Shown in pieces: positions 1-64,000 of a DNA stretch of 64,000 bases. This DNA is from SAR324 cluster bacterium. GTDB taxonomy: Bacteria; SAR324; NAC60-12. The position numbers and the translations under genes were made by a program. The notes beneath the pieces are model-generated. The model made no database searches. It was not told the origin of the DNA and worked only from the letters and a program-made list of their open reading frames with translations. Position 1 is the first letter of the stretch. Each line of letters begins with the position of its first letter. Location of the stretch: NCBI GenBank assembly GCA_015232315.1, contig JADFZZ010000003.1:220732-284731 (forward strand). The letters are read 5' to 3'.

Positions 1-162
1 AGTACCCTGTTTCTCAAAATGGAAAACAATCGCCTCGAAGGCATGCCCTGGATCGGGGTGATCGGGGTAATCACCCTTTTCATGGTGCCAGTGATGGTCT
101 ATCGTCTGAAACCGTATATTCCCGGTTCCCGAATAAAAAGTAGGATAAACCCTGTCAAATAA
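1..162 (+). CDS. C-terminal part of an unknown membrane protein (runs in from outside the window)
   Basis: An open frame enters at base 1 and ends with TAA at 160-162, giving 53 residues. It holds one strongly hydrophobic stretch (around WIGVIGVITLFMVPVMV), followed by a basic tail (YRLKPYIPGSRIKSR), which fits a last transmembrane helix with a positively charged cytoplasmic end. The family cannot be named from this piece. Directly after the stop, a lysine/proline/alanine-rich frame continues in another phase (separate entry), so the natural C terminus may be longer than annotated. Confidence 0.6.
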   Translation, partial: STLFLKMENNRLEGMPWIGVIGVITLFMVPVMVYRLKPYIPGSRIKSRINPVK

Positions 163-305
163 TTGCGGGCAAAAAAAAGGCCTCCGTACAAAAAAACGCA
201 ACTGTTGCTCAGGTGAAAAAAGAGGAACCTGCCGCATCTGTGAAAAAAAGCACACCTTCTGCTCCGGTGAAAAAAAACATTCCAGCAACTCCTGTGAAAA
301 AATAA
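163..305 (+). other. Out-of-phase Lys/Pro/Ala-rich tail after the first gene
   Basis: Read one base back from the frame of the preceding gene, this stretch encodes a low-complexity tail in which VKK recurs four times (QVKKEEPAASVKK, then APVKK and TPVKK) and stops at TAA 303-305. The periodic VKK spacing and the absence of internal stops from position 144 onward suggest it is, or was, the translated C-terminal tail of the upstream gene, reached by a -1 shift. No start codon or ribosome site of its own is evident. Inference only; chance A-rich sequence is possible. Confidence 0.35.
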
Positions 306-435
306 CGGGATGTAATAACCAACGAATCCGAACCCTCCATACTCTTGGCTTGCCTTTCAGATTGGACTTTGAGAAAAAACCGTCTTTCTTCAGGCAATAC
401 ACGGATAACCCTTCAAACCGGGAAAAAAGGACATT

Positions 436-2916
436 ATGGCATTTCGAGTTCCAGTAAGTTGGCTCAAGGATTTTGTGAATATCGAAGCTTCCGCAGAGGA
501 ACTGGCAGAACGTTTAACCATAGCCGGAATGGAAGTGGAATCAGTGGAACAGGTTGGTTCCTCATGGGATGAACCCTATCTGTTTGTCGGCAAAGTCATT
601 GATATAAAACCTCATCCTGACGCGGATCGTCTGTCACTGGTGACTGTGGAATATGGAGCGGCAGAACCCCTCACGGTTGTCAGCGGAGCCCCCAATCTCA
701 AACAATATGAAAATAAACTTCCAGAAACAGCGCTCAAAGTTCCACTGGCACTTGCCGGGGCCCGTCTGTTTGATCCGTATGAGGGGGATGGCACAAAACT
801 CACAACCTTGAAACCTGCCTCTGTACGAGGCATTCATTCCGCTGGAATGCTGTGCTCCTTGAAAGAACTTGGACTGGGTGACAGCCATGAAGGTGTTTTG
901 CTGTTCAATGCGGATGCGCCGTCCGGGATGTCGCTTAAAGAATATCTGGGAGATTACATCCTGAATTTTGACATCAAAGGCAGTTTCAGTCATTTGCTTT
1001 CCATTTACGGGATTGCCCGTGAAACTTCGGCCCTTTGCGTGTCGCCACTGGAAACATTGCCCCCTGAAGTGATGAAACCTGCTCAGGGTATCTCATCCCC
1101 CTGGTTCCTTGGCCTGGAAATCAAGGCCCCTGAATTATGCCCAAGATACTCGGCTTTGTTGATCCGCAATGTAAAGGTTGGCCCCTCACCGTTCTGGGTA
1201 CAACAGCGGTTGATGCGCTGTGGAATGCGCCCGATCAACAATATCGTCGATATCACCAATTATGTCATGCTCGAACTGGGACAACCCCTGCACGCGTTTG
1301 ATTATCAACTTCTCTGTCAGCGGGCAAACAGTCAGACTCCATCCATTATCATTCGAACCGCGGAACCTGATGAAAAATTAACGACACTGGATGGAATTGA
1401 AAGAACTCTTGATCCGCAAATGTTGCTCATCACTGATACGGCAGGAGCGGTAGCGATTGCCGGTGTGATGGGTGGGGCAGACACCGAAGTTTCCGAAAAG
1501 ACGGTGGATATCCTGCTGGAGGCCGCCAGTTTCGAGTTTCTCAATAACCGCAGAACGTCACAGATGCTCAAACTGCGAACTGAAGCCAGTGAACGTTTTG
1601 GTAAACGGATTGATCCGGAATTGACGTTAACAGCGGCAGTCAGAGCGGCACAACTGATGGAAGAATATGCCGGCGGACAATTGGATCCGGTTTATGGAGA
1701 TCTGCATCTCAATCAAAAACCAACAAAGACCATTGAGTTGTCATCAGCGTATATCAAACGGGTTTTGGGAATTGAGATTCATCATACGGAAGTCTTGAGG
1801 ATTTTAACAGCACTTGAATTTGAAGTGTCAGGAACAGACCCAATGCAGGTTAAAATTCCCAGTCATCGCATGGATGTTCATATTCCAGCCGATCTGGTTG
1901 AGGAAATTGCCAGAATTTATGGCTACAATCATTTGCCTGCGACACTGATCAGTGACGCGTTGCCGCCCCAGAAAATCAATCTGAAACTCACGGGGAGTGA
2001 GCGGGTTCGTGATTTGCTTGTTTCCGCGGGACTGGATGAAATCATCACCTATTCGTTGATTGATCTGAGTCTTGAAAAGCGGCTTCAGCAAAATGAGAAC
2101 CTGAATGAGTCCGAATACCTCAGTGTTAAAAATCCATTGTCCAGTGACAAGGCCCATTTGCGTCGCAGTCTGATACAGGGCGCTCTGGAAACAGCCAGGA
2201 GAAATTTACGGACCAACAAACGAATCTCAACGTTTGAAATTGGCTCCGTGTTTCTTCCCAATGGCGATGCGCTCCTGCCGATGGAACCACGCCGACTCAG
2301 TATTTTGCTGACAGGTCCACGATCGACCCTTTCATGGATTCCGGCACCGCATGAACCCATGGATTTCTTTGATTTGAAAGGGATCGTTGAATTGTTGTGT
2401 CAGCATCTGCACCTGAACAATGTCGTGTGGAAAAAAAGTTCGATTCCGTCCTTGCATCCCGGTCGTTGCGCACAGTTGCTTATTGGCGGCAAGTCCCTGG
2501 GATATATGGGCGAACTTCATCCGAAAATCAGACATGAACTTGAACTTCCTGATCAACCCGTGTGCCTGCTGGAATTTGATCTGGATTTAATGCTGTCTCA
2601 CTGGAATGAAGACTATCAGATGGTTCCTCTTTCCAGTTATTCTCCGATCTATGAGGATCTGGCGTTTGTAGTCAACGCCAACATTCCTTCAGAAATGGTC
2701 ACTTCTCTGATCGCAAGAATTGGCAGACCGCTTTTGCATAAGGTGGATCTGTTTGATGTGTATGAAGGTGAACAAATTGAGAAAGACAAGAAAAGTCTGG
2801 CGTATTCCCTGACCTATCAATCGTTTGAACGGACGCTTACGGATAAGGATGTTGAAGACGTGCGGAACAAAATCATCAGTCGTCTGAAACATGAATTGAA
2901 TGCAGTGCTCCGATAA
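436..2916 (+). CDS. pheT: Phenylalanine--tRNA ligase beta subunit
   Basis: Beta chain of the (alphabeta)2 phenylalanyl-tRNA synthetase; it binds tRNA-Phe and carries the editing site, while the catalytic alpha chain (pheS) lies outside the window. The 826-residue length is normal for bacterial PheT. Visible in order: the N-terminal MAFRVPVSWLKDFV typical of the family, an OB-fold tRNA-binding domain (about 40-155, with HPDADRLSLVTVEYG), the B3/B4 editing region (about 210-390, MRPINNIVDITNYVM and the G-rich AIAGVMGG), the B5 domain (about 410-480), the synthetase-like core, and a C-terminal ferredoxin-fold anticodon-binding domain (about 730-826, FDVYEGEQIEKDKKSLAYS). Start chosen at ATG 436 behind AAAAGGA. 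Confidence 0.97.
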   Translation: MAFRVPVSWLKDFVNIEASAEELAERLTIAGMEVESVEQVGSSWDEPYLFVGKVIDIKPHPDADRLSLVTVEYGAAEPLTVVSGAPNLKQYENKLPETALKVPLALAGARLFDPYEGDGTKLTTLKPASVRGIHSAGMLCSLKELGLGDSHEGVLLFNADAPSGMSLKEYLGDYILNFDIKGSFSHLLSIYGIARETSALCVSPLETLPPEVMKPAQGISSPWFLGLEIKAPELCPRYSALLIRNVKVGPSPFWVQQRLMRCGMRPINNIVDITNYVMLELGQPLHAFDYQLLCQRANSQTPSIIIRTAEPDEKLTTLDGIERTLDPQMLLITDTAGAVAIAGVMGGADTEVSEKTVDILLEAASFEFLNNRRTSQMLKLRTEASERFGKRIDPELTLTAAVRAAQLMEEYAGGQLDPVYGDLHLNQKPTKTIELSSAYIKRVLGIEIHHTEVLRILTALEFEVSGTDPMQVKIPSHRMDVHIPADLVEEIARIYGYNHLPATLISDALPPQKINLKLTGSERVRDLLVSAGLDEIITYSLIDLSLEKRLQQNENLNESEYLSVKNPLSSDKAHLRRSLIQGALETARRNLRTNKRISTFEIGSVFLPNGDALLPMEPRRLSILLTGPRSTLSWIPAPHEPMDFFDLKGIVELLCQHLHLNNVVWKKSSIPSLHPGRCAQLLIGGKSLGYMGELHPKIRHELELPDQPVCLLEFDLDLMLSHWNEDYQMVPLSSYSPIYEDLAFVVNANIPSEMVTSLIARIGRPLLHKVDLFDVYEGEQIEKDKKSLAYSLTYQSFERTLTDKDVEDVRNKIISRLKHELNAVLR

Positions 2917-2943
2917 TCAGGGACAACAGGGAAGGAGATATCC

Positions 2944-3807
2944 ATGTTTTTTCAAACCGTGGAATCTGTTCTATGGACAGGTTCTCCAGCCCTGAAAACC
3001 CGGCGATTTCAGCAGGAGTATCCATTGTTGAAAAAACTTTTGGAAACTCCTGATCACAACTCCCCGATAAAACCCCTGACGGAGCCTTCCTATCAGGGAT
3101 TCTGCAAGGTTGTTTCCCCCAAAAAAGTGATGAAACGCGGCAATCTCGAGTCTCCTGAAGGACGGATTGCTTTTTTGCACGCGCTGGCACATATCGAATA
3201 CAGCGCGATTGATCTTGCTTTGGACGCCGTTTACCGATTTCGGCATTTGCCTGTAACATATTATGAAGACTGGCTTGAAGTCGCGGCTGATGAGGTTCGT
3301 CATTTTCTCCTGCTGACAGAATTATTGAAGCACTATGGATTGTCTTATGGAGATTTGCCAGTGCACAGTTCCCTGTTTGAAGCGGCTGTCAAAACACCTG
3401 ATCTGCTGAGTCGCATGGCTGTCATTCCCCGCTATTTTGAAGCCAATGGACTGGATGCCACTGACCGGATGATGCATAAAATTCGGGATCATTATCTTGA
3501 TGAATCCTGGGCACCTGACATTTTGTCAACGCTGGACCTCATTTCCACTGAAGAAATCAGCCATGTGAGCAAAGGTTCGTTCTGGTTTCGCCATGCTTGT
3601 CGTCAGGAAGGAAAAGAGGAATCGGTCTATTTTGAAATCATCCAGCGTCTATTTCCCAAAAACAATCTGGGCCACAAAACAGATATTACACGCAAGGCAA
3701 GATTGCAGGCTGGCTTCACTCAGGAAGAACTGAACCTCATCGAGCATGGTTCTCCGCAGAACCGAACATTTTCTTCAGCTTCCACAGGTATCAATGACTT
3801 TTCGTAA
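2944..3807 (+). CDS. DUF455 ferritin-like protein
   Basis: A 287-residue soluble protein of the DUF455 ferritin-like family, a predicted four-helix bundle of unknown reaction. Metal-ligand type residues are visible in two ferritin-like patterns: HALAHIEYSAIDLALD (about residue 78) and AADEVRHFLLLTELL (about residue 117), plus ISTEEISHVSKG further on (about residue 200). The start at 2944 has a strong GGAAGGAG site. It sits 27 nt after pheT and its 3' end overlaps the permease gene by 14 nt, so pheT, this gene and the importer may be one transcript. The proximity to an iron-type ABC importer hints at a role with iron or another metal, which is inference. Confidence 0.85.
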   Translation: MFFQTVESVLWTGSPALKTRRFQQEYPLLKKLLETPDHNSPIKPLTEPSYQGFCKVVSPKKVMKRGNLESPEGRIAFLHALAHIEYSAIDLALDAVYRFRHLPVTYYEDWLEVAADEVRHFLLLTELLKHYGLSYGDLPVHSSLFEAAVKTPDLLSRMAVIPRYFEANGLDATDRMMHKIRDHYLDESWAPDILSTLDLISTEEISHVSKGSFWFRHACRQEGKEESVYFEIIQRLFPKNNLGHKTDITRKARLQAGFTQEELNLIEHGSPQNRTFSSASTGINDFS

Positions 3808-4825
3808 GGAATCGTTCATCTGGTACGCCTTTTCTGTGATCATCAGTTTATTGATGGCCGCATCCCTGCTTCTCGGGTCCGTGTCCATTTCCCTCACAGA
3901 CCTCTGGAATAGTATCATCGGGAACGACGTTTCTCCGGTGACTTACCATATCCTCCTTAATTTCCGTCTGCCGAAAACCTTGACAGCGCTGATAGCCGGA
4001 TCAGCCCTTGCGGCAAGCGGCTTGCTGATGCAGACCATGTTCCGGAATCCGTTGGCGGGTCCGTTTGTTTTGGGGATCAGTTCAGGCGCCAGCCTGGGTG
4101 TAGCGATTTCAACCCTGTGGGGAGTGACATTGGTGGTCGGAAGTCAGTTTAATCTTGTATTATCAGGCTGGGGAAGAGTCATTGCCGCACTCTCAGGTGC
4201 CACTGCCGTGCTGATTGTTGTGATGCAACTCAATCGCAAGCTCCGGAATGACATGCTGTTGCTCATCATTGGTCTGTTGTTGAGTCACATCACCAATGGT
4301 CTGATCAGTATTTTGATTTATTTCAGCAATCCAGACCAGATCCAGACATATCTGCTGTGGACCATGGGTAGCTTCCGGGGTGTTCAGTGGCGTGAGCTGG
4401 TGATCATGGGCCCGTTGGTTTTCGCGGGAATTGTTCTGGCTTTCCTGCTGGTAAAACCACTGAATTCGCTGTTGCTTGGAGAGCACTATGCCGCCAGTAT
4501 GGGAATTCCGGTTTCAAAGATTCAGGCCTTGATCATTGCCGCGACTGCGGTGATGTCAGGGACAGTGACCGCTTTTTGCGGCCCCGTGGGATTCATTGGC
4601 ATCATGGCCCCACATTTAGCCCGGGGACTTTTCGGAACATCCGATCATCGACTGATTTTACCGGCATCACTGGCCATGGGTTCCTGCCTGGCACTCATGG
4701 CTGAATTGATCGCGCAACTGCCCGGATTTCATGAAACGCTACCACTGAATTCAGTTTTATCCTTGCTTGGCGCACCGATGGTCGTGTTTATTTTAATGCG
4801 CAGAAAGCGATATTCAGGAGCGTGA
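3794..4825 (+). CDS. FecCD-family ABC transporter permease
   Basis: Inner-membrane permease of the BtuC/FecCD/FhuB family, which imports iron-siderophore, haem or cobalamin. About ten hydrophobic segments are visible, with the family signature RLPKTLTALIAGSALAASG followed by LLMQTMFRNPLAGPFVLG near residue 60 and the ATPase-contact region GPVGFIGIMAPHLAR near residue 255. The open frame extends upstream to 3746, but ATG 3794 is preferred because it gives a 343-residue protein of standard length and leaves only a 14-nt overlap with the DUF455 gene. It is coupled to the ATPase gene by TGATG. No periplasmic substrate-binding protein gene is nearby, so the ligand cannot be inferred. Confidence 0.93.
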   Translation: MTFRKESFIWYAFSVIISLLMAASLLLGSVSISLTDLWNSIIGNDVSPVTYHILLNFRLPKTLTALIAGSALAASGLLMQTMFRNPLAGPFVLGISSGASLGVAISTLWGVTLVVGSQFNLVLSGWGRVIAALSGATAVLIVVMQLNRKLRNDMLLLIIGLLLSHITNGLISILIYFSNPDQIQTYLLWTMGSFRGVQWRELVIMGPLVFAGIVLAFLLVKPLNSLLLGEHYAASMGIPVSKIQALIIAATAVMSGTVTAFCGPVGFIGIMAPHLARGLFGTSDHRLILPASLAMGSCLALMAELIAQLPGFHETLPLNSVLSLLGAPMVVFILMRRKRYSGA

Positions 4826-5844
4826 TGCAGGCGATACTTCAGATAGCTGACGTGACCACTGGTTATGGTTCCAGAAAAAAAAGACAAATCATCAGTTCCC
4901 ATCTGAATCTGGACATCTTTCCGGGAGAATTCATCTGTCTTCTCGGCCCCAATGGCAGTGGGAAATCAACGTTGCTTCGAACCCTCACGGGGATGCAGGA
5001 TTCTTTGGGGGGGCAGATCAGAATCGGAGACGTTCTGCTCTCTGATTTGTCCATGGAACAACGTGCGCATCTGCTGGCGGTAGTCCTGACCGTTTCCTGG
5101 CAGGGTGGCCCGTTTTCTGTGGAAAAACTGGTGGAACTGGGACGAACTCCGTATACCAACCGTTGGGGGACACTCGCGGCTGAAGACAAACAACAGATCG
5201 AATGGGCCTTAAAGGTCACCAGTATTGAGCATCTGCGCAAAAAAGACATTCAGGAACTGAGCGATGGGGAAAAACAACGGGTGATGATTGCCCGTGCGCT
5301 GGCTCAAACACCTGAACTTATTATTCTGGATGAACCAACGGCGTTTCTCGATCTACCGCATCGGATTGAGATTCTTCAATTGTTGCGGGAACTCGCTTAT
5401 GAGCAAAACAAGGCAGTGCTGCTTTCCATACATGATCTGGAGCTGGCCATTCATCTGGCCAATCGTATCTGGTTGATGGATTCAACAGGAAATTGTGTAT
5501 CGGGAACACCGGAGGATTTAATTCTGCAAAACCGGATTCAGGCCGTGTTTGACAGAGACTACATGCGTTTTGATCCATGGTCTGGAAATTTTAGGGTCAT
5601 TGATCAGGATCGGCAAAAAATCGGTCTGGTTGGTGAAGGACTTGCGGCACTATGGACGACTCGCGCGTTGGAAAGAAACAGATTTCATGTTGAGCATCTG
5701 CAACCTTCGGATGACCATACATTTCCCTGTATCACCGTTATCGAACAGCCAGTTCCTGCGTGGAAAGTTATCCTGCATGACAACGAGCAGGAATTTGATT
5801 CCATTGAGCAACTCATGAAATGGATTCTTTCCATCCATAAATAA
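4825..5844 (+). CDS. FecE/BtuD-type ABC transporter ATP-binding protein
   Basis: Cytoplasmic ATPase partner of the preceding permease. Visible: Walker A GPNGSGKSTLL (about residue 40), the ABC signature ELSDGEKQRVMIARALAQ (about 140), Walker B LIILDEPTAFLDLP (about 168) and the switch histidine in SIHDLELA (about 202). The ATG at 4825 overlaps the permease stop as TGATG and lies 4 nt behind CAGGAG; a GTG at 4822 is the only close alternative. The protein is about 80 residues longer than a plain FecE. The tail (from about 255) reads as a separate small domain with GLVGEGLAALWTTRALE and an acidic end; its function is unknown. Confidence 0.92.
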   Translation: MQAILQIADVTTGYGSRKKRQIISSHLNLDIFPGEFICLLGPNGSGKSTLLRTLTGMQDSLGGQIRIGDVLLSDLSMEQRAHLLAVVLTVSWQGGPFSVEKLVELGRTPYTNRWGTLAAEDKQQIEWALKVTSIEHLRKKDIQELSDGEKQRVMIARALAQTPELIILDEPTAFLDLPHRIEILQLLRELAYEQNKAVLLSIHDLELAIHLANRIWLMDSTGNCVSGTPEDLILQNRIQAVFDRDYMRFDPWSGNFRVIDQDRQKIGLVGEGLAALWTTRALERNRFHVEHLQPSDDHTFPCITVIEQPVPAWKVILHDNEQEFDSIEQLMKWILSIHK

Positions 5845-5883
5845 AAATGTTGCGATCCTGTCTCTTCTGATCCGGTTTGTAGA

Positions 5884-6039
5884 CAATGTCATCAACTTAA
5901 GCATTATGAATGGTGCTGAGTATTAATTCCCCCTTGGTTCAAGGGGGTTAGGGGGATGTAATTCTGAGCGTTAAATCCCCCATGCCCCCTTTGAAAAGGG
6001 GGATTCCCCGGCGAAAAACGCCTTAAGTTGACTACATTG
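5884..6039. repeat. MITE-like inverted-repeat element, family A
   Basis: The left end CAATGTCATCAACTTAAG (5884-5901) is matched on the opposite strand by the right end at 6022-6039, 16 of 18 positions identical. The 156-bp interior has no reading frame but contains two G/C-run hairpins: CCCCCTT paired with AAGGGGG at 5929-5947, and CCCCCTTT paired with a run of G at 5985-6002. The layout resembles a non-autonomous mobile element. A solitary related end is found at 61448-61465. The element fills the gap between the convergent ABC ATPase and odhB genes. Confidence 0.6.
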
Positions 6040-6044
6040 GGTTT

Positions 6045-6104
6045 GTAGAGACGGGTTTCATATCTGATCCAATTTGTAGAGACGGGTTTGAAACCCGTCT
6101 CTAC
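6045..6104. repeat. Palindromic repeat with a flanking half copy
   Basis: GTAGAGACGGGTTT at 6076-6089 is followed, after one base, by its exact reverse complement at 6091-6104, a perfect 14-bp stem. A direct half copy of the same 14 bases (with the same preceding TTT) lies at 6045-6058. The unit looks like a REP-type dispersed palindrome. Lying between the ends of two convergent genes, it could also stop transcription, although no T-run follows on either strand. Confidence 0.6.
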
Positions 6105-6146
6105 GCACAATTTCTGAAAGGTGCCAATTTCTGTTTTATTTCTGAT

Positions 6147-7367
6147 TCAGACACCAAGCAACAGGCGTGAAGGGTCTTCCAGATAAGATTTTACCCTGTA
6201 TAGAAAACTCACGGATTCACGTCCGTCAATCACACGGTGATCATAGGACAACGCAACATACATGATGGGGCGTATCTCAACATTTCCATTGATCGCGACA
6301 GGCCGATCCACAATATTGTGCATGCCAAGAATGGCGCTTTGTGGTGGATTGATGATGGGTGTTGACAACATGGAACCAAAAATGCCGCCATTCGTAATGG
6401 AAAAGGTTCCACCGGTCATTTCATCCAGACTCAAGCGGTTGTCACGCGCTTTTTGTCCGAGTTCCACAATTTTCTGCTCAATTTCCGCGATTGTCATGGT
6501 GTCCGCGTTTCTGATGACAGGGACAACCAGCCCTTTGGGGCCACTGACCGCAATGCCCATGTCCACATAATTGTGATAGACAACATCATCACCATCAATC
6601 ATGGCGTTCACATCAGGAAACTCCTTCAAACCTTCGGTCACAGCCTTGACAAAAAATCCCATGAACCCCAGTTTGATTCCATGCCGTTTCTGAAACGCTT
6701 CATTGTGGGTTTTACGCAAACGCATGATCTGGCTCATATCCACTTCATTGAAGGTGGTCAGCATGGCTGTTTCATTTTTGACAGACACCAGCCGCTCTGC
6801 GATTTTCCGGCGTAAGGGCGACATTCGTTTCCGGCTTTCTCTAAGAATTTCAGATGTGGATGGCGTTGCTGTTTTTGGAGTGGCTACAGTCGGTGAAACT
6901 TGTGGAGGCGCAATCACTGGAGTCGAAGCGTTTTGGGCATCCGCTTTGGTGATTCTGCCATCTTTTCCGGAACCCTGTATCGCTTCAGGCGCTAGGCCTT
7001 TTTCCGCAAGAATTTTCTGAGCGGCCACGGAGGGATGTCCGGTCGCATAGGTTGATTTTTCAACAGGCGTCAGTGTCTCACCAACTGCGGCACTGACTGG
7101 AACCACAGGTGGTGACGTGACAGAACCAGAGGCTTCAGTGTCAATCACCGCGGCGATATCGCCCACTTTCGCAGGTGTGCCTGACGGGATCATGATTTTT
7201 AGTTTTCCAGCATGTTCAGTGATGAGTGGCAAGGTCGCCTTTTCAGTTTCAATTTCACACAGCACCTCATCAACGGCCACCATCTCGCCATCCTGTTTGA
7301 GCCAGTTGGCAATTTCAACTTCAGTGATGGATTCTCCAGGACTAGGAATTTTAATTTCTACAGGCAT
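6147..7367 (-). CDS. odhB: 2-oxoglutarate dehydrogenase E2, dihydrolipoamide succinyltransferase
   Basis: Core subunit of the 2-oxoglutarate dehydrogenase complex (sucB in enterobacterial naming); it passes the succinyl group from E1 to CoA via a swinging lipoyl arm. The 406 residues show a single lipoyl domain (1-78, lysine in EIETEKATL near 43), an Ala/Pro/Thr-rich linker, a peripheral subunit-binding domain (about 108-145, [15 protein letters not shown]), a second linker and the acyltransferase domain (about 175-406) with the catalytic SYDHRVIDG motif near 375. The family is separated from pyruvate-type E2 by overall likeness to SucB rather than by a single residue. It follows odhA by 26 nt on the same strand. 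No E3 gene is in the window. Confidence 0.95.
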
Positions 7368-7393
7368 ATTTCATTTCTCTTGAAGGTTAATAA

Positions 7394-10114
7394 TCAGGCA
7401 AAGGCCCGGTCAATCAGTTCTTTTTGCTGGGCATTGTGAATTTTATAAAAACCAGTCGCGGGAGTGGCGTTTTCCTTGCGGGAAATGGTTTCCAGCGGAC
7501 GAAATTTGAAACGGCGCAACATGAAGTTCAGGTATCCCATATTCTCAGGCTCTTCCTGAACCCAGAGCCATTGTTTTGCGGCAGAATAGCGATCAAGAAC
7601 CTGTTGAATCTGCCTGGACGGCAATGGATTCAACTGCTCCAGTCTCACGATCGCGACATCTTTTCGTTCGGTTGATTGCTGGCGTTCGAGAAGTTCATAA
7701 TAAATTTTTCCGGTGCAGAACAACACCCGACCCACCTTGTCCGCATCCACATAAGAATCATCCAGCACCTCATGGAATCGGGTTCCTTCGATAAAATCGT
7801 CAATCGGGCTGACACAGGCCGGATGTCGCAGCAAACTTTTCGGAGTGAAAATCACCAGAGGTTTACGAATCGGCCAGATCATTTGCCGACGCAGAAGATG
7901 AAATAAACTGGCTGGAGTGGTGCAGTTGGCCACAATCATGTTGTTGTCAGCGCACAAGGCGAGAAAGCGTTCAGGGCGAGCTGAAGAATGTTCAGGACCC
8001 TGGCCTTCATAACCATGAGGCAAGAGCATGACCAAACCGTTCATTCGTTGCCATTTGGTTTCAGCGCATGAAATGAACTGATCAATGATGATTTGCGCGC
8101 CATTGGCAAAATCGCCAAACTGCGCTTCCCAGATCGTCAGGACTCGTGGTGAATAAAGGGCGTAGCCAAACTCGAATCCCAGCACACCATACTCAGACAA
8201 CAGTGAATTATAAATTTCAAATCTTGCCTGATGTTCACTGACATTTCTCAACGGGACATATTTCTCTTCAGAATCTTCCACCAGCAATACCGCATGACGA
8301 TGAGAAAAGGTTCCCCGTTCAACATCTTCGCCGCTGAGTCGAATAGGATTTCCCTGATGCAGCAATGTGGCATAGGCCATGGTTTCTCCCATCCCCCAAT
8401 CCAGTTTTCCGGCATCGCCAATCATCTTTTTGCGGTCCTGATACAATTTCCGTGTCTTGTCAAAAAACTTTTTATCTTCAGGAATGTTCGTGATTCGATC
8501 CCCCAATTCATGGAATAATTCACGAGGAACTCCTGTTTCAGGCGACAATTCAAAATCTTCTGGGGTTGCCAGACGAAGTCCAGACCAGTTGCCTTGCAGA
8601 AATGATGTCACCTGAGATGTTTCTCGCTGGCGTGCTTCCTCCAGTCGCTCCTGAAGCATGCTTTTGAATTCCTGTTCCATTTCAAGAGCAAGACTTGCTT
8701 CCACACTCCCTTTGGAAATCAATTTCTGATTATAAACTTCCCTGGGGTTGGGATGGTTGGCAATCAATTTATAAAGCAGGGGTTGCGTGAATCGCGGCTC
8801 ATCGCCTTCGTTATGACCATGTTTACGGTAAGACAAAATATCAACAAACACATCCCGATGAAATGTCTGCCGGAAGGATAGTGCCAGTTGAATGACATAC
8901 ACGACAGCTTCCACATCATCGCCATTGACATGAAACACCGGCGACAGGGTCGTTTTGGCAACATCAGTACAATAGGTACTGGATCGTGCGTCATGATAGT
9001 TGGTGGTGAAGCCGATCTGATTGTTGAGCACCACATGCACGGTGCCTCCAGTCCGATAGCCATCCAGTAGCGACATTTGCAGGACTTCATACACAATGCC
9101 CTGTCCTGCGACAGAAGCATCGCCATGAATCAGAATCGGGCAGATCTTGTTTTCATCATTTTTGTAGCGCAAATCCAGTTTGCTACGCACCAAACCCTCG
9201 ACCACCGGATTGACAGCTTCCAGATGTGAAGGATTGGGGAGCAGGTTCAGTTTGACGCTTTTTCCTGTAGACGTGGATTGGGTGCTGGAATAGCCCATAT
9301 GGTATTTGACATCGCCTTCAAACAAGGAGTTAGCAAAGGCTTTCCCTTCAAACTCGGTAAAAATGCTGTCGTAGGTTTTTCCCAAAATGTTGGCCAGCAC
9401 ATTCAAACGTCCACGGTGTGCCATACCAAACACAAATTCGCTGATACCAAGTTCCGCTCCAAATTCCAGAATGGCATCCAATGCGGGAATGATGGTTTCA
9501 GAGCCTTCCAGTGAAAAGCGTTTTTGTCCCACATATTTCGTATGCAGAAAATTTTCAAAGACGGTGGCCTGATTCAGTTTCTGGAAAATACGTTTTTTTT
9601 GACTGATGGTCAACTCAGGCGTGTTCTTGCAACGTTCCATCTTTTCTTCGAGCCATTCAATCATGTTCGGAACACGCACAAATTTGTATTCAACCCCAAT
9701 AGAGCCGCAATAAGTCTGATCCAGCCAATCAATGATTTTTCGCAGTGTGCCTGGTCCACATCCTGGAATTCTGTTACCCGCCTGAAACACAGTGTCCAGA
9801 TCTGAGGCACTCAAGCCATAAGTTTCCAGCGCAAGAGATCCGGGATGCACACGTCTGGGGCGTATCGGATTGGTTTTGGACCACAAATGTCCTCGCTGGC
9901 GGTATCCATTGATCAGGTTGATCACACAAAATTCCTTATCCAGTTTTTCTGGATCCACATTACTGCTGTCACCATAAGTTTCTCGGGCAAAATCAAATCC
10001 CTTGAAAAACTGGGCCCAGTCAGCACTGACCGAGGTCGGGTTTTTCAGATATTGCTGATAAAGTTCATCAATTGCGGAAACATCGGCATTTCCAAGATAC
10101 GAATATTGGTCCAT
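7394..10114 (-). CDS. odhA: 2-oxoglutarate dehydrogenase E1
   Basis: Thiamine-diphosphate-dependent E1 (sucA) that decarboxylates 2-oxoglutarate and reductively succinylates the lipoyl group of OdhB in the TCA cycle. The 906-residue length is normal. The N-terminal segment MDQYSYLGNADVSAIDELY with the YQQYLKNP stretch is the E2-docking type region. Further on are ERFLHTKY-like and AHRGRLNVLAN motifs and the ThDP/Mg site GDASVAGQGIVYE with LNNQIGFTTN (about 330-365). The C-terminal half carries GFEYGYAL-like and PHGYEGQGPEHSSARPERFL (about 700). It heads the odhA-odhB operon on the minus strand. Confidence 0.97.
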   Translation of the reverse strand: MDQYSYLGNADVSAIDELYQQYLKNPTSVSADWAQFFKGFDFARETYGDSSNVDPEKLDKEFCVINLINGYRQRGHLWSKTNPIRPRRVHPGSLALETYGLSASDLDTVFQAGNRIPGCGPGTLRKIIDWLDQTYCGSIGVEYKFVRVPNMIEWLEEKMERCKNTPELTISQKKRIFQKLNQATVFENFLHTKYVGQKRFSLEGSETIIPALDAILEFGAELGISEFVFGMAHRGRLNVLANILGKTYDSIFTEFEGKAFANSLFEGDVKYHMGYSSTQSTSTGKSVKLNLLPNPSHLEAVNPVVEGLVRSKLDLRYKNDENKICPILIHGDASVAGQGIVYEVLQMSLLDGYRTGGTVHVVLNNQIGFTTNYHDARSSTYCTDVAKTTLSPVFHVNGDDVEAVVYVIQLALSFRQTFHRDVFVDILSYRKHGHNEGDEPRFTQPLLYKLIANHPNPREVYNQKLISKGSVEASLALEMEQEFKSMLQERLEEARQRETSQVTSFLQGNWSGLRLATPEDFELSPETGVPRELFHELGDRITNIPEDKKFFDKTRKLYQDRKKMIGDAGKLDWGMGETMAYATLLHQGNPIRLSGEDVERGTFSHRHAVLLVEDSEEKYVPLRNVSEHQARFEIYNSLLSEYGVLGFEFGYALYSPRVLTIWEAQFGDFANGAQIIIDQFISCAETKWQRMNGLVMLLPHGYEGQGPEHSSARPERFLALCADNNMIVANCTTPASLFHLLRRQMIWPIRKPLVIFTPKSLLRHPACVSPIDDFIEGTRFHEVLDDSYVDADKVGRVLFCTGKIYYELLERQQSTERKDVAIVRLEQLNPLPSRQIQQVLDRYSAAKQWLWVQEEPENMGYLNFMLRRFKFRPLETISRKENATPATGFYKIHNAQQKELIDRAFA

Positions 10115-10485
10115 AATTCAAAAATCGTGAAAGGTTGTCAGGGGTGGACAAGAGGTTTTCCACAGATGGATGCAGGGTAAACGCATGGTTTCGGTTATGG
10201 TTATTCCGTAACCACAGTTTGAGGTCTGAGTACAAAACCGGCGGTCATCCTGCATGAAGATTTACTAGTTATGTCAAATGCTTTCAAGGTGTTTTCAATG
10301 ATGCGGAAATAATTATTTGACAGCGTTGTGGTGAAACTGTGTGGCTTTTTATTGACGGGATTTTCCATAACCTGTTCCATGTTACACTGCGAATAACCTT
10401 AAAGATTGAAATTATGGTGTAAACTGTTTATAAATCAAAAAAACAGCAGGAATTATTTTTAAAATATTCTCAATGAAGGAACCTT
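10115..10485. other. Divergent intergenic region between odhA and the coiled-coil gene
   Basis: The 371 bp separate two divergently transcribed genes and should hold both promoters. TTGACA-like hexamers occur on the plus strand at about 10317 and 10353, but neither has a convincing -10 at 16-18 bp. The last 100 bases are AT-rich and end in a GAAGGAA ribosome site for the gene at 10486. No reading frame or repeat of note was seen. Confidence 0.4.
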
Positions 10486-11064
10486 ATGTCACGGGTATTG
10501 ATTCTCACGCTGGTATGCATGCTGTCCAGTGCTTTACCACTACAGGCCCTGGAAACCGCACCCCGGATAACCGACCGGGAACTCATAGAGATTCTGACTG
10601 AATTGAAGGAAGGGCAAAAACGACTGGAGCTTCAGATCACGAATCTTCAACGTGAAATGGATAAACGGTTTGAGGCGGTGGACAAGCGATTTGACGCTGT
10701 TGATAAACGGTTTGAGGCTGTTGATAAGCGGTTTGAGGCTGTTGATAAGCGGTTTGAGGCTGTTGATAAGCGGTTTGAGGAAGTGAACCAACGGTTTGAG
10801 ATGATGAACAATCTGATCATCGGCATTCTCACTGCGTTTGCCGGAATCGTGGCCGCTACCATCAGCTTTGCGCTTTGGGACAGAAGAACCATGATTCGTC
10901 CCTTTGAAACCAAAGTGAAGCACATTGAGGACAGGCAGGACGCCCTCGAAACGGAAATGTTGTCAGACCGCAAAAAATTCCATCAGTTTGTGGAAGCTTT
11001 TCGGACTTTGGCTCAAACAGACACCAATGTCGCCAAAGTCCTCAAATCATTTTCCTTGATGTAA
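10486..11064 (+). CDS. Coiled-coil membrane-anchored protein with DKRFEAV repeats
   Basis: A 192-residue protein of unknown function. Residues 1-22 form a signal-like hydrophobic start (LILTLVCMLSSALPLQA). Residues 25-105 are predicted coiled coil containing seven near-identical heptads of DKRFEAV type. One transmembrane helix follows (about 107-128, LIIGILTAFAGIVAATISFAL), then a basic segment and a second helical region. The repeated heptads come from a 21-nt DNA repeat, so length may vary between strains. ATG 10486 has the ribosome site AAGGAA. Similar repeat-heptad proteins are usually annotated only as hypothetical, and no partner is evident nearby. Confidence 0.75.
   Translation: MSRVLILTLVCMLSSALPLQALETAPRITDRELIEILTELKEGQKRLELQITNLQREMDKRFEAVDKRFDAVDKRFEAVDKRFEAVDKRFEAVDKRFEEVNQRFEMMNNLIIGILTAFAGIVAATISFALWDRRTMIRPFETKVKHIEDRQDALETEMLSDRKKFHQFVEAFRTLAQTDTNVAKVLKSFSLM
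10660..10806 (+). repeat. 21-nt tandem repeat inside the coiled-coil gene
   Basis: Seven consecutive 21-nt units (starting 10660, 10681, 10702, 10723, 10744, 10765 and 10786) each encode one heptad. The units at 10702, 10723 and 10744 are almost identical, differing at one or two bases, while the outer ones have drifted. This points to recent expansion by slippage or unequal exchange. Confidence 0.85.
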
Positions 11065-11070
11065 CTCATT

Positions 11071-11290
11071 TTAGATTTTCACATGATCAGGAAAGCAGGG
11101 AAGCCGAACGGAATGGCTTAAATTTCCCTGAGAATTATAAAAAGTCATTTTTCCGGATTCGTCACAAAGCTTCACTTCTTCTGTACCCTGTTCAAAATAG
11201 AGTTCCCGTGAAGGCATCATAGCATTTCGTTTGGAATGAACAAAATGTTCCCTGATCTGGCTGAAATGAGGTTGTTTCAGCCAGAATGTG
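11071..11290 (-). other. Possible frameshifted C-terminal extension of the giant pseudopilin
   Basis: Immediately after the stop of the 991-residue gene the minus strand continues open for about 73 codons in the next phase (+1), ending at TAA 11071-11073. The encoded text (with FSQIREHFVHSKR, SRELYFEQGTEEVKLCDESG and FYNSQGN) has normal residue composition and Cys content like the upstream gene, and does not look like an antisense shadow. It may be the true C terminus separated by a frameshift or assembly error, or a small gene starting at an internal ATG. It has no recognisable ribosome site. Confidence 0.4.
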
Positions 11291-14266
11291 TTATTGCAGG
11301 TATTCACAGTTAGAAACACATTCAAACCGGATCGTAGTTTCACTGTTACAACCAACATCCGGGATTGGCCAAGGCATATTGATTCCCTGAAAATCATTGA
11401 TGGTTTTTGTGACTATTTTAGTGTTTGGAATACCACCGCCAAGCGCAACCGATTTATCAGCAAGATTCCACCATGCGACCAAGAACCGACCTTCCAGTTT
11501 AACCCTAATCTGGGTGTCAGACCTTAAATTCAGGCTTTGAGGATTGCTGGGAGCTGTTGTGTAATTTTTTGTTTTTCCACTTTGAGGAATGCCTGCAATC
11601 TGCTGACTCTGATCGTCAATGTGTCCGCGGATGTTATTATCCACGCAAATAGCACCGCTCAATTTCACATTGATACTGGTAATGCGATATTGGGCGACCC
11701 CGATCTCAAATCGCATGTCAGGATCGGCATAAGCTTTACAGTCAGGATCATTGACACAGTGCTCCAGACAATACGTTTCATTAGCCGCGGAACATGTGTA
11801 GATGATCTGATCAATTTCGAAGCCTCGATACAAGGCAGTGGCCTTGTTGATCAAATCGCCATATTTCCAGCCAAACAGAGACCACAGGCTTCGGGCCGCA
11901 CATCCCACACAGTCAATTTCCACATTGATGTTATTGGGTGGAGAAAGAATGGGTGGTGACGAATTAAACTGCAATTTTTGACCTGTGATCAGATCCAGTG
12001 TTTGTCCCGCAATCGAAACAGTATTGCTTCCTGTATGAATTTCCGGTTTCCACAATACGGTTTGGTTGCCTGTAACCTTGATGCTATCTTTTAGAAAGAT
12101 TCCCATCCAGTCCAGATGAAGATCTGAAAAATGAAATCGTGTGGTGGCAATCTTGCTGCCGTCAAATACAACGCTTCCATAAGATAAGCGGTTGCTCAAA
12201 TTGACAGGAATGCTGACATCACTGACATAATTGTCCTGCTGTCCCGGATTGGCAGGATTATCGGTGATTTTGGCTGTCAATGTTTTTTTATAGGTATTTT
12301 GTTTCACATGTCGGGTACAAAGAGAAACCATGTCTGAAAAATCAAAAGACACATTTGAATTATTGGTTTTACACAATGGATTTCGATCGCCCTGACAGCC
12401 AGGGACCCTGAGACCATCATCATGATAATCTTCTGCGGTTGGCAACAAACTCAATACAGAAGACCAGGCACCATGCTGCCAGTTTGCACGGAACTTATAA
12501 AAATAATCACCCTGAACGGTTGGCCATTTGGCAACACCTGTGGTTGGATTGGAAGGATCGACATCAAACCATTGTGGATCCGCACCCGGACAACCGATTG
12601 TTCCTGTTGATGAGTCTGAATGCCAAATCGGAATCAACGGAGGAATATCCAATGTTTCAGGCTGGGCATACAAAAAGGCATCTACCGTTTTTGCCGGATC
12701 GGGGCCTTTTTTCACGCAAAGCGCAAAATAAGAAAACGCGTCACCTTGAAAAAATGACATGTTAAAGGCCGCATTGCCATTCATCCACCACATTGTGGGA
12801 TCAATTCCAAGATGGGCAATGTAGGTTGGTGATATATGTCCCACTGTTTCCAGGGCAAAAGTACCTCTGATTTCTTTAAAACCACCGCCATCATCGCACA
12901 GATATGCCGCCCGTTCCTGGTTAGGGAATGAACCACCCAACAGCGTATTCAGCATGCCTGATAACTGTACCGTGTAGCCTCTCACATAAACATCTTCTAC
13001 AAATTCAGTTCCAATGCCCTGTTTCACACAAAGACTCAACCAGCCATTACCAATACCTACAGGATTGATGCTGACTTCAGGATTTCCTGGAATATAGATT
13101 CCTCCAGCCGCACTGCTGCGCCAGTTCCCTCGTGACACAAAACCATTTCCGCAGGAATCTCCCGGAGAAACCTTGGCATTGACTAAAATCACATCCAGCA
13201 ATCCCTGTTTTTGTGTTTGACTGGGCCAGTCACTTGGGTTGCCCTCATTCCAGCCTAAAGGAATATCATCGCCTTCACTGTCATTGTCCTGCCTGTTGAA
13301 TCCTTTGCTGTAGGGCCGACCGATAGCCGCGGTAGGAACGGCAAGAGTCCAGTCACCACTTTGTTTATTGGCCCAGAGAAATCGTTCGCCCAGAGGATCT
13401 CTCAGATAGAACTCACTCACTTTCAGACCTTTGTTGGTGAAGGCTGATTTGATGATGTTTGGCCGATTGTTTCTGTTCAAGCCCGCATCACGGTAATCAA
13501 TATAGTTGCCGCCATTGTATTCCGGACTTAGATGATTGACATCGAGCAAAGTGATTCCAGCATTTTTCTGGGTTTTATCCAGTTTTTCCAGCCTGTCTGT
13601 GGTTTCCTTGCCAAACGCCAGAATAAAATGATGGACGTTTTTCCAGACACCCCGATCGTCGCCTTTGAACATTACATCGACAATTCCATCCAGACCGGAA
13701 TTATTGAGAATACGGGCATTCCATTGTTTTATTGTGGTATATTGGTCACAAATGGACACTTTTTTGGGAACCGGGGTGGTTCCATCCTTGTTATCCGTAT
13801 CAATGTCGCCATTGGCGCCACAAGTCATCAACATGAAAGAATGGGTCTGGCCTGTTGGTGGTGTGAATACCTGTGCGTTTTCATAAAATGCAGGATTAAC
13901 AACATAAATATACGGCCGTCCCCAGTAATCTTTCTGGATTTGATTAGGCGATCCTGACAGGTATGGTCCTTTCCACTGAGTGAGAGACCCCGGTTTGATG
14001 ATCAAATCTTCCAACAACGTCGGAAGTGCCCCGGTATCCTGATAATAGGTCGTGATCGCCTCTGCGGTTAGTTTCAGTTTATCCTGTGACCAGTCCTGCT
14101 TTTGCTGTGACCGAATTTTATAATACAAGGGAGTTGCGACGACCAGCGTCATGGCAATTCCCATCAATGCGGTAAAAACCATGGCCGCTGAAAAACCAGA
14201 CCGTTTACGTTGTCTGTCCCCATGATCCAGAATTTGATGCTGCTGGACACAATGTTGAAGTTTCAT
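11291..14266 (-). CDS. Giant GspG-like pseudopilin (991 aa)
   Basis: The N terminus is pseudopilin-like: a basic leader (DRQRKRSGF), a hydrophobic helix (about 25-48) and a polar helix with DKLKLTAEAITTYYQDTGALP, then the GspG-type sequence WKGPYLSGS and DYWGRPYIYV (about 95-118). The residue five after the predicted cleavage glycine is Met, not the usual Glu. Only the capping minor pseudopilins of the GspK type normally lack that Glu. Unlike any GspG (about 140 aa), roughly 800 further residues follow, rich in Gly, Asn, Trp and paired Cys (GCPGADP, CVGCAARS, CSAANETYCLEHCVNDPDC), suggesting a large disulfide-bonded extracytoplasmic head. ATG 14266 follows AAAGGGG. It is third in a three-gene pseudopilin run. 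Function unknown. Confidence 0.75.
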   Translation of the reverse strand: MKLQHCVQQHQILDHGDRQRKRSGFSAAMVFTALMGIAMTLVVATPLYYKIRSQQKQDWSQDKLKLTAEAITTYYQDTGALPTLLEDLIIKPGSLTQWKGPYLSGSPNQIQKDYWGRPYIYVVNPAFYENAQVFTPPTGQTHSFMLMTCGANGDIDTDNKDGTTPVPKKVSICDQYTTIKQWNARILNNSGLDGIVDVMFKGDDRGVWKNVHHFILAFGKETTDRLEKLDKTQKNAGITLLDVNHLSPEYNGGNYIDYRDAGLNRNNRPNIIKSAFTNKGLKVSEFYLRDPLGERFLWANKQSGDWTLAVPTAAIGRPYSKGFNRQDNDSEGDDIPLGWNEGNPSDWPSQTQKQGLLDVILVNAKVSPGDSCGNGFVSRGNWRSSAAGGIYIPGNPEVSINPVGIGNGWLSLCVKQGIGTEFVEDVYVRGYTVQLSGMLNTLLGGSFPNQERAAYLCDDGGGFKEIRGTFALETVGHISPTYIAHLGIDPTMWWMNGNAAFNMSFFQGDAFSYFALCVKKGPDPAKTVDAFLYAQPETLDIPPLIPIWHSDSSTGTIGCPGADPQWFDVDPSNPTTGVAKWPTVQGDYFYKFRANWQHGAWSSVLSLLPTAEDYHDDGLRVPGCQGDRNPLCKTNNSNVSFDFSDMVSLCTRHVKQNTYKKTLTAKITDNPANPGQQDNYVSDVSIPVNLSNRLSYGSVVFDGSKIATTRFHFSDLHLDWMGIFLKDSIKVTGNQTVLWKPEIHTGSNTVSIAGQTLDLITGQKLQFNSSPPILSPPNNINVEIDCVGCAARSLWSLFGWKYGDLINKATALYRGFEIDQIIYTCSAANETYCLEHCVNDPDCKAYADPDMRFEIGVAQYRITSINVKLSGAICVDNNIRGHIDDQSQQIAGIPQSGKTKNYTTAPSNPQSLNLRSDTQIRVKLEGRFLVAWWNLADKSVALGGGIPNTKIVTKTINDFQGINMPWPIPDVGCNSETTIRFECVSNCEYLQ

Positions 14267-14327
14267 AATTCCCCTTTAATCTGACGGATTATAAACAAAT
14301 CTGTGTTGGTATTCACAAGGGTCTGAA

Positions 14328-15167
14328 TCAGTATGCCGGATGAATGTCATCCAGTTTTTCTGCCGCGGTGGATGTTTTACCATCGGGTCCCCGACTATAA
14401 AAATGACGTTCATTCACATCCCAGCTCATGAAATTCCCCCAGGCGTCTCTGGCCGGGATAGACTGAAACATTTCCATGAATGCGGAAGGACAATGTTTAT
14501 CAGCGGCACAGTTTGTTCCGCATTTTGCTCTTAAATTGATCCATTCCGTTGCATTGGCAATGCTTGCTTTAATTTTAATAGCAGTTGTCGGAATGCTTAG
14601 GAAATTGGAAACAGAACAGTTATTGTTATCCACCAGTTCGTCAAACAGAGGAATCTGGCCTAAACCAGCGTTCATCAGTGTTGTATTGTCATCAATCACT
14701 TTATCCTTGGCCTTGTCATAAACAGTTTTGGCTGAAATCATATAAGTCAGGTCATCGGAAGTGCTGGGCTTTCCATCGGGGCCGTTCGATTTGAGTGTTG
14801 CCTTGTACATCACTGCAGGATCAGGAGTGTAGATATAGTCATTTCCCCAGGCATCCCTCTTAATACTGGTGGTGGAACCTGACGCATAGGGACCTTTCCA
14901 TGTACTGACAGCAGGTGGAACGGTGGGATCAATCACCAGATCTATCAGATTGGCGGGAAACCGGCCTTCGTCCTTGTAATAACTTTGCAACGAGGCTTCG
15001 AGGTTGAACACTTCTTTCTTGGTGTTGGAACTTTTAACGGTGTCATTCACCATGGAAGTGATCGGTGCCATGGTTCCAGCCAGAATAGAAATGACGCCAA
15101 GTGAAACCATGACTTCCATTAAGGAAAAACCCCATCGTCGTTGTTGTGTCTTCGTTGTTTTTTTCAT
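14328..15167 (-). CDS. GspG-like type II pseudopilin
   Basis: A 279-residue prepilin-like protein. Near residue 13 is a canonical type III signal, GFSLMEVMVSLGVISILAG, with the conserved Glu at +5 and an N-terminal helix that would anchor in the inner membrane until assembly. The next part matches the GspG body (ASLQSYYKDEGRFP, STWKGPYASGS, RDAWGNDYIYT). A second DAWGNFMSWD and YSRGPDGK with DDI sits at the C terminus, as if the distal GspG body had been duplicated around an inserted, Cys-containing segment. It is twice the usual GspG length. The gap to the next gene is 61 nt, and a GGGG ribosome site precedes ATG. Confidence 0.85.
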   Translation of the reverse strand: MKKTTKTQQRRWGFSLMEVMVSLGVISILAGTMAPITSMVNDTVKSSNTKKEVFNLEASLQSYYKDEGRFPANLIDLVIDPTVPPAVSTWKGPYASGSTTSIKRDAWGNDYIYTPDPAVMYKATLKSNGPDGKPSTSDDLTYMISAKTVYDKAKDKVIDDNTTLMNAGLGQIPLFDELVDNNNCSVSNFLSIPTTAIKIKASIANATEWINLRAKCGTNCAADKHCPSAFMEMFQSIPARDAWGNFMSWDVNERHFYSRGPDGKTSTAAEKLDDIHPAY

Positions 15168-15190
15168 ATGTCCCCTTGTTCAATTATTTG

Positions 15191-16237
15191 TTAATACCAA
15201 CCTGGGATGTCATCCGTGTTTGCCGCTAAACTGTCATTGGTCCTGTTTGGACCCGAACTATAAAATTGATAATTGGTACGATCCCACAGCAACGGTTTTC
15301 CCCAAAGATCTTTTGAGGTGTGGAGATCAAAAAAGATTTGAAGGAAAATAGCGGGACATTCCAACGATGTTACGGCGTTGCACTGTACTTTAAATTTACT
15401 GATCTTGCTGCCGCTCACTCCGGCTTCTGCCAAAATTACCGCAATCTCAGGATCCGTATATTTGGGATCTCCGTTCTCTTTTTTCTCGAGTTTGAGAAAC
15501 GCATTGGTGGGATACATGAATTTGGTATAGCGATCTGCAATTGAAGTGCTGGAAAGTTGATTGAACAGCTCAATCATGGCATCGGGGGCTTCATTGGGAT
15601 TTTTAGGATTTGAAGACGCAACTCTTAAACCATAGCGGTCTTTCATTTTCTGAACTGTTTCCAGTCCTGAATATTCCATGGCGGCACTGATTTGACTAAT
15701 GGTATGCTTCAGATAACGATGCTGGATAATCCGTGTTGAAACAGGGTAGACCATATCATCACTGTTTTCTTTTTGCAGAATCCAATGCGTGCCGACCTGA
15801 TTATCCAAAGCATGATTTGCTCCATTGGACGCAAGCACTGCCACACTGGCCTCGATTGCCCAATAGGGTGTCACAGACGTTGTCTGGACAGTATCACCAC
15901 CATCAATCCGGTCATAAACATACCGTTGGTTCCAACTGTCTTTCAGCGTACTGCTGGTCACATATGGACCATAATAGGGCGTCACATTGCCGACATTGGT
16001 GATGAGTTGATCCAACCCTGTGTTGGACGTTCCGTAAGTATCATTTGGTAATTTCCCCATATCTCTGAAATAACTCAGCAATCCTTGTTCCAAAAGTAGG
16101 ATTCTGTCTTGTGTTCCCGTCACATTAGTCTGATTCAATACTTTTGTACCCATGGGCATAATCACTGCTGTCAGGACGGACAAGACCCCCAGACTCAGCA
16201 ATATTTCCATCAATGTAAACCCTTTTTTCAAACGCAT
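15191..16237 (-). CDS. GspG-like type II pseudopilin
   Basis: First gene of the pseudopilin run, 348 residues. MRLKKGFTLMEILLSLGVL is a textbook prepilin peptidase site (cleavage after Gly6, Glu at +5) and hydrophobic helix. The body repeats GspG elements: LEQGLLSYFRDMGKLP, YYGPYVTSS, KDSWNQRYVY, and at the C terminus KDLWGKPLLWD and YSSGPN with DDIPGWY. As in its neighbour, these two GspG-like segments bracket an insert of about 180 residues. The leader before the ATG (AAGGGGAATTATG) is the same as that of the giant third gene, supporting origin by duplication. No other secretion-system gene (GspD, E or F) is in the window. Confidence 0.85.
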   Translation of the reverse strand: MRLKKGFTLMEILLSLGVLSVLTAVIMPMGTKVLNQTNVTGTQDRILLLEQGLLSYFRDMGKLPNDTYGTSNTGLDQLITNVGNVTPYYGPYVTSSTLKDSWNQRYVYDRIDGGDTVQTTSVTPYWAIEASVAVLASNGANHALDNQVGTHWILQKENSDDMVYPVSTRIIQHRYLKHTISQISAAMEYSGLETVQKMKDRYGLRVASSNPKNPNEAPDAMIELFNQLSSTSIADRYTKFMYPTNAFLKLEKKENGDPKYTDPEIAVILAEAGVSGSKISKFKVQCNAVTSLECPAIFLQIFFDLHTSKDLWGKPLLWDRTNYQFYSSGPNRTNDSLAANTDDIPGWY

Positions 16238-16289
16238 AATTCCCCTTCAATCAAATAAAACAGGTGATCAATTTGAGCGGATGAGTGAA

Positions 16290-16319
16290 TCTGTAGCAAA
16301 TTAAACAAGTTAACGTCAA
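16290..16319 (-). promoter_or_regulatory. Candidate sigma-70 promoter of the pseudopilin run
   Basis: On the minus strand TTGACG (16319-16314) is followed after 18 bp by TACAGA (16295-16290), about 50 nt before the first pseudopilin ATG. The -35 matches consensus at five positions, the -10 at only three. Confidence 0.3.
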
Positions 16320-16952
16320 CTTTTACCTGAGATAAATCTGCGAGTTGTCAAATATTATAATTCTGCCATGTGGATTAATTGAATGATAGAGCCAGAGAAC
16401 AGGTCCGCCAAAATATAGAAAGGAACTGAAAAATAAGAGAGATTCTTGTTGTGGAAAGAGGTGGGTTGTCACCAAATGTCCGTTAAACAGAGGATCCTGC
16501 TGCTTTTAATCTTGAGGGGGTTTGACGTCAACAGGCATTTACAAAACTGGAAAGGCTATGAATTTTTGTGTTCTCTTCACCTTGCTCTGATCGTTGTTAA
16601 TCAAACGGTCGAGTCTGCGAGCGATTTGTGTCTTCCCGTGTCTGGCTTGTGGAGAAGTACTCTATCAAAAAACTATTTCTGAATCACTGACTGAGGGAAA
16701 TTAGTTTGACTTTTCAGGACAAGTCGACAAAAAACCTCCTGTCTTTTTTAGTTGCAAAGCAATTGAAAATTCCCGGGTTGACAAGCAATCCAGAACAAAC
16801 AGAAATGTATATTTCAGATCTGGAATTTTTAACGTTTTTGCAAAAATCCATGTGACATTTTTTCATGGATTTCTAATTCAATTCTCACATTTTGATCATA
16901 CGCTTCAGTACGTTGGTCAGTAATTTTATAATTATTATCATGAGGGTATTAT
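16320..16952. other. AT-rich divergent intergenic region upstream of acpP
   Basis: More than 600 bp without a credible gene. A perfect TATAAT is present at 16927-16932, but it lacks a good -35 and would leave a very short leader before acpP. TTGACA at 16778-16783 has no -10 at the right distance. A 78-codon frame at 16446-16682 has no ribosome site and was rejected. The length and AT content suggest a promoter-rich region or a lost gene. Confidence 0.4.
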
Positions 16953-17192
16953 ATGGATATTGAAGCAAAAGTATTTGCGACTATCAGTGAGCAATTGGGC
17001 GTTGACAAATCAAAAATCAAACTGGATGCCCACTTCATTGACGATCTGGAAGCGGATTCATTGGATATTGTAGAGTTGGTCATGGCTCTCGAAGAACAAT
17101 TTGAAATATCTATTCCCGATGAAGCCGCTGAGAAAATCACTACGGTTCGTTCCGCTGTCGATTATATAAAAAGTGCGTTGGAGTCCAAATAG
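16953..17192 (+). CDS. acpP: Acyl carrier protein
   Basis: The 79-residue acidic carrier of fatty-acid synthesis; acyl chains ride on a phosphopantetheine arm attached to Ser36 in the conserved [16 protein letters not shown] motif. Length, acidity and the four-helix pattern are standard, and the C-terminal [17 protein letters not shown] matches the family. The start ATG 16953 is preceded by GAGGG. fabF follows after 47 nt, the usual acpP-fabF pair; fabG, which often precedes acpP, is instead at 54005. Confidence 0.97.
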
Positions 17193-17239
17193 TACCTGCT
17201 TCAGGTATTGCCTGTTAAACCATTATTAATTCAACGATC

Positions 17240-18478
17240 ATGAGACGACGTGTTGTAGTCACTGGACTAGGATGTGTTTGTCCTTTGGGAAATGATGTTT
17301 CAACAGCATGGAAACAATGTTCTGAGGGACAATCAGGAATCAGCAGAATTACCCGCTTTGATCCGGCAGATTTCCGCTGTCAGATTGCGGGAGAAGTTAA
17401 AAATTTTGTCATGCCTGCCCTGATTCCGCCCAAGGAAATTAAAAAAATGGATACTTTCATCCATTATGCTATTGCGGCCACAGAACAGGCTATTCTTGAT
17501 TCAGGACTGCAAATCAGTGAATCTCTGGAAACCGAAGTGGGGGTTTCCCTGGGGGTTGGCATCGGAGGACTTCCTACCATTGAGTCCTGTCATGAAACCT
17601 TGATGACAAAGGGGCCATCACGGATCACTCCGTTTTTTCTACCAATGACATTGTTGAATATGTCTGCCGGGCAAATATCCATCTTGTTCCGGGCACGTGG
17701 CTACAATGCCTGCACGGTTTCGGCCTGCGCTTCGTCCAATCACTCGATTGGCAATGCTGCCAGAATTATTGAACGAGGCGATGCCAAAGTCATGATCACG
17801 GGTGGTGCTGAAGCTACCGTTACGCCGCTTGCAATGGGAGGGTTTTCAGCCATGAAGGCCTTGAGTACCCGCAATGACATGCCTGAAAAAGCCAGTCGCC
17901 CCTATGATCGGGATCGTGATGGTTTTGTCCTGTCAGAAGGTTCAGCGGTACTGATTCTTGAAGATCTTGAGTTTGCCAGGGCTCGTGGCGCGAATATTTA
18001 TTGTGAAGTGACAGGCTATGGGTTCAGTTCTGATGCCTATCATGTCACATCGCCTTCAACAGACGGACCTGCCCGATCCATTGCCATGGCTCTCAAAGAC
18101 GCAGGATTAAATCCGGAGCAAGTGGATTATATCAATGCGCATGGCACTTCAACACCGGTTGGTGATATCAATGAACTGAGTGCCATAAAATTAGCACTTG
18201 GAACCGATGCGGCATCAAAGGTTTCAATCAGTTCCACAAAATCCATGCATGGGCACCTGCTTGGAGCCGCTGCGGCACTTGAAGCGGTACTCACTATCAA
18301 GGCAATGCAGAATAGCTTTATACCACCCACCATTAATATTGAGAACATCGATCCGGAATGTGATCTGGACGTCACACCCAATTCCGGTAAGGAACGGGGC
18401 ATTGAGCATGCAATTTCAAATTCTTTCGGATTTGGTGGAACCAATGCTTCTCTCGCTTTTTCCAAATTTAAGGGTTAG
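17240..18478 (+). CDS. fabF: 3-oxoacyl-ACP synthase II
   Basis: Condensing enzyme that elongates acyl-ACP with malonyl-ACP in fatty-acid synthesis. The 412 residues show the thiolase-fold Cys-His-His triad: Cys near 163 in TVSACASSNHSIG, His near 300 in NAHGTSTPVGD and His near 337 in MHGHLLGAAAALEA. The C-terminal NSFGFGGTNASL glycine loop is intact. The start ATG 17240 has only a weak ribosome site but gives the usual MRRRVVVTGLG opening. It is cotranscribed with acpP, and the next gene overlaps or abuts its end. Confidence 0.97.
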   Translation: MRRRVVVTGLGCVCPLGNDVSTAWKQCSEGQSGISRITRFDPADFRCQIAGEVKNFVMPALIPPKEIKKMDTFIHYAIAATEQAILDSGLQISESLETEVGVSLGVGIGGLPTIESCHETLMTKGPSRITPFFLPMTLLNMSAGQISILFRARGYNACTVSACASSNHSIGNAARIIERGDAKVMITGGAEATVTPLAMGGFSAMKALSTRNDMPEKASRPYDRDRDGFVLSEGSAVLILEDLEFARARGANIYCEVTGYGFSSDAYHVTSPSTDGPARSIAMALKDAGLNPEQVDYINAHGTSTPVGDINELSAIKLALGTDAASKVSISSTKSMHGHLLGAAAALEAVLTIKAMQNSFIPPTINIENIDPECDLDVTPNSGKERGIEHAISNSFGFGGTNASLAFSKFKG

Positions 18479-18482
18479 TGAC

Positions 18483-19520
18483 TTGAGGCGGGCATTTGCC
18501 ATTCAATTGCTTTCATTCGGGTTGGCCTTTACAGCGACGTGTGGCGTTGTGTGGTCCGCACCGGATCCCGTCAAGGAACTTCCTCCTGGGCAATGTCAAA
18601 ATCCAAAACCATACACGGATTTAACCCATTGCCGGTTCTCTTCCCGTTCCGCTCTGAAAAATAAAGATTTGAGAGGTGTGAATCTTTCCCGACAAAACTT
18701 GAATCGTTTTGATTTGCAAAACGCTAATCTTCAGGATGCCATACTTGAAAAAACAGAGTTGCGTTATGCAAATCTTAGAGGGGCGAACCTGCAAAATGCC
18801 AATCTGACAGGCGCACAGTTAGACAGTTCCATCTGGAGAAAAGCTTTGCTGTATACCGCAAAAATGCATAATGTTTCAGCGTTAGGCATGGACATGTCCG
18901 GTGTCAATTTGTCCAAAGCCGATCTGACAGGTGCTTTTTTATATGGTGCGGACTTTACAGGATCCATTATGGATCATGCCAATCTTCGTCGAGCTGTGCT
19001 GGATGAAGCGAATCTGACGGAGGCGAATATGAATAGTGCTGATTTGAGAGAAACATCTTTACAATTCACGACTCTCGAAATGGCTGATCTGCATGACGCC
19101 CGTCTGGAACACGCCAAGTTACTGTTGGTCAATATTGAAAATACTAATTTTCAGAATACCCGTGGTATTCCCGAATGGATTACTAAAGGAATGGATGAAC
19201 AGGGAATTCACCGTAACAGCATTCTGGAACAATCTATCCGGGATGGTTTTCGAAAATTACAGGGGGTGGATTTGTCAGGTGCGGATATGGTGGGGCTGAA
19301 TCTGAACTATGCGGATCTTTCCTATGCGAACCTTGAGTACACTGATCTGGAAGGTACCACGTTGAAAGGCGCGAATTTGCGTGGAACCAATTTGAAAGGC
19401 GCCAATCTGAAAAATGTGGATATGACAGGAGCTTTTCTGGATGAGGCAAATCTCGATTATGCCAACATGCAGAATATTCAGGGTATTTCTGACTCCGTGA
19501 AAGAAATGTTTGCACAATAA
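18483..19520 (+). CDS. Exported pentapeptide-repeat protein
   Basis: From TTG 18483 the 345 residues start with a clean signal peptide (RRAFAIQLLSFGLAFTATCG, then VWSA). Residues about 55-340 are then largely pentapeptide repeats of A(N/D)LXX type (for example DLQNANLQDAIL and GANLRGTNLKGANLKNVDM), which fold into a right-handed quadrilateral beta helix. TTG is preferred because AAGGG lies 8 nt upstream and the signal peptide is then compact. ATG 18444, inside the fabF end, is the alternative. The role is unknown. Because it is exported it is unlikely to be a gyrase-mimicking pentapeptide protein. It is followed by copper-chaperone genes on the same strand. Confidence 0.8.
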   Translation: MRRAFAIQLLSFGLAFTATCGVVWSAPDPVKELPPGQCQNPKPYTDLTHCRFSSRSALKNKDLRGVNLSRQNLNRFDLQNANLQDAILEKTELRYANLRGANLQNANLTGAQLDSSIWRKALLYTAKMHNVSALGMDMSGVNLSKADLTGAFLYGADFTGSIMDHANLRRAVLDEANLTEANMNSADLRETSLQFTTLEMADLHDARLEHAKLLLVNIENTNFQNTRGIPEWITKGMDEQGIHRNSILEQSIRDGFRKLQGVDLSGADMVGLNLNYADLSYANLEYTDLEGTTLKGANLRGTNLKGANLKNVDMTGAFLDEANLDYANMQNIQGISDSVKEMFAQ

Positions 19521-19536
19521 TCACTCAGGGTGAAGC

Positions 19537-20103
19537 ATGCGATATCTGATTTTGTTAATGATCTCATTGTCTTTTTTTGTCTGTTCTGCCACGGCGGAGG
19601 ACACCCTTCAGGTGTATCGTGGCGTTGGGGGCGACTTCACCTTGACAGGACATAATCAGCAGAACGTAAGCCTCGAAAATTATCGTGGAAAAGTTGTCCT
19701 GCTTACCTTTGGCTACACTTATTGTCCAGATGTCTGTCCACTCATCCTGTCAGCCCTGAAACAGGATATGATCCAGTTGGGTTCCCTGAAATCAGGAGTT
19801 CAGGTATTGTTTGTTTCGGTGGATCCAGAAAGGGATACTCCCGAACGATTGAAAGAGTATGTGACATATTTTGATGAAACGTTCATGGGACTGACAGGCT
19901 CCGTTGACGAAATCAAAAAAGTGGGTGATTTGTATCGTGCCAGATATTTTCGTGAGGAAAGCCCCTCTATCGCAGGATATTTTTTTGCGCATACAGACTA
20001 TGTTTATCTGATTGATCAGGACGGAAATGTCCGGGGTCGATTTAAAACGGCTCATGAAAATGAGGCCTTGTTACAAGGAATTCAACACTTGCTTAAACAA
20101 TGA
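19537..20103 (+). CDS. SCO1/SenC-type copper chaperone
   Basis: Thioredoxin-fold periplasmic protein that delivers copper to, or reduces cysteines in, the CuA centre of cytochrome c oxidase. The N-terminal 20 residues form a signal peptide or anchor (LILLMISLSFFVCSATA). The copper ligands of the family are all present: Cys63 and Cys67 in TYCPDVCPL and His152 in FFAHTDYVYLID. FVSVDPERDTPERLKEYV is the characteristic loop. It lies 16 nt after the pentapeptide gene and 10 nt before the PCuAC gene, a typical Sco-PCuAC pairing. No oxidase subunit genes are in the window. Confidence 0.94.
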   Translation: MRYLILLMISLSFFVCSATAEDTLQVYRGVGGDFTLTGHNQQNVSLENYRGKVVLLTFGYTYCPDVCPLILSALKQDMIQLGSLKSGVQVLFVSVDPERDTPERLKEYVTYFDETFMGLTGSVDEIKKVGDLYRARYFREESPSIAGYFFAHTDYVYLIDQDGNVRGRFKTAHENEALLQGIQHLLKQ

Positions 20104-20113
20104 AAGGAGCATT

Positions 20114-20617
20114 ATGAAGACAACTTTTTGGGCGATAGTATGTGTGAGTGTGATGTTAGCCATCTCAGCTTGTTCCACAGCGACAACACAACCGACATCA
20201 GCAATCCAAATCACAAACTCATGGGTACGGGCTGTTCCTCCCAATGCACCGGCCAGTGCCGCTTATATGGAAATACACAATACCTTAGCCCGGGATCTTT
20301 ATTTGCTTGGCGGAGAAAGTGATATCAGTGAGTTTGTGGAGCTACATACCGTTGTTCACGAAAACGACATGATGTCCATGCGCAAGATTGATAATATTAT
20401 GATTCCAGCACAAGGCCAGGTTTTGCTCAAGCCCATGAGCAATCATATTATGCTGATCAATCTTAAAAAATCATTGGCTCCCGGAGATCAAATTCATCTA
20501 ACACTCAAGTTTCAGGATGCGGACGACCTCCAAATCACCATTCCGGTTCAGGAAAAAATGATGCCTTCCAGCATGCCCCCCTTAGAGACTCATGAACATC
20601 ATCAGATGATGCATTGA
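20114..20617 (+). CDS. PCuAC-type periplasmic copper chaperone (lipoprotein)
   Basis: DUF461/PCu(A)C family protein that hands Cu(I) to Sco or to the CuA site of cytochrome oxidase. ATG 20114 follows AAAGGAGC and gives 167 residues with a lipobox (LAISAC, Cys20), so it is probably a lipoprotein. Family features are ITNSWVRAVPPNAPASAAYMEIHN, the Met/His copper loop HENDMMSMRKID, and KPMSNHIMLINLKKSLAPGD. The C-terminal tail is rich in Met and His (METHEHHQMMH-like), a likely extra metal-binding tail. It forms an operon with the Sco gene. Confidence 0.93.
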   Translation: MKTTFWAIVCVSVMLAISACSTATTQPTSAIQITNSWVRAVPPNAPASAAYMEIHNTLARDLYLLGGESDISEFVELHTVVHENDMMSMRKIDNIMIPAQGQVLLKPMSNHIMLINLKKSLAPGDQIHLTLKFQDADDLQITIPVQEKMMPSSMPPLETHEHHQMMH

Positions 20618-20727
20618 TGATTGAACGCCGAGTGAACCCTCCATCCCTTCTGAAGTCAGTTCGTTTGCTGATATTTTGGAAGGTATGGGGTATCGGTGGA
20701 TCCTGACTTACACTTCAATGATCGCTT

Positions 20728-21513
20728 ATGAAAATTCATCAATCGGTCTTGCCACGGATAACCAGGGAAACTGTTCAATGGATCATCAGAAATCTGATGA
20801 TCTGGTTGGCGTTGCTGCTTATCGGGATTGTTCCATTGTGGTGGTTTTCGCAGTCTGTGATAAAACCTGATTCCAAATCACTGTCTAATGAATTGATTCC
20901 GATTCACTTCAAAACCGATGCGAATGGCATGGGCTTGAAGGCATTGGATTCTTCTGGAAAGATACTGGCTCAAGCCGGTTTCTCTGTTCCTGTTCAGCAT
21001 TTTTCACTCAGTACTGATTTCTCACGAATTGCGGTATTGGACCGTCATAGTCCGCCCAATGTTTTTCTTTATGAGTTGCCGTCTCTGAAATTCATTCATC
21101 AAGTGCAATTGACTCACCCTGCGGAAGTAGTGATTTTTTCAGGAGATTCCCGATTTTTAGCTCTGTCCGGTCCAGAATATAACACGATAGATCTGTTGAC
21201 TGTTCCTGAACTGGAAATGAAGGGACACCTTGAAACAGGGCTCTCTATCATGGCGATTCATCCGTTGGAACGTTCAGAATTTATTTTGGCAAGAACGCCT
21301 CAAAGTATTCTTAAAATTCAAACACTTCCTCTGGAAATTACGGAAGAAAATGCGGAAATTCCGCTCAAACTGGGGGATGAGATCATGATGGTGGATCCTT
21401 ACGGGATGTGCTCCATCCATGGGATTTCCCATCCGTTGTTTGAACCTGATACAACGATGACAACGGGATTGACAGGTTATTTCACTGAAGCTGTTTTTGC
21501 GGGATTGAGGTGA
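20728..21513 (+). CDS. Membrane-anchored propeller-like protein of the copper cluster
   Basis: 261 residues, family not recognised. An uncleaved N-terminal anchor (about 20-42, LMIWLALLLIGIVPLWWFS) is followed by a soluble domain. Short motifs there resemble WD40/YVTN propeller strands: FSLSTDFSRIAVLDRH, NVFLYELPSLKFI, VVIFSGDSRFLALSG and IDLLTVPEL. It closes the operon-like run of pentapeptide, Sco and PCuAC genes, 110 nt after the latter. The context suggests a periplasmic accessory of oxidase copper loading, but nothing in the sequence proves it. Confidence 0.65.
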   Translation: MKIHQSVLPRITRETVQWIIRNLMIWLALLLIGIVPLWWFSQSVIKPDSKSLSNELIPIHFKTDANGMGLKALDSSGKILAQAGFSVPVQHFSLSTDFSRIAVLDRHSPPNVFLYELPSLKFIHQVQLTHPAEVVIFSGDSRFLALSGPEYNTIDLLTVPELEMKGHLETGLSIMAIHPLERSEFILARTPQSILKIQTLPLEITEENAEIPLKLGDEIMMVDPYGMCSIHGISHPLFEPDTTMTTGLTGYFTEAVFAGLR

Positions 21514-21517
21514 GAAA

Positions 21518-21541
21518 GGGTATTCCCCGAAAGGAATACCC
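21518..21541. terminator. Terminator hairpin between convergent genes
   Basis: GGGTATTCC (21518-21526) pairs perfectly with GGAATACCC (21533-21541) around a 6-nt loop, in the 43-nt gap between the propeller-like gene and groL. The minus-strand side is followed by TTTCTC and the plus side has no T-run, so it serves groL best and may act in both directions. Confidence 0.6.
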
Positions 21542-21556
21542 GAAGTGCGGCGTGGA

Positions 21557-23212
<1,656 letters not shown>

Positions 23213-23227
23213 TTAGTCACAGACACA

Positions 23228-23515
23228 TTATTTTACAATCACGCCCAACAGATCATCTTCGCGCATGATCAGATATTCTACACCGTCAAATTTGATTTCG
23301 GTGCCAGCGTATTTACTGAACAAAACACGATCACCCTTGCTCACGCCCGGGGCAATACGCTCACCATTAGTTTGACGTTTGCCTTTGCCGACGGCGATCA
23401 CTTCGCCTTCCTGTGGTTTTTCTTTGGCAGAATCGGGAATGAAGAGACCACTTGCGGTTTTTTCTTCAGCAACGACACGCTTAATCACAACTCGATCTTG
23501 CATTGGTCGAATCAT
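23228..23515 (-). CDS. groS: Co-chaperonin GroES
   Basis: The 95-residue lid of the GroEL chamber. [13 protein letters not shown] at the start, the mobile loop ([18 protein letters not shown]), [11 protein letters not shown] and the C-terminal [14 protein letters not shown] are all family-typical. It is the first gene of the groS-groL operon, whose promoter contains a CIRCE element (separate entry), so heat-inducible HrcA repression is expected. Confidence 0.97.
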
Positions 23516-23600
23516 TTTTTATCCTTTCTTTAGAGATCCTGGAAAACCCGACCGAAACCTGAGGAGGTCAGTCGGATATGAGGTAGCTTGAATCTACAAG

Positions 23601-23627
23601 TTAGCACTCTTTTATTATGAGTGCTAA
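23601..23627 (-). promoter_or_regulatory. CIRCE operator of groSL (HrcA site)
   Basis: A perfect CIRCE inverted repeat: TTAGCACTC (23601-23609), nine spacer bases, GAGTGCTAA (23619-23627), 86 nt upstream of groS. This is the known operator of the repressor HrcA. It overlaps the candidate promoter TTGACT/TAAAAG on the minus strand, so binding would block transcription directly. Confidence 0.95.
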
Positions 23628-23637
23628 CACAAGTCAA
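23609..23637 (-). promoter_or_regulatory. Candidate groSL promoter
   Basis: On the minus strand TTGACT (23637-23632) is separated by 17 bp from TAAAAG (23614-23609). The spacer and -10 lie inside the CIRCE element, the usual arrangement for HrcA control. Confidence 0.5.
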
Positions 23638-23673
23638 ACGAAAATTTAAAGGATTTCAGTGATGAAATGACGA

Positions 23674-25425
23674 CTACCAATTTGGAACTTCGCCCGCGTA
23701 TTCATGGCAAACCTGAATCAGCGTCTGGATGTGTGGTTGTGTGCGGAGCGTGTCAGGCAAACTGTCAATGATTTGCAGGAAAGCATCATAGATGACCTCT
23801 TTCCTTGCACCCAGTTGATCCAGTGGATGCATGAGAAAAGCATCGGTTCCTGAGCGCAGAATTTGTTGATCTTTGGCAGGAGTGGGAACAAATTCCAGCC
23901 ATAAAAAATAAGATTGCGGAGTGAACAGACGTCCCCCTGAACCGGTTTTGACAAAGCATGTGGTGCCCAGCACCAGGAGTTGCTGACCAAGAACTGTGGG
24001 TAAGGCCAGGCAGCGTTCGGTGTAGGTCGTTTCAGAGCCTGTCTGACTGGAGGCAAATTTATGGAGGGTTGGCACGACAGAGGTTCGGGAGTATTCTTCG
24101 TAATAATTCAGAACGTCCTGTACAAACTGTTCAAACTCATTGCTCAGATTTCCTTTTTTATAACTGAAAAACAGGGTGAAATAACGGGACGCTTTTTCCT
24201 GATAATCCTGCGGAAAATTTTTTCCGAAGCGCATGCGGTCTGTTTTGACAGGTGAAATGAATTTTTCCGGATATCTTCGATCCTTCACATCTGAACGCTC
24301 TTGTGTGGTGACCGGTTTCTCCTGAGCTTGCGGCACAAAAATTTCTTTTACTTTATGCATGAATGCCTGAAACCATGAGGAGGGTTTTTCCTGGTGCTGT
24401 TCAGCATATTGAATCACATCATCCATGATGTGGCTGTAAATACTTGTCTCCTGGATCATCTCGTCATCAAAGCCCAACTCGACATTTTCGTCCGTTTCTT
24501 TTTTGATCCTGTTTCTGATGTCAAACACCATCTGTCCCAGTATATTCGACGGCAAACGTTCCAGCATGTTTTTTTCTGCCTGGATCACCTGTTCACTTTG
24601 CAGGAATTGCCGGTGTCTCAAGTTGGTATTGAGTTGTTTGGAAATCTTGGTCCAACTCGAATATTCCGCATAAACATCAGCTTTGATCGAATTGAGGGTT
24701 GGTACAGGATTGGTGTTGAACTGATCTTCGTTACGCAGAACTACAAGCAGCCAGTGTTGCAGAAACTGATCTCGCCATTTCAGGTAGATCGGGAGTTGGG
24801 GATGTCCCAGAATATCATGAATCAGATCCGCGTATTTTCGGACCATCTGGCTGTAGGGCACTTCGCCCTCAATAAAAATGGGGCCTTTGTGCGTAGCAAT
24901 GTCCTTAAGCCAACGGAAGGTCAATTTCTGATTGGGGTCTGGTTTGAGCGAGGGTGGAATCAGCGCGATGAAGCTTTGGGTCAGGGAATCAATCAAGGCT
25001 TCCAGTTCATAGCGTATCTGTTGCTCAACATTGGGTGAGTCAAATAAAGTTTTGGTGGCCAGTACACTGCGGATGACACTTTGGGACGCATCCAGTTTTC
25101 TGAAAAGAATTCGGAAATAGGCCTCCTTGTGTTCCAATCCCCCCTGAAACAGTAATTTCAGAAATAATGAGAATTTATACTGGGAATCAAAGAATTCGTA
25201 GTTTTCCAGAAACACTTTTTTTTCTACACTGGAAAATCCTTCAAAGACCAGATCCAGTTTTTCACAGACACGGATCGCGTTATCAATGCTTTCAGAATCG
25301 AACTCACCTCCTGAAACCCTGAGGCTGGTCATGTCCTGAATAATACTTTCCATATCCTCACTGCTGAGCAGTGAGTGTGGCAAAATGACTGTTTCTTCAG
25401 TCTTGAAGCGAGCTGAATTGTTCAT
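23674..25425 (-). CDS. Unknown 583-aa cytoplasmic protein
   Basis: Not recognised. The 583 residues have no signal peptide or transmembrane helix and are rich in charged and aromatic residues with a helical look. A polar, Pro/Lys-rich linker (around QAQEKPVTTQERSDVKDRRYP) splits it into an N-terminal domain of about 350 residues and a C-terminal domain of about 190 with FTLFFSYKKGN and CFVKTGSGGRLFTPQSYFLW. It lies upstream of the CIRCE/groSL promoter on the same strand with a 46-bp gap, so readthrough into groSL is possible. No homologous domain can be named from the sequence. Confidence 0.75.
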   Translation of the reverse strand: MNNSARFKTEETVILPHSLLSSEDMESIIQDMTSLRVSGGEFDSESIDNAIRVCEKLDLVFEGFSSVEKKVFLENYEFFDSQYKFSLFLKLLFQGGLEHKEAYFRILFRKLDASQSVIRSVLATKTLFDSPNVEQQIRYELEALIDSLTQSFIALIPPSLKPDPNQKLTFRWLKDIATHKGPIFIEGEVPYSQMVRKYADLIHDILGHPQLPIYLKWRDQFLQHWLLVVLRNEDQFNTNPVPTLNSIKADVYAEYSSWTKISKQLNTNLRHRQFLQSEQVIQAEKNMLERLPSNILGQMVFDIRNRIKKETDENVELGFDDEMIQETSIYSHIMDDVIQYAEQHQEKPSSWFQAFMHKVKEIFVPQAQEKPVTTQERSDVKDRRYPEKFISPVKTDRMRFGKNFPQDYQEKASRYFTLFFSYKKGNLSNEFEQFVQDVLNYYEEYSRTSVVPTLHKFASSQTGSETTYTERCLALPTVLGQQLLVLGTTCFVKTGSGGRLFTPQSYFLWLEFVPTPAKDQQILRSGTDAFLMHPLDQLGARKEVIYDAFLQIIDSLPDTLRTQPHIQTLIQVCHEYAGEVPNW

Positions 25426-25722
25426 CGGGTGGCTATAAAACAGGGTTGTTGATTTTTGAAAAAGGTATTTTGCGGCTTTGCTTTAACTGTGCCTTAAGCC
25501 GCATATTTTCATGCTCATCACCATCATTTTACGAAAGAATGGGCGAGCCGGAAGATTTTCCCCCAACAGACCATGGATGACGGCTGCCTGTCGTCTGGAT
25601 AAACAGGTTGTTCTGTATTTTCAACCCATGATTGGCATTAATAGCTCACAACACCATAAAAATCGCCAATCAGGTCAGATATATCCCTGTGAAGGATGTA
25701 TATCAATCACAGGGATAAAGAT
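25426..25722. other. Gap between chemoreceptor and 583-aa gene
   Basis: 297 bp between two minus-strand genes. Apart from the hairpin near the chemoreceptor end (separate entry) and a probable promoter region for the 583-aa gene that shows no clear hexamers, nothing is evident. Confidence 0.4.
25682..25717 (-). terminator. Hairpin after the chemoreceptor gene
   Basis: TATCCCTGTGA (25682-25692) pairs with TCACAGGGATA (25707-25717), a perfect 11-bp stem with a 14-nt loop, ending 5 nt beyond the stop of the minus-strand chemoreceptor gene. No T-run follows, so it may be a stabilising or Rho-type 3' end. Confidence 0.5.
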
Positions 25723-28392
25723 TCAGGTGAGGAGTTTTTTGGAAGGTGACTCCGGTGCCGATAGTTTCTGTGGCGCTTTTCCGGAAATAGTCACCGGTTC
25801 AGGATTTGCCGGAGAATCTTCTATCTGAAAGAATCCCACGATATTGCCAAGATCCCTGGAATCTTGTGCCACTACCTCAGCCTGGTCTTCGTTTTGATGG
25901 ACACTCTGTGCCATGTTTTCAATGTCATTCTGGATATGTTGAATGCTATCATAGACAGTTTTGACAGAACGTTCCATGACTGTTGTGGAACGGGCTATTT
26001 CACGAATACCAACAGAACTTTCTGACAGACTCCGGGAGGCCTCTCTGGCCGCGACAGAGGCTTCAGCCACTGACCTGGTGATTTCCTTCAGCCCTTGAGA
26101 GGCTTCCTGCACATTGAGTGCTGAAATTTTGCTGGATTCCGTCAGTTCACCCACCGATGCGGCAATTTGAACCGCATTTTGACTTTGTTCTGCGGTGGAT
26201 TTAGAAATCGACTGATTGATCTCCACCACCTGCTTGATAATTTCACCAACCCCCTGAGTTCGTTTCAGTGATAACTGGGTTAATTGTTGAATATGTTCAA
26301 TATCGTCCGCAATCTGGTTATTGGCCTCTGCGGTTTGTTGTGCCAGACTTTTAACTTCCGAGGCCACCACGGCAAATCCTTTTCCTGCTTCACCCGCACT
26401 GGCGGCTTCGATCGTAGCGTTCAAGGCGAGCATGTTGGTCTGGGAGGAAATGGTGCTGATGAGTTTGATCACACTGCCAATTTTCGTGGCGGTTTCCCCG
26501 AGCTTCTGCATGGCCTGTAATGTTTCACGTGCGTGCTGATCCGCCTGACTTGAGGCACTTGAGGCGTCCCGGGTATGATCGGTGATGTTGACAAGAGCAT
26601 TTGACATGTTGGCAACCGCCTCTGAAACAGTTTTGATGTTTCTGGAAATGCTCAGAACATTGTTATTGATGTCTGTCATGTTGGCCGCGGCTTCTTCTGC
26701 CGCCGCGGCAACAGTGGCGACACTGGAACTGAGCTGTTCCACATTTGCTGTGACAGAGGTGATATTCACCGAAGACTGCTCAGAAGCTGCTACCATCGTA
26801 GTGATATTTTTAGTCATGTCACTGGCTGAATTTAAAATTGCCGAGGCCTGTGTCTTGACGGTTTCAGTACGCGAGATCATCTGGTGTGCTTCCTCTGTCA
26901 CTCCATCGGCAGAAGAATTCAGACGTTGCGCTACTCCGGCAATCTGACGAATCATATCTGACAAATGGTGAATAAAACCATTGAATATGTTGCCTAACTC
27001 ACTGAATTCATCCCGTGTCTGAATATTCATGCGCTGTGTCAGATCACCGTTGGTGTTGATTTTTAAAGTATCCATCAGCAGACGGATGGGTTGTGTGATG
27101 CTTCTTGAAAACCAGAGAATCGCCAAATATCCCAGGATCAGCACAACAAGACCCGCGACAACTATTGTTTGAATGAGTTCATTGACATCCTTGTCCAGAT
27201 CTTCATAACGCTGATTCACCGCTTTTTGAATATCGTCCATGTAAACCCCTGTCCCTACGGTCCATTTCCATGGCTCAAACCATTTCACATAGCTCAGTTT
27301 GGTCGTAAGTTTCTGGAACTCACGGTCATTGGGTAAAAACCAGTCATACTCTACAAATCCTTCGCCATGTTTCAACGCCAGTTGATTCATTTTTACAAAG
27401 AACTGGGTTCTGGGGCCCTCTCCGCGGGCATAGACCAGCTCACCTTTTCTGGGGCCCTGGGCAAACCGGTATTCTGCCATGTTCTGTCCTTCAAGCGACG
27501 GGGTGACCGGATGCATCAGAACGGTGGCCTTGTCAGGATGTTCCGGGGACGTTTCATGAATCCAGAAATATTCCTTGTTGTTTTCTCCATATCTAAAATC
27601 ACGGATCATCCGTAGAACGTCCTGTTGGGTTTCTGATTCGAGCGCGCTCATATAGGCGCCAGTCCCAATGACCCAGCCCCAGGGTTCAAACAACCGCACA
27701 TAACTCAGTTTCGGCTGATAATCCGTCAGTCCTTTTTCGGTAGGTCTCGGCCATTCGTAGCTGACAAAGCCTTTGCCATTTTGTGCGACAACCCGGTTCA
27801 TCTGAATAAAAAATCCAATATTTTCTGTGACACCTGCGGCTCGCACAAGCTGGCCTTTACGGTCGCCTGAAGCATAGGTATATTCTGAAATGGATTTTCC
27901 GTTTAAAGCGGGAACCGTCGGATGCATGAGCATTTTGATCTGATCTGTATTTTTTCTGTCAAAATTATGCACCCATACATAATCGTTATTCTGGGGGCCA
28001 AACCGTAATTTGTTGAGATATTGCAGAATATCCTGCTGTGCGTTCTCCTGTGCTTTTTTGTTTTTCTTATCCTCCAGTGCCTGCTGGTAGCGGCTTTCGA
28101 TAGCGGCATAAATCACGTCAATGACCGATGTGAGCTGGCTTTCTGTTCTGAGTCGAAGACGTTGCTCATCATTAGCCTGACTATAGGCTGCTTTTAAGGC
28201 GGAAATGGCAACGTTGGTCACGTCAATCAGTTCACGTTTCCGTTTTTCCGTTTCTTCCTTGTGAAAAACAGCGATTTGAGCGGCTTCAATGTTTCGTTTG
28301 TGTTCGATCACATACACCCCGATGGACACGACGGCCATTAAGACCATAGTAAAACTCAGGATCATGATTTTCCAGCGGATTTTTATTTGCAT
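25723..28392 (-). CDS. Methyl-accepting chemotaxis protein with two Cache domains
   Basis: 889-residue chemoreceptor. Order: transmembrane helix 1 (about 9-28) and a periplasmic sensor of two Cache_2 units, each with the motif set YVWVHN / LMHPT.P.L.GK / GQLVRA / [17 protein letters not shown], repeated as YFWIHE / [12 protein letters not shown] / GELVYA / [17 protein letters not shown]. Then come transmembrane helix 2 (about 405-427), HAMP (about 428-480) and the coiled-coil signalling domain with the conserved tip [20 protein letters not shown] (near 675). Such receptors bind small organic ligands and signal to CheA/CheW; no che genes are in the window. It lies 25 nt downstream of kdsA and may be cotranscribed or separate. 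Confidence 0.95.
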
Positions 28393-28417
28393 AAGAGTTC
28401 CTTGTTTTCAATGAAGG

Positions 28418-29260
<843 letters not shown>

Positions 29261-29297
29261 TCATTTTCTCCTGTTTGTGAGGTCGCTTTTGATGCAG

Positions 29298-30203
29298 TTA
29301 AAGTCGGGCTGTTGTTTTTTCCGTAAACGCCGGGGCCGGAAGCGGCGGGTTTTTGTTGAGTGATTCCAGCAGTTGGGTTTGCTGTCCTTTGCGAAGATAT
29401 AGGGTATATTCAGTCTGCCCCGGTGCCGGTTTTCCCTGTTTAAGATAACTGTTGAACTCCCTGATTTCGGTATAGGGAACATTGAGGCGCCGGGCCACAT
29501 CCTCCAGTGAAAGAAGCACCGGAACGTTCAGGGACGCCAGTGCATTTTCCGGTTCAAACCGCACCTCTTCAAAGCCAGCCCGATCCTTGTCAAGAAAGAT
29601 ATGAACCAGAGCCATGAATTTGGGATAATAATCTCTGGATTCGGCTTTGAGCTCCAGTTTCCAGTATCCTGCCGGCATCGTATGTTTCTGTTCTGTCGTC
29701 AATGCTTTCTGCACTCTGCCTTCACCGGCGTTATAGGCTGTCAGTGCCTGATGCCAGTCCTGAAACTGGGCATACAGCTTTTTTAGATATTTAGCCGCGG
29801 CACGGGTGGACTTGACCGGATCAAAACGTTCATCCATCCATTCATCGCTCTTTAATCCGAAGGTTGTCCCTGTTTGAGGCATGAATTGCCATAATCCTCC
29901 AGCGCCTGCCGGAGAAATGGCATCCGCACGAAAGCCGCTTTCCAGCGCGGGCAGTGCCATCAGAAATACAGGTAAGTCTTCTTCTAAAAAAATTTGCCGT
30001 ATCATATCGCGATACACCATGAAACGTTCCAGACTATCCCGGACGCCTTCAGGATGTAGTTTGATGTAATACGGAAGGAAGGGATTGTTGGGTATATCCG
30101 GAAATTGATGGGATGACCCGGAACACGCAATGAGTCCAATGAGTGATAACAGTACACCAGAGAGCTTCAACGTTCGTAATTGCATCGGTGATAAGTGCTT
30201 CAT
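29298..30203 (-). CDS. Lytic transglycosylase lipoprotein (MltD/SLT type)
   Basis: Murein-cleaving lipoprotein of the Slt family. ATG 30203 overlaps the pabB stop as TAATG; an upstream ATG at 30218 is less likely. The 301 residues begin with a lipoprotein signal (LIGLIAC). The SLT domain follows (about 50-190) with the catalytic Glu near 86 in ALPALESGF, AGAGGLWQFMPQTG, and ALTAYNAGEGRVQKAL. A short C-terminal module (about 210-285, NVPYTEIREFNSYLK and YTLYLRKGQ) resembles the LysM-like ends of MltD. It would act in the periplasm on peptidoglycan. Confidence 0.9.
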   Translation of the reverse strand: MKHLSPMQLRTLKLSGVLLSLIGLIACSGSSHQFPDIPNNPFLPYYIKLHPEGVRDSLERFMVYRDMIRQIFLEEDLPVFLMALPALESGFRADAISPAGAGGLWQFMPQTGTTFGLKSDEWMDERFDPVKSTRAAAKYLKKLYAQFQDWHQALTAYNAGEGRVQKALTTEQKHTMPAGYWKLELKAESRDYYPKFMALVHIFLDKDRAGFEEVRFEPENALASLNVPVLLSLEDVARRLNVPYTEIREFNSYLKQGKPAPGQTEYTLYLRKGQQTQLLESLNKNPPLPAPAFTEKTTARL

Positions 30204-31579
30204 TATGAATGATTCCATTGAGTCAAGGCCAATTGGATTCCACGGGCTTTGTCGAGGGTCTCCTGATATTCCTGTTCAGGACGACTGTCAATGACAATAC
30301 CACCACCAGTATTGAACATCAGCCGGTTTTCTTCAATCAGCAAGGTTCGGATCGCCACATTAAAGCAGGCATTCCCCCAAAAATCAATCCAGCCAATGTT
30401 CCCTGTGTATATTCCCCGCGCAAAAGATTCCAGTTCATGGATGCGTTCCATGGCCCGCAATTTCGGTGTTCCTGTGATCGAACCGCAAGGAGCCAACGCC
30501 CGGATCAAATCCCATACATCAAGATTTTGCCTAAGAGTGCCCTGAATGGTTGAAACCAGATGATGAACAGACGCATAGCTCTCAATGGTTTTTATTTGTG
30601 GAACATGAATGCTGCCAAATTCACAGACTTTTCCCAGATCATTCCTTTCGAGATCCACGATCATCAGCAACTCTGCCTGATCCTTGGAACTGTTCCATAA
30701 AAAATCTCTGGATGTCTGATCATGGATTGGATCAGCGTGCCGGGGAGAGGTTCCCTTGATGGGGCGCAATGTGACGTGTCGCTGTTTCAATGAAAAAAAA
30801 AGTTCCGGTGAACTGCTGAGGATGTATTGTCCATTCATGAGGGGAAACATGCAGGAAAACGGGGCCGGATTGTGTTTCCTCAACAATTGGTAAAGTCGTC
30901 CGGTGGATTGATGGATGTGTGCGCATGAGTCTGTATTCCAGAAACATTCAAACTGCCGTGTCAGATTCACCTGATAGACATCACCCCTTCGAATCCATTC
31001 CTGAATCGTCAGGATCTGTTCCAGATATTCCTTGTAACTGGAAAGCGGATGGACTTCCGACAACCGGGGAGAAGCTTCAGTTTGCGCCCGATTTTCAGAA
31101 ATCCGATTCAATTCGCGGATATCAAAGGGGGGGACTCCATGAACCGAATATTGCTGTTGCTGATGATCATACACCAGACTCCAGCGGTATAAGCGAAAGC
31201 ATCCTTCCGGCCATGACGATACTTTTCCCACTTGATGTCCGTCGTACAAATAGCGGTTGATGTCATAACTCACAAAACCGATAACTCCGCCTGTGAAATA
31301 AGGGGGCGGGGTTGCTGATTTCATCTCGGGATATTTATTCAGCCAGGAGCGAACAACCCGAGCCATTGCTTCAAAATTTCCGGGAATCGGGGGCTCTTCC
31401 ATGACATGCAGGATCCCGTTGTGGAGATAGACTTCGGTCTCCGGGGAAGAGGTGATAATGGAGTAACGGCCATGATCCGGATGCGGGACACTGCTTTCAA
31501 GGAAGACAGCTTTGGACTGCATCTGATGCAGGAACGCAAAAATCTGATGTGGGGGAGTTTGCAGATCAGGAATTAGCAT
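30203..31579 (-). CDS. pabB: Aminodeoxychorismate synthase component I
   Basis: Chorismate-using enzyme that, with a PabA glutaminase, makes 4-amino-4-deoxychorismate for folate. The 458 residues carry the chorismate-binding fold. PIKGTSPR near 274 has the Lys that distinguishes PabB from TrpE (which has PIAGT). ELLMIVDLERNDLG, GSITGTPKLRAME and GIVIDSRPEQEYQETL are also diagnostic. No fused glutaminase or lyase domain is present. The gene overlaps mltD by one base (TAATG), giving a pabB-mltD-kdsA run that may be one operon. Confidence 0.94.
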   Translation of the reverse strand: MLIPDLQTPPHQIFAFLHQMQSKAVFLESSVPHPDHGRYSIITSSPETEVYLHNGILHVMEEPPIPGNFEAMARVVRSWLNKYPEMKSATPPPYFTGGVIGFVSYDINRYLYDGHQVGKVSSWPEGCFRLYRWSLVYDHQQQQYSVHGVPPFDIRELNRISENRAQTEASPRLSEVHPLSSYKEYLEQILTIQEWIRRGDVYQVNLTRQFECFWNTDSCAHIHQSTGRLYQLLRKHNPAPFSCMFPLMNGQYILSSSPELFFSLKQRHVTLRPIKGTSPRHADPIHDQTSRDFLWNSSKDQAELLMIVDLERNDLGKVCEFGSIHVPQIKTIESYASVHHLVSTIQGTLRQNLDVWDLIRALAPCGSITGTPKLRAMERIHELESFARGIYTGNIGWIDFWGNACFNVAIRTLLIEENRLMFNTGGGIVIDSRPEQEYQETLDKARGIQLALTQWNHS

Positions 31580-31592
31580 GAGGGGGGTCGTG

Positions 31593-31832
31593 TCATAGTT
31601 TGGGACGTGCCGGTTGCTGAAATTCCTGACGGATCATTTCTTTCAGGAAGGGACGAAATAATTCCAGCATTTCCTGCCCGAGTTCTGTGAGATGATAACC
31701 GATACCATGACAGCGGGAACATTTGCCCGAAGCATTAGGCAGGATCGATCCATATTCATGGAAACCCGCAACAAAACCGCTTCCCTGGCAAACATCACAA
31801 TTTTGTTTCAAGTCAGTCACTAACAATGTCAT
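31593..31832 (-). CDS. Mini protein with two CXXCXGXG-type zinc motifs
   Basis: 79 residues with CDVCQGSGFV and CSRCHGIGYH, the DnaJ-like paired CXXCXG motifs expected to bind one zinc ion, followed by a helix (EMLELFRPFLKEMIRQEF). There is no J-domain. Such stand-alone DnaJ-zinc-finger mini proteins are common and of unknown role. It lies 13 nt upstream of pabB on the same strand and may be cotranscribed. Confidence 0.75.
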   Translation of the reverse strand: MTLLVTDLKQNCDVCQGSGFVAGFHEYGSILPNASGKCSRCHGIGYHLTELGQEMLELFRPFLKEMIRQEFQQPARPKL

Positions 31833-31909
31833 GAGGGCCGTCCAACAGGCAGGGAAAATTCAATATTTTGCCGGAATTCCGGAATTGATTATGTCAACCG
31901 GTTCCATTT

Positions 31910-32245
31910 CTATTGCGAGGATCTATTATTTTTCCGGACTGTCGCCATGATTTCAACACAGGTTTGCTTGCCTTCTGTGGTGCGTTTCCGTTCCCGGAAA
32001 ATGGCATGGTAATGATCATTTCCAAGGAGGGATCGCAGGTTATATTGAGCTGTGTTTTTCGCATCAATAACCGCTTGCTGTGGATCAAACGCGCAGGCAC
32101 TGCCAGTGACCTTGATATCGGAAGCCTGATAACCACGCAACTTGTATTCATCACTGTACGAGGAACGAAAGGCTTCCGAACCGGAAGAACAACCAGTGAT
32201 TGAAATGAAAAATATCCAAAGCCAGCGTCTATAGATAATAAGCAT
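31910..32245 (-). CDS. Small lipoprotein of unknown function
   Basis: From ATG 32245 the 111 residues start with a short basic/hydrophobic signal and a lipobox (FFISITGC), then a soluble domain with DIKVTGSACAFDPQQAVIDAK, NTAQYNLRSLLGN and KQTCVEIMATVR. The frame is open further upstream, but only this start gives a lipoprotein signal. It is divergent from rpoD. The AxxxAxxNL pattern resembles small outer-membrane lipoproteins of the LPP20/FlgP kind, weakly. Confidence 0.65.
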   Translation of the reverse strand: MLIIYRRWLWIFFISITGCSSGSEAFRSSYSDEYKLRGYQASDIKVTGSACAFDPQQAVIDAKNTAQYNLRSLLGNDHYHAIFRERKRTTEGKQTCVEIMATVRKNNRSSQ

Positions 32246-32357
32246 AAATATGGCTTGACAAATATGTTGGTATATATCTTGCTGTGACTTTCGGTCGTTT
32301 GGAACTCCCGTTTGAGTGGACTCACATTTTTCTAAAATTAATAAATGGAAGGCCAAT

Positions 32358-34157
32358 ATGGGCAAGTCTTTTATGGAAACAAACGAATCTCCCATTTCGA
32401 TGGATACGCTTCATGCCTATCTGCGTAACCGGGAAGAAAATACAATCACCCAGGAAGAACTACAGTCGTTGTTTCCTCAGAAAAGTCTGAGTAATTCGGA
32501 ATGGAAAAACATTTCAAAAGCGTTGTCAGAACTTCAAATCCAGGTGGTTTCCAGCAGTTCAACAGCCAAAGAAACACCAGAATCCTTTGAAGAGGAAGAA
32601 GAACATGACGATCATGATTTTGTCGAAATAGCCACAGAGCGCAAGACTGTTGCCCAGTACGGCATTGAATCCGAAAGTGAAGGTTCGCTGACCTCGCCCT
32701 TTGAGGATCTGGTCAATCAGTATTTGAAAGAAATCGGCCGGATCAAGACTCTCAGTCGAGAGGAAGCAACCCGGATGGCTCAGCAAATTGAACACCTGCG
32801 TACCAGCATGGTGGAAATTCTCAGTCAGTCAACTCTCGTTGTAAAATATCTGCTGGAATGGATTGAACCCCTGAAACAGGGGGTCGGCGATGTGGGGCAA
32901 TATGTTTCCACGATCAACCATGACAACAATGAATTGCAGGAAGATGATGAGGTTCGGGACAACCTGATGGAAACCCTGGAAGAGTTGCAACTGGCCTATG
33001 ACAAATGGAATGAAATTGTTGAAAAAAACGGTTCAGGGGCCAAGGCCAAACGGCACTTCCGGACAATCAGTGAATGCATCATGGCCGTTAAGTTTACACC
33101 ACGGCAGATTCAACGCTTGTATCATGTGATGCGCCGTCATTACGCACACATGGTGCAGACACGGAACCAACTCCAGAACTACATGCGGATGATCCATGAA
33201 CCCATGCTGGAACCACTCGAATTCTGGCTCAAACTTCCGCCTGACGAACAGGAAACTGTCCGTAGGGATAATCTTGAGAAAACCGGTTTTGATCTGAGGA
33301 AAATCAGGCGCTATGTCGAATGCAAGATGATCCAGAGCAATCGGTTGGAACGATTGGAACGACAAACAGGGGTGTCATTCGAGGCGTTCCATGAAAGCAT
33401 CGGGCATATCAATCAGATCAACAGGGAAACCGACCAACTGACACATCAGTTCATTGAAGCCCACATGCATCTGGTTGTTACGATTTCACGACGGTATTGC
33501 AATCGTGGACTTCAGTTCCTGGATTTGATTCAGGAAGGAAATATCGGCTTGATTCGTGCTGTAGAGTCTTTTGAATACCGCCGCGGATACAAATTTTCCA
33601 CTTATGCCACATGGTGGATTCGTCAATCCATTGTGCGATCCATTGCGGACAAAGGCCGGACCATCCGGATTCCGATTCATATGGTGGAGACCACCGCAAA
33701 ACTTCAGCGGGTGAGACGACGTCTGGTGAGTTTTTTCGGGCGTGAACCGAGCATGGAAGAACTGGCAGATAAAACAGGTATCGCCCTGGAAAAAGTTCTT
33801 GAAGCTCTTTGTATTGTAAAAGAACCATCCTCTTTAGACACACTTCTTGAAGATGAGGAAGGGATGTCGTTACTCGATGTTCTGTCCAATGACGATTGCC
33901 TCACACCTGGCGACTGGGCCACACTCAAGGATGATCAGGACCGTATCAACATGGCACTTGACTCACTCAGCAATCGTGAAGCACGAGTTATCAAAATGAG
34001 GTTTGGCATTGAATGTGATTATGACCACACCCTGGAAGAAATCGGCCAGACCTTCAATGTCACACGGGAACGTATCCGGCAGATTGAAGCAAAAGCGCTG
34101 AGCAAACTCAGTCATGCTTCCCGCAGTAAAATACTGCTGAGTTGTCTTGACAAATAA
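32358..34157 (+). CDS. rpoD: RNA polymerase primary sigma factor (sigma-70)
   Basis: Housekeeping sigma factor, 599 residues from ATG 32358, which has GGAAGG 5 nt upstream; the longer GTG start at 32316 lacks a site. Region 1.1-like sequence (about 25-70), region 1.2 (about 115-150, DLVNQYLKEIGRIKTLSREEA) and a long non-conserved region (about 160-350) precede region 2 (HLVVTISRRYCNRGLQFLDLIQEGN, YKFSTYATWWIRQSI). Regions 3 and 4 (TLEEIGQTFNVTRERIRQIEAKAL) follow. All -10 and -35 recognition elements are present, so promoters here should follow TTGACA/TATAAT. The non-conserved region points to a primary, not alternative, sigma. Confidence 0.94.
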   Translation: MGKSFMETNESPISMDTLHAYLRNREENTITQEELQSLFPQKSLSNSEWKNISKALSELQIQVVSSSSTAKETPESFEEEEEHDDHDFVEIATERKTVAQYGIESESEGSLTSPFEDLVNQYLKEIGRIKTLSREEATRMAQQIEHLRTSMVEILSQSTLVVKYLLEWIEPLKQGVGDVGQYVSTINHDNNELQEDDEVRDNLMETLEELQLAYDKWNEIVEKNGSGAKAKRHFRTISECIMAVKFTPRQIQRLYHVMRRHYAHMVQTRNQLQNYMRMIHEPMLEPLEFWLKLPPDEQETVRRDNLEKTGFDLRKIRRYVECKMIQSNRLERLERQTGVSFEAFHESIGHINQINRETDQLTHQFIEAHMHLVVTISRRYCNRGLQFLDLIQEGNIGLIRAVESFEYRRGYKFSTYATWWIRQSIVRSIADKGRTIRIPIHMVETTAKLQRVRRRLVSFFGREPSMEELADKTGIALEKVLEALCIVKEPSSLDTLLEDEEGMSLLDVLSNDDCLTPGDWATLKDDQDRINMALDSLSNREARVIKMRFGIECDYDHTLEEIGQTFNVTRERIRQIEAKALSKLSHASRSKILLSCLDK

Positions 34158-34211
34158 CCCTTCCAATTATGAAACTTCGGACTCTCACAACAAGTATCAC
34201 ACGAGGGTCCC

Positions 34212-34520
34212 TTGAAACATCATCTGAATTCCATTTTTAGTTATATTTCATGGGCATGCTGGAGCATCAGCACCGGTGGTTGCTTCCTCATTGCCGCCTT
34301 TCTTGCTCCACTCACATTTTTCAAATGGCCCCTTCTGATTCCGGATTCTTCGCAGATACATCACTATTCCACCATCCTGATGACGTCACTGTTCAGTGCG
34401 TTTGTTCCCGCCTGTTTGATCGCTTTTCTGATCAGCACCATGCTTGAACAATCGAATTTTCGAAATGATTTGGCTCTCAGAGCTTTTCCGTGGTTGAAAT
34501 TTGAACTGAATGGATTATGA
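34212..34520 (+). CDS. Small membrane protein
   Basis: 102 residues from a TTG start at 34212 behind GAGGG. Two or three hydrophobic helices are visible (about 8-37 with FSYISWACWSISTGGCFLIAAFLA, and about 55-80 with MTSLFSAFVPACLIAFLIS). No family is recognised. It lies 54 nt downstream of rpoD and ahead of a terminator-like hairpin. The non-ATG start and lack of motif leave doubt. Confidence 0.5.
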   Translation: MKHHLNSIFSYISWACWSISTGGCFLIAAFLAPLTFFKWPLLIPDSSQIHHYSTILMTSLFSAFVPACLIAFLISTMLEQSNFRNDLALRAFPWLKFELNGL

Positions 34521-34550
34521 GTAGCGCATAGAAAATCGCTAGGCTAGAGC

Positions 34551-34573
34551 CTGTCTGGTTCTGACAGTTTTTT
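34551..34573 (+). terminator. Intrinsic terminator candidate
   Basis: CTGTC (34551-34555) pairs with GACAG (34563-34567) and is followed by six T (34568-34573), 30 nt after the small membrane protein gene. The stem is short but the T-run is clean. Confidence 0.5.
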
Positions 34574-34606
34574 CCCGGAGATTAACCCCATATGGCTATC
34601 AGGGTC

Positions 34607-34726
34607 GTTTAATTTTCCAAAAAAAGATGCGTAGGATGGGTAGAGCCTTAGCGAAACCCATCGAGTTTTGTTGGGTTTCACTTCGTTCTACCCAACCTAT
34701 CCACCATGCCAAACTGAAAATTAAAC
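34607..34726. repeat. MITE-like element, family B (complete copy)
   Basis: A 120-bp unit bounded by GTTTAATTTTC (34607-34617) and its exact reverse complement (34716-34726). Its interior contains GGGTAGAGCC and GTTGGGTTTCACTTC-type palindromic arms. An inverted partial copy at 61042-61130 matches it at all but one of 89 positions. The 13-bp sequence AACCCCATATGGC occurs on both sides (34584-34596 and 34727-34739). There is no reading frame. Confidence 0.75.
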
Positions 34727-34739
34727 AACCCCATATGGC

Positions 34740-35076
34740 CATAGTCGTTGTTTCGCCAGTTTCATACGGTGGCCAGTAAGAAAAATGCGGGAATCATGGT
34801 TCACATGGGCCTGTCGGGATATATAATGGATTCGTCTGTTTATTAAGTTGATGACATTGGCACGTAGTCTCGTCCTACCAGAGAAGTGAATAACCCTGGT
34901 CACTACCCTACGTTTTTTTGGCCTTTTTCTTGCTTGGCTTTTGCGGAAGGGCGAACATATTCCAGAAGGGGGAATCACTGAAAATTGAATTTGTACGGGA
35001 GCCTTCTCCGTTGAGGGACTTCCATTTTGAACAACTGGAGATGTTGTGAAAAATCTCCGTGTCATGGATTTAGCGA
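34740..35076. other. Intergenic region without a supported gene
   Basis: 337 bp upstream of the CsgG/FlgT-like gene. Frames on both strands are open for some distance (a 128-codon minus-strand frame and a plus-strand frame ending near 35049), but neither has a ribosome site, a family likeness or a sensible composition. It may contain a decayed gene. Confidence 0.35.
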
Positions 35077-36363
35077 ATGATCCTACGAATCTGGTTCTGG
35101 CTGGCAATCATAATCTGCCTTGGGCAGGCGCACCCGCATTCACTGAGAGCACAAACGGATTTTTTTTCCGAAAGCCAACCCTTAGATCAATCCTTCAATT
35201 ATCAGAATGATCTGATGAGTGGTTTCAGCGAAGATGGCAGAATCAAGATTCTTCTACTGACGCTCATGCCCTCCGGTATGACCGAAACCGCCTCGGAAGA
35301 AATTCTCAGATCCCTGTATCTTAATCTCTCGAACACCAATCATTTCACACTGGTCGGACCTTCAGAATGGAATGCCCAGATGCAGATGCGAAATCCTTCG
35401 CTGGCTGATTGCCACGATATTGCCTGCGGTATTGATCTGGGAAAACAGCTCAGTGCGGATAAAATAATGGTGGGCCGGATCAGTGCCCAGAAAATTCTTG
35501 ACGAATATGCCCGGGAAATTGATGGGATGATTCTTTCCATCAGGGTCATTGATGTGGTGACCAACCGGGAAACGTTTGTGGATGAAGTGCAGTTCACTGA
35601 CGCGGACATTCAAAGTACCCTGTTTGCTCTGGCGCAACGTGTTTCTGCAAACACCTTGCTTCGAGGGCATGTTCTGAATATGAATGAAAACCGGATCACA
35701 ACCGACCTCGGTCTGTCGCATGGCCTTAAAAAAGGCTTGCAGATGGTCATCTACAAGGAAACACCCCCCACGGTGAATCTGGATGGACAGACGATTGGCG
35801 CTTTTCAGGAAAACATCGCTATTGCCCAGGTTCATCGACTCAATGACGCCTCCTCCGAATTGATCGTGCTTCAGCAAATGGAAGAAATCAAACCGGGATA
35901 TTTTGTGAAAACGTTCATCAATTTTGCCCGGCAAATTGAAATGATCGCGGAAGTCCGTAGCGAACTGGATACCCAGAAACGGTTAATGCCCAAAACAAAA
36001 CCCATTCCACTGGTTCCGGAACTGGTGGTTCAGAAAGATGATGAAAAGGAAAAATGGGCCAGACGGGTGATCAAGGCCAAGGAAGAGGAAAAACGCTGGA
36101 TGATCATGACAGGCGGTGGTTTTGTCGCCACGCTGATTATCTTACAAAATGATTTCAGTCCCTTCACCAACAGTCTCAACCAGTTTCTGCCCCATATGGC
36201 CGGTGGCATCACCCTGTATGCGGGGTATCAATATATTCAGCAACGTAAACTGGTCAGCGAACTGATTGCGGAAGGCCGGGTTAAAGGATATTTTTCCCAG
36301 TTGATGCCATCCATTTCAGCCGGACCGGAAGGCTTGAGACTGGCCTGGAATTATCAATTTTAG
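35077..36363 (+). CDS. Exported CsgG/FlgT-like protein
   Basis: 428 residues with a signal peptide (LRIWFWLAIIICLGQAHPHSLRA). The N-terminal domain (about 45-200) resembles CsgG/TolB-N type ADP-binding folds: ASEEILRSLYLNL, HFTLVGPSEWNAQM, DLGKQLSADKIMVGRIS and SIRVIDVVTNRE. A FlgT-C-like beta barrel follows (about 205-290, ITTDLGLSHGLKKGLQMVIY and EEIKPGYFVKT). A charged helix (KEKWARRVIKAKEEEKRW) and a hydrophobic stretch (about 345-362, MIMTGGGFVATLIIL) complete it. It is probably periplasmic or outer-membrane associated. Its genes downstream are a macrodomain and a barrel protein. Confidence 0.75.
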   Translation: MILRIWFWLAIIICLGQAHPHSLRAQTDFFSESQPLDQSFNYQNDLMSGFSEDGRIKILLLTLMPSGMTETASEEILRSLYLNLSNTNHFTLVGPSEWNAQMQMRNPSLADCHDIACGIDLGKQLSADKIMVGRISAQKILDEYAREIDGMILSIRVIDVVTNRETFVDEVQFTDADIQSTLFALAQRVSANTLLRGHVLNMNENRITTDLGLSHGLKKGLQMVIYKETPPTVNLDGQTIGAFQENIAIAQVHRLNDASSELIVLQQMEEIKPGYFVKTFINFARQIEMIAEVRSELDTQKRLMPKTKPIPLVPELVVQKDDEKEKWARRVIKAKEEEKRWMIMTGGGFVATLIILQNDFSPFTNSLNQFLPHMAGGITLYAGYQYIQQRKLVSELIAEGRVKGYFSQLMPSISAGPEGLRLAWNYQF

Positions 36364-36370
36364 GAACACC

Positions 36371-36886
36371 ATGACGATCAGCATTGTCCAGGGAGACATC
36401 ACCCATCAGGAGGTGGATGCCATTGTCAATGCGGCCAACAATTCATTGCTGGGCGGCGGCGGCGTGGATGGTGCCATTCACCGTGTCGCGGGGCCGGAAC
36501 TGCTGGCGGAATGCCGAACACTGAAGGGATGCCAAACCGGAGAAGCCAAAATCACAAAGGGGTATCGTCTGCCAGCCAAATGGGTGATCCACACTGTCGG
36601 GCCCATCTGGCATGGTGGTAACCTCGGGGAAAATGATCAGCTCAGAGCCTGTTATCAAAATTCACTTCGTCTGGCTCAGGAACATCAGTTGGTCAGCATC
36701 GCCTTTCCCTCAATCAGTACCGGCGTGTTTCGATATCCAGTGGAACAGGCCTCCCGAATCGCGCTGACAACGATCCGGCATTTTCTAAACACAACACGGA
36801 CCTCTCTTCAGAAAATCATTATTGTATGTTTTGATGACCGTGTTTATCATTGCTATCAAAACGCATTCAATGAAATTTTCAGTTAA
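36371..36886 (+). CDS. Macrodomain protein (O-acetyl-ADP-ribose deacetylase type)
   Basis: 171-residue stand-alone macrodomain of the YmdB/MacroD class, which hydrolyses O-acetyl-ADP-ribose or removes mono-ADP-ribose. The diagnostic DAIVNAANNSLLGGGGVDGAIH loop (Asn and Gly-rich) is near residue 20, with AKITKGYRLPAKWVIHTVGP near 60 and FPSISTGVFRYPVEQAS near 115. The cytosolic enzyme is wedged between two envelope genes. It starts 7 nt after the FlgT-like gene, and its stop overlaps the next start as TAATG, so the three are probably cotranscribed. Confidence 0.95.
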   Translation: MTISIVQGDITHQEVDAIVNAANNSLLGGGGVDGAIHRVAGPELLAECRTLKGCQTGEAKITKGYRLPAKWVIHTVGPIWHGGNLGENDQLRACYQNSLRLAQEHQLVSIAFPSISTGVFRYPVEQASRIALTTIRHFLNTTRTSLQKIIIVCFDDRVYHCYQNAFNEIFS

Positions 36887-37989
36887 TGATCTCAAAGTGT
36901 TCCATGTCTCATCGAAGCCTTCTATCACTACTGATCCTTCTCCTTTTTTTCTCAAGTGACTTGCTTGCTGAAACTCAGCCTCCTGTCTGGGATGCCGAAT
37001 TCCGCACGGATACTGTTCTGCGAAAAAGTGATTCGTCGTTTGATCCGGGACAGAATGAAATGGTCTATCTGTTTCAAATTGACCGTGCCCATCTGAATCT
37101 TTCCGGCACTTTGGATGAAACCCTCAAATACCGCATGCGCTTCAGCCTGAAGGATTCTCTGGCTCAGCGGCCGGATGGCTCAGGTGCCGGATTGGAGTAT
37201 TGGTATCTCGAACAAAAATTATCTGCTGATTTTTCCTGGCGGTTTGGCAAACAGTTCATCTACCAGGGCGGTTGGGAAGGCAGTTTGAACAGCATGGATG
37301 TGTATCAGTATTCCCTGCTCGGACAACAGGTACGCGAACTGTATGAAGTGGGACTCAGCGGCATTTATTCACTGGAATCCCTGGGACTTGCCGACCACAC
37401 AATCATTGCCCAGATTCTGAATCAGCCCGGAGGGGGAAACGCTCAACAGACTTCTCCCGCCCTGAACATTGCCTGGTATGGTCGTTTTCTGGAAGGATTT
37501 TTTGATACAATCCTGCAATTGGGCCTGTTTCCACAGGACAGAATCTGTGCTGTTTCCCCGGTGGCTTGCGGATCTGACTGGGAAGCTCTGGAACCTTTGA
37601 ACATGCTTTCCCTGGGTACCCGGTTTCAGGTGGCCAATTTCAAAATCAATGTGGATTATCTTAAGGGTGAGTTCCGTGGAGAGAATGTTTTGCAGGAAGG
37701 AACCCGGCATAAGGCCACTTCCCTAGTCCTTTTTGTCCAGCAGGGCGATCGTATTCTGGCACCCCTGGTGCCGTTGCTGAAATGGAGTTACAACACCAAC
37801 ACTTCCACAAATGCCCAGCCCACAGATTATCGTTTGCTCAACGAATTACAACTGGGTGTCGAATATTTCCCGGAAGGTTCGGCCGCCTTCTATCGCTGGC
37901 ATGCGGTGGGCATCATTCAGCAAATAACTGTTTTTGACGAATCGTATAGTCAGTACACACTCAAGGGCGGCATCAGCTTCCGGTTCTAG
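36886..37989 (+). CDS. Outer-membrane beta-barrel (porin-like) protein
   Basis: 367 residues: a signal peptide (LLSLLILLLFFSSDLLA, mature about ETQPPVWDAEF), alternating amphipathic strands throughout, few long hydrophobic runs and a terminal aromatic residue (GGISFRF), as in barrels inserted by the Bam machinery. A pattern of RFSLKD, WRFGKQF and GLEYWYLEQKL resembles phosphate-selective porin (OprO/P) like proteins. The start at 36886 couples to the macrodomain stop; ATG 36904 is an alternative that also keeps the signal peptide. The substrate is unknown. Confidence 0.78.
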   Translation: MISKCSMSHRSLLSLLILLLFFSSDLLAETQPPVWDAEFRTDTVLRKSDSSFDPGQNEMVYLFQIDRAHLNLSGTLDETLKYRMRFSLKDSLAQRPDGSGAGLEYWYLEQKLSADFSWRFGKQFIYQGGWEGSLNSMDVYQYSLLGQQVRELYEVGLSGIYSLESLGLADHTIIAQILNQPGGGNAQQTSPALNIAWYGRFLEGFFDTILQLGLFPQDRICAVSPVACGSDWEALEPLNMLSLGTRFQVANFKINVDYLKGEFRGENVLQEGTRHKATSLVLFVQQGDRILAPLVPLLKWSYNTNTSTNAQPTDYRLLNELQLGVEYFPEGSAAFYRWHAVGIIQQITVFDESYSQYTLKGGISFRF

Positions 37990-38036
37990 TCCTCGGGTGT
38001 TTTTTCTTCAATCCCCCTTTAGCGGTATGAAAACTC

Positions 38037-38981
38037 ATGTCAGAAACTTGTGATATTTCCTTTGTGATTCCTGTTTACAATGAAGAACACTCCCTGCCTG
38101 AACTGGTAAAACGGATTGACGCCAGTGTCATCCCCTCCGGCAAAACCGCTGAAATCATGTTTGTGAATGATGGCAGCACCGATGGTTCACTTCGGGTGAT
38201 ACGCGAACTGAAACAGTCGCATACTGTTCCGCTCAGAGTCATCACCCTGCGAAAAAATTTTGGGAAATCAGCCGCGCTGTTTGCCGGTGTTGAGAAATCC
38301 CGGGGCGACGTCATTGTGACCATTGACGCGGATCTGCAGAATGATCCCGCTGATTTGCCCAAATTTCTGGCAGAAATTGAAAATGGCGCCGACATGGTTT
38401 GCGGATGGCGGGTAGACCGTCAGGACCCCCTTGAAAAAACACTCCCCTCACGATTTTTCAACAACGTGACATCCCGGATGAGCGGCCTGGATATCCATGA
38501 CTTCAATTGCGGATTCAAAGCCTATCGCCGGGAGGTGCTTAAGGAAGTGGCGTTTTATGGAGATATGCATCGCTTCATGCCCTTTCTGGCTCATAAACGT
38601 GGCTTCAAGGTCGCCGAAGTTCCCATTCTCCATCATCCCAGACTGCATGATTCTTCCAAATACCGGTTTGAACGCTATTACCGTGGTGGACTGGATCTGC
38701 TCACCGTAATGTTTATCACCTCCTACCTTGTGCGTCCGATGCATTTATTCGGAACGATCGGATCACTGCTGATGCTGATGGGTGGGGGCGTGTTCAGTTA
38801 CCTGTTTTTCGGAAGGTGGATCTGGGGACAATCGGTGGGAACAAGCCCACTCCTCTCCGTCAGTTTTCTGCTGATTGGTGTTGGTGTCCAGGTTTTCATG
38901 ACAGGCTTTCTTGCGGAATTAATGGTGCATTGGCGCAAGGTCCAGCAACCGGAATTTTCCATCAAATCCGAAGAAGATTGA
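38037..38981 (+). CDS. GT2 glycosyltransferase, polyprenyl-phosphate type
   Basis: 314 residues of the DPM1/GtrB class, which transfers a sugar from a nucleotide sugar to undecaprenyl phosphate. The GT-A domain has SFVIPVYNEEHSLPEL, FVNDGSTDGSL, LRKNFGKSAALFAG and the metal-binding IDADLQNDPADL. The IHDFNCGFKAYRREV segment is also typical. Two C-terminal transmembrane helices (about 235-260 and 270-295) anchor it to the cytoplasmic membrane. ATG 38037 is 47 nt after the barrel gene. Acceptor and sugar cannot be assigned. Confidence 0.92.
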   Translation: MSETCDISFVIPVYNEEHSLPELVKRIDASVIPSGKTAEIMFVNDGSTDGSLRVIRELKQSHTVPLRVITLRKNFGKSAALFAGVEKSRGDVIVTIDADLQNDPADLPKFLAEIENGADMVCGWRVDRQDPLEKTLPSRFFNNVTSRMSGLDIHDFNCGFKAYRREVLKEVAFYGDMHRFMPFLAHKRGFKVAEVPILHHPRLHDSSKYRFERYYRGGLDLLTVMFITSYLVRPMHLFGTIGSLLMLMGGGVFSYLFFGRWIWGQSVGTSPLLSVSFLLIGVGVQVFMTGFLAELMVHWRKVQQPEFSIKSEED

Positions 38982-39335
38982 TTTGTGATCCTCCTCACTT
39001 GACAGAAATACAAGGGCAATTTATACCCATACGGCTACCAATTTAAGCCAATACAGTTATCTGGTGTGACTGAGCACTCACAAGGAATATTCTTACAGAA
39101 GAAACACATGTATAAGCACATCTTGTGGGCGTCCTAAAAAATGAAGAGCTAAGTTATTGAATACAAAAGTGTATCGGCTTACGTTGATAGCCATTCAAAG
39201 TCATAACTCTGCCTGATTTCGGCTGTTCAGGCATCCGTGTCATCCAGAACGAATGTGAGAGATCCCCGGACTCCAGTGCGGATCTCTCTTCGGTCGAGAG
39301 GCACCTTTACCCTGTTCTGAACCATGCCGTAATTT
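38982..39335. other. Convergent gap with a hairpin
   Basis: 354 bp between the glycosyltransferase and the minus-strand HigBA genes. GAGAGATCC (39257-39265) pairs with GGATCTCTC (39280-39288), a 9-bp stem with a 14-nt loop that could end transcription from either side, although no T-run follows. The rest shows no frame or repeat. Confidence 0.45.
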
Positions 39336-39752
39336 TCATAAAAACAGATTCACTGGAAGTTTGTATATTTCATGAAGTTGCTTCACTTGTGACAAAGTGA
39401 TTTGGCGCTTACCATTCAATACTTCTGAAACTCTGCTTTGGGCACCAAAAACAGGAGCTAAATCAATTTGCTTTATTCCGTTCTTTTCCATAAAACGCCT
39501 TAAAATTTCGCCTGCGGTAACCTCAGCCTGATCTAATCTCTCAACCTCTGGAAAATGATTTAATTCATATTCGTCCAGCAATTCCCCCAAATAGTCCAGC
39601 AAAGTTTCCAAATTGCTGCCTTCCTCAGCTTCTTGCTCTAATTGATCCAAACGAGCTTGCAAAAGCTGATACTCTGACAGTGTTTGAGGGGGCGTTAGAA
39701 AATCAGCAACGATAGGCCATGCTGTTTTAATGGATTCGATAGATGTTTCCAT
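39336..39752 (-). CDS. higA: HigA-type antitoxin
   Basis: 138-residue antitoxin with an Xre-type helix-turn-helix at the C terminus (about 85-130, ILRRFMEKNGIKQIDLAPVFGAQSRVSEVLNGKRQITLSQV). An acidic N-terminal half (EEGSNLETLLDYLGELLDEYELNHFP) probably wraps the toxin. It is encoded 12 nt downstream of the toxin gene, the inverted toxin-first order of HigBA systems, and should autorepress the pair. Confidence 0.88.
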   Translation of the reverse strand: METSIESIKTAWPIVADFLTPPQTLSEYQLLQARLDQLEQEAEEGSNLETLLDYLGELLDEYELNHFPEVERLDQAEVTAGEILRRFMEKNGIKQIDLAPVFGAQSRVSEVLNGKRQITLSQVKQLHEIYKLPVNLFL

Positions 39753-39764
39753 GATGTTCTCCTT

Positions 39765-40049
39765 TTATTTCCAATGGTTTTTGTCGTATTCCGCATGAGT
39801 CAGTATACTGATCACAAAGACTTTCTGTGTCTGAAAATTAATCCGGGTGATCAGGCGGTAATGATTCCCGCTTATGTTAAAAACAGTTCGCCTTCCGACT
39901 TTATCAGCATGAGGAAATAAGGCTCGTATTTCTTCTAAATTTTGATAATTCCCTTTTTTAATTTCCTGAAACCATTGGGTCAATGATGACTTCGATAATG
40001 GGTGAATTGTATAGAATTGGATCAATCTTCTTTTTGATATGATGTGCAC
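39765..40049 (-). CDS. higB: HigB-type mRNA interferase toxin
   Basis: 94-residue RelE-superfamily toxin of the HigB_toxin group, which cuts ribosome-bound mRNA. Recognised by MHIISKRRLIQFYTIHP, LTQWFQEIKKGNYQN, RRTVFNISGNHYRLITRINF and ILTHAEYDKNHW; the basic and His residues of the active site are in place. It is followed by HigA. Upstream lies the decayed patch with IS200 and kinase fragments, a typical accessory setting. Confidence 0.9.
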   Translation of the reverse strand: MHIISKRRLIQFYTIHPLSKSSLTQWFQEIKKGNYQNLEEIRALFPHADKVGRRTVFNISGNHYRLITRINFQTQKVFVISILTHAEYDKNHWK

Positions 40050-40232
40050 TATTTCCTCCCGTAAATAAATATGGAACGGTTACGAACTTTCCCGTTCGAA
40101 ACCAGAAAGTTTTCCATTTTATTTTCTGAACGTTTAAGAAACTTTTTGGCATAAATACATAAAATGAATATCAATGCGGCTTGTTTATATCAAGCATAAT
40201 ATACAATATATGTATATTTGTTTGGGAACGTA

Positions 40233-40475
40233 TCATTTTGTCGTTATGCGGATGGTATGATAAACGGCAGGAGCTGAGCATTGAATTTTTTCTTCCCGAT
40301 GTTTCTGGTAAGATGCGGGATTGGGAGGTCTTTGCGGGTCAAAGGTATCGGCGACGCCAAAATCGATCAAATAGAGTTTCCCTTTATGTAAGGTCAAATT
40401 ATCCACAATTTTATCACGATACATGAAGCCGTTTTCCCAGGCATAGTCTAAAAACGCGTTCAGAATGAGAGACTG
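40233..40475 (-). pseudogene. Fragment of a protein-kinase-like gene
   Basis: Read on the minus strand, the open frame from 40475 contains ILNAFLDYAWENGF, then MYRDKIVDNLTLHKGK and LYLIDFGVADTFDP. That is the order of a eukaryotic-type kinase catalytic loop (HRDxKxxN-like, here YRDKIVDN) and the DFG magnesium loop at the expected distance. The N-lobe is missing upstream, where a TnpA fragment starts, and the C-lobe is lost after about 30 residues at a stop. It reads as a truncated remnant, possibly of a Ser/Thr kinase or small-molecule kinase. Confidence 0.5.
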
Positions 40476-40548
40476 GCAAAGTCAAACCCCTGTCAAATGG
40501 GAATGCAAGTATCATGTAGTGTTCATTCCGAAAAGACCACTCCCCTAA
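40465..40548 (+). pseudogene. N-terminal remnant of an IS200-type transposase TnpA
   Basis: An ATG at 40465 opens 27 codons whose residues 9-23, PVKWECKYHVVFIPK, are the highly conserved start of IS200/IS605 Y1 (HUH) transposases. The frame then ends prematurely at TAA 40546-40548 inside a sequence shared with the 61.35-kb relic. The HUH motif and catalytic tyrosine are absent, so it is dead. It lies exactly where the kinase-like fragment breaks off. Confidence 0.7.
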
Positions 40549-40564
40549 ATCCATTATAATCAGA
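40541..40564 (+). repeat. 24-bp repeat shared with the 61.35-kb relic
   Basis: TCCCCTAAATCC then ATTATAATCAGA at 40541-40564 matches 61346-61369 at 22 of 24 positions. At both places a truncated transposase frame ends within it or at it, so it may be a mobile-element end. Confidence 0.45.
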
Positions 40565-40646
40565 TACGTTGAAAAATATGAAAATGATCTCTAAAGCATT
40601 ACCTGTGCACTACCCGTCTTCCACGTTTTAGTGGAGCGCTACCTTA
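40565..40646. other. Short decayed intergenic stretch
   Basis: No gene was seen. A CCACG/AGTGG hairpin lies just before the end of the next gene and might be a 3'-end structure for the minus-strand gene at 40647. Confidence 0.3.
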
Positions 40647-41183
40647 TCAATTCATTACGAGGGATTCCATTTTTTTAGTCGCGAAAACGACTTTTTTGTT
40701 AAGCAATGAGGACTTGCATTCAACCGTACTATTTGCAAAAAGAATCTGTCCGCCGATAATGGTTGCCTCATCAATAGCCTCACCTATGCTGTGTTTTTCA
40801 TGGTTGGGAAATGGAGATCTACGGAGTTGTAATACCATTTTTTTTGTCTTTTTATAGATTTGCATCCCTAAATCTTCTTTGATTTGATTGATTGTACTTG
40901 AACATATCTCTGTAGCCGTTTCTTTTGTGCGGAGCACATGTTCACGGGATTCAAAAAAGAAAATACTGATTTGATTCTTTTCTGGAGACATTCCGGCAAA
41001 AACAGAAATATCATCACGATTTTTTACAGAGTAGGTTTCCAGTTCATAAAGCCGATCCATATGCAATGTTCCGAGTTTCTTTGAGTAGTTGATAGAAGAC
41101 ACAGCGTCTTTGGCAACGACTGGACCTGATGCCAGAAAGACTCCAACAAATGCCCCAATTCCACAAACCAATGTTTTTTGCAT
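40647..41183 (-). CDS. Exported protein of unknown function
   Basis: 178 residues from ATG 41183 with a Sec signal peptide (QKTLVCGIGAFVGVFLASGPVVAK). The mature part has two Cys (EICSSTINQ and STVECKSSL) that could form one disulfide, plus ISIFFFESREHVLRTKE and KKMVLQLRRSPFP. No family was recognised. It lies 110 nt downstream of the large vWA-like protein gene on the same strand, so the two may work together in the periplasm. Confidence 0.65.
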   Translation of the reverse strand: MQKTLVCGIGAFVGVFLASGPVVAKDAVSSINYSKKLGTLHMDRLYELETYSVKNRDDISVFAGMSPEKNQISIFFFESREHVLRTKETATEICSSTINQIKEDLGMQIYKKTKKMVLQLRRSPFPNHEKHSIGEAIDEATIIGGQILFANSTVECKSSLLNKKVVFATKKMESLVMN

Positions 41184-41293
41184 GCTCTTTCTCGTATGTT
41201 GTTCCCCCAACAAAAACAGTCTTGCACTTCAAGATCCCCATGGATCATTGGCTGTGTGTAGACATATTGCCAATAAATGCAAGAACTAATTTT

Positions 41294-43903
41294 TCAGAGC
41301 AAAAATTGCGCCTGATTTACTGTTTTTGTCGAAAAGAATCTCTCTAAAGAGTCCATGCCGGAAATTGAAGAGACCTGCGCCCGAAAATGTTTGGGTTTGT
41401 GGGGAGCCGTCAGATCATGTTTGGATTTTACAATAAGTTCATAATCAGTACCTGTGGTCCACGTTATCCTTTTTAAAGGTTTGCTAAACGGATTATGCCA
41501 ATAAGGAAATAAGGAAATCACTTGTACCTGTCTGTGTTTCCGATGTGTGCCTTCTGTTACCCAATGAGGAAATAAGGAAGTCACTTGTACCTGTCTGTGT
41601 TTCCGGTGTGAGGCATGAATCATGGTCTTGTCCAATCCGGTTTTTTCCGGATAGTCAGCCTTCTCTGCTTCCAGTTTGGCCGGCATCATGGCTGATATGG
41701 TTTCCGTAACCTCTGGTCGTTCCTCAACTGCCCCTGTTTCAAAACTGGCATAAAGCGAGGAAGCATTATTTTCATTGTATTCTGGAATTGGATCTTCTCT
41801 CAACTGAGAGTCGGCAATTTCGGGTTGTTCTGAAATGTTTTCCTCACTGGATGTGCTTAGGGTTGGTTCCTGCATCAGGGAAATGTGTTCCTCAAGATTG
41901 TTGTTTTCCTGTACCGGCTCCGGTTGTTGCTCAGTCACGGTTCCCGTATCTTGTGTTGAGTCGTTGTTGCTGTTGATTCGATCCATCGCCATGTTGTTTT
42001 CCGCTATTATATAAGTTGGTGCTGTTTGTTGAACCCGCCCTGATTCCTGTTTCACTGCCTCTGAGAAGGTTTGAGGCGTTGAGTGAATTGGGAAAGGCTC
42101 TGCCTGAAGTTTTTCGGGTTCTTTCTGTTCAAGGATTTGAAGCTCTTTTTCTTTTTCAAGAGAGGCTTTTCGAAGATTCTCGATTTCTTCCTGTTGTTGT
42201 TGGATGATTTTCTGTTGTTTCTGAAGTTCAACTCTTTCAAAAATTTCGATTTCTTTTTCTTTTTCAAGAGAGGCTTTTCGAAGATTCTCGATTTCTTCCT
42301 GTTGTTGTCGGATAATTTTCTGTTGTTGTTCGATTTCTTCTGTCTTGTTTGACGATAAATTTTCGATGTCCTTCTGATGTTGCTCAATCAACTTTTCTTT
42401 TTCCTGAAAGTCAGAGGTCTGATTTTCCAAATTTTCGACCAATACCGATTTTTTTCTGGAGTTCCAAAAAAACCAGCCACCAATCAACCCCAGCATCAAC
42501 CCCGGAATAATCCATAGATAGCCGCCAGAAGTCTGGTTTCCGGATTGAGTAGCGCCAAGATCCGTTTGAGGAAACTCTGAAGACATTGCCTGAATTGTGG
42601 AAGATGGATTGTTCACTGCGGCAATGATTTCAGAAGATTCAGGAACTGGTGCGTTCAGAATATGAATTTCCGGATAGGTCCTGGAATAGGTTCGAGTGAA
42701 TTTTCCATGGAGCGGATCTTTACTTTCGATGGTGATTTCCACAGTTAGTGCTTCAGGAGTTTTCCAATCTGAGCCAGTTATTTCCCAGACCAGATCAAAA
42801 GAAGAGGATGAGGCTCCGGGGATGCTGACAATAGAGGGTGTGACACCGGAAGGAAACTGAGGTTGAAACAGACTGAATATCTGACAATCATTTTTATAAC
42901 AATAGCGATTGCTGGGAATAATGGGGAAACTGAAGGGTTCAGACAAGATGAGTTGATTCTCGGTTTGGTGTAAAATCAATTGAGTCGGATTTGATGTTTT
43001 ATCCCATTGAAGCAGTTTTCCAAAATCCGCAATGACGTTCGGAACGACTTCATAGCCAAATCCCAGCAGATAACTCACAACACCTTCAACAGTTTTATTT
43101 CTGTTTTCCGTTGCGTTCTCTCCCTTTAAAATTGTTGACACACGATCAGTCATCGCAGGATATGCGTTATCAGGATCAGTTTGACTCCAGATCACTGACG
43201 TTTGATAAAAACGTTTGAATTGCTCAAGCATTTGAAATGCCTGGCTCATATCATACAGACGCTGGAATGAAGCGAGTTCAGAATATTCTTCTGAGGTATT
43301 GAAATCATAGTCGGTAATTAAAAAAACAAACAGACGTCCTTCAACAGTGAGACAGTTGTTATTGTTAGCGTTGGTTGTTTTTTGAGATAAAATTGAAGGC
43401 ACGGCCAGAGCGGAAAGACCATAGTCATAATTATAATCCAGAGCAGGATCGCCATTGGGAGAAAGAGTTTGATTCCGATCATTCATCCGCTGAATGACTT
43501 TGTCTTTCTCACAGGTGTTCCATATGGGTGAAAGATAATTTTTCACAGTAAATATCTCACCATTTTGGGGCAACCAACCAAAATTGAACATCTCCAGATG
43601 ATCACCATCCTCAAAAGGTGGAATCAGCGATCCGGGAGTTGATTCCTGATTCAGAATCATGGAAAAACTGGTTGTGATTAGTTTTGCGATACGGGAACGC
43701 CTTTCCGAATAAATTGTATCTCTTGGCAATAATTGTCTGGTCACGGTTCCATCGCCTGAGCGATAAGAAACGCCCCGTACCATGGAACCTGTTCCATTGA
43801 TCAGAATGATGAAACGATTGTTTTGTTTCGGAGCGGCACAGAGAGCCTCTGCAAATAAAAACATGAACACCATGACACCACAGATAACTCCCTTTTTTTT
43901 CAT
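41294..43903 (-). CDS. Large vWA-like / single-helix / coiled-coil protein
   Basis: 869 residues from ATG 43903, preceded by GGGAG. Order: a signal peptide (GVICGVMVFMFLFAEALCAA) and a von Willebrand A-like domain (about 25-290). The domain starts FIILINGTGSM, where the metal site DxSxS is altered (Asn and Thr replace Asp and Ser), and contains FVFLITDYDFN. A beta-sandwich-like part follows (about 300-430), then one transmembrane helix (about 460-480, LWIIPGLMLGLIGGWFFW). Next are a long Gln/Glu/Lys coiled coil with a 36-residue repeat (about 490-600), a low-complexity acidic region, and a basic C-terminal region with a 21-residue duplicated HRKHRQVQV block. It spans periplasm and cytoplasm. 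Function unknown; a sensor or scaffold is inference. Confidence 0.75.
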   Translation of the reverse strand: MKKKGVICGVMVFMFLFAEALCAAPKQNNRFIILINGTGSMVRGVSYRSGDGTVTRQLLPRDTIYSERRSRIAKLITTSFSMILNQESTPGSLIPPFEDGDHLEMFNFGWLPQNGEIFTVKNYLSPIWNTCEKDKVIQRMNDRNQTLSPNGDPALDYNYDYGLSALAVPSILSQKTTNANNNNCLTVEGRLFVFLITDYDFNTSEEYSELASFQRLYDMSQAFQMLEQFKRFYQTSVIWSQTDPDNAYPAMTDRVSTILKGENATENRNKTVEGVVSYLLGFGYEVVPNVIADFGKLLQWDKTSNPTQLILHQTENQLILSEPFSFPIIPSNRYCYKNDCQIFSLFQPQFPSGVTPSIVSIPGASSSSFDLVWEITGSDWKTPEALTVEITIESKDPLHGKFTRTYSRTYPEIHILNAPVPESSEIIAAVNNPSSTIQAMSSEFPQTDLGATQSGNQTSGGYLWIIPGLMLGLIGGWFFWNSRKKSVLVENLENQTSDFQEKEKLIEQHQKDIENLSSNKTEEIEQQQKIIRQQQEEIENLRKASLEKEKEIEIFERVELQKQQKIIQQQQEEIENLRKASLEKEKELQILEQKEPEKLQAEPFPIHSTPQTFSEAVKQESGRVQQTAPTYIIAENNMAMDRINSNNDSTQDTGTVTEQQPEPVQENNNLEEHISLMQEPTLSTSSEENISEQPEIADSQLREDPIPEYNENNASSLYASFETGAVEERPEVTETISAMMPAKLEAEKADYPEKTGLDKTMIHASHRKHRQVQVTSLFPHWVTEGTHRKHRQVQVISLFPYWHNPFSKPLKRITWTTGTDYELIVKSKHDLTAPHKPKHFRAQVSSISGMDSLERFFSTKTVNQAQFLL
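41506..41625 (-). repeat. 63-nt duplication in the vWA-like gene
   Basis: Two adjacent 63-nt units (one ending near 41563, the next near 41625) encode HRKHRQVQV followed by SLFP and an aromatic residue. They differ at only a few bases, so the duplication is recent. Confidence 0.75.
42137..42352 (-). repeat. 108-nt tandem duplication in the coiled-coil part
   Basis: Two 108-nt units (same motif at 42157 and 42265) each encode QQKII, QQQEEIENLRKASLEKEKE and neighbours. Sequence between copies is nearly identical, showing recent expansion of the coiled coil by 36 residues. Confidence 0.8.
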
Positions 43904-44208
43904 CATTTTCTCCCAAAAATTATTTTTTAAAAAATGTTGAGACTCTCTTTTCCGCATATCGAGGAGATGACAAATAGTCAAAATATAATGTTTTGACCTG
44001 CTGTCATGGTTCCATCTGTTGGAGTTTCTTCAGAATTCCATGGGCACGGGAAAGATTTTTGATCTGTGATGATTAGAGACAAGATGTAAAAACCAGATCA
44101 TCGAGTTTTAGGTGCGGAGATTGCTGGATTGAGTTTCGGATTTTATTAATAGTTGAGTCCTAATTGATTAACTGGAAGAAAGAACCTTCAGACATCTTTG
44201 GCCTTAGC
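43904..44208. other. Gap upstream of the vWA-like gene
   Basis: 305 bp between the PIN toxin gene and the vWA-like gene, both on minus. It contains a 49-bp copy of the 3' end of the lipoprotein gene at 45065 (separate entry). The rest has no frame or clear promoter. Confidence 0.4.
44009..44057. repeat. Left 49-bp direct repeat flanking the PIN toxin module
   Basis: These 49 bases equal 45070-45118 at 48 of 49 positions. The second copy is the 3' coding end of the lipoprotein gene; this one is an orphan fragment. Together they bracket the Phd-PIN module as direct repeats 1,061 bp apart. Confidence 0.85.
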
Positions 44209-44622
44209 TTATACAATTTTCACACTCAATCGTACTTGTTTGGCTGCAATAGCTTGTTGCTGATCTGAGGTTACAAATAAATCAGGCTTCCATTCAATAG
44301 CGCATGCAATGTGTAAAGCATCCATTGCTCTTAGTATATTGGTTTCCAATAAGGTTCCCGCTGTTGCAATCACACTGGATGTAAGGTGAATAATTTGAGC
44401 ATCTTCCAATTCATCTACAAGGCGTTGCTTAGCAATGACATACTCATGTCGCATGATATTTTTTTCTCGTACCCTTCGATTTAACGCGGATATAATTTCA
44501 GGAAAACAGATAATGCTTAATCCCAATTCAGATGTCTGTTCACAGATCTTGTCAACTTCTTCACTGCCGTTTTCTTGAATGAAACGTTTCGCAAATGAGG
44601 ATGAATCAAATAATACCCTCAT
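44209..44622 (-). CDS. vapC: PIN-domain toxin (VapC family)
   Basis: 137-residue ribonuclease toxin of the PIN family from ATG 44622. The acidic metal-binding residues are present: Asp in MRVLFDSSSFAKRF, Glu in ICFPEIISALNRR, Asp in AMDALHIACAIE, and TSDQQQ. It starts 1 nt after the antitoxin stop (TGA-T-ATG), so translation is coupled. VapC toxins usually cut tRNA or rRNA; the target here is unknown. Confidence 0.9.
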   Translation of the reverse strand: MRVLFDSSSFAKRFIQENGSEEVDKICEQTSELGLSIICFPEIISALNRRVREKNIMRHEYVIAKQRLVDELEDAQIIHLTSSVIATAGTLLETNILRAMDALHIACAIEWKPDLFVTSDQQQAIAAKQVRLSVKIV

Positions 44623-44623
44623 A

Positions 44624-44851
44624 TCAGGACACCTCACGTTCTTGCAGAATAGCCTTTGACAATCCATCGCCTTTACTAACCAGTTTCAGGCCTGGTTTTT
44701 TCCAGGCTGGGGTATTTGCTTGACCTGGAATTGGTGAGATCTCTGCAATGGGTTTTCCATGTCGGAGAATTTGAATGACTTCGCCCTGTTCTACATTGGA
44801 AATCAAGGCGGACGCATTTTTCCGAAATTCTGTAAAAGTGACACTAATCAT
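44624..44851 (-). CDS. Phd/YefM-type antitoxin
   Basis: 75 residues from ATG 44851, preceded by AGAGGA. The fold is Phd/YefM: MISVTFTEFRKNASALISNVEQGEVIQILRHGKPIAEI, which binds DNA and represses the operon, and a disordered C-terminal tail that covers the PIN toxin. The open frame extends upstream to 45022, but that part has no protein character. Confidence 0.88.
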   Translation of the reverse strand: MISVTFTEFRKNASALISNVEQGEVIQILRHGKPIAEISPIPGQANTPAWKKPGLKLVSKGDGLSKAILQEREVS

Positions 44852-45064
44852 AAATCCTCTTCTCAAAAAAGTTCCATACTGTACAAATGTCATGTAAATT
44901 GTGCAATTAATGTACACTATGGTGTGCGATGAAAACAAGAGATTTGTGTGATATTTTGAGACGATTTGTTGTTGGTCAACATATCTGATGATCTTGTGAA
45001 AAATCAAAAAATGATCATTCATTAATTTTTGTATAAAACGACCAGAACTTTGTTATGACGCTTT

Positions 45065-45937
45065 TCAGTGTTCCATCTGCTGGAGTTTCTTCAGAATTCC
45101 ATGGGCACGGGAAAGATTATCACGCACCCTGGCATGACAGGGATATAACGCCAGAACTTCAGTCCATTCCTTGATGGCCTGTTCATAGTGTTCATTGATG
45201 AAATACTGAATTCCCTCCCGGTAATGGATTTCGGCCTGTGCCTGAAGTTCGGTTTCATAGTTCTTCAATTTTTCAAGAGCCTCAGCCGTTCCTGACGATT
45301 CCTGTTTAAAACGAGCCATAGCGTCAGGATAGCGTTTGTTTTCCACGCACTGGATGCCGGCTTTTTCAAACACAGCAATCGACATCCCGACGATCATCGC
45401 CTGCTCCTGTTGCACGGACAGTGGTCCGGATGGAACCATTTCAGCGGTGGTTGGTGTGGGTGTGAATGGAATGATGGCGGGAAGTGCCGGTTCCTTGTTT
45501 GTTTCCTCAGGAACAGCATTGGCCGATGCCGGTTGTGATGAAATTTCCACGGTTTCTGTCGGCCTCAAGGATTGTTCCTCCTTCACATGAGGAGTACCCT
45601 GAAATTCAGAGCTTCGACTCAGGATGTTTCCCTCCTGATCAACCTGCACCAGTCGATAGAAATAAGTCTGCCCGTTTTTCAAATAGCGGTGGATCAAGGG
45701 GCTTGGAACCATGGAAATCCGGTTGGCCCATCGTTCGTCAATATTCGGTTCTGTGGACCAGTAAAGCTGATAACCCACGTTATTTTCAAGCATGTTCCAC
45801 TGAATCGCGTTGAAGGCATCGCCACTGGATATTGTGATCTGCCAGTCTGAAACCGGCTTCGGAACAGATTGGGAACAACTGGAAACCAGCAGGGCAACGC
45901 CTATAAGCAGAAAATTTTTGAGGAGACTCAATTTCAT
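45065..45937 (-). CDS. Lipoprotein with fibronectin-III-like and TPR-like parts
   Basis: 290 residues from ATG 45937, chosen for its AAAGG site and lipoprotein signal (LLIGVALLVSSC). A fibronectin type III-like beta sandwich (about 28-115, NAIQWNMLENNVGYQLYWS and YFYRLVQVDQEGN) leads into a Pro/Thr/Ser-rich linker and a C-terminal TPR-like helical region (about 195-285, GIQYFINEHYEQAIKEWTEVLALYPCHARV). Such lipoproteins usually act in envelope complexes. A 49-bp copy of its 3' end lies beyond the PIN module, so this locus was rearranged. Confidence 0.78.
   Translation of the reverse strand: MKLSLLKNFLLIGVALLVSSCSQSVPKPVSDWQITISSGDAFNAIQWNMLENNVGYQLYWSTEPNIDERWANRISMVPSPLIHRYLKNGQTYFYRLVQVDQEGNILSRSSEFQGTPHVKEEQSLRPTETVEISSQPASANAVPEETNKEPALPAIIPFTPTPTTAEMVPSGPLSVQQEQAMIVGMSIAVFEKAGIQCVENKRYPDAMARFKQESSGTAEALEKLKNYETELQAQAEIHYREGIQYFINEHYEQAIKEWTEVLALYPCHARVRDNLSRAHGILKKLQQMEH
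45070..45118. repeat. Right 49-bp direct repeat flanking the PIN toxin module
   Basis: The copy that belongs to the lipoprotein gene (its last coding residues, HGILKKLQQMEH region). It matches 44009-44057 at 48 of 49 positions in direct orientation. Confidence 0.85.
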
Positions 45938-46075
45938 AACACCTTTCCAGGGTTTATTTGCGGGATATGGCAAAAGTGTATCAGGCAAATATTTGAATCA
46001 TGTTATGAGATGAGCCGTTGCATAGGCAAGTCTGATATCCAGAGATCATGGGGAAATGATGGCATCCGTTTGTGG

Positions 46076-47140
46076 TCACCACCAGTCCTTTTTCTTGATA
46101 TAAAACCACATGCCGATGCCGACCATCAGCATGATTCCGAGAACGGTCGGATAGGCCCAGTGGTGTTTCAATTCGGGCATATACTCGAAATTCATGCCGT
46201 ACATCCCGGCAATGAAGGTGAGCGGCATGAAAATAGTCGCGATGATGGCCAGCGTTTTCATCACCTCATTGGTGCGGTTGCTCATCAGTGAAAGGTAGGC
46301 TTCCATCATACCGCCGAGCCATTCACGGTAGAGGGTCAGCAGATCCATGACACGGATGCAGTGGTCATGCAGATCACGGAAAAACAGCCGGGTTTTTTCA
46401 GAAATCCAGCCGGTTTCATCGCTGGAAAGTTCCCATAAATATTCGCTCATGGACTGGATGAGTTTGCCAATGGACATGGTCTGTTTCTTCATGTGATAGA
46501 TTTCCTGCAAGGTTTCTGGGCCGGGTTTTTCCATCAATTCATCTTCCAGATTTTCCAGGGATTCCTCAATCATTTTCAGAAGAACAAAATAGTCATCGAC
46601 AATCACATCCAGCAGGGCATAGAGCAGATAATCAGCCCCCATTTTTCTGATACGACTCTTGTCTTTACGCAGACGTTCACGAATGGGGTTGAACAACCCC
46701 CGGGGTTTTTCCGAAAAAGAAATGACGAGATTTTCACCCAGCACCAGACTGACCTGTTCCTGATGGATCGTTTGGGTCGTCTGGTCGTAAGTGAGAACCC
46801 TTGCGACCACATACAAATGGTTGTCATACTCATCAATTTTAGGTCGTTGCCCTGTGTGAAGGATGTCTTCGAGCAACAAAGAGTGCAGATTGAAATATTT
46901 GCCGAGGGATTCAACCCTGGCAGGGACATGCAGTCCATTCACACTGATCCATGTGACCGATGAAGAGGTTTTGCACGCCATGAATTCTTCAGGCGTCGGC
47001 ATTTCGCTTTCCCACAGGTGAGATTCATCATAATCCATCACCGCAATCTGCACCGTGTCGCTTTTTTTCTCACCGATATGCACCAGTGTTCCCGGAGGCA
47101 TTCCAGATTTTTCAAGATACTCTTCCTTCAGATAAGCCAT
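46076..47140 (-). CDS. corA: CorA-type magnesium/cobalt transporter
   Basis: 354 residues: a cytoplasmic funnel domain (about 1-285), a long stalk helix and two C-terminal transmembrane helices. The GMN selectivity motif appears as AGMYGMNFEYMPE near residue 315 and the terminal KKKDWW tail is typical. It forms a pentamer that takes up Mg2+. It is a monocistronic-looking gene between the lipoprotein and PilZ genes, on the same strand. Confidence 0.96.
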   Translation of the reverse strand: MAYLKEEYLEKSGMPPGTLVHIGEKKSDTVQIAVMDYDESHLWESEMPTPEEFMACKTSSSVTWISVNGLHVPARVESLGKYFNLHSLLLEDILHTGQRPKIDEYDNHLYVVARVLTYDQTTQTIHQEQVSLVLGENLVISFSEKPRGLFNPIRERLRKDKSRIRKMGADYLLYALLDVIVDDYFVLLKMIEESLENLEDELMEKPGPETLQEIYHMKKQTMSIGKLIQSMSEYLWELSSDETGWISEKTRLFFRDLHDHCIRVMDLLTLYREWLGGMMEAYLSLMSNRTNEVMKTLAIIATIFMPLTFIAGMYGMNFEYMPELKHHWAYPTVLGIMLMVGIGMWFYIKKKDWW

Positions 47141-47180
47141 AAATCCTTTTCATGCAGAATAAAATATCAATTTTGCTTAC

Positions 47181-48017
47181 TCAGTCATCCGCATTGTTTT
47201 TATAAGACGCAACCTGCTGTCTCAGTTTTTCATAGTCTTCTGAAAAATTGTTTAAGAACTGGAACAGGACAAACTGGGCCAGAGCCATTTCACAAGTCTG
47301 GATGTAGGACGAAAGGATTTTGTATTGGGACGGAATCCAGGGCCCCTTGACACATAAAAAAAGTTTTCTGGAAAAACCCGTGAAACCATACCAGCCCTCA
47401 TGAACCATCATGAGTTTATGCTGTTCATCCTGCATGGACATCAGGATCGGCGGCATACTGGTATTTTCCGAGTGTTTGCGGACATATTTGTAACTCATGA
47501 AATATTCCCGCCCGAGCGTTTTGATTTTTTCCTCAATCACATTCAGCACATGGTCCATGTTTTTTTGCGAGGCTGATACCAAAATTGAAGGAATGTGTGC
47601 CGCAAGACTGACTACACGAGCCATTTCAACCTGAAAATCCTGTGCGTCTTCAGACTCCAGAGCCATTGGAGTTTCAGGGAGGATAATTTCCACAATGATA
47701 GACTGAATGCCTTCATGATGCATTACAAGTGTTTCAGTTTCTTCTTCAGAAAGATCAAAAAATGAGACTCCGTAAAAATAGCCCTCCTGAATATTTTTAC
47801 TCACCACCACTTCTGCGGCGAAGGAATGGCTTTTTTCGTAAATATCCATATTCAACCATAAAAACATACCTTGCGGAATCTTTAATCTGGAGGTGAATCC
47901 CAGGCCACCCTGAGAAATATCCGTGGAGGTCCCCTCGTATACAATCTGATCCAGAACAATGTTTATGGCTAATTCGAATTTTTTCCTGGGAAAAACTCTC
48001 AAGGCTGTATTGGACAT
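47181..48017 (-). CDS. PilZ-domain protein with an extra C-terminal domain
   Basis: 278 residues. The N-terminal 100 residues are a c-di-GMP-binding PilZ domain with RKKFE (RxxxR-like, near residue 11) and the DISQGGLG motif (DxSxxG, near 34). The remainder (about 110-278) is helical and unrecognised, with LGREYFMSYKYVRKHSEN and MALAQFVLFQFLNNFSEDYEKL. It is probably a c-di-GMP effector; the partner is unknown. It lies 40 nt upstream of corA on the same strand and 21 nt downstream of the alcohol dehydrogenase. Confidence 0.82.
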   Translation of the reverse strand: MSNTALRVFPRKKFELAINIVLDQIVYEGTSTDISQGGLGFTSRLKIPQGMFLWLNMDIYEKSHSFAAEVVVSKNIQEGYFYGVSFFDLSEEETETLVMHHEGIQSIIVEIILPETPMALESEDAQDFQVEMARVVSLAAHIPSILVSASQKNMDHVLNVIEEKIKTLGREYFMSYKYVRKHSENTSMPPILMSMQDEQHKLMMVHEGWYGFTGFSRKLFLCVKGPWIPSQYKILSSYIQTCEMALAQFVLFQFLNNFSEDYEKLRQQVASYKNNADD

Positions 48018-48038
48018 AAGCTCTCCGGAATGGGTGGG

Positions 48039-49052
48039 TTAATGCACGACGTTTTTCAGAACGGCACGATAGCGGACTTCGTTTTTTCTCACCCGTTCCA
48101 GAGCGAGGTTGGCGTCCTTCATTTCAAATATTTCAGTTTTGGCGAGGATCTGATGTCGGGCCGCGAATTCCAGCATTTCCCTGATCATGATCCGACTGCC
48201 GATCTGGCTTCCACAAACCGAACGATGCCCCAACAGCAGATACGCGGGAATCTGCAACGGTTCAGCAGGAGCGCCGACCACACACAATCTGCCACGCGGT
48301 TTCAACAGGCTTACATAAGCCGGCCAGTCCAGATTAGCAAACACGGTGGACAAAATAAAATCGAGTGAACCGGAGGCCTTCCGTAATTGTCGAGTGTTCT
48401 GGGATGCGACAAAATGGTGCGCGCCAAAAGACCGTGCTTCTTCTTCCTTATTCGGCGATGACGAAAAAGCCGTCACTTCGCAACCAAACGCACTGGCAAA
48501 TTGAAGTGCCAGATGGCCAAGACCGCCAATTCCGATCACGCCCACCTTCATGGCGGGCCGCACTTCATAAATTCTGAGCGGCGAATAAACCGTTGCGCCA
48601 GCACACAGCAGGGGTGCCGCGTTTTCCGAAGCAAGATTGTCAGGAATTGGAAAAACGTAGTGACTGGAAACCCTGATTTTCGAGGCGAATCCTCCGGGCC
48701 GTCCCACACAGGTTGCCTGTTGACTCGAACAAAGATTGTCATAGCCTTCCAGACATTGTTCACAACGCAGACAGGCGCCACATTGCCAACCAATGCCAAC
48801 ACGTTGTCCTTCGGTCAGTCCCATGACATGCGATCCAAGCTGTTGAATGGTGCCGATAATTTCGTGTCCGGGGATCATCGGATACGAACTGATGCCCCAA
48901 TCATTGTCAATCAGATGCAGATCGCTGTGACAGATTCCGCAATGCGTTATTTGAACCGTCACTTCATCGGTCTGGAGATCATCCTCGAGTTCATAAGCAT
49001 GACGTTCCAGCGTGGAACCTTCTTTTTTTGCGGCATAACTATCAATGTTCAT
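48039..49052 (-). CDS. Zinc-dependent alcohol dehydrogenase (CAD/YahK type)
   Basis: 337-residue medium-chain dehydrogenase/reductase, NADP-linked in related enzymes, reducing aldehydes to alcohols. ATG 49052 is preferred over 49058 because AAGGAG is then 7 nt upstream. Catalytic zinc ligands are in CGICHSDLH and GHEIIG. The structural-zinc cysteines are in CGACLRCEQCLEGYDNLC, and the nucleotide fold is VGVIGIGGLGHLALQFA. The C-terminal SRIMIREMLEFAARH is typical of the YahK/CAD branch. The physiological substrate is unknown. Confidence 0.92.
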   Translation of the reverse strand: MNIDSYAAKKEGSTLERHAYELEDDLQTDEVTVQITHCGICHSDLHLIDNDWGISSYPMIPGHEIIGTIQQLGSHVMGLTEGQRVGIGWQCGACLRCEQCLEGYDNLCSSQQATCVGRPGGFASKIRVSSHYVFPIPDNLASENAAPLLCAGATVYSPLRIYEVRPAMKVGVIGIGGLGHLALQFASAFGCEVTAFSSSPNKEEEARSFGAHHFVASQNTRQLRKASGSLDFILSTVFANLDWPAYVSLLKPRGRLCVVGAPAEPLQIPAYLLLGHRSVCGSQIGSRIMIREMLEFAARHQILAKTEIFEMKDANLALERVRKNEVRYRAVLKNVVH

Positions 49053-49589
49053 TACCATCTCCTTGAAGCTGTTAATGTGAAGGGCTCGATCATCTTTTCG
49101 GCCTTGGATGTATCAACACCTGGCCTTGGATGTGTTTCCCGATTCGGGTTTTGTACTGTAGAAACGTTCAAAAAATAACAGGGAACACTTGGAACAGATG
49201 TAATTGTAATAGTGTCCTCCTGAAGTGAATGGTCTGAGTCTCTCGACTTTCGTAGTATTAACATCTTGGTGTTGTTTATGCTAGAAATTTTTGTGACTGC
49301 TGGTTCAGATAGTTGCAGCTTTGGCAGGGCTCATCAGAAAACGGACCCTGCCAGGGTTTTCATGGAAACAAGGGCACACCCAAGTGTTTGAAATCAATGG
49401 GAATAAATGGTTTCATAAAAAAAACTTGAAATCCTGACAAGCATCTCCTATTAATTCGTAGTTTTTCAGGACTCAACTGGAAAATATCATGAGACCAAGG
49501 GGATATTCCCTGTTTTAATCACTATGCTGACGGCCTTGAGCATTTGCATCAAGGCAAAAAATTAAGCCATTTTCATTTGGAGTTAATAC
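49053..49589. other. Divergent region with the rpsB leader
   Basis: 537 bp between the dehydrogenase and rpsB. It contains the candidate rpsB promoter (separate entry), giving a leader of about 130 nt. GGCAGGG (49323-49329) pairs with CCCTGCC (49346-49352), a hairpin upstream of that promoter. No gene is seen. Confidence 0.5.
49426..49454 (+). promoter_or_regulatory. Candidate rpsB promoter
   Basis: TTGAAA (49426-49431), 17 bp, TATTAA (49449-49454): five of six consensus bases at the -35 and four or five at the -10 with optimal spacing. The predicted start is about 130 nt before rpsB, leaving a leader in which S2 autoregulation is known in other bacteria. Confidence 0.55.
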
Positions 49590-50390
49590 ATGGCTGACAT
49601 CATTTCACTGAAAAGTTTTCTGGAAGCGGGCGTTCATCTCGGGCATCAGACACGCCGCTGGCATCCACAAATGAAACCCTATATTTATGCTGCCAAACAA
49701 GGCATCCATATTGTTGACTTACGAAAAACACTTCATAGTCTCAAAGACGCCTATGAATATGTGAAACATGCCTCTGCTGAAGGTCGAGATGTTCTGTTTG
49801 TCGGAACCAAGCCTCAGATTCAGAAGGTGGTTGAACAGCAGGCAATCAGTTCGAACAGCCCCTATATCAGCTTTCGCTGGTTGGGTGGGATGCTGACCAA
49901 TTTCACCACCGTTCGGCAGTCCATCAACCGTTACCATGAATATGAAGAACTGCGCGGTTCTGATGGAACGTATCCCGGTGTTCTGAAAAAAGAAGCACTG
50001 GTAATGGAAAGTAAACGTTTGAAGCTGGAAAAATCGCTTGGTGGCGTTAAAAACATGAAACGCCCTCCCTCGATTATGTTTGTGGTTGATTGTAAAAAAG
50101 AACACATCGCCATTCAGGAAGCAAAAAAACTGGGAATGACCATTATCGCTTTGGTTGACACAAACTGTGCGCCTGGTCATATTGATTTTGTGATTCCGGG
50201 GAATGATGACGCACCACGATCTGTTGAATTGATCACCAGCGTGATTGCCAGAGCTGTCAAGGAAGGCAAGGCAATGCGGGCGGCAGCAACTGGAATTTCT
50301 GAAATTGAACAAGAGATCCCTGCTGAACCGGCACTTCCCGAGCCAGAAAACGTGGAAACTGAAATTGAAAGCGAATCAGAAGACGAATAA
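49590..50390 (+). CDS. rpsB: Small-subunit ribosomal protein S2
   Basis: 266 residues, of normal length for S2. Family segments include FLEAGVHLGHQTRRWHPQM, YIYAAKQGIHIVDLRKT, LFVGTKPQIQKVVEQQA, YISFRWLGGMLTNFTTV and the C-terminal VDTNCAPGHIDFVIPGNDDA. The protein ends in an acidic tail (ETEIESESEDE). It is the first gene of the conserved rpsB-tsf-pyrH-frr block, with a hairpin before tsf. Confidence 0.98.
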   Translation: MADIISLKSFLEAGVHLGHQTRRWHPQMKPYIYAAKQGIHIVDLRKTLHSLKDAYEYVKHASAEGRDVLFVGTKPQIQKVVEQQAISSNSPYISFRWLGGMLTNFTTVRQSINRYHEYEELRGSDGTYPGVLKKEALVMESKRLKLEKSLGGVKNMKRPPSIMFVVDCKKEHIAIQEAKKLGMTIIALVDTNCAPGHIDFVIPGNDDAPRSVELITSVIARAVKEGKAMRAAATGISEIEQEIPAEPALPEPENVETEIESESEDE

Positions 50391-50411
50391 TCCTGTTCCC
50401 GCACATGTCAA

Positions 50412-50433
50412 GCAATCCGCCCTGGCGGATTGC
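50412..50433 (+). promoter_or_regulatory. Hairpin between rpsB and tsf
   Basis: GCAATCCGCC (50412-50421) pairs perfectly with GGCGGATTGC (50424-50433), 22 nt after rpsB. No T-run follows, so it is more likely an attenuator, processing site or mRNA-stability element than a strong terminator; tsf follows after 110 nt. Confidence 0.55.
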
Positions 50434-50543
50434 GCCTCCAACTAGATGTTTCCTCTCAGATCATTTCCGGGTTTCAACCTGTTTCTGTGTGACTCTGAGA
50501 CAGGACTTCAACTATTTAATTCATTGACCGTAAAAAGGTGACT

Positions 50544-51392
50544 ATGCAAAATGTTTCTGCGAATTTAGTAAAAGAACTGAGAGAAATCACCGGCGCTGCC
50601 ATGATGGATTGTAAAAAAGCTCTGGTGGAAACAAACGGAGATATGGAAGCCGCCAAAGACTATCTGCAAAAAAAAGGTCAGGCTAAAGCTCTCAAAAAAT
50701 CCTCAAGAGAAACCAATGAAGGCGCGGTTGGTCTGTATATTTCTCCAGATAAAAAAAGAGGCGGACTCGTCAAACTGGCCTGTGAAACTGATTTTGTCGC
50801 AAGAAATGACAAATTTCAGGATTTCATCCGCAAAGTCGCCCGTCAAGTGGCAGAGCATGGTTCCGAAAATCTTCTGGAACAGACCATGGACGGAACGACA
50901 GTCCAGGCGTCTCTAACCCAGATCATCGCGGGTCTCGGCGAAAATATTCTATTGGTCAGCAGTAACAATTATGCGGTACAGAACGGAATGGTTTCCGGTT
51001 ATGTGCATACCAATGGCAAAATCGGCGTTTTGGTGCAACTGGAAACAAATGAAGTCTGTGATCAAGACGCCTTGTATGACCTGGGAAAAGATATCTCCAT
51101 GCACATTGCGGCATCGCATGCTGAAGCGATTTCTGAAGCTGAAATTGATCCGGCTGTGCTGGAAAAAGAGAAGTCCATTTATAAAGAACAGGCAAAGGAA
51201 TCCGGGAAACCAGACAATATTATTGACAAAATGGTTGAAGGCCGATTGTCAAAATTTAAAAAAGAGGTTTGTGTGAATTCTCAGCCTTTTGTAAAAAATC
51301 CTGAATTAACTGTTGAACAATTGATCCAGAACGTGTCAAAAGAACTGGGTGTGAAAATCACATTCAAAGCTTTTTCCAAATATCAATTCTGA
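50544..51392 (+). CDS. tsf: Translation elongation factor Ts
   Basis: Guanine-nucleotide exchange factor that recycles EF-Tu-GDP. From ATG 50544 (AAAAGG upstream; a GTG at 50538 is less likely) it has 282 residues: the N-terminal ELREITGAAMMDCKKALVETNGD UBA-like domain, the LACETDFVARND contact motif (near 75), and the dimerisation core with MHIAASHAEAIS. It is cotranscribed with rpsB and pyrH. Confidence 0.97.
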   Translation: MQNVSANLVKELREITGAAMMDCKKALVETNGDMEAAKDYLQKKGQAKALKKSSRETNEGAVGLYISPDKKRGGLVKLACETDFVARNDKFQDFIRKVARQVAEHGSENLLEQTMDGTTVQASLTQIIAGLGENILLVSSNNYAVQNGMVSGYVHTNGKIGVLVQLETNEVCDQDALYDLGKDISMHIAASHAEAISEAEIDPAVLEKEKSIYKEQAKESGKPDNIIDKMVEGRLSKFKKEVCVNSQPFVKNPELTVEQLIQNVSKELGVKITFKAFSKYQF

Positions 51393-51400
51393 GGTAACCC

Positions 51401-52111
51401 TTGACCCCGATTTATAAACGAGTCCTTCTGAAACTCAGTGGCGAAACATTGGGTGGCGCTGGTGGCAGCGGTTTTGACTATGATGCGATCCGGCGTATCA
51501 CAGAAAATGTTGTGCAGTTGCATGACTTGGGTGTGCAGGTTGGAATCGTGGTTGGCGGTGGAAATATTTTTCGGGGCGCCCGCTCGGCTCAAGGCAATAT
51601 CGGTCGGGTTCCCGGTGATTATATGGGTATGCTGTCCACGGTCATCAACAGCATCTGTCTTCAGGAAATTCTGGAACAGCAGGGAATGGTGACACGGATT
51701 ATGTCCGCATTACATATCAGTGCGGTCGCGGAACCATACATCAAACGCAGGGCTGATCGTCACCTTGAAAAAAACAGGGTTGTCATTTTTGCCGCAGGCA
51801 CGGGAAATCCGTTTTTCACGACAGACACAGCCGCTGTGCTGAGAGCTTCGGAAATTGGCGCGGAGATTGTGATCAAGGCGACAAAAACGGATGGTGTGTA
51901 TGACAAGGATCCCATGATTCACAGTGATGCGATCCATTATGCGAAACTGACCTACAGCCAGGTGCTTGACCAGGATCTCAAGGTTATGGACCTGACCGCG
52001 ATCGCTTTTTGCAAAGACAATGATCTGCCTATTCTTGTATTGAATGTCAATACCGCGAATGCCATCGTTCAGGGTGTTTGCGGTGAAGCTATCGGAACCC
52101 TTATCCATTGA
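51401..52111 (+). CDS. pyrH: Uridylate kinase
   Basis: 236-residue UMP kinase of the amino-acid-kinase fold that makes UDP. It has the TTG start 51401 behind GAGG. Family motifs are VLLKLSGETLGG, IVVGGGNIFRGA, RRADRHLEKNRVVIFAAGTGNPFFTTDTAA and VIKATKTDGVYDKDP. It lies 8 nt after tsf, and its stop directly abuts the frr start. Confidence 0.97.
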   Translation: MTPIYKRVLLKLSGETLGGAGGSGFDYDAIRRITENVVQLHDLGVQVGIVVGGGNIFRGARSAQGNIGRVPGDYMGMLSTVINSICLQEILEQQGMVTRIMSALHISAVAEPYIKRRADRHLEKNRVVIFAAGTGNPFFTTDTAAVLRASEIGAEIVIKATKTDGVYDKDPMIHSDAIHYAKLTYSQVLDQDLKVMDLTAIAFCKDNDLPILVLNVNTANAIVQGVCGEAIGTLIH

Positions 52112-52687
52112 ATGATTATGAATGAAGAATCCTTGAATGATGTAAGAAAAAACACACAACGGAAGATGGACAGTACCCTGGACGCTCTCAAACGTGAATT
52201 CGGGAGTATCCATGCCGGTCGTGTGAGTCCAGCCCTTCTGGAAAATATCAAAGTTGATTATTATGGCAACCCCACGCCTGTGAATCAGGTGGGAAACATT
52301 TCAACACCAGAGCCACAGATGCTGGTGATCAATCCCTGGGAAAAGAACATGATCAAGGAAATCGAACGGTCTCTTCTCAAGGCAAATTTGGGTCTGAGTG
52401 TTTCAAATGATGGAAATGTACTGCGTGCGGTCATGCCTCCCCTGACTGAGGAACGCAGGAAAGATCTGGTCAAGCAGGTTAAAAAAATTGGAGAAGATGC
52501 CAAGATCGCGGTTAGAAATGTGCGGCGAGATGCCAATGATCACCTGAAAAAAATGGAAAAGGATAAAGTGATTTCCAAAGATGAAGAAAAAACAGCACTC
52601 GATGAAGTTCAAAAAGTAACAGATAAACACATTGAAATTATTGGTGAGATCATTCAAGTAAAAGAAAAAGAATTAATGACCATCTAA
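52112..52687 (+). CDS. frr: Ribosome recycling factor
   Basis: 191 residues, the two-domain RRF that with EF-G splits terminated ribosomes. Conserved segments: GSIHAGRVSPALLENIKVDYYGNPTPVNQVGNI, PWEKNMIKEIERSL, PPLTEERRKDLVKQVKKIGEDAKIAVRNVRRDA and the C-terminal helix. ATG 52112 follows the pyrH stop without a gap and without an obvious ribosome site, so translation is probably coupled; ATG 52118 is possible. Confidence 0.97.
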   Translation: MIMNEESLNDVRKNTQRKMDSTLDALKREFGSIHAGRVSPALLENIKVDYYGNPTPVNQVGNISTPEPQMLVINPWEKNMIKEIERSLLKANLGLSVSNDGNVLRAVMPPLTEERRKDLVKQVKKIGEDAKIAVRNVRRDANDHLKKMEKDKVISKDEEKTALDEVQKVTDKHIEIIGEIIQVKEKELMTI

Positions 52688-52718
52688 TTTCTTCTTCTCT
52701 TCACGAAACAGGAACGCC

Positions 52719-53975
52719 ATGCTGGCAAATTTTCTTTATTCTATTTGGCAGTATCAGATTTTTAAATCCGTTCTGTTTCGTGGAGGCATGACCTTCCTCA
52801 CGGCTTACCTCATTATCTCCTGGCTCATGCCACGCACCATACGCTGGTTTCGCAGAAAAGGAATCACTTCAGATTTCAGTGCGGCGAATATGGAATCAAA
52901 ACCCTATTCCGGTGCGACCCCGATCATGGGGGGCGGCGTGCTGATCATCGCTATCTGTCTTTCTGTGGGTTTCTGGTGTCAACTGAATCAGTTTGTTGTC
53001 GCGCTCATGACCATCATGGTTGCCTTCGGTGTCATTGGCGCCATTGATGATGTCGCCAAGGTTCTGCATAAACGCAGAGTGGAATCGGGACAGGAAAAGC
53101 GCAAATTTTATAGTGAAAAAGCAGATGGCATCAGCGGCAGAGTCAGGTTGGGTGCGGAATTTGGCATTGCGCTTCTGGTGGTCATGATTTTATATGTCTA
53201 TATTGATATCGACGGCCATCTGGTGGTGCCATTTGTCCCACTCAAAGTCTGGTATCCCTATCTCTATAAATACCTGTTCATTCCGTTCATGCTGTTCATC
53301 ATCGTCGGTGGCGCAAACGCGGTCAATCTGACAGATGGTATGGATTCTCTGGCCACGGTGCCCCTCATGACCTGTGCCCTGTTTATCGGTGCTGTTGCGT
53401 ATATTGGCGGCGATCCGGAATGGGCCTTCAGGCTTAAAATCCCCTTATTGTCACCTGAAGTCAAGGAACTGACCGTCATCGCGATGGCCATTCTGAGTGC
53501 GGGGTTCAGTTTTTTGCGCTTCAATGCTCCGCCTGCCTCCATTTATATGGGCGATCTGGGGGCCTTGGCTCTGGGAAGCCTGGTTTCCACGATGTTTATT
53601 TTTGTAAAAGCCGAGCTATTTTTGCCGATTGTTGGCGGCATTTTTGTGTTCTCAGCCTTGTCGTCGGTCATTCAACGGACATTTTTCAAAATCATGTTAC
53701 GCTGGAAAGGTCGTCAATATGCGGAAAAACACCGTTTTTTTCTGCGGTCGCCCTATCATCACCATCTGCAAAAACTCTGGACTTATTCTGAACAAAAACA
53801 GGAAATAGAATCCGTATGGCTCAAAATTCTGCAAAAAATTGGAATTCCACCCATCCCGGATGAAGAAAAACTCCTTCATCCTCATGAAGTGAATAGTCGT
53901 GTGATCTGGTTGATGCATCTTAAATCCATTTGGCTGTTTGTGATTGCCATCATCGTTTATTTCAAAATCCGATGA
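52719..53975 (+). CDS. mraY: Phospho-N-acetylmuramoyl-pentapeptide transferase
   Basis: Integral membrane enzyme that attaches UDP-MurNAc-pentapeptide to undecaprenyl phosphate, making lipid I. The 418 residues have about ten transmembrane helices. Diagnostic motifs: GGGVLIIAI near 68, IDDVAKVL (catalytic Asp pair, near 108), NAVNLTDGMDSLA near 202, SIYMGDLGALALG near 280 and the RSPYHHHLQKLW histidine motif near 345. It is about 55 residues longer than usual, with an inserted segment (about 355-395, IESVWLKILQKIGIPPI) before the last helix. It sits after frr rather than in the division/cell-wall cluster. Confidence 0.95.
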   Translation: MLANFLYSIWQYQIFKSVLFRGGMTFLTAYLIISWLMPRTIRWFRRKGITSDFSAANMESKPYSGATPIMGGGVLIIAICLSVGFWCQLNQFVVALMTIMVAFGVIGAIDDVAKVLHKRRVESGQEKRKFYSEKADGISGRVRLGAEFGIALLVVMILYVYIDIDGHLVVPFVPLKVWYPYLYKYLFIPFMLFIIVGGANAVNLTDGMDSLATVPLMTCALFIGAVAYIGGDPEWAFRLKIPLLSPEVKELTVIAMAILSAGFSFLRFNAPPASIYMGDLGALALGSLVSTMFIFVKAELFLPIVGGIFVFSALSSVIQRTFFKIMLRWKGRQYAEKHRFFLRSPYHHHLQKLWTYSEQKQEIESVWLKILQKIGIPPIPDEEKLLHPHEVNSRVIWLMHLKSIWLFVIAIIVYFKIR

Positions 53976-54004
53976 TTTGTTAACTTTTTTCTGGAAAAAC
54001 TATC

Positions 54005-54742
54005 ATGAAACTTGAAGGACAGGTTGCCCTGGTTACAGGCGCTGGCAGAGGAATTGGAAAAGCCATTGCCCTGCATTTAGCCCGGGAAGGCGCTCATATA
54101 ATTTTTACCAACAGAACTCCGGAACAAGCAGATCAGACTCGACAGGAAATTGAGGCGACAGGCAGGGAATGTATGTCCTGTCTTGTGGATGTGTCCGATG
54201 CCACAGCCATCAAATCCATGACAGAGCAGGCGATGGAACGATTCGGGAAGATCGATATTCTGGTCAATAATGCAGGAATCACACGAGACAACCTGTTTCT
54301 GAGAATGAAACAGGAAGACTGGGAAGATGTTCTGAATATCAATCTCACCGGGATGTTCAATGTCACACATTCCGTGATCAAATCCATGATCAAGAAACGC
54401 TACGGTCGCATTGTGAATATTACCTCCGTAGTAGGTTTCACCGGAAATCCGGGGCAAGTCAATTACAGTGCGTCAAAAGCCGGAATCATCGGTTTTACCA
54501 AATCCATAGCCAGTGAATTGGGCAGCCGTAATATTACGTGCAACGCGGTGGCTCCCGGGTTTATCAAAACAGACATGACCGATGTTTTGAGCGAGGAACG
54601 AACCACTCAACTTCTGGAACGAATACCACTCGGACGTCTGGGAACCGGAGACGATATCGCTCAGGCTGTCAGTTTTCTGGTATCAGAACAAGCCTCTTAC
54701 ATTACCGGAACAGTCCTGCACGTGAATGGCGGGATGTACTGA
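54005..54742 (+). CDS. fabG: 3-oxoacyl-ACP reductase
   Basis: Short-chain dehydrogenase of fatty-acid synthesis, 245 residues. The NADPH site is VTGAGRGIGKAIA (near 11), NNAGITRDNLFLRM is the FabG-type loop, and the triad is Ser in NITSVVGFTGNPGQ, then YSASKAG with Tyr and Lys (near 155). The C-terminal INGGMY is standard. It follows mraY by 29 nt and is probably in the same transcript; acpP and fabF are elsewhere. Confidence 0.95.
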   Translation: MKLEGQVALVTGAGRGIGKAIALHLAREGAHIIFTNRTPEQADQTRQEIEATGRECMSCLVDVSDATAIKSMTEQAMERFGKIDILVNNAGITRDNLFLRMKQEDWEDVLNINLTGMFNVTHSVIKSMIKKRYGRIVNITSVVGFTGNPGQVNYSASKAGIIGFTKSIASELGSRNITCNAVAPGFIKTDMTDVLSEERTTQLLERIPLGRLGTGDDIAQAVSFLVSEQASYITGTVLHVNGGMY

Positions 54743-54776
54743 GGGCTAGTGTCAAACCTTCTTGACGCAGTCACGT

Positions 54777-56342
54777 TCATCCCCTCTTTGATCTGCTTTT
54801 AAAAATGGCCATCAGCATCATGACTATGGCCATTCCTCGCATCCACCAGATAAACCAGTGAGGATGTCTGCTGAAAAAAGTTCCACCATGTTCTGAACTG
54901 TAGGGCACCTTTACGGCCCAACTGCCGCGTTGTCCTTCGGGTGATAAAAATATTGTTTCGCCATCAGGCATGACTACTGAGGACGCGCCATTATTGATCA
55001 CATGCACCACCGGAACCCTGTTTTCCACAGCACGTAGCACATTCGAGGTCCGATGCTGGGCGGATTGTGCTCCCTGCCCATACCAGCCATCATTGCTTTG
55101 CACCACCAGAATTTTGCCTTTTGAGTCTTCACCAATGGCATCCCCGACAAATTCCTGAAACTGGATTTCGTAACAAATAAGCGGAACGACTCGCATCCCG
55201 GAAATATCAAACACGGCGGTTTCTGTACCTGGTGTCAAAACACCGCCAATGCCAAACCATTCCATGATGGCAGTACCATCCTCCAACCAGGGAATGTATT
55301 CGCCAAAGGGAACAAGCTTTCGTTTATGATAAATCCCACCCAGGAGTCCCGAGGGCATCAGCCAGAATGTAGAATTTCTGAAGAGGGGTTGTCTTCCGTG
55401 CCATTCCACCATTTTGTCATGAAACACCAGATGGACACCCATCTCACGGGTTTGTTTCAGAAAGGCCTTCCGGACCTCAAGATCCTGGGTAAAATAAAAA
55501 GAGTTTCCTTCGGGCCAGACGATCATGGTGGCTCCCTGACCGGCCAATTTTAAGCTCATTTCCATTTCAGGGGGGTAAACTTTGGAATATCCGGGTTCAG
55601 GAGGAAGGGTTTGAAAAGAGGCCTCATTGTCTGGCTGAACAATTCCGATGATGGTTTCATGCCATTGACTGATGAGGGTTTGCCAGTTTGATAATCGCCA
55701 TGAACCATAGCCGAACCAGATACTGATCAACACTAGCGCAGCGATAAACGTCGGTTGTTTCCAGGCTTTTCCCCGGGACTCCCATAGTTTCCACACGGTG
55801 ACATTGACCAGCATCATCATGAAATCTAGACCATAAGTTCCTGTCCATTCAATTCCTTGTAGAGCAGTCAGCAGGGGTGTTGTCCCATTACCAAGATTGA
55901 AAAAAAAGATATTGGGAAAAACAGACCAGCAACCTGTTGCGAGGATTGGAAACACAAACATTTCGGGCCATGATGTTTTTCGCTGGATCCACAGCGTTCC
56001 TGTCACAAAGATTGCGGGCAATTGGGACCAGAACAGGCTGTATCCCAGCGCAAACAGCCAATTGAGTGGAAAAAACAATTGCATGAAATGTTCTGCCACA
56101 TAATTCAGCCAGCAGTACCCCCCCAGAATCCAGAGAGTGCCTGTCATTGAGGATAACAACCAGGCACGGGATAACGGAACATTTTTCACGGAAATCAACA
56201 AGGGAACAAATCCAATCCAGGCAAGCAGGCTCCAGTCAAAGGCTGGAAACGCAAGGACCAGGCATAGACCACTGAGAGCAGCGAGAGTCATTTCATATAA
56301 AAATGACTTGGATGATACAACTGTCGGGGGAAGGTTTTTCAT
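54777..56342 (-). CDS. lnt: Apolipoprotein N-acyltransferase
   Basis: Third enzyme of bacterial lipoprotein maturation: it transfers an acyl chain from phospholipid to the N-terminal diacylglyceryl-cysteine. The 521 residues have several N-terminal transmembrane helices (about 1-230), followed by a periplasmic nitrilase-like domain with the Glu-Lys-Cys triad: Glu in MIVWPEGNSFYF (near 277), Lys in KRKLVPFGEY (near 341) and Cys in LICYEIQF (near 388). A last helix (about 495-515) closes it. It agrees with the many predicted lipoproteins in this window. Converges on fabG. Confidence 0.95.
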   Translation of the reverse strand: MKNLPPTVVSSKSFLYEMTLAALSGLCLVLAFPAFDWSLLAWIGFVPLLISVKNVPLSRAWLLSSMTGTLWILGGYCWLNYVAEHFMQLFFPLNWLFALGYSLFWSQLPAIFVTGTLWIQRKTSWPEMFVFPILATGCWSVFPNIFFFNLGNGTTPLLTALQGIEWTGTYGLDFMMMLVNVTVWKLWESRGKAWKQPTFIAALVLISIWFGYGSWRLSNWQTLISQWHETIIGIVQPDNEASFQTLPPEPGYSKVYPPEMEMSLKLAGQGATMIVWPEGNSFYFTQDLEVRKAFLKQTREMGVHLVFHDKMVEWHGRQPLFRNSTFWLMPSGLLGGIYHKRKLVPFGEYIPWLEDGTAIMEWFGIGGVLTPGTETAVFDISGMRVVPLICYEIQFQEFVGDAIGEDSKGKILVVQSNDGWYGQGAQSAQHRTSNVLRAVENRVPVVHVINNGASSVVMPDGETIFLSPEGQRGSWAVKVPYSSEHGGTFFSRHPHWFIWWMRGMAIVMMLMAIFKSRSKRG

Positions 56343-56713
56343 AGATATTCATGAGTTCTTTTGTGAAAAAGCGCTCTTTCAGCATGTTAGAGAAAACTGA
56401 TTGATAAAAACCGGGAATTGGCAACGGTCGATTGAAAGAAAAGAAGCACCAATAATTTTATAAAAAAACAGGCTTTCCCCTTGCGTATTGAAAACAAAAA
56501 CGTTATTTCGACCCTTGGAAGGGTGGGAAGTTTCACCTTTTTAGTAACAGCCATCTTGATACCTGTTTTCAGAGTTAGAGCATACAATATTTTGTAAATA
56601 TAACTTTCTGCACCAGAGACCTAGTTTTATTGAGAGTTATTACTTCATAAGATGATGGAATCAGGGGAAACAGTATTGGGAAGGTGTAATATTTTGAATC
56701 TTATGGAGTAAAT
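56343..56713. other. Leader region of the cold-shock gene
   Basis: 371 bp between lnt and csp, divergent. It probably holds a long 5' leader like that of other cold-shock genes. A TACAAT at 56583-56588 is preceded by TTGATA at 56556, but the spacing of 21 bp is unsatisfactory. A 66-codon minus-strand frame at 56387-56587 has no support. Confidence 0.4.
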
Positions 56714-56905
56714 ATGTCAAAAGGTAAAGTAAAATGGTTCAATTCCCAGAAAGGTTATGGATTTATTCAGCAGGAACAAGGCCCTGACTTGTTTGTGCAC
56801 TATTCTGAGGTAAAAGGCTCCCCGCTGAGCGATGGTGCTTCAGTTGAATTTGAAGTAGGCACGGGACGCAAAGGGCCATGTGCGATCAACGTAAAAGTTG
56901 TCTGA
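56714..56905 (+). CDS. csp: Cold-shock domain protein
   Basis: 63-residue CspA-family RNA chaperone: GKVKWFNSQKGYGFIQQE with RNP1 (KGYGFI) and LFVHYSEV with RNP2 (LFVHYS), which bind single-stranded RNA and DNA. The length and the glycine-free N terminus are normal. ATG 56714 follows GGAGTAA. It is followed by a terminator-like hairpin, so it is likely monocistronic and temperature regulated. Confidence 0.96.
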   Translation: MSKGKVKWFNSQKGYGFIQQEQGPDLFVHYSEVKGSPLSDGASVEFEVGTGRKGPCAINVKVV

Positions 56906-56948
56906 GCCATCATATTACAAAAAAGTAAGCACCGCTTCTTTTTCAAAA

Positions 56949-56971
56949 AAAGGGAGTTGACCGCTCCCTTT
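56949..56971 (+). terminator. Terminator after csp
   Basis: AAAGGGAG (56949-56956) pairs with CTCCCTTT (56964-56971) with a 7-nt loop, 43 nt after csp, and a T-rich stretch follows. A usual Rho-independent type. Confidence 0.6.
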
Positions 56972-57002
56972 TCACTCCAATCTGATTCCTCTCCTGCTAC
57001 CT

Positions 57003-58028
57003 ATGAAAAAAGATCTGTCTCACACCCCGAAATTATCTGATCTATATCAAGCCGCCATAAAATTTCGTGATCATGCCTGCTGGAACTGGATGATGGATGG
57101 AGACCTGTTCGGGGTTGAAAATCCTGAAACAGGAGAAATTGGCTATTGCTCAATTCTGGGCAATCTGGGCGAAGTATTCGCCTTGAATGTCTATCCAGGC
57201 TCAAAAGGGTTGGAAAGTTACTGGAAAATCTATGAATACGCAAAATTAATGGAGGAAGGCGTTCATATTCCCATGCATTTAATCATGACCAGCCAGATTT
57301 GTCTGATGGCTTCCTTTGAAAATAGGAAGGACCTCGAAAAAGTAGACCTTGATCAAATCAAATCATTGAATCTGAAATTCAAAGGCTCTCACAACTGGCC
57401 CCTGTTTAGAAATTACCTGTCAGGTTATGCCCCCTGGTTTTTTAATGAGCAGGATGTTCAATTCATGACGGTTGCCCTGGAACAGGCGCTGATTATGGCA
57501 GAGGAAGTGAAAAAAAAACCGGAATTGCTCGAACCCGTAAGAGTCGATGAGGAGATGTATCTGGTTCGCCGGTTACGGAATGGACAGTGGCTCAATGAGT
57601 GGCATACACCAGAAGTCACCAGTGAACCTGAAAAACAGATCATTGTGAATGAGATTTTGCTGAAAAAACTTAAAAACCAGAAACTCCCTCGTCTGGGAAC
57701 CTGGATTTGTGATTGCATCACGTTGCCTGTCCGCGTTGAGGAAGGCCCAAGGCCTTTTTATCCGGTGGCGTTTCCTGTCATCAATCAGCAGGGATTCATG
57801 GTCATGATGGAAATGTTCAAGCCTGATGATCTTGAAACAATGCTTCCCAATGCGTTTCTTGACACTCTGCAAAAAGTTGGCAATCTTCCACAGGAGATCT
57901 TTGTTGGCTCAGATCTAGCTTATGATTTGCTGGAACCCATTACAACATCGCTGAAAATATCCATCCATCAGGATGAAAATCTGCCTGAACTCGAAGCCTT
58001 GATCAGTCACCTGGACCGTTTTATATAG
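57003..58028 (+). CDS. Uncharacterised protein (DUF7309/DUF6930-like)
   Basis: 341 residues, soluble, no signal peptide. The N-terminal half (SDLYQAAIKFRDHACWNWMMDGDLFGVENPETGEIGYCSILGN in pieces) and the C-terminal half (PVINQQGFMVMMEMF, PQEIFVGSDLAYDLLEPI) resemble the two-domain DUF7309/DUF6930 family recalled from similar genomes; this is a family likeness only, no known activity. A terminator follows (58048). Confidence 0.6.
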   Translation: MKKDLSHTPKLSDLYQAAIKFRDHACWNWMMDGDLFGVENPETGEIGYCSILGNLGEVFALNVYPGSKGLESYWKIYEYAKLMEEGVHIPMHLIMTSQICLMASFENRKDLEKVDLDQIKSLNLKFKGSHNWPLFRNYLSGYAPWFFNEQDVQFMTVALEQALIMAEEVKKKPELLEPVRVDEEMYLVRRLRNGQWLNEWHTPEVTSEPEKQIIVNEILLKKLKNQKLPRLGTWICDCITLPVRVEEGPRPFYPVAFPVINQQGFMVMMEMFKPDDLETMLPNAFLDTLQKVGNLPQEIFVGSDLAYDLLEPITTSLKISIHQDENLPELEALISHLDRFI

Positions 58029-58047
58029 TATCCTGTGATTTTCTAAG

Positions 58048-58073
58048 GTTTATCATGAGATAAACTTTTATTT
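58048..58073 (+). terminator. Terminator after the DUF7309/DUF6930-like gene
   Basis: GTTTATC (58048-58054) pairs with GATAAAC (58059-58065) around ATGA, followed by TTTTATTT. It is 19 nt after the stop of the gene at 57003. Confidence 0.65.
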
Positions 58074-58191
58074 CAGTCACTTGTCTTACAATATCCCTGA
58101 TCAGGTTATGGCAGGCGCAAACCGTCTGTTTGACGGCCACGTAGTCCCATCCATCCTACCGGAAACGGAACAACCCAGATAAAAACCGGCC

Positions 58192-58992
58192 TTATGCCTG
58201 ATTCAATTTCATGTGCCGGACTTCCTCCCCGACATCAATAATCAAATCATTGAATGCGATATAGCAAAAGGGCTGAGTCTTGTGCTGAAGTATGAGATAT
58301 GACTGCGAATGATCTCCTGCGAGGCAAACCCTGACGTGATAGTCTCCCGGAAAAAGCAATAGAAAGAAAAAAGCAATCCCCATCCGTTTGTTGTGAAAAA
58401 TGTCCACATGATGCGTGTGATTGTTCAAATCCCTAATCTCGTAATAAAACAGATCATCATTGATTTTAATGGATTCCCGGGTGAAAGAAATGAAAAATTT
58501 ATTCAGAAATGTTGGAATCCATTGCGCTTTACGATGTTCATGTCTCAGTTCTTCAGGAGGATAGATGTTGTGAAATTTTTGTATAATGACATCAATTTGT
58601 TCCCTGCTAAGATCAAAACTCAGAACGGCAGGCATGGTCAACACAGGATCAAGCCATTTTTCAGGAACAAAAGACTGAACTCGTTCAGACCTTAAGGCTT
58701 CCCCTTCGGTATAAAATGATAAAAATCTTTCATCCATACTGATGGCAATGGTTTCAAGATGATGTTCTTGGAAAAATTTCAAAACATCTTCGCTTCCATA
58801 AAGTGGAATTTTTCCGGAGTAGGAAAACTCATGTGCCAGTGGAAGAACTGCTGTGAATTTTTTACGCCCTGTCGTGATAAAGAGCTTATTATAAACAAGG
58901 GAGATCGCTGTTTGATCTTCAATATTCTGCAGGAAGGTCAGGATGAATTCCTGATGTGTTTTTTCTAGCGGCAATCTGAACGGAGCAGTCAT
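58192..58992 (-). CDS. Unknown cytoplasmic protein
   Basis: 266 residues with no signal peptide or clear transmembrane helix. Contains EFILTFLQNIEDQTAISLVYNKLF, ETIAISMDERFLSFYTEGE and IFHNKRMGIAFFFLLLFPGD. The mix of short beta strands and charged helices suggests a soluble fold, but no family is recognised. It lies between the DUF7309/DUF6930-like gene (convergent) and the acyl-CoA ligase (same strand, 167 nt upstream). Confidence 0.6.
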   Translation of the reverse strand: MTAPFRLPLEKTHQEFILTFLQNIEDQTAISLVYNKLFITTGRKKFTAVLPLAHEFSYSGKIPLYGSEDVLKFFQEHHLETIAISMDERFLSFYTEGEALRSERVQSFVPEKWLDPVLTMPAVLSFDLSREQIDVIIQKFHNIYPPEELRHEHRKAQWIPTFLNKFFISFTRESIKINDDLFYYEIRDLNNHTHHVDIFHNKRMGIAFFFLLLFPGDYHVRVCLAGDHSQSYLILQHKTQPFCYIAFNDLIIDVGEEVRHMKLNQA

Positions 58993-59159
58993 GGAACAAA
59001 AAGTTGTAAGTTTCAGGAAACGGGTTGGAAAAACAATGGATCAAACTTATGCAGAATACAAACCAATTTTTTTCTGGAAATAAACAGTCATGTTCATGAA
59101 ATCCTGTCCAGGATTCTGGCCTGAACAGTTTTATCACGATGAGGGATTCTGGAATTATA

Positions 59160-60806
59160 TCAATGTTCCCAGATAATGGATTCTTTTAGTTGATCCCATT
59201 GTTCCACCTGAGACTGATACATCTTCTCAATCACATTGCGTTTCACTTTCATGGTAGGTGTGAGCAGTTCATTCTCAACCGTCCAGGGTGATTTTACCAG
59301 AACGGCTTTTTGAACCCGCTCATGACTATCCAGCGTGGAATTGATGGAGGCCATCAACGCTTTCAGTCGATCTGAAACTTCATGATGAGCAAGACTGTTG
59401 CCAATATCGGACAACACCAGCAATACTATCGGTTGAGGAAGTCCTGCACCCACAAGACAAACCTGTTCAATCATGGGGTCGGTTGTGAATTTTTTCTCAA
59501 TGGGTGTCGGGGCCACATATTTCCCTTTGGAGGTTTTAAAAAGATCCTTCACTCTTCCCGTGATCTTCAAATATCCATCCTTATCAATGGCTCCCTGATC
59601 CCCGGTGCGTAAGTAACCGTTTGTCATCACTTCCGCGGTTTTTTCAGGCTCTTTATAATATTCCAGCATGGTTGTTTCACTTTTTACCAGAACCTCACCT
59701 TCAGCGCTGAGTTTGACATCATTGTGAGGCAAGGGCTGACCCACATAACCCACATGGACCATGTGAGGACGAGTTAAATGGGAATAGGCAAAATTTTCAG
59801 TCATGGAATAGGCTTCCAGAATTTCAATTCCCAGTTTCTGATACCATAACATCAACGATTCCGGCATGGGTGCCGCGCCTGTAATCGCGACTTTCACACG
59901 GGACAACCCCAAAGCTTTTTTGAGCTTCTTTCTGATAAAAAACGAGACAAGGGGAATGGATAGCAGGCGATCCAGTTTTTCCTGAGGCAGCTTGGCCAGA
60001 ATGCCGAGCTGAAATTTGGACCAGATCCTTGGGACCCCCAGAAACACGGTTGGGCTGGCATCTCTGAGATTCTGGGCGAAGGTATCCAGCGATTCCGCAA
60101 AGGTGACTTCACTGCAAGAATAGAGACTGCCCATTTCTGCCAACACTCGTTCAGCAACATGCGATAAGGGCAGATAGGAAAAGAATTTTTCATGAGACAT
60201 ATTCATGAGGCTCACATAATTGGTGATGGCAAACGCCATGGCATAAAACCTGTGAACCACGCCCTTGGGCATCCCCGTTGTTCCTGACGTATAAATAATG
60301 GTGGCAATTTCATCCTTGTCTCGGGGCGGATTTTCTGTCAGGGGTTGTGTCTCTGCAACAATATCTTCCCAATTCTTATACTCATGCGTGGTTCCATAAG
60401 GAAATGAAACACATTGAACATTCCCGGGCACACCGGGTTTCATATCTTCCCAGCCATCCAGTTTGCCGACAAACAGCAATTTGGAACCACTATGCGTCAT
60501 GATCTGGTTGATTGTATGAGCTGTCAGATTGGGATAAAGTGGCACAGACACATGACCGCTCATCCAGATTGCCAGATCGGCCATGATCCAGTGCGCGCAA
60601 TTTTTAGATAAAATCCCGATATTGCTGCCTGGTTCAAGATTCAAGGCTTTGAGCCATGCGGCCACCCGACGCACCTGATTGCCCACTTCTTTCCAGGTAT
60701 ACGTTTCCATTTTCCCTAACCGGGGCTGGTGGAAATAGATTTTATCAGGTGTTTGCTGTTCCCATTGATACAAAACCTCAAGGGGGAGTTTGTATGAATC
60801 AGTCAT
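59160..60806 (-). CDS. Long-chain acyl-CoA ligase / AMP-dependent synthetase
   Basis: 548-residue ANL superfamily enzyme that activates a carboxylic acid as acyl-AMP, then as CoA thioester. Motifs: TIIYTSGTTGMPKGVVH (near 170), EAYSMTENFAY, GYLRTGDQGAIDKDGYLKITGRVKDLFKTSKGKYVAPTPIE with the hinge and A10-type lysine region. The sequence type matches long-chain fatty-acid ligases (FadD15-like). It may feed beta-oxidation or lipid synthesis; the chain length is unknown. Confidence 0.92.
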   Translation of the reverse strand: MTDSYKLPLEVLYQWEQQTPDKIYFHQPRLGKMETYTWKEVGNQVRRVAAWLKALNLEPGSNIGILSKNCAHWIMADLAIWMSGHVSVPLYPNLTAHTINQIMTHSGSKLLFVGKLDGWEDMKPGVPGNVQCVSFPYGTTHEYKNWEDIVAETQPLTENPPRDKDEIATIIYTSGTTGMPKGVVHRFYAMAFAITNYVSLMNMSHEKFFSYLPLSHVAERVLAEMGSLYSCSEVTFAESLDTFAQNLRDASPTVFLGVPRIWSKFQLGILAKLPQEKLDRLLSIPLVSFFIRKKLKKALGLSRVKVAITGAAPMPESLMLWYQKLGIEILEAYSMTENFAYSHLTRPHMVHVGYVGQPLPHNDVKLSAEGEVLVKSETTMLEYYKEPEKTAEVMTNGYLRTGDQGAIDKDGYLKITGRVKDLFKTSKGKYVAPTPIEKKFTTDPMIEQVCLVGAGLPQPIVLLVLSDIGNSLAHHEVSDRLKALMASINSTLDSHERVQKAVLVKSPWTVENELLTPTMKVKRNVIEKMYQSQVEQWDQLKESIIWEH

Positions 60807-60860
60807 ATAAGTCCTTCAAGCTGTTGTTGAAAATAATAAATAGTCGCTGTCGCACCATTT

Positions 60861-60883
60861 GAGGTTGGTCATATTTTCGGCCA
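60861..60883. repeat. Solitary end of repeat family C
   Basis: GAGGTTGGTCATATTTTCGG and the following CCA match the left terminal repeat of the 62849-63008 element at all but three or four positions. No partner end was found close by. Confidence 0.55.
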
Positions 60884-61041
60884 CTTTAGACAAAATAGCA
60901 ATAGTCAAAGGTTAACGATTGAGACTCAATCAGATGAAGAGTAGTAAGAATTTTCGACAAACTTGCTAACATCACCAATCTGATTGAGCTATAGAATTAG
61001 AACTAAACCTGAATGAAAAGACAACCCTCAAAGTCAGGGTT

Positions 61042-61130
61042 GTTTAATTTTCAGTTTGGCATGGTGGGTAGGTTGGGTAGAACGAAGTGAAACCCAACAA
61101 AACTCGATGGGTTTCGCTAAGGCTCTACCC
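61042..61130. repeat. Repeat family B, inverted partial copy
   Basis: From GTTTAATTTTC at 61042 the sequence matches the reverse complement of 34638-34726 with a single mismatch over 89 bp, then diverges at 61131, so the distal end is missing. Confidence 0.85.
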
Positions 61131-61364
61131 TTCTCTACTCAGTATCTCCATGGGAATCTCTCTTCAGCGGAACTCAGCATCCGGGGATGGGCTCTCCTCC
61201 ATAACTTTACCCCATCCAATCCAAACACCGTTAAACATCATAAAGGTGCACAAAGCCCGGCTGAACGGCTCAACCAATTCCATTATCATGATAGTTGGCT
61301 CCAAAATCTCTTGATTTCAGCTTCCTTGGGAGGTTATCGGAGCCCTCCCCTAAACCCGTTATAA
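61131..61364 (+). pseudogene. C-terminal relic of a transposase
   Basis: Downstream of the family B copy, the frame encodes GWALLHNFTPSNPNTVKHHK and SPAERLNQFHYHDSWLQNLL with ISASLGGY, which looks like the C-terminal end of a DDE-type insertion-sequence transposase, then stops at 61362-61364. The catalytic domain is absent. Recognition is by pattern memory, and the IS family was not determined. Confidence 0.6.
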
Positions 61365-61369
61365 TCAGA
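61346..61369 (+). repeat. 24-bp repeat shared with 40541-40564
   Basis: TCCCCTAAACCC followed by GTTATAATCAGA matches 40541-40564 at 22 of 24 positions. The transposase relic's stop lies within it. Confidence 0.45.
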
Positions 61370-61447
61370 ATCTTTTCGACTTATTTTGCATTTGAGGGAT
61401 TTCTGTTGAATTCCCATTCCTGGGAAAGCTTACCCTCGGCTTGATCG

Positions 61448-61465
61448 CAATGTCGTCAATTTAAG
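61448..61465. repeat. Solitary end of repeat family A
   Basis: CAATGTCGTCAATTTAAG differs from the left end of the 5884-6039 element (CAATGTCATCAACTTAAG) at two of 18 positions. No second end was found within 300 bp. Confidence 0.5.
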
Positions 61466-61620
61466 AGTTTGATCTCCAGAACGTTTATTCATGAAACAGG
61501 AGATTTCACAGGCTTCGCAAGATTCATACACGTAACATGAGTTATCATAATTGCGGTACAGTTTTTGCTGTTGAGGGTCAATAAACATTTTTTTGTGATC
61601 TTTCAGCTTAGGAACGCCCT

Positions 61621-61983
61621 ATGGATCAAAAAAACAACCACCGAAAAACAGATCGTATTAACTATATCCAGGTTTTGAAACTGGAGGAGCGAGCCACCTA
61701 TTTTTATGGGAAAACGGTCGATATTTCAGAAACCGGGATCAAGGTGTATCTCACTCACAGTCCAGGCGAAATTGTGGGATACCGCGGGGCCTTTTCCATA
61801 CAGCGGATAGAGGATTCGCAAATCAAAACACTGTCAAAACTCAGGGTTGAGGTTCGTTGGGTCGAAAATCATGAAGATGAATCACTCATAGGACTGGCGT
61901 TTGAAGAAAATCTGAATCTTGAACAGTTTTTTTCCGCATTCACCAGAAGCGCGGAAGCGATATTACAGATTTATCCTGAGTGA
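61621..61983 (+). CDS. Single-domain PilZ protein
   Basis: 120-residue c-di-GMP-binding PilZ protein: RKTDR (the RxxxR motif, residues 8-12), GKTVDISETGIKVYLTHSP (DxSxxG, near 38) and EVRWVENHEDESLIGLAF. There is no other domain, so it probably acts by binding a partner. ATG 61621. Its last 13 bp overlap the end of the convergent hydrolase gene. Confidence 0.85.
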   Translation: MDQKNNHRKTDRINYIQVLKLEERATYFYGKTVDISETGIKVYLTHSPGEIVGYRGAFSIQRIEDSQIKTLSKLRVEVRWVENHEDESLIGLAFEENLNLEQFFSAFTRSAEAILQIYPE

Positions 61984-62810
61984 GCTGGCCGTAAAAAAGC
62001 CAGAATTTCCTGGGCGATGATAGCGGGCCGTTCCATTGGCAACAAATGCCCTGTTTGGGGAACTTCGACAAAATGATGTTCTGGCTGAAGGGACTGCCAC
62101 CGTTGCCACGACTCAGGAAGAAGCGCGTCTGACCATTCGCCCCGGAAGCCCAACAATGGTGGTGTTTTCCGCCTTAATTTCTTCCAGACATAAGGAACTG
62201 TTCCATAGCAATGCGCCTCCCAGGTTCGAGGGCAGGTCAAGGTAAATTGTCCATTGCCATAAGCCTTGGTTCCATGGTTGATATAATCCCACATACTTTC
62301 ATCAGATAACCGCGCAAACACTTTTTTGCTTCGATGAAAATCAAAGGCCTCCTGCCGGGAATTCCAGAGATCCGGCCGATTCAATGCTTTACGGATCAGA
62401 GGAACACGCGTCTTCAAAAATTCTGGCATGAGTTTCATTTGGAATACATATCTGGAAGGCAGAAATACCGGATCCATCAGCACCAGCGATTTGAACAACT
62501 CCGGACGTTTGATTGACGCCAGCCACGACATCACCGCACCCATGGAATGTCCCACCGCATAAACAGGTTCCTGAATCTGAGTCTCCAGCAAAACAATCAA
62601 ATCATCTGCAAACACCTGCCAATCGGATACCTGGTACCGCAGATCAGGATTTTGCCAGAGTTGCCGTGAGGTAATGGCAATGACGTGAAAATGAGGTTTC
62701 AACAGTTCAATCAGTTGGCGATAAGCGCCTGGAGGATATCCATTGGCATGCGCAAAATGGAGCAACGGCCCCGTTCCTCCAAAATCAGTGTATGGGATGT
62801 TATTCAGCAT
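61971..62810 (-). CDS. Alpha/beta-fold hydrolase
   Basis: 279-residue esterase-like enzyme. The nucleophile elbow AVGHSMGAVMSWLA (Ser near 93), a likely acidic residue in MDPVF (near 118) and the His in VPQTGHLLPMERP (near 259) make the triad. The oxyanion-type FAHANGYP is near 19. The substrate is unknown. It ends by overlapping the PilZ gene by 13 bp from the opposite strand. Confidence 0.9.
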   Translation of the reverse strand: MLNNIPYTDFGGTGPLLHFAHANGYPPGAYRQLIELLKPHFHVIAITSRQLWQNPDLRYQVSDWQVFADDLIVLLETQIQEPVYAVGHSMGAVMSWLASIKRPELFKSLVLMDPVFLPSRYVFQMKLMPEFLKTRVPLIRKALNRPDLWNSRQEAFDFHRSKKVFARLSDESMWDYINHGTKAYGNGQFTLTCPRTWEAHCYGTVPYVWKKLRRKTPPLLGFRGEWSDALLPESWQRWQSLQPEHHFVEVPQTGHLLPMERPAIIAQEILAFLRPAHSG

Positions 62811-62848
62811 GGTTCGAACCTATGGGAATCAGATTTGTTGAGAATCAG

Positions 62849-63008
62849 GGGGTTGGTCACATTTTCAGCCACACATTGTAGGGGCAAAAATGTGTGTTCG
62901 CCCTGATCCCGGGCAGACACACAGGTCTGCCCCTACGGGAAAAAACCCCAAACAGGTGGTAAATCAAAGACCGTTTTTTGACACATGGCCAAAAATGTGA
63001 CCAACCCC
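62849..63008. repeat. MITE-like element, family C (complete copy)
   Basis: 160 bp bounded by 23-bp terminal inverted repeats (62849-62871 and 62986-63008) that match at 21 of 23 positions, beginning GGGGTTGGTCACATTTT. The interior is itself a long imperfect hairpin: GTAGGGGCA (62878-62886) pairs with TGCCCCTAC (62928-62936), with further TGTGTG/CACACA pairing. There is no reading frame. Confidence 0.75.
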
Positions 63009-63028
63009 AAAATGTTCAAAGTTCAGAA

Positions 63029-64000
63029 TTATTTCATAATAGCGTATTTAATGGTTGACCCATCAATATGAAATACATAAACAGCGTTATTCGATAACTG
63101 AACAGGAACAGTTTGGACAATTGAAGTCAAACCAGTGGTAGAGGTTACATCACTTATATTCAAAGAGGAGGTGAAGACACTGGTTCCTAATGTGAGAGCC
63201 GTGTTGCCTCGATAAGATGCAAATACTGTATTATCCGCAAGTGTCAGCGTTCTGGTATAACTGACATCCATTGAATTATTGAATAACACAGAAGAACCGA
63301 TCTGTGAGGCTCCTGAATAGACCACCGCATTGCCTCGCGAACTGCCTTCATAAGTGATCAAAACCTTGTCATCTGAAAAGGCTGAAATGGTGATATACTT
63401 GACGTTTTGCGTTACGGCATCAACTGAAACAGGACCAACTAACCTTGTTCCCGAAGAATTAAACGTAGAATAATAAACTCCGGTTGCTACTTTGGAATAA
63501 GCAACAGCAAAACCTCCAGTAGATAAGGGTGTTGCGTCCAGATAATAAGGTGAATCAGCGGCTACAGCCGCTATTGTAGGCGTAACGGTTACCTGTCCGG
63601 TCGCCGAGTAAATGCCAACATACATGTTTGTTAAACCTACGTCGTTGTAAACATAAGCAAACCCGCCGCCTGTCAAGGCTACAACTTTTACAGGATATAT
63701 TGGATTATTGCTTGATTTAACAGTGAGTTCGTTTCCCAGAGTTGAGGAACTGACATCATAAATCTTGAAATAGGCCGTATTGCTTGTCACATACCCCACC
63801 ACAATGTTCCCACCTGATAATTTTGTTACAGAAATACGACTAAGTTCAGCACTACTTACAGCGCTAACGTTTGTGACTGCCCCGGAAGATAGCTGGGTTA
63901 ATGCAGAATCATAAATCGCGTATAAGGCATTATTGGCTGTGGGGGAATCGTGAGCATACACCACAAAAATTCTATCATTGGCCAGCGCCACCGCGTCCAG
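63029..64000 (-). CDS. Repetitive surface-type protein (N-terminal part outside the window)
   Basis: Open on the minus strand from the window edge to the stop at 63029, at least 323 residues. It consists of beta-strand-rich repeats of about 45-60 residues with patterns such as GGNIVVGYV, GGGFAYVYND, TGGFAVAYSK and ISAFSDDKVLITYE. These resemble blade-like repeats of large adhesins or propeller proteins and are low in Cys and charge. The protein continues beyond 64000 without a start in the window; a GTG at 63991 is just an internal codon in a longer frame. Confidence 0.75.
   Translation of the reverse strand: MDAVALANDRIFVVYAHDSPTANNALYAIYDSALTQLSSGAVTNVSAVSSAELSRISVTKLSGGNIVVGYVTSNTAYFKIYDVSSSTLGNELTVKSSNNPIYPVKVVALTGGGFAYVYNDVGLTNMYVGIYSATGQVTVTPTIAAVAADSPYYLDATPLSTGGFAVAYSKVATGVYYSTFNSSGTRLVGPVSVDAVTQNVKYITISAFSDDKVLITYEGSSRGNAVVYSGASQIGSSVLFNNSMDVSYTRTLTLADNTVFASYRGNTALTLGTSVFTSSLNISDVTSTTGLTSIVQTVPVQLSNNAVYVFHIDGSTIKYAIMK

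Follow-up and report, generated by a model that had tools for sequence, protein, structure and literature searches.

What are three pilin-like genes doing on a contig that holds no secretin, platform or ATPase gene, and what is the role of the 991-residue protein that one of them encodes? The genes lie in the window, by which we mean the whole 64,000-nucleotide stretch of SAR324 cluster bacterium DNA that was analysed, and are separated from each other by gaps of 23 and 61 bases. Their layout, with the ribosome-site leaders, is as follows.

15191..16237, minus strand: pilin 1, 348 residues, a double-head pilin (two GspG-type motifs) with the leader MRLKKG/FTLMEI, Glu5 and Pro22
14328..15167, minus strand: pilin 2, 279 residues, a double-head pilin with a leader ending in QQRRWG/FSLMEV, Glu5 and Pro22
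11291..14266, minus strand: giant modular pilin, 991 residues, with a 24-residue leader ending in RKRSG/FSAAMVF, Met5 and Pro22
16235..16247, minus strand: leader AAGGGGAATTATG of pilin 1, ribosome site and start
14264..14276, minus strand: leader AAGGGGAATTATG before the giant gene

The original prediction described these as three neighbouring minus-strand GspG-like genes of 348, 279 and 991 residues, and their products indeed score 33, 51.1 and 28.6 bits, respectively, against PF08334 (T2SSG), each above the cut-off of 21 bits. All three carry a class III signal, consisting of a basic leader, Gly at -1 and a hydrophobic helix, and in all three the homology to a pilin head continues past the N-terminal helix, as seen with PF08334 and, for the third protein, with a profile from which the giants were excluded. 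The prepilin motif PF07963 passes its cut-off of 21.2 in the 348-residue protein (21.5), falls slightly below it in the 279-residue protein (20.1) and finds no match in the 991-residue protein. The trio, with scores of 48, 72.6 and 27.5 bits that all fall short of the 88.85-bit cut-off of the GspG equivalog TIGR01710, are not true GspG proteins. The ribosome-site leader said to be common to genes 1 and 3 was also recovered, as two exact copies of AAGGGGAATTATG ahead of these two genes and none elsewhere in the window, where 0.12 copies are expected by chance with up to one mismatch allowed. The edge of the cluster had been placed at 11071 and needs to be moved, as the third gene stops at 11291; what ends at position 11071 is another ORF that overlaps it (11071-11397), which was considered and rejected as part of the third gene.

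Several other frames of the window merit a brief description. Convergent with the giant gene is a plus-strand ORF of 192 residues (10486-11064) with about six tandem seven-residue repeats (VDKRFEA). The minus strand holds an ORF of 583 residues without a Pfam match (23674-25425) and another of 895 residues (41294-43981), for which Pfam likewise gave no match and which has a long coiled coil and perhaps a degenerate vWA-like start (ILINGTGSM). A pentapeptide-repeat-like ORF on the plus strand (18198-19520) has a mechanical start that overlaps the preceding 412-residue ORF, by eye a beta-ketoacyl synthase, and its true start is probably further in.

The head of the small pilins is doubled. The motif D-x-W-G ... 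S-x-G-P-x ... DD-I occurs twice in both the 348- and the 279-residue protein, and the same doubling is seen in four proteins encoded by contigs C58 and C22, as well as in proteins of the related genomes G004, G010 and G005. Profiles of the first and second halves match each other over 50 columns (E=2.1e-6, probability 89 in the profile comparison) and, together with the doubled motif, this leads us to regard the two small proteins and their kin as double-head pilins. The structure model of the 279-residue protein has a mean pLDDT of 64.4, with about 75-85 across most of residues 40-155 and an unreliable second half; its sole good matches in the PDB are GspG 3g20 (E=1.6e-3) and PulG 5o2y (E=4.3e-3), both with a probability of 1.00 over ~106 columns. 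The trio resembles GspG (PF08334, TIGR01710) in its helix and first head motif, but differs in its sub-threshold TIGR01710 scores, the second head copy, Pro22 and a much larger size. A scan of genome contigs with the 279-residue protein returned only two distant pilins (L015 in Planctomycetota and L016 in Aquificota), and no relevant paper on tandem or doubled pilin heads turned up in a search of the open-access literature. In genome G076, a 353-residue pilin with apparently three head motifs adjoins an MshEN-like ATPase (L150:5564-6625).

The 991-residue protein can be divided into a pilin part and a graft, within which several smaller elements were considered.

13262..14215, minus strand: pilin part of the giant, residues 18 to ~335, with the helix, the first head motif and a degenerate second head motif
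11294..13261, minus strand: grafted C-terminal region, residues 336-991, rich in Cys, Trp and Gly
12971..13156, minus strand: repeat module 1, residues 371-432, with the pattern C..G.W...LCVK, common to the 757-residue sister on C58
12659..12901, minus strand: possible repeat module 2, residues 456-536, ending in FALCVKKG; weak
12290..12595, minus strand: possible repeat module 3, residues 558-659, ending in VSLCTRH; weak
11729..11803, minus strand: PAN/apple-like stretch, residues 822-846 (PF00024, E=0.093, sub-threshold, a hint only)

Residues 18-302 are matched by a profile to which no giant contributed (E=2.5e-23), and the likeness to pilins thus extends far past the helix; a likeness confined to the N terminus, with which the original prediction had reckoned as the outcome that would tell against it, is not what was found. 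The second head motif is degenerate (RDPLGERFLW...YSKGFNRQDNDSEGDDI, residues ~287-335 in alignment A1), and the second-half model alone does not match it significantly. As the pilin-like part runs to ~302-335, the graft comprises ~655 residues and not the ~800 first estimated. The extra region is Cys-, Gly- and Trp-rich as predicted, with 18 Cys, 60 Gly and 18 Trp, and is probably disulphide-rich; a Pfam scan of it gave no family above cut-off. Module 1 has a leave-one-out profile score of 17.6 that was reached by none of 500 shuffles, the scores of modules 2 and 3 were reached by 6 and 12 of 500 shuffles, respectively, and the three copies of the C..W..LCVK module in the 757-residue sister were supported in leave-one-out tests against shuffles, the test being biased towards success because the segments were picked by eye. 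A structure model of the whole 991-residue protein was unusable (pLDDT 30.5), and a PDB sequence search with it yielded nothing useful. With extra sequence added C-terminally to a pilin part, the protein has the overall arrangement of a modular pilin.

Two sister cassettes repeat this arrangement elsewhere in the genome. The cassette on C58 encodes a 757-residue giant followed by proteins of 296, 289 and 272 residues, and that on C22 a protein of 295 residues followed by a giant of 1537; the giant gene is last in two of the three cassettes and first in that of C58. Single-head pilins of the same genome are found on C12 (213, 193 and 200 residues) and C32 (206 residues). The giants-excluded profile, most of whose length is covered by the match to each of the three giants, matches residues 11-310 of the 757-residue protein and residues 55-293 of the 1537-residue protein, and in the latter the extra region contains recognised Pfam domains, namely Laminin_G_3 (1.6e-26) and fn3 (3.1e-7), both known as modular-pilin grafts (PMC8179133). 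The third protein of the trio was originally noted to lack Glu at position 5, and it does have Met5 where the sister giants have Val and Leu, a hydrophobic replacement like that in GspK. By comparison, Glu5 is present in all 13 other pilins listed, 10 of which are from the same genome; the probability that three losses of Glu5 among 13 proteins would coincide with the three giants is 1 in 286, counted simply and without regard to relatedness.

The absence of Glu5 could also be read as a sign that the 991-residue protein stands outside the filament, its N terminus being a membrane anchor or Sec signal and the protein itself an adhesin, either anchored or secreted, which perhaps binds to the pilus. 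Grafted double-head proteins with a Sec-like start do occur in G004 (518 residues, L085:5667-7223), G010 (638 residues, L084:3709-5625) and G005 (957 residues, L086:9673-12546), where the double-head profile match starts at position 35-36, just past the pilin helix, and the grafts contain PMP-type repeats, fn3 and a CarboxypepD_reg-like stretch (below its cut-off); judged from sequence, such proteins would carry their grafts on soluble double heads. For the 991-residue protein we consider such a reading unlikely, as Gly-1, an aromatic residue 1 (Phe or Tyr) and Pro22 are in exact register behind a basic leader in all three giants, and the match to the pilin profile starts at the leader. The same register (G-1, F1, P22) is the reason why a Sec signal was rejected for the 991-residue protein.

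If the trio does enter a filament, its machine must be sought elsewhere in the genome. Genome-wide searches found no secretin, T2SSF or T2SSE gene on the 340-kb contig of the window (C3) and placed all of these on other contigs, in agreement with the original statement that none is near the trio. Contig C1 encodes a secretin with N0/STN, proteins of 173 and 251 residues, a 526-residue M-like protein, a T2SSF platform and a T2SSE+MshEN ATPase, thereby combining the MshEN ATPase, secretin and platform of an MSHA-type machine, and no pilin genes were found in this locus. The one prepilin peptidase of the genome is encoded on C6, and a PilT on C5. With its MshEN ATPase, an M/O/P-like set (named from gene order and appearance, as Pfam gave no match for these proteins) and PilT nearby in relatives, the C1 machine is more like a type IV pilus apparatus than a type II secretion one.

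In relatives, double-head pilins and a machine of this kind are linked. The operon of G004 consists of PilT, a 307-residue double-head pilin, secretin and a 196-residue single-head pilin, then ATPase, platform, M, O and P; that of G005 contains a 284-residue double-head pilin, secretin, single-head pilin, ATPase, platform and M; in G010 the same block is split over two contigs; and in G257, from another phylum, a 236-residue double-head pilin is encoded between the platform and M genes of a similar operon. The parts of the C1 machine are orthologous to the operons of G004, G010 and G005. Identity of the C1 proteins to those of G004/G010 is 65% for the ATPase, 55% for the platform, 35-37% (~36%) for the secretin and 31-32% for M, and to the relatives' operons 29-34% for O and about 30% for P, G005 and G257 being more distant. 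PilT joins the double-head pilin operon in one genus (G004/G010), where it lies directly upstream of the double-head pilin and is 72% identical to the C5 PilT. Furthermore, double-head pilins (E<=1e-30) and the M-like C1 protein are found in the identical 4 of 52 genomes of the class, which is supportive and not a strong statistic, as the four genomes fall into three genera of a single family and each of them contributed to the pilin alignment A1. Outside the class, related pilins were found in 3 of 331 sampled genomes at E<=1e-25.

The genome also contains a T2SS and a further ATPase and platform gene (C75, C11), and the trio could therefore be assembled by a machine other than that of C1. 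The T2SS is scattered, with GspF, G, H and I on C25 (L013), no J or K seen beside them, and a large secretin on C31. As the trio has GspG-like heads and no GspK was found in the genome, which has a T2SS with GspG, H and I on C25, the three proteins might be extra pseudopilins of this T2SS, with the giant replacing the missing GspK tip. This we regard as quite unlikely: the double-head pilins of relatives are in a C1-type operon and not in a T2SS operon, the trio has Pro22, as do most other pilins of the C1-type set, against Val22 in the C25 GspG, and the TIGR01710 cut-off is not reached. A pseudopilin-like GspK was also not found in other members of the family, most of which have GspG without double-head pilins; PF03934 matches in relatives were rejected as GspK, being located in 767-917-residue frames that are not pseudopilin-like. 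The trio is not part of a T2SS operon, the T2SS genes being on C25, C31 and elsewhere, and a full T2SS near it was considered and rejected; the standard operon in which the original prediction had seen a threat to its reading is thus not there. The profile search for a GspK-type tip domain suggested at that time gave no PF03934 match in the genome, so that a K-type cap has no support at the level of sequence, and the proposed link to GspK holds only as an analogy of size, hydrophobic residue 5 and position at the 3' end of the cluster. That the trio is a decayed or silent, functionless duplicate of an old pilin operon, as might be supposed from the lack of a nearby machine gene and the giant's degenerate second head motif, is highly improbable in view of three open frames over 5 kb, intact ribosome-site leaders and equally intact sister cassettes.

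We propose a model, to which we assign a probability of roughly 0.6, in which the C1 machine assembles a type IV filament for which the trio forms a dispersed pilin cassette, with the Glu5-less giant as a modular tip. The prepilin peptidase would cleave the leader off all three proteins, and the C1 machine (MshEN-type extension ATPase, platform, M/O/P-like alignment proteins and secretin) would insert the pilins into the filament, which the PilT-like motor of C5 may retract. The 348- and 279-residue double-head pilins, with their Glu5, would be able to occupy positions below the tip. The 991-residue protein would be the first subunit and would cap the filament, since its residue 5 is hydrophobic and no subunit would dock above it. 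The tip complex from which type IV filaments grow is capped by a subunit without Glu5 (PMC10191384), and a first subunit has been proposed to be marked by its large size, a hydrophobic residue 5 and a gene positioned at the 3' end (PMC5207764), all three of which the giant of the trio fits. The ~655-residue graft would be displayed on the outside of the cell and would most likely serve as an adhesin, a role suggested by analogy as the graft has no recognised domain. As the two further cassettes on C58 and C22 carry different grafts, one machine could show alternative tips. The custom filament with a large head and a distant assembly machine envisaged in the original prediction is strongly supported by these observations, except that the machine looks like a type IV pilus and not type II. 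More tentatively, double-head pilins may be the building blocks of a type IV pilus subtype with one pilin-less machine and scattered cassettes, whose Glu5-less giant tips would be switched or mixed for binding specificity.

Grafts of lectin and other types are already on record for modular pilins (PMC8179133, PMC9934059). PilB and PilC of Streptococcus sanguinis likewise have an N-terminal pilin part and a large C-terminal graft with proposed tip display (PMC8179133, PMC9934059), and the C22 sister giant has the same kinds of graft (Laminin_G_3 and fn3) as known modular pilins. However, PilC keeps Glu5 and it is the small PilA that lacks it, whereas here graft and Glu5 loss are in one protein; the doubled GspG-type head and the scattering of the genes in cassettes away from the machine are further differences from the S. 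sanguinis proteins. Like GspK/PilK, the giant is the largest of its set, has a hydrophobic residue 5 and is encoded last in two of three cassettes, but it has a GspG-type fold with an added C-terminal region instead of a head insertion, and no PF03934 match. CofB and TcpB of type IVb systems are also large tip-associated minor pilins with extra domains; both keep Glu5 (PMC5207764) and their head type differs. The machine itself is similar to MSHA/type IVa machines in its MshEN-bearing ATPase, secretin with N0/STN, platform and M/O/P-like proteins, but the G004/G010 locus includes a PilT gene, and MSHA is described without PilT (PMC10191384).

The modular pilins studied so far are encoded within the pilus locus, whereas here a pilin-less machine is separate from three cassettes that differ in their grafts, and one protein would unite the capping role of a subunit without Glu5 with a large graft, on a doubled head. 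If the model is true, this organism would provide a natural test system for a Glu5-less subunit both starting and capping a filament. It would also be a system in which to ask how a graft of ~70 kDa passes the secretin, and whether expressing another cassette changes the specificity of the pilus.
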